A DNA stretch of 6,540 nucleotides from a bacterium (GTDB lineage: Bacteria; Pseudomonadota; Gammaproteobacteria; Burkholderiales; Thiobacteraceae): the NCBI GenBank assembly GCA_027438535.1, contig DAIAMA010000075.1, positions 1 through 6,540 of the forward strand, given 5' to 3'. Of this stretch, positions 1 to 6,540 are shown piece after piece. Under the pieces are notes generated by a model. It worked only from the letters and a program-made list of their open reading frames with translations. It was not told the DNA's origin and did no database searches. Numbering within the stretch: position 1 is the stretch's first letter; each line of letters starts with the position of its first letter. The position numbers were made by a program, and so were the translations under genes.

Positions 1-142
1 ATATAAACGCAACAACGTGTTAAAAACCGAAGTGACCAGCCAGGATGTGGCCGAATTGGCCGCCGAGTTGTGCGGGGTGCTATTCGCCAAGACCACCGCT
101 GCGCAAATCCCGGTGGATGGCGGAAACGATAGGGTGATTTGA
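1..142 (+). CDS. C-terminal end of bifunctional aldolase/short-chain dehydrogenase (partial, cut by left edge)
   Basis: The frame starting at base 2 is open from the window edge and gives 46 residues before a TGA at 140-142. It contains LKTEVTSQDVAEL, then KTTAAQIPVDGGNDRVI. A valine/threonine-then-DVAE helix followed by a TTxxxIPVDGG strand is the standard C-terminus of Rossmann-fold short-chain dehydrogenases, and this version resembles the SDR half of fused class II aldolase/SDR proteins (about 670-700 residues). The catalytic Ser-Tyr-Lys and the NAD-binding glycines would lie left of the window. Only one base separates its stop from the mtnA start, so the two were translated together. The matching aldolase N-terminus lies on the opposite strand at 1029-1532, which suggests one gene split by a rearrangement. 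That it is a fusion rather than a stand-alone SDR is inferred from that second piece. Confidence 0.75.
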   Translation, partial: YKRNNVLKTEVTSQDVAELAAELCGVLFAKTTAAQIPVDGGNDRVI

Positions 143-143
143 T

Positions 144-1484
144 ATGGCTAGCTCGATGGTAGAAACCCTGCGTTGGCAGGGCGCAAGGCTGGAGATGATA
201 GACCAGCGCGTCTTGCCCGCCCGAATCGAGTATCTCGCCTATGATTCGGCGGCGAGCGTGGCGCAAGGCATTCGCAGCATGGTGGTGCGGGGCGCGCCGG
301 CCATTGGCTGTGCGGCGGCTTATGGCGTGGCGTTGGAAGCGCTCAGCTTGGCGCCATCCAATTCCGGCGGGCAGTTCACGCAGCAGCTTGAAGCCGGTTT
401 TGATGTGTTGGCGCACAGCCGCCCTACGGCAGTCAACCTATTTTGGGCGTTAACGCGCATGCGTCGTGTGTGGCAAGCCATGGGCGCGCTCGATCCTCTT
501 CAAGTTGCACAAAGGCTATTAAATGAAGCGCATGAGATTTTGGCGGAAGATGTGCGTATTAACCGCGCCATGGGTGAACACGGAGCCTTGTTGTTGAAAA
601 ATGAGGCGCGGGTGCTGACGCATTGCAACGCCGGGGCGTTGGCGACGGCGGGACATGGCACGGCCCTAGGCGTGATTCGCTCAGCGGTCGAGGCAGGGAA
701 GCGCATCGCCGTTATCGCGGATGAGACCCGCCCTTTCTTGCAGGGCGCACGTCTCACGGTATGGGAGATGATGCAGGAAGGCATTCCGGTGACACTGATC
801 ACCGATGGCATGGCGGGGCATCTGATGAGCCGGGGAGAAATCGATGCGGTCATCGTCGGCGCGGATCGCATTGCGGCGAATGGCGATGTCGCGAATAAGA
901 TCGGCACTTACATGGTCGCGGTGCTGGCGCAGCGCCATGCTATCCCATTTTATGTGGCGGCGCCGATCTCGACCATCGATCCCGGCATGGCGAACGGCGC
1001 CGGGATCCCGATCGAAGAACGCGATCCAGCCGAATCCGGGCATCACATAAGGGATAATCACGACCGCGTTGCCATAAATCTCGCGGATGCGCTGCTCACC
1101 ATGCGCCGTATTGGTCAGCGCAATCACCGCGTCGGCATGGGTATGATCGACATATTTATACGGCAACAGCGCATGCAGGATAGTCTCGACCGAGGGCACA
1201 GGCGCGGAAGCACGCGTCATGTGCGTCACCAGTTCATTCACCATCTGCGGGTCGCTGAGCTGCGGCAATTGCGCCAATTTCAGCATGTGATCGAGCCGCA
1301 CCGGCGCGAAACCCGCCGCCTCGATGTACTCCAAATCCCAGCCGCTGCCTTTGACATAGAGCAGGTCTTCCTCCGCGCCCAGGATATTTTTCTCGCGCAA
1401 TTTCACCGAGGTATTGCCACCGCCGTGCAGCACCAGCGATTTATCGCGTCCCAACAGGCGCGAGGTATACACCCGCAACTGTAA
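144..1484 (+). pseudogene. mtnA: S-methyl-5-thioribose-1-phosphate isomerase, 3' end replaced (real MtnA only 144-1034)
   Basis: MtnA converts 5-methylthioribose-1-phosphate to methylthioribulose-1-phosphate in methionine/methylthioadenosine salvage, in the cytosol. Residues 1-297 match the family well: VRGAPAIG (48-55), THCNAGALAT (159-168) with the expected catalytic Cys161, ETRPFLQGARLT (194-205), and GADRIAANGD (239-248) with catalytic Asp241, then NKIGTY and IPIEER (288-293). After Glu297 the family continues for about 50 residues to a conserved NPAFDVTP-type C-terminus. Here that is absent. Instead the frame runs 149 codons through sequence antisense to an aldolase gene and stops at 1482-1484. 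The ATG at 144 has an AGGGTG Shine-Dalgarno-like stretch at 131-136; Met5 (156) is a less supported alternative. Both active-site residues remain, but the C-terminal strands are lost and the tail is meaningless, so a working enzyme is unlikely. Confidence 0.88.
1029..1034. other. Rearrangement junction between mtnA and inverted aldolase gene
   Basis: Plus-strand reading is good MtnA up to Ala296-Glu297 (GCC GAA, 1029-1034) and foreign after it. Minus-strand reading is good class II aldolase down to Phe167-Gly168, which uses the same six bases (TTC GGC), and antisense mtnA after it. The six bases GCCGAA can therefore belong to either parent, as expected for a join at microhomology, although the parental sequences are not in the window to prove it. 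Just before the join lie a perfect 10-bp palindrome (1001-1010, CGGGATCCCG) and a small inverted repeat (GATCG 1010-1014 with CGATC 1022-1026), which may favour fold-back. Confidence 0.8.
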
Positions 1485-1532
1485 ATCACCTGAATAGCGG
1501 GCGGCTTCTTGATCGTTCCACAGACTTTGCAC
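1029..1532 (-). pseudogene. N-terminal part of class II aldolase domain of bifunctional aldolase/short-chain dehydrogenase (truncated)
   Basis: About 168 codons of a class II (zinc) aldolase/epimerase-type domain can be recognised. They include HGGGNTSVK (36-44, phosphate-binding loop), YVKGSGWDL (59-67), the conserved SVETILHALLP helix (114-123) and the HTHADA motif (130-135), whose two histidines are zinc ligands. The version with HGGGNTSVK and KGSGWDL is typical of long proteins fused to an SDR domain. The start is a GTG at 1532-1530, fixed by an in-frame TAA five codons upstream and supported by GAGG (1538-1541) five bases before it. After Gly168 the frame runs on to 681 only as antisense of mtnA. 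The third zinc histidine and the whole dehydrogenase half are missing. The gene follows gmhB by 40 bp and was probably the next member of that operon. Its likely C-terminal end lies on the plus strand at 1-142. Confidence 0.85.
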
Positions 1533-1552
1533 ATTGACCTCTTATCTTAGGC

Positions 1553-1572
1553 GGGCGAGGCATGCTTCGCCC
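1553..1572 (-). other. Intergenic hairpin between gmhB and aldolase gene
   Basis: GGGCGAGG (1553-1560) pairs with CTTCGCCC (1565-1572) around a CATG loop: eight pairs including one G-T. It begins right after the gmhB stop codon and fills half of the 40-bp gap before the aldolase Shine-Dalgarno. No T-run follows on either strand, so a classical terminator is unlikely. It could protect the 3' end of the upstream message or tune expression of the next gene, but no function is shown. Confidence 0.4.
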
Positions 1573-2127
1573 TTACTCGCTCAATATCCACTCCGCCGCC
1601 GCACCCACATCGCGCACTGCCAGCACCGCGGGCGGTAGCGCGATGCGTTCTTGCGCGCCATAGCCGGTCTCGACCAAGATCGGCGTTACGCCCGCGCTCA
1701 AGCCCGCTTCCACGTCGCTGATTTTGTCGCCGATGAGGTAGGATCGCGCCAGGTCGATGTCGTGCTCGCGCGCGGCTTGCAATAGCATGCCCGGTTCGGG
1801 CTTACGGCAGTCACAGTCGCGCACGGCGCCGTGTTCCGGATGATGCGGGCAATAATAATAAGCATCGATGCGGCCGCCTTGACGCTGCAAGTCCGCATCG
1901 ACTTGGCGGTGCAGGGCATCGATATCCGCTTCACTGTACAAACCGCGCGCAACCCCGGCTTGATTGGAGATGACGATAAGCAAATAGCCCGCCGTATTGA
2001 AGCGTTTAATCGCCTCCACCGCGCCGGGAATCCATTCCCAGTCTTGCCACCGGTGCAGATAGTTTTTCTCCACGTTGAGCGTGCCGTCGCGGTCGACGAA
2101 AATCGCGCGCCTAGGCATGGGAGGCAT
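1573..2127 (-). CDS. gmhB: D,D-heptose 1,7-bisphosphate 7-phosphatase (HAD family, GmhB-type)
   Basis: This 184-residue HAD-IIIA phosphatase is the right length for GmhB, which removes the C7 phosphate of D-glycero-D-manno-heptose 1,7-bisphosphate on the way to ADP- or GDP-heptose. Motifs in order: DRDGT (12-16) with the nucleophile Asp12 and acid/base Asp14, SNQAGVARG (54-62), the zinc-binding loop CPHHP...CDC (Cys93, His95, Cys105, Cys107) that separates GmhB from histidinol phosphatases lacking it, RKP (108-110), and GDKISD (133-138). Histidinol-phosphatase (HisB-N) relatives share the zinc loop, but YYCPHHP and CDCRKPEPGM are closest to GmhB. It overlaps the NUDIX gene by 17 bp from Met1, or by 8 bp if Met4 (2118) is the start; neither has a clear Shine-Dalgarno, so translation is probably coupled. 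Whether the product is the alpha or beta anomer cannot be read from sequence. The HddC-like neighbour favours the alpha/GDP branch. Confidence 0.88.
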   Translation of the reverse strand: MPPMPRRAIFVDRDGTLNVEKNYLHRWQDWEWIPGAVEAIKRFNTAGYLLIVISNQAGVARGLYSEADIDALHRQVDADLQRQGGRIDAYYYCPHHPEHGAVRDCDCRKPEPGMLLQAAREHDIDLARSYLIGDKISDVEAGLSAGVTPILVETGYGAQERIALPPAVLAVRDVGAAAEWILSE

Positions 2128-2680
2128 ACCGGCAATAAGCGATCATAATGCCCGGATCCTCGATCTCGCCTTGCTGAATCATGGCGCCGATTTCGCTTAA
2201 TTCGAAAAATCGCAATTCGCGATGCCCGAATTCTTCCGCGATGAATCCGCTCTTGCGTTCGCAACGATGCGCCGCGAACAAATGCACCCGCGCCGCCATC
2301 GTTCCGGCTTCCGGCGCATACAGGCCAAGCGACTGCAAATCCTCGGCGCGGCAAATAAGGCCGGTTTCTTCTTCCAGCTCGCGCCGTGCCGACGCCTCGG
2401 GTGCCTCGCCTTCATCGATGAAGCCACGCGGCAATTCCCAGCAATAAGCGCGTAGCGGATGACGATAGACACGCACCAAAGCCACTTTGCTCCGCCAAAT
2501 CGGAAACACCGACACACCGGTAACCAGGCGCTCGGTTTTGACGCGCGGCGCGACCACTAGAAAATTCTCGACTTGTTGACCATCGGCTTGTTCGATGTGA
2601 TCGAAGAATAATTCAAAGCGCGGATTTTCCGCTACCAAGCGCCGCCGATGGAGCTTGATCTCGGGTAATTTCTCGCTCAT
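2111..2680 (-). CDS. NUDIX hydrolase, ADP-ribose/ADP-sugar pyrophosphatase-like
   Basis: The 189-residue protein has a perfect NUDIX box, G86-x5-E92-x7-REL-x-EE-x-GL ending at Leu108, which binds the metal ions that cleave a nucleoside diphosphate linked to another group. A strand upstream (VALVRVYRHPL, 66-76, then WELPRGFID) and Pro123 about 15 residues after the box are features of the ADP-ribose/ADP-sugar pyrophosphatase branch, as is the length. The substrate is probably an ADP- or GDP-linked sugar, but that is inference. The ATG overlaps the stop of the lhgO-like gene as ATGA, a translational coupling arrangement, and its own stop lies inside the start of gmhB. In a sugar-nucleotide operon it may clear dead-end or excess nucleotide sugars. 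Confidence 0.87.
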   Translation of the reverse strand: MSEKLPEIKLHRRRLVAENPRFELFFDHIEQADGQQVENFLVVAPRVKTERLVTGVSVFPIWRSKVALVRVYRHPLRAYCWELPRGFIDEGEAPEASARRELEEETGLICRAEDLQSLGLYAPEAGTMAARVHLFAAHRCERKSGFIAEEFGHRELRFFELSEIGAMIQQGEIEDPGIMIAYCRYASHA

Positions 2681-3882
2681 ACCGCTATCTCATGCCGGTC
2701 CACGATCATTTCCGCGAAGGCAAAGGAACTGGTGAAGGCGGGCGAAATGGCGTTCAATACATGCAAGGAGTATGGCGTGCGTTCGAGCACGAAATCCATC
2801 TCCAAGCGCCGCTCGCGGATATTCACCAATTGTGGACGGATGCCGACCTTAGCCGAAGGCAGCAAATCCGCCGCCCGCACTTCCGGCACCAGCTTTTGCA
2901 CCGCCTCCAGAAAATGCGATTTCAAGTATTTGCTCATTTCGGTATGCATCAGATACCGGAAATTTTGCCGGTTGGAGGTATACATTTGCAACAGACGCCA
3001 GCCAATACGCAGGCTCTCGCCGACATGCAAGCCCGACAGCATGCCGTAGTTCTCGCGCCCGAATGCGGGAATCGCGGTCGGCCCGGCATACACATCGCCG
3101 CTGATCACGCGCGTCAAGTGCACGCCGAGAAACGGCAAGCTGATATCCGGCACCGGATAGATACTGCTCTTCACCAAGTAATCGCGCCCGGGAGCGAGTT
3201 TGTAATACAGCCCCTTGAACGGCAGCAGCGCATACTGCCCGCCGACGCCGAATGGCCGGGCGATTCGATCGGCATTGGCGCCGGCACAGTTAAACAGAAA
3301 GCCATAGCTAAAACGCTCGCCGCTCGCCTCGATGACGCGCGTGTCGAATTTTACCGTATTCACATTCTGGCCGTAGCGTAGTATCACGCCCTGATTCGTC
3401 AATAAATCGCGCAACTTTTCCACCACGCCCAGGCTGTCGATGACCGCCGTATCCGGACTATAAATGCCCGCTTGGTAGGGATAAGCATGGGGCTCGATGG
3501 AACGTATGGTGTCCGCATCCAGCTTTTCGGCGCGAATATGGTTGTCGCGCGCGTTGTTGAGCAGCCGTTCGAGCGTGATCAGGTCTTTAGCGCTCGTGGC
3601 GACGATAACCTTGCCCGAGCGCTTGCAGCGAATACCGTGTTCGGCGGCGAATTCGCGCATCTTCGCCGCGCCGGCGGCGCAAACCTTGGCTTTGAGCGTG
3701 TTCGCGCCATAGTAGATGCCGGAATGCAGCACGCCGCTATTGCGGCCGCTGGCATGCACGCCGACGCGCTGCTCTTTTTCCAAGATTAGGATGCGTGTAT
3801 TGGGATCTCGGCGTTTGAGTTCCCAGGCGGTACTAAGACCAACGATACCGGCGCCGACAATAAGATAGTCGAAGGCTTCCAA
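2677..3882 (-). CDS. lhgO: FAD-dependent oxidoreductase, L-2-hydroxyglutarate oxidase (LhgO) family
   Basis: This 401-residue DAO-fold flavoprotein has an N-terminal dinucleotide-binding motif GAGIVG (10-15) with Glu35 at the end of the second strand, then HASGRNSGVLHSGIYY (43-58), the stretch typical of L-2-hydroxyglutarate dehydrogenases. LPFLGVHLTR, GPTAIPAFGREN, VGIRPQLVN and a C-terminal ISPAFTSSFAFAEMIV segment (from 379) agree. The family oxidises L-2-hydroxyglutarate to 2-oxoglutarate and passes electrons to the quinone pool. Length matches the family (about 400-420). The start is read as TTG at 3882, since no ATG or GTG lies between the upstream in-frame TGA (3936-3934) and the FAD motif; no strong Shine-Dalgarno is visible. 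It sits between a sugar epimerase and a NUDIX gene, so either it is a housekeeping gene caught in the operon or it acts on another 2-hydroxy acid or sugar-derived substrate. Confidence 0.85.
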   Translation of the reverse strand: MEAFDYLIVGAGIVGLSTAWELKRRDPNTRILILEKEQRVGVHASGRNSGVLHSGIYYGANTLKAKVCAAGAAKMREFAAEHGIRCKRSGKVIVATSAKDLITLERLLNNARDNHIRAEKLDADTIRSIEPHAYPYQAGIYSPDTAVIDSLGVVEKLRDLLTNQGVILRYGQNVNTVKFDTRVIEASGERFSYGFLFNCAGANADRIARPFGVGGQYALLPFKGLYYKLAPGRDYLVKSSIYPVPDISLPFLGVHLTRVISGDVYAGPTAIPAFGRENYGMLSGLHVGESLRIGWRLLQMYTSNRQNFRYLMHTEMSKYLKSHFLEAVQKLVPEVRAADLLPSAKVGIRPQLVNIRERRLEMDFVLERTPYSLHVLNAISPAFTSSFAFAEMIVDRHEIAV

Positions 3883-3908
3883 AATCAGTCTGACGCAGAG
3901 CGGTAGCG

Positions 3909-3924
3909 CCGGCGTTCTCGCCGG
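3909..3924. other. Intergenic hairpin between epimerase and lhgO-like gene
   Basis: CCGGCG (3909-3914) and CGCCGG (3919-3924) form a perfect six-pair, all-GC stem around a TTCT loop (AGAA in the minus-strand transcript). It lies in the 60-bp gap after the epimerase stop. No U-run follows in the direction of transcription, so it is not an obvious terminator. It could weaken or slow transcription into the TTG-started gene downstream, or stabilise the upstream mRNA end. Confidence 0.4.
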
Positions 3925-3942
3925 AAGCCGGTATCACGGGCT

Positions 3943-4878
3943 TCACACATTGCCATAAATGGCATTCCGGATCATCGAGTAGCCCTTGATCAATTCGGCG
4001 ATGCCCGTATCCAGCGAATACTGCGGCTTGAAGCCGGTGGCTTCGATCTTGGCGTTGGACACGATGTAGTTACGCTGATCCGGATCTTTGCCCACCGGCG
4101 CATCTAGATACACAAACTCGGGCAGTTGCTTGGCGATGTGTTCGCATAACTCTTTTTTCGAGACGTTGGCGTCGGACAAGCCCACGTTGTAGATCTGCCC
4201 CTTCATCTTGTCGAAGTTGGTCAGCGCATGCATGAACACGCGCATCACGTCGCGCACATGAATGTAGTTGCGCTTGAATTGACTCTCGAACAGCACCACG
4301 AAGCGATCGTACACCGCGCGATAAGTGAAGTCGTTCACCAGCAAATCGATGCGCATGCGCGGCGACATGCCGAACACCGTCGCCAGCCGGAAGCTGATGG
4401 CATTCGGATGCTGCATGAAGGCTTTTTCAATTTCCACTTTTTCGATTGCGTAATTGGAAATCGGACGCAATGGCGATTCCTCGGTGCAATAGTTGTTTTC
4501 GTCGCCGGTGCCGTAGGCGCTATTGGTGGTCGGCATGAGCAAGATTTGATTTTTGGACACATGCTTCAGCATCATCATGATCGCGTCGTGATTGATGGTG
4601 GTGGCGCCCACCGGATCCTTGGAGCACAGCGGCGCGCCGACCAGCGCGGCCAGCGGAATAATCACATCGGCTTTTTTCATCAGCGGCAGCATGGCGCTTT
4701 CGACCCGGATATCGCCCTTCACTACTTCGAAATTCGGATGGTGGCATACATGGTTCAGGCTGGTCTGCTTGAACATGAAGTTGTCTATGACCGTCACTTT
4801 ATAACCCGCATTGAGCAACTCCGGCACCAGGGTCGACCCCAAATAACCCGCACCGCCCGTTACTAGAATATGTTTCAT
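3943..4878 (-). CDS. NAD-dependent epimerase/dehydratase (extended SDR), nucleotide-sugar modifying
   Basis: This 311-residue extended short-chain dehydrogenase starts with a strand and GGAGYLG (8-14), the NAD-binding glycine motif, and has Asp32 after the second strand (VTVIDN) as expected for NAD preference. Asp56 falls in KGDIR and LAALVGAP follows (77-83). The catalytic site is TTNSAYG (117-123) with Ser120 and YAIEK (143-147) with Tyr143 and Lys147. KRNYIHVRDV (202-211) is the substrate-side motif of the epimerase family. The ATG has GAGAGG (4883-4888) four bases upstream. It lies between an HddC-like nucleotidyltransferase and lhgO, with gaps of 55 and 60 bp. It most likely acts on the nucleotide sugar made by its neighbours (epimerisation, 4,6-dehydration or 4-keto reduction); which reaction cannot be told. 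It does not look like the Fcl/ColC 3,5-epimerase-reductase type. Confidence 0.85.
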   Translation of the reverse strand: MKHILVTGGAGYLGSTLVPELLNAGYKVTVIDNFMFKQTSLNHVCHHPNFEVVKGDIRVESAMLPLMKKADVIIPLAALVGAPLCSKDPVGATTINHDAIMMMLKHVSKNQILLMPTTNSAYGTGDENNYCTEESPLRPISNYAIEKVEIEKAFMQHPNAISFRLATVFGMSPRMRIDLLVNDFTYRAVYDRFVVLFESQFKRNYIHVRDVMRVFMHALTNFDKMKGQIYNVGLSDANVSKKELCEHIAKQLPEFVYLDAPVGKDPDQRNYIVSNAKIEATGFKPQYSLDTGIAELIKGYSMIRNAIYGNV

Positions 4879-4933
4879 ATTGCCTCTCGATCGAGTCTAG
4901 GAATTAAAAAACACCGTCTTGGATTCGCCTTAC

Positions 4934-5638
4934 TTAAACCGGCTTAGGCAGCATGGCCGCGGCGCGCCGGTAATCTTCCGGCACGCCGATATCGACGAAG
5001 GCGCCCGCGAATGTCACGCCGAGCATTTTCATTTTTCGCTTCAATAAAGCGGGAAATATTTCTTGCTCCAAGGCCACTTTATCGCCGGGTTTCCAACCCA
5101 GGCCGAGCAACGCTTCGCGCTGCATCACATACACGCCACCGTTGATTATACCTTCACCGCCCGAAGGCTTCGTGTGGAAGCCCGTAATGGCGCCGTGCGC
5201 ATCCAATGCGACTTCACCATAGCGGTCGTTATGCGGCACGCGGCGCAGCGCGACCGTCACGTGTGCTTGGACAGCGGCATGCCGTTCGCGCATCGTGACG
5301 AGCTCCGCCTCGAAAAACGTATCGCCGTTCACTACCAAAACCGTGTCGTCCCGCGCTCTGGCCAAACCTAACAGCAAACCGCCGCCGGTGCCGAGCGCTT
5401 CTTCCTCGCGGGCATAGGTCACGGGGCAATACCGGTAATGATCGCCAAAATGCGCTTCGATCAATTCGCGCTTGTACCCCACGGAGAGAATGAAACGCGT
5501 CACGCCTTGCGCGATCCAATAGTCCATCTGATGTTCGAGGAAAGGCCGGCCGTGTACCGGCGCCATCGGCTTGGGCAGATCCGGCACCACGGCGCGCAGC
5601 CGCGTGCCCAAGCCGCCGGCGAGAATAATCGCTTCCAT
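4934..5638 (-). CDS. hddC: Sugar-1-phosphate nucleotidyltransferase, HddC-like
   Basis: The 234-residue single-domain nucleotidyltransferase opens with LAGGLGTRLR (6-15) and PKP (22-24, Lys23), the pyrophosphorylase signature that binds the nucleotide triphosphate. ALGTGGG (81-87) lines the base pocket, and Asp106 of VNGDTFF and Asp216 of FVDIGVPEDY are the expected metal-binding aspartates. INGGVYV (165-171) is the sugar-binding strand. Length and the N-terminal pattern are closest to HddC, which makes GDP-D-glycero-alpha-D-manno-heptose from heptose-1-phosphate and GTP; a mannose- or glucose-1-phosphate enzyme of similar size cannot be excluded. The ATG overlaps the stop of the preceding colD by one base (TGATG), so the two are translationally coupled. 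With gmhB in the same operon, a GDP-heptose product is plausible but inferred. Confidence 0.8.
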   Translation of the reverse strand: MEAIILAGGLGTRLRAVVPDLPKPMAPVHGRPFLEHQMDYWIAQGVTRFILSVGYKRELIEAHFGDHYRYCPVTYAREEEALGTGGGLLLGLARARDDTVLVVNGDTFFEAELVTMRERHAAVQAHVTVALRRVPHNDRYGEVALDAHGAITGFHTKPSGGEGIINGGVYVMQREALLGLGWKPGDKVALEQEIFPALLKRKMKMLGVTFAGAFVDIGVPEDYRRAAAMLPKPV

Positions 5639-6540
5639 CAGCGCGCGGCACGCGTCAGCACCGCATGCAAACGCGTGATCTGCTCGGTCAGTTCCTGCGG
5701 ATGATTGCCGACGAAGAAACCGCGATCATGGGCGAGGTTAGCGTTCACAATTTTACCCACGGTGTCGTAATCGAAATACTTGATGACGTCGTGACGCAGA
5801 AAACAGCCGCCGGTGATGATGCGGTAGCCAATGTCGGCGTCTTTCAGCGCTTGCATCACACGCTTGCGGTCGATCTTGTATCGTGGATTTAAAATCACCG
5901 TGAACGAAAACCAAGAGCTGCTGCCATTCTCGCGCTGAATAATGAAGCGATCGTCGCCGTTGAAAAGCTGGGTAAACAGCGCGGCGTTCTTGCGCCGCAC
6001 GGCGATCAAGCCATCGAGTTTTTTTAGTTGCTCGATACCGATCGCACCCGACAGCTCCAAGGGGCGCGCATTATAGCCGGGCAAAATGAAGCGGTAGGCT
6101 TCGTAAAAATCATCGTCACGCTTTTCGTAAATAGCGCTGCCGGGCGGCAAGTCCCGCGTCCAGCCATGCGCGCGCAGCGACTTGGCAATGTGATAAATCT
6201 CGGTATCGTCGGTGACGATCACCCCGCCTTCCATGGTGGCGATGTGATGCGAGAAAAAGGAGCTGAAGGTGCCGATGTCGCCGAACGTGCCGGTAAGCTT
6301 GCCGTTCAGCGTGGCCCCCATGGATTCGCAATTGTCTTCGAACAGATAGAGGCCGTGCTTGTCGCAGAAAGCGCGTATCACATCCAGCGCCGCCGGGTTG
6401 CCGAGGATACTCACCGCCACCACCATGCGAGTCTTGGGCGTGAGCGCGGCTTCCAATTTCGACACGTCCAGATTCAAGGTATCCAGTTCCACATCCACGA
6501 AGCGCAGGCGCAAACCATATTGCTGCAAAGGGTAGTAGGT
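5638..6540 (-). CDS. colD: GDP-4-keto-6-deoxy-D-mannose 3-dehydratase (ColD-type, PLP-dependent), N-terminus cut by right edge
   Basis: The frame is open to the last base (acc tac tac cct then LQQYGLRL), so the apparent start at 6528 is an internal TTG leucine and roughly 90 N-terminal residues lie outside. The protein has the aspartate aminotransferase fold of the DegT/DnrJ/EryC1 family. In SSFFSHHIATMEGG the first His occupies the place of the usual PLP-binding Lys, the hallmark of ColD and the related 3-dehydratases, which remove the C3 hydroxyl instead of only transaminating. EDNCESMGAT holds the PLP-contacting Asp, and RAHGWTRDLP, PGYNARPLELSGAIG and FFVGNH also match ColD as I recall it (about 388 residues). 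In the colitose pathway it converts GDP-4-keto-6-deoxymannose to the 3,6-dideoxy product using PLP and glutamate. Its TGA overlaps the hddC ATG. Confidence 0.88.
   Translation of the reverse strand, partial: TYYPLQQYGLRLRFVDVELDTLNLDVSKLEAALTPKTRMVVAVSILGNPAALDVIRAFCDKHGLYLFEDNCESMGATLNGKLTGTFGDIGTFSSFFSHHIATMEGGVIVTDDTEIYHIAKSLRAHGWTRDLPPGSAIYEKRDDDFYEAYRFILPGYNARPLELSGAIGIEQLKKLDGLIAVRRKNAALFTQLFNGDDRFIIQRENGSSSWFSFTVILNPRYKIDRKRVMQALKDADIGYRIITGGCFLRHDVIKYFDYDTVGKIVNANLAHDRGFFVGNHPQELTEQITRLHAVLTRAAR

Follow-up and report, generated by a model that had tools for sequence, protein, structure and literature searches.

In the counts that we draw on from the report of Lasken and Stockwell (2007; PMC1855051), 406 of 475 chimeras formed during multiple displacement amplification (MDA) were inverted, and 337 of those 406 joined segments lying less than 10 kb apart. 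At least two complementary bases were present at the joint in 76.8% of these chimeras, and among joins of less than 10 kb, direct ones numbered 11 of 348 in the same counts. Here we describe a bacterial contig in which a truncated mtnA gene runs head-on into a truncated gene for a bifunctional aldolase/SDR, and we consider it very probable that this joint is an in-vitro chimera from DNA amplification, not a real inversion.

The window, by which we mean the whole stretch of 6,540 nucleotides that was analysed, is the complete contig C470 of draft G000 (1,748,319 bases, 497 contigs, 66.15% complete). Its features are as follows.

2..142, plus strand: the last 46 codons and stop codon of an aldolase/SDR gene, truncated by the contig end; bases 2-139 encode residues 612-657 of protein P0132 with 100% identity
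144..842, plus strand: mtnA codons 1-233, an allele like that of relative G004; DNA identity 87.6% to G004 and 75.5% to draft contig C456
843..1034, plus strand: mtnA codons 234-297; 192 bases 100% identical to the intact mtnA on C456
1031..1034, no strand: the inverted joint, with at most 4 bases in common (CGAA), from comparison with the C456 mtnA and the antisense aldolase of four relatives
1035..1484, plus strand: the tail of a 446-aa fused ORF, which is aldolase antisense and not a protein domain, without Pfam or NCBIfam domain
1032..1532, minus strand: codons 1-167 of the bifunctional aldolase/SDR (NF006196 residues 1-169); 165 of 167 residues are identical to P0130, and likewise to P0132
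1573..2127, minus strand: gmhB, D-glycero-beta-D-manno-heptose 1,7-bisphosphate 7-phosphatase (NF006506, 195.2 bits, cut-off 178)
beyond gmhB, all minus strand: a NUDIX hydrolase, an L-2-hydroxyglutarate oxidase-like protein, an epimerase, a nucleotidyl transferase and a DegT aminotransferase

Both genes at the joint are incomplete. The 446-aa ORF (144-1484, plus strand) matches TIGR00512 (salvage_mtnA) with 383.5 bits against a cut-off of 279, over profile positions 2-296 of 335 only, and its Pfam IF-2B match stops at residue 297. A full-length MtnA domain with its C-terminus is therefore absent from the window, whereas the mtnA on C456 covers positions 2-334 of 335. On the opposite strand, the 283-aa ORF (681-1532, minus strand) matches NF006196, the bifunctional aldolase/SDR family, at residues 1-169 of 657, and its Pfam Aldolase_II domain is cut at position 132 of 183. 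Aldolase and SDR domains do not share a frame here, the NF006196 match reaching 293.9 bits against a cut-off of 831. These profiles bear out the first-pass annotation, which had placed the loss of mtnA family character after codon 297 and, at the same point on the opposite strand, the beginning of an aldolase N-terminus; it had also correctly seen the SDR C-terminus directly before mtnA on the other strand. The DNA of that C-terminal piece is 91.6% identical to G004.

At the DNA level, identity between the window and the intact C456 mtnA stops exactly at base 1034, and at aldolase residue 168 the window has G where P0130 and P0132 have D. The joint occupies 1031-1034, of which 2-4 bases are ambiguous. 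Three of the four relatives have TCGAA here in the antisense aldolase, and mtnA has CCGAA; the bases common to both sides number four (CGAA) if the last phenylalanine codon is TTC, as in those three relatives, or two if it is TTT. Either number would lie within the 2-21 complementary bases expected at the joint of an inverted MDA chimera, with the species' own aldolase codon taken from the relatives. Of the 360 proteins retrieved, none matched the residues of the fused ORF past the joint (best E 0.91), and when the window was compared with its own reverse strand, matches near the joint did not exceed 23 bases. We infer that the cell itself lacks this 446-aa fused frame.

The order of these genes in relatives indicates from what the window was derived. 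In G004 (contig C325), gmhB, a 657-aa aldolase/SDR and mtnA lie complete on one strand, spaced by 6 and 1 bases, and G003 (contig C99) has gmhB, a complete aldolase/SDR and mtnA codons 1-116, after which the contig ends. In the window, too, gmhB is the upstream neighbour of the aldolase, which it adjoins also in G003 and G004. In G002, the N-terminal part of the aldolase stands at the end of one contig, and SDR followed by mtnA at the end of another. The parent order gmhB - aldolase/SDR - mtnA in one direction, which had been proposed from the window's letters, thus occurs complete in G004 and in part in G003. In G005 (C95; L121, L127), one strand carries both mtnA and aldolase/SDR, with about 15 kb and other genes between them, so their adjacency is not universal in the genus; G001, G006 and G007 gave no match to mtnA or to aldolase/SDR. 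With breakpoints set on the G004 order and the lengths of proteins P0132 and P0001, the inverted block measures 2,365 bases, a distance that derives from a relative's gene order and from protein lengths. The geometry proposed in the first-pass annotation is supported, and its figures are refined, from about 2.4 kb to 2,365 bases for the block, from 1029-1034 to 1031-1034 for the joint and from about 680 to 657 residues for the aldolase/SDR. As a side observation, G003 contains two different SDR - mtnA pieces (L117 1-1297 and L118 1-592), both at contig ends, with DNA identities of 92.6% and 90.6% and with mtnA pieces 90.6% identical; these are either second copies or mixed strains.

A joint with exactly this geometry is also what a real inversion predicts. 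On that account, a block of about 2.4 kb would have been turned round in the cell, or in a sub-population, between aldolase codon 167 and mtnA codon 297 by microhomology-mediated repair or replication template switching, with loss of both genes, and the short overlap at the joint suits microhomology-mediated events as well. We regard such an inversion as unlikely, partly because of the intact alleles that we found. A protein search with the fused ORF returned P0001, an intact MtnA of 351 aa that is identical to the window at 294 of residues 1-297, and a search with the G003 aldolase/SDR returned P0132 and P0130, both intact at 657 aa and each identical to the window at 165 of the 167 N-terminal residues; P0132 is identical to the window's C-terminal aldolase/SDR piece as well. 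The longest contig of P0001 and that of P0132 each measure 107,336 bases, and the two are presumably one and the same contig. The draft itself holds another, complete mtnA on C456 (protein P0011). Furthermore, only one of the two joints that an inversion creates is seen, although nothing contradicting an inversion was found from the other side of the block. Searches with Pfam PF00596 and with P0132 did not find the aldolase/SDR middle elsewhere in the draft, nor was the missing mtnA C-terminus of the window allele found there; the draft likewise has no second copies of the window's right part or of the other genes on C456.

Sequence from past the joint was in none of the 240 matches listed for the two chimeric ORFs (120 of 8,000 and 120 of 5,738), a weak indication that chimeric relatives are absent, since the window's own fused ORF is also missing from those 240. 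Fifteen of the 120 listed alignments to the fused ORF pass the joint slightly, to residue 335 at most, the six furthest, at 68-70% identity, being mtnA alignments that are drawn out.

The window's mtnA is itself a mosaic. Bases 1-842 are closest to G004, C456 being only about 75% identical there within mtnA (about 75-80% for its mtnA contig over bases 23-842), and bases 843-1034 are 100% identical to C456 against 81% to G004. P0132 and P0001 are built similarly: between about residue 440 of the SDR and residue 206 of mtnA, they lie nearer to G004 than to P0130 and P0011, outside that tract they are near-identical to P0130 and P0011, and past residue 206 the C-terminal part of P0001 is identical to P0011, the C456 protein. 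In the window the G004-like tract extends 27 codons further into mtnA than in P0001. From these patterns of identity, homologous recombination seems to have brought in a tract of roughly 1.3 kb, and because a similar mosaic is intact in P0001 and P0132, that of the window looks like natural recombination. The mosaic is an ordinary feature and distinct from the head-on joint. We considered that the assembler might have switched from one species to another at base 843 and rejected this, as the intact P0001 is a mosaic of the same kind, which is more simply read as a natural recombinant allele. The two contigs of the draft that carry mtnA (window position 1; L003 position 7053) each stop within 17 bases of one and the same position in the SDR C-terminus.

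Other contigs of this draft carry local copies at their ends. After 19 of 102 draft contigs that consist of N throughout had been dropped, 83 readable contigs remained, a non-random sample made up of runs of contig numbers plus C199, C344, C464 and C493, and nine of their 166 ends, on eight contigs (as read: L149, L152, L154, L155, L175, L187, L192 and L217), repeat a stretch of their own contig. The four single contigs had been added after appearing in the P0132 search, and C199 is among the eight with an end copy. Six of the copies are inverted (C466, C472, C1, C199, C483 and C102) and lie 0.4-2.8 kb from their partners, and three are direct (C469, C478 and C102). By comparison, six of 8,300 random interior points had a second copy (five inverted), four of the six being the partner copies of ends, and the difference between ends and interior for inverted copies is significant (p = 2e-8). 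A looser first form of the end test gave the same nine ends, with 13 of 4,100 interior points having a second copy. Set beside other assemblies, the draft shows an excess of inverted ends that is suggestive only, at 6 of 166 versus 0 of 101 (Fisher p = 0.086), the 101 control ends comprising 61 from other assemblies, taken under a slightly looser rule, and 40 of G004. The 40 ends of G004 have no end copies of either kind, and direct copies are not in excess in the draft (3 of 166, against 3 of 101 controls, all three among the 61 ends). Two direct copies have a length of exactly 77 bases, which is what a graph assembler with k = 77 would leave. A response regulator on L152 (3-566, minus strand) runs straight into 77 bases copied from ispF, at the start of its contig. 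No exact overlaps between contig ends were found among the 62 draft contigs compared. On C483, rpiA is cut to profile positions 99-220 of 223 and is followed by ppx sequence that is inverted and copied from a site 1.3 kb away, the same picture as at the window joint. A single real inversion leaves these inverted local joints at the ends of other contigs unexplained. Together with the near-identical intact alleles, they speak against the real inversion destroying both genes that the first-pass annotation had favoured, and they point to an alternative listed there, a fold-back or displacement-amplification chimera.

A k-mer assembler is by itself incapable of a join through 2-4 bases, which requires that a chimeric molecule arose, whether in the tube or in the cell; the recurrence of inverted local copies at the draft's contig ends favours the tube. 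A chimera made by amplification is favoured by the one-strand parent order, the intact alleles, the inverted end copies and the published MDA signature. While the whole genome was being amplified, a newly copied aldolase strand would probably have come off its template and re-primed, via the 2-4 matching bases, on the opposite strand in mtnA about 2.4 kb away, from where copying would have continued in the reverse direction; the assembler would then have taken the chimeric molecule as a contig path. We infer that MDA or another method of the strand-displacement kind was used on this DNA. Contigs as short as 500 bases, and a file order and lengths that fit a dense numbering by length, suggest that the draft is a single amplified genome. 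If it represents one cell, its two mtnA alleles imply two copies per genome, two cells or carry-over. Several points count against a chimera. Besides the weak excess of inverted ends over other assemblies and the share of direct copies, the window joint sits within its contig instead of at an end and lacks a duplicated arm; and the aldolase middle and the mtnA C-terminus were not found in the draft, so that a second inversion joint may exist. It is conceivable, but improbable, that an inversion segregates in the natural population of this uncultured betaproteobacterium, on the recombinant allele and beside intact alleles, in which case methionine salvage (MtnA) and the aldolase/SDR would be knocked out in one stroke. 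An assembly error that joined two alleles or paths (window 1-1034 and an aldolase contig) without any chimeric molecule is very unlikely, for even though the draft's two mtnA alleles share an exact 192-base block ending at the joint, a place where a graph branches, and their contigs have nearly coincident ends, the two sides have at most 4 bases in common, far below what a k-mer join requires, and the reverse-strand comparison gave nothing above 23 bases near the joint. Preferring an amplification chimera removes two false findings from consideration, a gene fusion and a double knock-out. Our data suggest that inverted copies of nearby sequence at contig ends are a cheap screen, and in drafts flagged by such ends head-on gene joints should not be trusted without reads.

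Compared with MtnA as described by TIGR00512, the window has residues 1-297, which score above the cut-off (383.5 versus 279 bits), but lacks the last ~50 residues and has antisense aldolase in their place. Of the 657-aa aldolase/SDR of NF006196, its minus strand encodes residues 1-167 and its plus strand residues 612-657, the two ends lying on opposite strands; residues 168-611 were not found in the draft. The MDA chimeras in the counts of Lasken and Stockwell (PMC1855051) differ from our case in that the window joint is known from a contig and not from reads, the amplification of this DNA is undocumented, and three of nine end copies in the draft are direct, against the 11 of 348 given there. 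In other respects the cases agree: the joint unites two segments of one locus that are inverted and, at 2,365 bases in the parent order, separated by less than 10 kb, the intervening stretch is missing, the two sides share a few bases, and similar joints recur within the data set.
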